Part shown: positions 1 through 14,083 of the stretch, in pieces
Layout: each line of letters opens with the position of its first letter
How positions within the stretch are numbered: the stretch's first letter is position 1
Assembly: GCA_019693395.1 (NCBI GenBank)
Contig: JAAMXP010001658.1
Coordinates: forward strand, 1 to 14,083
Length of the DNA: 14,083 bases
Source of the DNA: Ettlia oleoabundans
Lineage: Eukaryota > Chlorophyta > Chlorophyceae > Chlamydomonadales
Reading direction: 5' to 3'
Made by a program: the position numbers and the translations under genes
Notes under the pieces: model-generated
Databases searched by the model: none
What the model was told of the DNA's origin: nothing
What the model saw: the letters and a program-made list of their open reading frames with translations, nothing else

Positions 1-25
1 CCCACCCACCCATCCACCCACCCAC
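1..25. repeat. (CCCA)n microsatellite
   Basis: The first 25 bases are CCCA repeats with one CATC interruption. They lie at the donor of the last visible glycosyltransferase exon (GTGGGT read on the minus strand), so the intron starts directly in the repeat. Confidence 0.8.
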
Positions 26-3000
26 CGAATGTCTGTGGTCATGGCGTCATACACCTGCGCCCATCGGTTCATCACAGAGGCCGCAGTGTAGGGCAGGATG
101 ATCGGGCCGTCAAAGCGGCGGTAGCTCACAACGCCGGGGCGGCACCAGGGCTGCACACAAGACGGTGGGAAGGCAGGTAGGCAGGTGGAAAGTAAGAACG
201 GGCAGGCAGGTAGAATATAGGCATAGGAAGGATCAGGCAGGCAGGCAGGCAGGCGGACACAAGCAGAGACCAAAAACAGGTAGGCAGGTGGAAGTAGGCA
301 TAGCAAGCCAGGCAGGTATATAGACGAGGAGACAGGCAGGCGGGCAGGCAGGCGGGCGGGCAGCCAGAGGAGGAGCTGGGTTGGAAGAGCAAGGAGGAAA
401 GTGTACTGCCTTCCACCTAAGCATACTGCTGTCCACCCCAAAGCACCGTTCAATATGGATCTACAGCACACTGACATGCAGCGGCCCTCAAACAACATAT
501 CCCATGCATGCACAATGTCTGTTAAGACCTCATCAAGCAAAAACCAAGCCTGCGAAATGCGCCGGGTGGGCCATGTGATGCATTCGGATGCGTAGCCAGG
601 CCAGCCACTGCCCGTGCCCCCACCCCTACCACTGCCAACCCACACGCCGCTCAAGCTAATCACCCTTCCAACCTGATTCTTGGCGTCGCAGTGCGTGCCC
701 TTCACAACCCCCAGGCGCTGCACACATGTGTCCTCCTCCCTTGTTGTGTTTAGGGCTGGGTCGAAGATTAGCGGGCACTGCGGGGACAGCCCCTCTGTCA
801 CCTCCCTGCACAGCCCAATGGCAGGGGGAGCAAATGTAACACAGGTGAAAACGATGTGTGAGCATGGCGAGCAGGAAGACTACAGCGGGTAAGGAAGCAG
901 GCCAGCGAAATAAAACAGGCAAGAAAGAGTCAAAGTGAGGGAAGGAAGGGATTGAAGATGAGAGGGCTCTACGGGGACAGGCGCTCAATCAACTCCGCAG
1001 GTACATCGTGCNNNNCCCCAAACACACACACACACCAACACACTTGATGCAGCCAAACACCATCCTGCCAGCTGGATGCTCCTGGGCTTGTTTGCTGCTG
1101 GCCTTGGTGGCAGCAATTCTGCCGCCTCTAACACCTCTGAGCAACCACACCGCAATTCTAGTTGCCCGCCTTGTCGACTTGAACCAGCGGCAGCAGCAGC
1201 AACCCCTCTGCCTCTGTAACGCCTCAGAAGCAATCCTCAGGAAATCACACCGCACCTCATGTTGCCCGCCTCGTCCACTTGGACCAGCGGCAGCAGCCCC
1301 TGCTCCCTCAACGTCTGGAAAGCGCCCATTAGCCCCTCGTTCCATGTGTGCCAGATGTTGTAGCTGCAAAGGCAGGGCGGTGCAGTATACATGTTCCTTG
1401 CATCAGCAGGCATGAGTGGGTGCCAACTGCCAATGGTGTTCAGCCAGGTGTGCATGCTGCTGTAGCCGCAGCGCCCGGACAAGCAGGCGAACAACGGCAC
1501 TCTGACTCAAGAACCATGAACGTTTCATCACAGTTGAAACGTGTTATCATCACATCAAGCAATGTGTCCAGAGAAAATGGCGCGGCGGCTATCATGCGCC
1601 ACTTCAAATACAGCTTCAGGCAAAGACAGAGCTGACACAGGACTGCGATGGAGGGCGAACAATGTCAGGACATATAGGGGGGCCTCCTTTGCACACATGG
1701 GTGCGTGTGTTGTACTGCTGCAGCTCCTACCTGTACCGCACTTGCATGAAGTACGTGGGCTTGTTGGTCCAGGCGGCGCAGTTGCTGGGAACGGTCGTGT
1801 ACCTGGTGGGCAGGTAGGAAGCACAACACAGTTGGCAGCCACCTTATTGGAATGGGCCGTTGTAGTGCCAGGGGCACAGCGCACGAAAACCAAACCCAAA
1901 ATCCACAGCAGAACACATAGTCAAACATGCAGGAGGTTCCCTATCTTCTGCTGTCAAATACCTGATGGGAAGGTAGAACCACTTCTGACGCTGCACCTCG
2001 CCCTTGATCACTATCACGGTGGGCAGGGCTGGGGTGGTGGAGTTGCCGCTGATGAAGTCCACCCACAACTCCTCCGGTTTCTTCATGCCTGCATGGGTGG
2101 GGCAGCATTGAGGTGCACTCCACACACTAGCTTAGTTGATAAGGGATGCGAATGAGAGGGGCTGAGCTGGACATTGGACTGCCATGATATGCAGTCACCT
2201 GAAGATACCGTAACATGTAAAGAGGGGCAGAACGGAACGTCGTGGACAATCCTGTAGCACTATCGGGGCTCTAACAACTGAACTAGTCACTCCTTGTCAG
2301 GGCAGCGATCGCGGGACTTGCCTACTTTGAAATGTTTGTTGTTTAAGATAAATACCCGTAACCGTTAAGGAATGCCCAGTGAGCCTGCCCCCTGGGCTTT
2401 CCGAGGCAGGCACACAACCTGCCGCTGGACAGGCGCAACCCAGAGTGGCAACTCTAAACGCACCTGGTGGCATGAAGAAGTAGAGCACTTTCTTAGTGAC
2501 TCGCACATTGGAGAACTTGTAATAGTATTTTGCTAGCCTGCCGCTGCCGTTGCGCACAGCATAAATGGTGCATGAGGAGTAGACGCGCCCGGGGGGGTCG
2601 GCTGAATTCGACGTGCCGCCCCCAACCTTGCCGCCGCCTACAGTGGCCACATGCTCAAGCTGCTGCTTATCCTGCGTCTGCTGCTGCTGACTGTCGTCGT
2701 CTTTGGCAATCTCTCCCTCTGTACTAGAGCCCTCGAGATCCCACTCCGCTATGCTGCCATCCTCATCGATTTCATGAAATCCCTTGCGGTCCGTGCTGGT
2801 GTCGGCGCCGGCACCTAGCGTGGACCCCGTAACACTACCGCCGCCGCTGCCGCCCTTGCCTTGAACCTTGACACGCGTGTCGGTGGCGTGGCTGTGCGGG
2901 CGCAACTCTGCAGGCAGCAAGGCAGGAACCAGTTCACGGCAAGCAGGGCTGTGCGGTTTGGCTAGGGATCAAGGTGCAAACCGGGTGGGTAAACAGGAAC

Positions 3001-3582
3001 AAGGGCGGTGCGCTTTGGGCTAGGGATAAAACTTCAAGCGGGGTGGCAGCCACCGTTGAAACCAAGTGTGCAAATGCCAAGTGTCGGCATGCTGGCGCCA
3101 ACCTAACATGGTCGATGCCCTACCACTGCATCAGTAGCCTTTAGCACCGCAGGCAGGATTGCGCAAGCCGCAAGCATTTGGCTGCATGCTGAACGACATG
3201 GCACGCCTAGCGGCTGATCTGAATACCCTGAATACACAGGAGACACCAGTGTTTTACAGCGGATAGGGCATAGGAGCTCCCACTGGCTGCCACACCTGCT
3301 GGATTGCGCAAGGTGGCGGCGTCCCTGCCGCTGCTAGGGTAGGACAGCAGCACCCACAGCACCAGCATCGCCCAGAACGCGTATGCGGCATAATGATAAG
3401 CCTTGCGCTGCAGCGGCTTGTGCTGCGAGGGGTGGGCCTGCAAGAGGGCATCACCCAGCAAGGGAGAGAGCGCTTGGCGCCGCAAGCAGAATGAGTGGCG
3501 GCGGCGGAAGCAGCTTGGGTTGTTAGGCGCGGCTACCTGCTGGGCTGTCTGGAGCCGCAGGTGCGCGCACCTTGGGCCGCAT
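26..3582 (-). CDS. GT61-type (DUF563) glycosyltransferase, type II membrane protein, 3' end beyond window
   Basis: Exons inferred on the minus strand: 3582-3571, 3437-3296, 2907-2464, 2088-1962, 1802-1731, 1363-1256, 1011-973, 805-673, 549-472 and 150-26; all junction phases agree, giving about 426 codons before the left edge. Seen: a short basic N-terminus, one hydrophobic segment at residues 20-37 (signal-anchor style), then a Gly/Ser/Asp/Gln-rich stem to about residue 160. A globular part starts near Cys164 and contains YNIWHTWNEGLMGAFQTL at 267-284. An Asn-x-x-His-x-x-x-(Asp/Glu) motif of this form is typical of GT61 enzymes (EOGT/POMGNT2/plant xylosyltransferase superfamily), which are Golgi or ER enzymes that transfer sugars to glycans or proteins. 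Donor and acceptor sugars cannot be told. The ATG at 3582 has a weak context and its exon is only 12 nt, so the start is tentative. The end of the sixth exon and the start of the seventh are uncertain because of a 4-N gap. Introns 151-471, 1364-1730, 2089-2463 and 2908-3295 exceed 300 bp; only the repeats listed separately were seen in them. The family assignment is inference from motif and topology. Confidence 0.62.
166..360. repeat. GGCA/GCAG-rich degenerate microsatellite in an intron
   Basis: This stretch is built of scattered GGCAGGCAGG blocks, densest at 236-254 and 333-360, separated by purine-rich spacers. It fills most of the 321-bp glycosyltransferase intron 151-471. Reading it on the minus strand gives the Cys/Leu/Pro-rich translations that look like open frames but carry no domain. 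Confidence 0.75.
1012..1015. other. Assembly gap (NNNN) at a splice acceptor
   Basis: Four Ns lie just upstream, on the minus strand, of the short exon 1011-973. The acceptor AG of that exon must fall inside or next to the gap, because the flanking bases offer none. A (CA)n run lies immediately beside it, so the true gap length may differ from four. Confidence 0.85.
1021..1036. repeat. (CA)n microsatellite
   Basis: A short CA dinucleotide run borders the NNNN gap inside a glycosyltransferase intron. Read in the gene's direction it is a GT run just before the presumed acceptor. Confidence 0.75.
1119..1300. repeat. Imperfect tandem duplication of about 90-100 bp over an exon end
   Basis: Bases 1119-1200 resemble 1209-1300. 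From 1141 the offset is exactly 100 bp (for example GTTGCCCGCC at 1161 and 1261, CCAGCGGCAGCAGC at 1184 and 1284). To the left an indel of about 10 bp shifts it to about 90. The right-hand copy holds the end of the glycosyltransferase exon 1363-1256; the left-hand copy lies in the following intron and has an in-frame stop at the matching place. Confidence 0.8.
2945..3046. repeat. Imperfect tandem duplication, unit about 57 bp
   Basis: Two copies, 2945-2989 and 3002-3046, share GGGC-GTGCG-TTTGG-CTAGGGAT and end in a CGGGGTGG-like block. They lie in the 388-bp glycosyltransferase intron 2908-3295, and nothing else recognisable is in that intron. Confidence 0.65.
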
Positions 3583-4341
3583 GGGCCGTTTAGTTGAAAG
3601 GAGATTGGATGGCGCCAGGGCTGCTCATCCCCACGGCTGGGGCCAAGCGCGAGTTGGTTGCGCAGCTACAACACTGTCTGGCAAGCAAGGTGCCCGCTGT
3701 CCTTGAATGCGCAGCTTCCAGGTGATGCTGCGGCTCTGAACAACTGCCGACAGTCGCTATCGCGGGCTTCCAGGCGAGCCGATTGAACCGGGTAAGGGGA
3801 TGGAGAGCCGTATGGCACTGTGCCGATTGCTGCCAATGCAGATTGCTGTCAATATCCATCTTGAGCAGCTGCCAATTGTTACGCGGGTGGATGACCTGGC
3901 GGCGGACAGGCGAAGCACGGCGGTATGAACGGTAGACACTCCTCCATTGGAAAGGCGCTTACTGAACCCACACGCGATCAACAAACTATGTGCAATGCAA
4001 TTGAAATACACGACTGCCGTAAAACTAGCCCGGATACGGGCTAGCAGAGTAGGAAGCTAATATAGACACCCATCGGCACCGTTTGAACTTGAAAGTGCTC
4101 TCCTCACACAACAATGTGCCGCCGCCAACACACCGCGGCTTTCTGCTGGCTCTATGATTCAGCTTTTTGTGAGGTAGTATCCCATTCGTCTTGCTTAAGG
4201 TGCTTTAAGGGCAACATATTTTGACAGAATCACGCCTGTTTTTAGTGCAAACACTCCCATGCGTAAGGCAACTCGCTGCTTTCTAATTGACTTGTAGGTA
4301 TTTGACTGAGTGCTCAACAAGCGCCATGGCATTGTGCCCTT
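3583..4341. other. Intergenic region between ispD 3' end and glycosyltransferase 5' end
   Basis: About 760 bp without a supported gene. Open frames here are short, lack recognisable domains and cannot be joined to flanking exons. The part nearest 3583 should hold the promoter and 5' UTR of the minus-strand glycosyltransferase; no TATA box or other clear promoter motif was recognised. Confidence 0.55.
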
Positions 4342-4346
4342 TTACA
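4342..4346 (-). terminator. Candidate UGUAA polyadenylation signal for ispD
   Basis: TTACA on the plus strand reads TGTAA on the minus strand, the poly(A) signal known in chlorophytes. It is the first such pentamer found downstream of the ispD stop codon and implies a 3' UTR of about 460 nt. Confidence 0.5.
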
Positions 4347-4456
4347 ACCAGTATTGGAAGCCATTATGATCTCTCACCATGGGTTCCACGAGCTGTAGGG
4401 CATAGAACCCACAGGCTTGACAGAGGAGTTGCGGTGCATCAGGCAGCACGTGCAGT

Positions 4457-4530
4457 TCTAGAACACGGCTCCCTAAACCCTGGCAAGCAGCATCTAGAAC
4501 ACGGCTCCCTTAACCCCCTAGCAAGCAGCA
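4457..4530. repeat. Tandem duplication, unit 36-38 bp, in ispD 3' UTR
   Basis: CTAGAACACGGCTCCCT occurs at 4458 and again at 4494, each followed by an (T)AACCC-type block and GCAAGCAGCA. The two copies differ by small indels. They lie between the ispD stop and its candidate poly(A) signal. Confidence 0.85.
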
Positions 4531-4700
4531 AAATTGGGCCAAATTGCGCTGCAAAGGTTGGAGGTACCAGGAGCTCTGTATCGCTTGGTCAAAGTGATAT
4601 CGTACTGCCAACCAGGGTGCTATCAGCACCCCTGCCGCTTCCATCCACCGGATGCCTTTTAAAGGACAGCAGCACACAAAGTGGTGCCAGCCACAACAAC

Positions 4701-4849
4701 ACCGCCAGCTGCTCGTTGTCTCCTCCACACCTCTACTCATCAAATAAGGCGCACCCCGTGGCGGAAGAACCCATCCACCTCAACAGCTAGCTAGTTGTCT
4801 CCTCCTCTAGTCATCAAAAACCTTGCACTCCTTGGCAGAAGGGTCCACC
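4701..4849. repeat. Decayed tandem copy of the ispD stop-codon region
   Basis: Bases 4716-4779 match 4795-4849 with substitutions and indels (TTGTCTCCTCC at 4716 and 4795, TCATCAAA at 4737 and 4810, a GCAC(T/C)CC block, then (C/G)GAAG...TCCACC). A shorter match, CAGCT-(A/G)CT at about 4706 and 4785, extends it left. The right-hand copy carries the end of the IspD coding sequence including the second tail cysteine; the left-hand copy lies in the 3' UTR and no longer encodes it. Confidence 0.75.
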
Positions 4850-7800
4850 GTCTCGCAGTAGTCCACCCGTTGCTGGTCCAGGGGGTCTGCCGCCCCGGCT
4901 GCCGCCGCGAGCTTGGCCGCCGTCGCAGCCTCCTCAATAAAGCGCTCCGCCACCGACATGTCATCGGGGGTGGTGACCTGCCAGGAAGAGCAAACCCTCA
5001 TTCTTATCATTAACAAAGTTATGAATCTAGTCAGAAAACATCTAATAAAGAAATCGGTGATCCAGCCCATTTGTGCGCCCCGGAAACAAGGAGATTGGAG
5101 GGAGAACTCGGGCAAGAAGGGTCGAAGGATCATATCTGTACAATCGTGCCAGGTCAGCAGAGCATGCCACCTCAGCGCATGGCATCAGCTGGCAGCCGCA
5201 CTGAATGCCGCCACGTCCCCATGCAGTACCACCAGTTCCTCACTGCAGTACCCCCACCTCCTTGCAGTACCAGTAAGGTCACAATGCAACACTACCACCT
5301 CCTCATTGCAGTACCATCACGCCCTGCTTCCATGTGTTACCTTGATGTTTGTGTAGCTGCCAGGTGTGATGCGCACGGGCTTGCCTAGGGCCTCAATGAT
5401 GGACACGTCATCAGTCACCTCCAGGCCCTCCCGCTGCATGGATTAGGAAAGGAACGCGACCAGCATATGGCAAGATATCACACATGCGAGCAGCAGCACA
5501 TGCCACTTAGTGCACCTGAAGTGTCCTCAAGCCATCATCTGATCAAAGTGATTCAAAAAAAGCCTTCTCATTTCCTGCTCATTTCATTTCCTGCTCCCAT
5601 GCACCTGAACCAGCTCAAAGCCCTCCCGCAGCAGTGGCGGACGAATGACCTGCACCCAACAGCCACAGCATGCACAGCAGGGCATGTTGGATATGTACAC
5701 GAGTGCGGTGTGATGCTGGGGACAAAGAAACATTGTTGGGCATCCTCAAGCAGAAGCAATAAAGGTTCTGACTGCTTGTGCAGAGCTGGCTGCCGCCGTG
5801 TGCTCACTGCCAGCTGCATAACGGCTGCTGGAGAAGTTCGTATCAGGTGTAGTATTAATGTACAGTGCACAGTGTACAATTCGCACAGTGTACAGCAAAC
5901 AGGCGCACAGTACACACGCGCACTGTGGGTCTTACCCACTGAGGCATTGCAGCTCCCGAAAAGCAAAGCTAAGGGCTTGAGTGATGCTCACCGACAAACT
6001 CGTTGCATACGTAACACTGCCAAAACGCAGAGAGCCAGAACTAATAACCCCAACCTTGCTTGCTGTGCGTCGGCACCTCCGCAGCCGACCATATCTCAGC
6101 AGTTCCACCACCATCCTGTCACCTTTCACCCTAGTTGTGACAGTTAACTGCAGTACACACAGTAAATAACGGGCCGTACATACCTGTGGAGTCTGCACCT
6201 CCCAGAGAGCAGAGCGTTTCAGTGTCTTCACCACCATGCGGTCGCCATCCACCTCCTTTATTGTGGGCTTCACCGGCACACCCAGCACTGCAGCACCCAC
6301 CTGCGGCGATAAGCAAATGAAGTGAGTTGGCAGCAGGGTTGGAAGGAAACAGCCAGGATAAAATGGAGGTGGGTGGGCGCTCCCTTGTACAATCCCCAAG
6401 CACCTCCTATGAAGCCCAGTGAGGAGCATCTCTGTCGGTAGCTCCCGCTTGGAAGCAGGGCAGGACCGGGGTCAACAAGGTATATCAGAAAGAGGCAAAG
6501 GCCTATATAGGTGGCAGTACCATCAAGACTGTAACCGAAGCAGCACCTCACCTCCCATGCATCCGCAAAGCATTTGAGTGCATCTTCTGCCGTCACCAGC
6601 GGCCGCGCCGAGTCGTGGATGGCCACAAGCTGTGGGTACGGGCAAACACAAAGGGAGGTGAGGGGCCGGCAGGGGTTGCTGCGCCATGGAGAACGGCTGC
6701 GGGTAGGGAAAACAGAACAGGGAGCAACAACATGTGCAAGTTTGAGGACGGGCAGGACTGTTCCAAGTCATGGACAGGCCCCATTTGTGGGGTGGGGAGG
6801 CAGCAAATCAGCAGACAAGCAGTCAAGTACAAAGCAGCGATGGTGAACACACTTTCAAAGATTGCTACAGACTAGCTGAATTCAAAATGTGAGACAAAAG
6901 TTTGACAGTCCGGAGGCAACATGCAGCGCATGCAATCCGTCCCCCGTCCGCGGGGGTATTGTCTCTCTATTGACTCTACCACCCACATGCGCTGCTGGAC
7001 CACTTTGCAGGAGCCGCAGAGCACTGGGGTGGCACGCACGCGTGTTTGCAGCCATTGCGCACATGAATCACCCACTGACACCGACTCCAACCCCACCTGC
7101 GCTGCTGAATCAATCTGCTGGAAGCCGCTGAGCACGCTGTCCTGCCGCTCGGCACCAGGGGCCGCAAACTTTAGGGGCAGCTGACGGGGCATGCGAGTGT
7201 AGCAGCGCTCAAACACGTCGCTGCAGGCAACACGGTGCAATGACACACAGCATTCGCCCGGCTGAACTGTCCCCCCNNNCCCCCCCCCCCCCCCCCAAGG
7301 AAGGGAGCAGGCCAGAGGAGCAAGCAGAAAGAGAGCTGCCCAAGACAGCAAGCCCTTGAGAGGGTGTGTAGGAATTCTGCCATTTGTATGGCACGCAAAG
7401 CATGCGGCCGAATGAGGGACAATGCAGCGGCCTAGCCATAGGGTAGGAGCAAGCCCGAAGCGGGATTTGAGCTTGCTCTTTGCGGACGGTGCTGTCCCAG
7501 GGAGGCAACAACAAAATAGGAGCAAGCGACAGCCAGCAGCAGGGCAGGAGAGACAGCCAGCAAACAGGATGGAAGCAGAGCAGCCAACAGACTAGCCGCG
7601 AGCAGGATCAACCAGCGACAGCAACAGTCAGCAGCTAGCATAATCACCGCCACTCCGGTTCGCACACCACCACAATCTCGCCGACCTGCACCAAATGCCC
7701 GAAGCAAGGCATTGGCACACATTAGAATGATGGCCAGGCTGCTTCCGCAATATGCCTACTGATGAGGCAGCTTCCCAACACCATATGTTGCGGACGGGTC

Positions 7801-8812
7801 ATCACAAGTAATGACACGGCTTAATTGGCTGTGGTGCATGTTGCTGAAGCACGTGCTTCTGCCGCTGTTGCTGCTGCTGCTCTGTCTCTCGCCCTGCTTG
7901 AAACCCCGGAGCTGCAGCAGCACAGCAGTGCTGGACCGCACCTGGGGCATGGCCGCAAACATCTGCATGCTGTAGGTGGCAATGGGCTGGCCCTTCAGCT
8001 CCAGGTATTGCTTGGGGATGGAGGCCTGCATGGCAGTACACAAGCGGCAGGCTATGCGGTACATGGGCGGTGGGCACTAGCAGTACGCAAGCAGCGAGCA
8101 GTGGCGGTGCAGATGCGGAGGGCAATGGCGGCGCGCAGGCAACAGGCACTGGTTTCACATGGGTGGCAAGCAGCATGCCCCAGCGGCAGGCAAAGCAGCA
8201 GTAGTGCAACTGTTAGTCGTGTCAATTAGCCAGGTAATGGCGGACAAAACGCGTGAATTCAGTGATAGAAGCACAACAGCACAGAAAGGGGCCCACTTAT
8301 AACGGCGGCATGCTTAAATGTGTTTAATCAAATTTTAAGTGGTTGTTGTGGTGCCGCTGCCTGGCATGCTCACCCCCATGCGCTTGCCCACGCCGCCCGC
8401 TAGCAGAACCAGGCTCACGCTGCCCTCAGGGATTGCGCTGGCACCATTGCCGTTGCTCTGCACTCGTGTGACAGAAACGACTTAGCCTGAGATTGGGAAC
8501 AGCCGAACGTTGTGAAATTCTCCCACGATGTGCACTGAGTGACGTAAGCAGGACGGCAGGAGCTTGCAGGCAGCGGCGGCAGCTGTCTGGCGGCAGGAGG
8601 GGCCTCACCTGGGCTGCGGCCTGGCACACAACGATCCTGCGAGCCGCTGCCGATGCATAAGCTGTTCTTTGAGCCTGCCGCTTGCTGCCGGCATAAGCTG
8701 AACGCCCGCTGCTAAACCCTGCTGCTCCGCGAGCGACGAGTCTTGCTGGAAGTGGCGGGCGAGCAGTGCCCTGCCTTGTGTTTACGCCAGTAAATGCGGC
8801 ACGAGCAGCCAT
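4807..8812 (-). CDS. ispD: IspD, 2-C-methyl-D-erythritol 4-phosphate cytidylyltransferase, plastid form, with CP12-like tail
   Basis: IspD converts MEP and CTP to CDP-methylerythritol and pyrophosphate, the third step of the plastid MEP isoprenoid pathway. Exons on the minus strand: 8812-8609, 8457-8374, 8025-7942, 7685-7648, 7220-7097, 6629-6552, 6300-6184, 5649-5605, 5433-5341 and 4977-4807 (TAG). All phases agree and give 345 aa. Exon 1 (68 codons) is an Ala/Arg/Ser-rich transit peptide; the chosen ATG has G at -3 and G at +4. Seen in order: nucleotide-binding AGGVGKRMG (88-96) with PKQY (100-103), VVVCEP (129-134), GAERQDSV (159-166), IHDSARPLV (182-190), VPVKPTIK (212-219), LWEVQTPQ (236-243), TDD (265-267) and KVTTPDD (289-295). 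Arg94 and Lys101 match the catalytic Arg and Lys of the family. Known plant and bacterial IspD end about where residue 305 falls; here about 40 residues follow. Eight of nine introns are in phase 0. Introns above 300 bp (4978-5340, 5650-6183, 6630-7096, 7221-7647, 8026-8373) show only the repeats or N gap listed separately. Confidence 0.95.
4810..4887 (-). other. CP12-like redox tail at the IspD C-terminus
   Basis: Residues 320-345 of the IspD model begin DPLDQQR and end [17 protein letters not shown], preceded by an Ala-rich linker (306-319). CP12 tails, and their copies on GapB and Chlamydomonas ADK3, share a DPL(E)-like lead, an acidic segment between two cysteines, the end E-C-(K/R)-V-(Y/F)-acidic, and a position at the extreme C-terminus. 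The cysteine codons are at 4857-4855 and 4827-4825. The spacing here is C-x9-C, one residue more than the usual C-x8-C. In the known proteins the pair forms a thioredoxin-controlled disulfide that binds or inhibits GAPDH-type partners; that role for IspD is inference. Confidence 0.7.
5220..5330. repeat. Degenerate TGCAGTACC tandem repeat in ispD intron 9
   Basis: TGCAGTACC(A/C) or close variants recur at 5222, 5243, 5262 and 5307, separated by CACC/CCTC-rich spacers. The tract sits in the 363-bp last intron of ispD, between exons 9 and 10. Confidence 0.65.
5859..5926. repeat. GCACAGTGTACA direct and inverted repeat cluster in ispD intron 7
   Basis: GCACAGTGTACA occurs at 5867 and 5883, a GCACAGTACAC variant at 5905, and inverted forms (TGTACAGTGCAC at 5859, GCGCACTGTG at 5918) flank them. 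The cluster could fold as a cruciform or RNA hairpin. It lies inside the 534-bp intron 5650-6183. Confidence 0.6.
7277..7297. other. Assembly gap (NNN) beside a poly-C run in ispD intron 4
   Basis: Three Ns are flanked by C homopolymers, with about 17 Cs on the right. It lies within the 427-bp intron 7221-7647 and does not affect the coding sequence. The gap probably reflects homopolymer sequencing failure, so its length is unreliable. Confidence 0.85.
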
Positions 8813-9080
8813 CGCGCCAATGGTCGCTGAACGACACACCAAGCGTTTAGCAAGCTACCTTATCTCGCCCTTTGCCACAGCTCTGAAGATTTACGGTAGG
8901 AAAATTGACAGGGTACTGAGTAGCATTTGCCCATCGGACAAACTAATTTCGTGCTACACATCCATCCAGCTCAGCTCAGCGCCGCTTGCCACTTGCCGCT
9001 CGCCGCTCTGCGGCACCACCCTAAAATGAGTCGAGTTCGCTTGCACCACGGTTCCCCCCTCCCAAGCGATCAAAAAACGT
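8813..9080 (-). promoter_or_regulatory. ispD promoter/5' UTR plus 3' end of the upstream coiled-coil gene
   Basis: Only 268 bp separate the stop of the CCDC148-like gene from the ispD ATG on the same strand, so it must hold the first gene's 3' UTR and the ispD promoter and 5' UTR. No UGUAA signal in the minus-strand sense and no TATA box was found. The assignment rests on position alone. Confidence 0.45.
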
Positions 9081-11646
9081 CTACAGTCTTTGTCTCTGGT
9101 CGGACGTTAGGGTGTCCTTGCGCATGGAATGTGCTGGTCTAGCGTTTGCAATGGCCAGCCTGCCAGCCGTGGTGGAATGGAGGGACAGCGCCCGCAGCAC
9201 CTCGTACACCTGCAAGCTTACTTGAAGTTCTCAGTAAGAATACGGAACGTTGGCCTGAACTGATCCAGCTCAATGATAACAGCTGTTCTGAACCCTTTTT
9301 AAATCACAGGTGCCGGTGTCTGCTGGGTGCTCCCTTTAACCCTTTGACTGCCAATTGAAGGATTTGCCGATTTACTGATTCTTGCCAGCCCACCTTGAAC
9401 CGCTGGTCCTTCAGCACTTGGTCCGTGGTGAACCCCAGGGCACCAGCAAACAGCCCATGCTGTTTTTTCAGGCTGGCAGCAGCAGCACTGCTGCTTTGTG
9501 TGGCGGCCCTGACCCGAGCGGGGTCCCGCTGCACAACCGGTGCCACCTGGCCCCTGAGCCGCTCTAAAGCCGCCCGCCGCCGCTGCCCCTCCCGCTCTTG
9601 CTCCTCCGCTCTTTCCCGCCGGCAGGCTTTCTTCTCCACCAGTTTCTGCCGCCGGTGATGCACCCGCTGCCGCCCAATAGCGGCAGCAGCCGCGGCCTCT
9701 CGGGCGGCGACGACGGCTGCCGCAGCTTGTTCTGCCTCTGCTGCTGCCGCCACCACCTGCTGCCGCCGCCAGTGCTCCGCCAGCAGCTGCTTCATGCGAT
9801 CGCGCTGGTTGGCTTCAGCACGGCACCTGGCGGCCTGCTGGTCGGCAGCCGCCACTGCCGCCGCCCAGCGGCTTTCCAGCCCAGCAACCTCCCGCTCCGC
9901 CTTGGCAGCTGTCTGCTGGTCGAGTGATTCATAGGAAAGCAGGCAGGCAGCAAACGCCTCCAGTTGCAACACCAGAACATCTCCTGCTGCCAGGCAGGCA
10001 GTCTCTGATTCCCCTAGTAGCGCCGCTGTCGCCGCAAGGTAAGCTGCCTGCTCCTGCCGCCATCCAGCCTCCAACTGTTGCACCGCGTTCCTCAGCCTCC
10101 CAGCCTGTTTGTACCAACGTATGTGGGACTGTACCTCTTGTGTACTGCGCCATGGAAGCAGCCCCGCAAGCTGACGCAGCAAGTCAGCCTCGCCGCCACC
10201 GCCCGGGCCCATGCACACCCGCCGCTCACGCACGAACCGCCCGTGCTCCTCCGCCGGCCAGCCGTCGGCAGTGGTGCCTGCTGCCAGGCAGCCGGTGCCT
10301 TCTTCTGGTAAGACTGAACCAAAGCAGCCGACTCCTTCAGTTGCTGCAATGCCTACAGTGGTTCCACTAGCTGCTATGCAGCTGCCACTCTGATCTGCCT
10401 GCCAGCTGCCCCTGTCAGCACTTTGGCAGCTGTTCCCCTCATCTGCTGCAAAGCAGCTGCTGTCTTCAATTCCTGTAAGGCAGCTGCAGTCACCGAGGAT
10501 TGAGGTGTTACCGCAGCTTCTCCCCTCCTCTTCTGCTGCCAGGCAGCTGCTGCTTTGTTCGGTTCTGCTGTCACCAAGTGAAGTGCTACCGCGGCTGCTC
10601 CCCTGATCTGTTGTCAGGCAGCTGCTGCTTTCATCCCCTTGACAGCCAATGCCATAGCTGACCGAGCCACTCAGGCAGCTGCTGTCAGCATTAGCAAAGT
10701 TGCTCGCGTCCTGTACATCGGTTGTACCGCTGCAAGTAGGTGCACCTTGCCGCTGCTGCTGCGGCTGTGGCTGCTGCTCCTGCTGCTGCTGCCGCCACTG
10801 CTGCTCTGGGAGGGTAGGGCGCTGATGCCTCCATGGTTGGGCAAGCAATTGCTGTTGGGTGCTGGCCTGAAAGGCCCGGCATGCCGCTTTGCGCTCCTTG
10901 AGCTGCTGTTGGTGTCGAGCCTCGCTGTTAGCAGCCTGAGACAGCACCTGATCCTTGCAACCGGTTGAAGCAAGCGGGTGCTGGCTGCACAGCTGGGAAA
11001 CCCGCTCCTGAAAATTGAGAAAGCTGTTGCTGCACGGCTGAGCAGAGGCGGCGGAAACCTGGCGCTGCACGGCGCGCAGCACCCGCTTGGCAGATGCATC
11101 TGCCGCCGGCAGCTGCTGAAGCAGGCCCTGCTCCGCTGCTTGCACTTGTTGCTGTACTGCCTGAAGTTGCGTGGTACAAATCCTGTTCGTACTGGTGTGG
11201 CCTGCTAACAGTACGGCTACTGCAGCGGCCGCCGCCACCGCCTCTGTCACAGCGCTACTGCAGGCATCTGATATGCCCCATTCCTCTTCTGGCGACACCA
11301 CATCGCGGTGGTCACTTGGTATCCAGATCTGCTGGGCTGTAGAGCCTTCCTCGCCACCCAGCAGCAGTGCTGTTGTGGCACAGCTGCCGTCATGGAAGAA
11401 GGTTGACAGCTCAGACTCGCAATCCGCCAACTCTTGCTCCAACTGCTGCCGCGCCAGCAGCCACACGGTGCGAGCCTGTTGCTGCCTGCCTGTTTCCCGC
11501 TTCTGGTGCAAAAACTCTTCGACTCTTGATGCCTGAATGAACGGCGGGAAAGGTGGGAGCGGTCCGGGCGACAGGTTTGGCGGGAGCGGCAGGGGCAAGA
11601 AGGAACCGTCGTCCCAGGGCATTCCTATGCGGCTACCGGGCACCAT
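9081..11646 (-). CDS. CCDC148/CCDC112-like coiled-coil protein, probably cilia-associated
   Basis: Exon 1 is 11646-9394 (751 codons) and exon 2 is 9209-9081 (TAG), joined in phase 0 across a 184-bp intron; 793 aa in total. The open frame reads past the donor at 9393, but splicing there turns a meaningless tail into RFK-VYEVLRALSLHSTTAGRLAIANARP, which fits the conserved C-terminus of CCDC148/CCDC112-type proteins. Seen in order: a Pro-rich N-terminus, coiled-coil stretches rich in Gln/Ala/Glu, a Q tract (about 275-300), a Cys/Ser/Gly repeat insert (305 to about 455), and a SANT-like block starting WPAEEHGRF at 463 and containing LLRQLAGLLPWRS and EVQSHIRWYKQ. Then come a long Ala/Arg/Glu coiled coil and a DPARV...HGLFAGALGF module. 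The human family members are centrosomal or ciliary; function here is inference. ATG 11646 is the first Met in frame, but CTTACACAG just before it could be an acceptor, so a short upstream exon is possible. Confidence 0.65.
10270..10690 (-). repeat. Degenerate tandem repeat encoding a Cys/Ser-rich segment
   Basis: GGCAGCTGC(A/T)G-type blocks recur, with related units of about 65-80 bp (for example 10480-10543 and 10544-10618). Translated, the units give SSCL(T/A)(T/A)(D/E) followed by GS(S)(R)G(S/N)TS-LGD, repeated with decay across about 150 residues of the coiled-coil protein. All copies stay in frame. Confidence 0.7.
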
Positions 11647-12000
11647 GCCTGTGTAAGCACATCGGTGCACCCTCGCCGGAAGTCAGCAGGCGTCAGAGGC
11701 GCATGGCGCCCGGGCATGGCCATCAAGAGCCGGCTGATGCGCGTACAGAACCTGAGTGCGTCCTTGATAGTGTAACGCGGTGTCGAAAGCGTGCAAACCC
11801 TCTCTAGAGGGAGGGTCTTAAGTCCCAGTCAGCATCGAGGCGCAAGAAAGGCGCCTTTGGTTAGAACCGGCCTCTACAGGCTCCATCGTTCCTGAAGGCA
11901 TCGCAAGATTCTCACTTGAACTCTTGACCGCCTCACCGAGCCACTCCCGGGCCTTAATTCATCACTCTGCACAGTCTACGCGCGGCAAAGAGCAAGCACC
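11647..12000. promoter_or_regulatory. Divergent promoter region between two head-to-head genes
   Basis: The 354 bp separate the inferred ATG of the minus-strand coiled-coil gene from the ATG of the plus-strand zinc-knuckle gene. Both promoters and 5' UTRs must fit here unless an upstream exon exists. No TATA box or known motif was identified. Confidence 0.5.
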
Positions 12001-13379
12001 ATGGGAATCTTAGGCAGCGGCGCCCACCAGATGCAAGGGCGCTACCGCAACACGGTGCGTTCAAGACCATCCATGCAGCTGTTTCACTTCGTCACCGCAG
12101 CGGTCGGAGCGAAGCAGGCAGCCGCAACCGTCACCGAACACGTCCGCGACAGCAGATCTCGCGGCGGCGGGCCCGCAGCGGACCATCAGCACCGCGCAAC
12201 GTGCCGCTCCGCCTCACCCCGCCCGCCGAACGCTTCCCCTCTTTCCTTGGTGCAGAGCCGCTTTGGGCAGCAGCAGGGCGGCGTGCCCACCTGCCAGCGC
12301 TGTTTGCAACAGGGTCATTGGACGTACGAGTGCAAGAACGACCCAGTCTACCAGAGCCGCCCCACACGCACCCAGCAACTCAAAAACCCACGGGTGGGTG
12401 GGTGGGTGGCTGGGTCACTCGCTGCATGAATGTGTACCTTTGAGCGAAGGCCCACATGCGACAGAGTGCCCTGTGCACTTGTGATGGTGCAAATGTGGTG
12501 ATGCTAGAGGAGGGGAGGGTGTGTTTTAAAGACAGGTCAAAAAGTACAGGCAGAGAAGTGGGAGGTGGGGAGGTGGCTGCATGCCTGGTTGGCTGGCTGG
12601 CTGGCTGGCTGACTGGTTTCCTTCCACTCACACCAAGCGCCTCTTGGGGCACCCACCTCTCCACCATATCACCCACCCTGGCTGTCTCCCATTGCCTCTC
12701 AGTTTGAGTCCTGTTCCATCTTCCCACCACCCCACGCCCTTTGTTTCGCCCTTTCTTTCCACCCCCGCAGGCCCGCCCGCGTTTCCTGGACGCCTCAGAG
12801 CTGCCCCCTGAGCTGCGGGACAAGGACTTGGCTGGCGCCCGACTGGGAGGAACGGAAGGGGAGGAGGAGCGCAAGAAGAAGAAGAAGCGCAAGCGGCAGC
12901 GGTCCAGCAGCGGCAGCAGCAGCGGCAGCGATTCCAGCAGCAGCAGCAGCGGCAGTGACAGCGATAGCTCTGGCTCGACAAGCACCAGCGACAGCAGCAG
13001 CAGCGGGAGCGGCAGTTCCAGTAGCAGCAGCAGCGCGAGCGACAGCGATTCCTCTAGCTCGGGACAAAATGGCAGCAGCAGCGGCAGCAGCAGCAGCGGT
13101 GGTTCAAGTAGTTCGGGATCAGGCTCAAGTTCCAGCAGCGGCAGTAGCAGCAGCAGCAGCGAGTCTGAAGGGCGGAAGGGACGGCGTAAGGGCGGCAAAG
13201 GGGGCGGCAAGGGCGCCGCCGCCGCCTCGGCACGGCAGCAGAAGCGAGGCAAGCCCTCTCAGGCGGCCAAGCAGGACGAGGCGGCGGCGCGGTACTACGA
13301 GGAGGGGGGAAAGAAGAACAGGGGGAAGATGAACAGCCGCAGCCGCAGCAGGGACAGGCAGCGGCGGTCCCGCAGCTGA
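12001..13379 (+). CDS. ZCCHC10: ZCCHC10-like CCHC zinc-knuckle protein with Ser/Gly tract and SR tail
   Basis: Exons are 12001-12054, 12256-12393 and 12771-13379 (TGA), all joined in phase 0, giving 266 aa. The ATG has A at -3 and G at +4. Exon 2 encodes one zinc knuckle, [14 protein letters not shown] (residues 31-44; C-x2-C-x4-H-x4-C), followed by [15 protein letters not shown]. This arrangement, a knuckle with GHWTYEC and then RPSRT-x-x-L, is the ZCCHC10 signature. Exon 3 adds [21 protein letters not shown], a Lys/Arg block ([10 protein letters not shown], likely nuclear localisation), about 90 residues that are nearly all Ser with Gly and Asp, a basic Gly/Lys block and a terminal [13 protein letters not shown]. 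Zinc knuckles bind RNA or single-stranded nucleic acid and SR tails mark splicing-related nuclear proteins, so an RNA-processing role is likely but inferred. Intron 2 (377 bp) starts inside a GGGT repeat. Confidence 0.82.
12391..12415. repeat. (GGGT)n microsatellite at a splice donor
   Basis: The donor of intron 2 of the zinc-knuckle gene (CGG|GTGGGT) lies at the first unit of a GGGT repeat. Several GT dinucleotides in phase-shifted positions follow at 4-bp steps. Confidence 0.8.
12586..12616. repeat. (TGGC)n microsatellite
   Basis: A run of GGCTGGCTGG units with minor interruptions lies in intron 2 of the zinc-knuckle gene. Confidence 0.8.
12898..13165 (+). repeat. Ser/Gly-coding low-complexity tract
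   Basis: AGC-rich trinucleotide DNA within exon 3 of the zinc-knuckle gene. Serine is written with AGC, AGT, TCC, TCT, TCG and TCA codons, so the tract is not a simple triplet expansion. Confidence 0.85.
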
Positions 13380-13827
13380 ACCTGAAGGGCAGGGGGGATT
13401 GAGTGTGGCACTCCCAAGTAAGGGGCGGTTTCATCATTGGCGGCAAGGGCAGCCCTTCTGTGATGTCGGCATCAGTCCTCCACAAACACAACTGAGGTTG
13501 GATGTGAGTTGCATAGTAACAAGCGCGGCTGCTGCTGTGGCGGTGTGTGGCGGCGGCCGCTAACCTTCTTGCAACGGTAGTGCAAGCACCCAGTTGATGC
13601 TGGGGTGCTCAACCATACCCCCCCACACTGCCGACGGTGCTACTTCCCCAGGTTGTGCAATCGATCCCTAGACATGTGCAAAGGCTTTGCGTGGTTAGCC
13701 CGCCTGTGGCCCTGCCCTCTTTGCTTCGCCCACCGTGCTTGGGGCGCAGAGCCCCGGCTTGTGCGGCCCTCAGAATTGTTACGTTAACAGGCCAGGACAA
13801 TGTTTGCATGAGCAATCAGTTTCACTT

Positions 13828-13832
13828 TGTAA
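13828..13832 (+). terminator. Candidate UGUAA polyadenylation signal
   Basis: TGTAA follows the zinc-knuckle gene on the same strand, 449 bp past the stop. It matches the chlorophyte poly(A) signal. Confidence 0.5.
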
Positions 13833-14040
13833 GCATATGAACAGCTAAAGACTGGTATAGATAAGTTGGTTGGCGTCGCGGGAAGAATGGTCCTCGTGCA
13901 CAGCATGCTGTGCGAGTTGGGCGGTGCCAGGTCAGTGCAGAGGCAGGATCGCTCAAACGCTTTTGCGGGGTGTGGGCAGAGGGGAGGGCGGCATGGTTCC
14001 AAGTAAACACAATACGACTGGGTTGTGGTGGGCTGATGGC

Positions 14041-14077
14041 TGGTGTGGTGGTGGTGTGTGTGTGTGTGTGGTGTGTA
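14041..14077. repeat. (GT)n/(GTG)n microsatellite
   Basis: A GT-rich run with GTG interruptions lies at the right edge of the window, outside any gene model. Confidence 0.8.
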
Positions 14078-14083
14078 TGGGGG

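Follow-up and report, generated by a model that had tools for sequence, protein, structure and literature searches.

The window (the whole 14,083-nucleotide stretch analyzed, from the green alga Ettlia oleoabundans) carries on its minus strand a gene for 2-C-methyl-D-erythritol 4-phosphate cytidylyltransferase (IspD), whose features are collected in Table 1. The catalytic domain of the predicted protein is complete (Pfam PF01128, residues 82–304, 197.3 bits with a cut-off of 27), and the first ∼80 residues, which are rich in alanine and arginine, look like a putative plastid transit peptide. An exon-by-exon search of the alga's own genome (32.9 Mb, 1230 contigs) found no second IspD locus. Micractinium and Chlorella vulgaris supply the nearest proteins among the matches listed (77% along the full length), and the C. 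vulgaris protein reaches 91% over 226 domain columns, which places the alga in the Chlorella clade. The assembly contains two runs of N in the window, neither of which affects an exon of the IspD model; one of them lies inside an IspD intron and adjoins a run of C. Upstream of IspD we noted a stop-free frame of 792 residues, Ala/Gln-rich by eye, which possibly encodes a large coiled-coil protein. A zinc-knuckle gene on the plus strand (zf-CCHC_3, 67.5 bits, scored on three pieces that were joined by hand) encodes a long tail rich in Ser and Arg, as in splicing-associated proteins.

Table 1. Features of the window and the CP12 gene of the same genome (window positions unless a contig is named)
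Feature	Position	Strand	Content or basis
IspD gene	8812-4807	minus	10 exons, 345 aa; spliced from sequence, all introns GT-AG
IspD exons 1-5	8609-8812, 8374-8457, 7942-8025, 7648-7685, 7097-7220	minus	splice model
IspD exons 6-10	6552-6629, 6184-6300, 5605-5649, 5341-5433, 4807-4977	minus	splice model
IspD last exon, 171 nt	4807-4977	minus	IspD end motif, linker, CP12-like tail and stop
Ala-rich linker, residues 306-319	4888-4929	minus	between IspD domain and tail; alignment of 7 tails
CP12-like tail, residues 320-345 (26 aa, DPL...FDD)	4810-4887	minus	genome searches, profiles, relatives
IspD stop codon TAG	4807-4809	minus	splice model
Stop-free frame, 792 aa	9304-11682	minus	
Zinc-knuckle gene	12001-13379	plus	zf-CCHC_3
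Runs of N	1012-1015, 7277-7279		
CP12 gene of the alga	contig C324, exons 1865-2043, 1501-1585, 1173-1238	minus	splice model

The IspD protein continues for 41 residues beyond the C-terminal limit of the Pfam match, in agreement with a first-pass annotation of the window that had put the extension at about 40. That annotation described an alanine-rich linker running into an acidic, two-cysteine end (residues 329–345) with a DPL lead, and the translation bears this out, with the cysteines at residues 330 and 340 and thus a C-x9-C spacing. After the second cysteine the tail closes with KVFDD, a basic residue, valine, an aromatic residue, and two acids. In the splice model the tail is in frame and shares one exon with the conserved end motif of IspD and is thus not a separate last exon. 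Two other origins were rejected: wrong splicing, since conserved IspD sequence lies in the same exon, and an adjoining CP12 exon, since the CP12 gene maps to a different contig, C324. The window protein has no N-terminal cysteine pair and, as had been remarked before, no upstream AWD-VEEL motif of the kind found in stand-alone CP12.

We compared 202 IspD C-terminal ends, comprising the best 120 matches of each of two relative searches (201 different proteins) and the window protein; as these are the best-listed matches, relatives of the tailed queries are over-represented. By eye, 11 ends were classified as tailed (a regular expression missed P0123 and P0124), and untailed metagenome predictions, such as P0194, a close neighbor of P0124, may have been truncated at introns. 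The tailed proteins among the matches listed are, in the Chlorella clade, those of the window, Micractinium sp. CCAP 211/92, C. vulgaris, M. tetrahymenae, C. ohadii (P0007), and C. sorokiniana (P0008) and the metagenomic proteins P0005 and P0006 and, outside this clade, P0116, P0123, and P0124. C. ohadii IspD and the metagenomic P0124 exceed the IspD cut-off of TIGR00453. The public model of P0008, which we count as tailed, has a long, different N terminus and runs past ECRV into other sequence; it is probably a mis-merged gene model hiding a CP12-like end. The expectation that related algal IspDs keep both cysteines holds for eight of the 10 rows of the Chlorellaceae-type clade but fails for Parachlorella and the metagenomic P0009 and for 189 of the 192 other C-terminal ends among the listed matches, so that the tail is lineage-restricted. 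Untailed IspDs among the matches listed include those of Parachlorella, Coccomyxa, Trebouxia, Chlamydomonas species, Volvox, Tetradesmus, Ulva, Pedinophyceae YPF-701, Klebsormidium, and land plants, as well as Picochlorum and Botryococcus (organisms read from the record names).

An alignment of seven Chlorella-clade tails (P0008 left out) reveals both cysteines, the DPL, the EC, and the valine to be invariant, and pairwise identity is 77% in the tail motif versus 55% in the linker columns. The linker itself measures 11–14 residues in the Chlorella clade and varies in sequence and length among the relatives. The end signature K/R-V-F/Y-acid-acid is present in 10 of the 11 tailed IspDs, the exception being P0008, whose model runs on. 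In the window subclade the C-x9-C spacing, shared by five of the eight Chlorella-clade tails, places a proline at +5, one residue off the CxxxPxxxxC pattern. The caveat raised earlier over this spacing holds for the window and is partly answered by the canonical arrangement (C-x8-C, Pro at +4) of five other tails, namely the close relatives P0006, C. ohadii, and C. sorokiniana and the distant P0123 and P0124. In P0116 the spacing is C-x10-C and the proline is missing. From the sequences, the C-x9-C spacing counts mildly against a docking geometry identical to that of CP12.

The homology of the tail to CP12 was assessed in the genome and with profiles. When the last 35 residues of the alga's own CP12 were searched in six frames against the whole 32.9-Mb genome, three places matched at E ≤ 10, two of them CP12 exons and the third the IspD tail (24.4 bits, E 0.0016, 53% identity). 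A degenerate eight-codon pattern (E-C-[KR]-V/I/T/A-[YF]-acid-acid-stop) occurs at two places in the genome, in CP12 and in the IspD tail, and the reversed pattern, our control, at none. The strict end pattern is found at none of the three adenylate kinase loci. In a C-terminal HMM built from four CP12s, the alga's own included, the 11 tailed IspDs rank as the top 11 of the 202 C-terminal ends (17.9–32.7 bits versus 5.6 bits for the best of the 191 untailed ones), and when each tail was shuffled 2000 times, no shuffle scored as high as the real sequence. Removing the alga's own CP12 from the profile keeps the order but narrows the margins (tailed 8.0–28.5 bits, best untailed 6.0 bits), the window tail scoring 13.0 bits versus a shuffled maximum of 10.0 and P0008 8.0 versus 7.8. 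Profile-to-profile alignment of the seven Chlorella-clade tails with CP12s in hhalign gives 96.5%. The metagenomic P0123 (25.3 bits) and P0124 (28.1 bits) pass the Pfam CP12 cut-off of 22.7, and P0006 and C. ohadii give sub-threshold matches (16.4 bits, E 0.016).

Pfam CP12 matches neither the window protein nor its 50-residue tail, nor six of the 10 tailed relatives scanned, and the IspD tail used as a query against its own genome finds itself alone and misses CP12. A phmmer search of the PDB with the window tail was non-significant, the best hit being a phycoerythrin (E 1.2) followed by three CP12 chains (E 1.8–4.3). A contig scan with the alga's CP12, in a provisional splice lacking the second N-terminal cysteine, found no relatives. 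Of 35 candidates searched with the P0124 tail, P0124 itself and P0123 were the only ones matched at E ≤ 10; as this search also missed GapB and ADK3, it is no census of tailed proteins. Taken together, the comparisons make it well supported at the sequence level that the tail is homologous to the C-terminal, GAPDH-binding half of CP12. The proposal of the first-pass annotation, a CP12-like tail fused to IspD, is supported by this genome-wide, profile, and comparative evidence, the profile similarity being above chance.

The alga's own CP12 is canonical, with three exons and four cysteines (77.5 bits), and ends in AAGGKDPLED-KRVNEYCEENPAEPECRVYDE. A 262-base intron separates DPLED from KRVNEYC, at the site of the Chlorella-type insert; its acceptor was chosen from the sequence, and with an acceptor farther downstream the insert would come out shorter. 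The gap between DPL and the first cysteine is seven residues in all eight Chlorella-clade tails and eight in the alga's CP12, the one Chlorella-clade CP12 compared, and is three in P0116, P0123, P0124, and the CP12 of PDB ID 2lj9 (the CP12s of 6gfo and 5nmu have no DP, which leaves their gap unscorable). Since the insert is common to the Chlorella-type tails and the alga's CP12, the sequences favor a local origin of the tail from a Chlorella-type CP12. Exactly at the insert, CP12 carries an intron and IspD none, which suggests that the tail was copied from a spliced message or before the intron arose. The fusion probably arose in an ancestor of the Chlorella/Micractinium clade.

In a 59-row tree, tailed IspDs occupy three separate parts, namely the Chlorella/Micractinium group, P0116 next to the untailed Pedinophyceae sequence (at a weakly supported fork), and P0123/P0124 within a group of metagenomic sequences. 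A single clade of all tailed IspDs was rejected (p-AU 1.7e-36; the group was picked after the tails had been seen). The scattered tails may reflect either repeated gain or one ancient gain followed by many losses.

The genome holds three GAPDH loci. The GAPDH on contig C192 ends in ...VVDLAEVTATKWE, without a GapB extension, and shows motifs that we read as NADP- and CP12-contacting; from its motifs we take it to be of the GapA type. The partner that such a tail would need, a GapA-like GAPDH, is thus apparently present in the same genome.

We obtained AlphaFold2 models of C. ohadii IspD (C-x8-C) and C. vulgaris IspD (C-x9-C) from 50-row alignments with nine tailed rows each. A fold search with the C. 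ohadii model gives IspD and related TarI structures as the 50 matches listed, and the model is 57–60% identical to Arabidopsis IspD crystal structures; these matches concern the core only, not the tail. In both models the C-terminal helix of IspD is predicted to continue through the linker. The modeled tail consists of a helix that ends two residues past the first cysteine, a turn, and a short helical turn ending at the second cysteine. Block pLDDT values are 85–92 along the long helix of the tail and fall toward the extreme end, where the last blocks are at 71 in C. ohadii and at 86 and then 58 in C. vulgaris. Oxidized CP12 has been described as two small disulfide-linked helices with sub-nanomolar affinity for GAPDH (PMC8151241).

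We consider it probable that the IspD tail represents the GAPDH-binding half of CP12 and that redox-controlled docking on GapA couples synthesis of 4-diphosphocytidyl-2-C-methyl-D-erythritol (CDP-ME) to the state of the Calvin cycle. The functional half of this reading, that is disulfide formation, thioredoxin control, and tethering of IspD to GAPDH, we infer by analogy. Upon oxidation in the dark, the two tail cysteines would form a disulfide, and the oxidized tail would fold into a small helical hairpin that, like the tails of CP12 and GapB, would dock on GapA in its NADP(H) pocket. IspD would then be held on GAPDH in competition with CP12 until, in the light, thioredoxin reduced the disulfide and freed the enzyme. 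The likely effect would be a coupling of CDP-ME synthesis to the on/off state of the Calvin cycle through sequestration or stabilization of IspD in the dark, and not through a block of its active site. Because the tail keeps a CP12-type end of the sort that meets the GAPDH pocket, parking or stabilizing of IspD on GAPDH appears likelier than direct inhibition. The broader claim, that green algae recruited a CP12 tail onto IspD more than once, with the MEP pathway switched or IspD parked by the light/dark disulfide of the Calvin cycle, we regard as evenly balanced.

The main rival is a role in cis, in which the oxidized hairpin of a CP12-derived tail would inhibit or stabilize IspD itself without stable contact to GAPDH, much as GapB is inhibited by the tail that it carries; we judge this to be unlikely. 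The C-x9-C spacing of the window subclade would then mark the shift in function, and the departures from C-x8-C in five of eight Chlorella-clade tails and in P0116 (C-x10-C) point this way, as does a linker of only 11–14 residues that is modeled as a helix continuous with the C-terminal helix of IspD. On the other hand, the basic residue, valine, aromatic residue, and two acids are kept in all 10 tails whose end is intact, in GapB and CP12 it is the acidic end that enters the GAPDH pocket (PMC4436894), and the exact CxxxPxxxxC pattern is present in three relatives and two distant IspDs. Still less probable is a neutral leftover, in which a CP12 fragment was captured by an IspD gene whose C terminus tolerates additions. 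Many listed untailed green IspDs do close, past the TTPDD motif, with unrelated sequence of differing length that is rich in Ala, Ser, or Gln, but the higher identity of the tail motif compared with the linker, the invariant cysteines, DPL, EC, and valine of the seven Chlorella-clade tails, and the recurrence of similar tails in three separate parts of the tree speak against it. Chance resemblance or a gene-model artefact, which would fit the lack of significant Pfam and PDB matches when the window tail is searched by itself, is very improbable and already contradicted by the genome CP12 search, the end pattern, the HMM ranking, and hhalign, and by a tail that is in frame in an exon of conserved IspD sequence and recurs in the proteins of several named species.

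Pyruvate and glyceraldehyde 3-phosphate are the starting compounds of the MEP pathway, and it has long been asked how flux through this pathway keeps pace with photosynthesis. If docking of the IspD tail on GapA is correct, it would link carbon fixation and isoprenoid synthesis directly through redox state, and it suggests that the supply of pigment and terpene precursors may share the day/night redox switch of carbon fixation. The CP12 tail would then be a portable GAPDH-docking tag, repeatedly acquired by plastid enzymes outside the Calvin cycle, and its removal a possible handle on the output of carotenoids and terpenes in Chlorella species of industrial use. In this alga, whose genome search turned up a single IspD locus, the idea is definite and can be tested cheaply. 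In Arabidopsis, redox changes have been reported for DXR, IspG, and IspH, and the word IspD is absent from the main text of that study (PMC11142374).

In the open-access literature searched we found no report of a CP12-like tail on IspD, in keeping with the first-pass annotation, which knew of no such description, and no report of CP12-type redox control at the IspD step. In the land-plant IspDs among the matches listed, no more than about 35 residues follow the TTPDD motif, and there is no such tail. The bearers of CP12 sequence named in the review texts consulted are GapB, ADK3, argininosuccinate lyase, a cyanophage protein, and CBS-CP12 (PMC9406205, PMC4436894, PMC8151241, PMC3906501); IspD is not among them. 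CP12 itself (PF02672) shares with the IspD tail the DPL lead, two cysteines, the E-C-[KR]-V-[YF]-acid-acid end, and, in the alga's own CP12, the long gap between DPL and cysteine; it differs in being a stand-alone protein with an N-terminal cysteine pair and an AWD-VEEL motif for PRK binding, and the window subclade departs from it in its C-x9-C spacing. GapB, like tailed IspD, is an enzyme with a C-terminal half-CP12 tail, which however sits on GAPDH itself rather than on a cytidylyltransferase of the MEP pathway. Its tail is described as being under thioredoxin control (PMC4436894, PMC3906501), and the acidic ends of the GapB and CP12 tails as entering the GAPDH pocket (PMC4436894). In the cyanobacterial CBS-CP12 proteins, CP12 sequence is likewise joined to another domain, although the partner there is formed by CBS domains, and the Microcystis protein is reported not to form the GAPDH/PRK complex (PMC9406205). 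Chlamydomonas ADK3 resembles tailed IspD as a non-GAPDH enzyme with a CP12-like tail, of the CxxxPxxxxC pattern that is exact in five tailed IspDs and one residue off in the window, and differs in host enzyme and pathway; it has been reported to bind GAPDH (PMC9406205, PMC8151241), and argininosuccinate lyase is named beside it in review text as a bearer of a CP12-like tail. CP12-tailed enzymes are thus already known, and it is the host enzyme, the pathway, and the scattered recruitment that appear to be new within the open-access literature searched.
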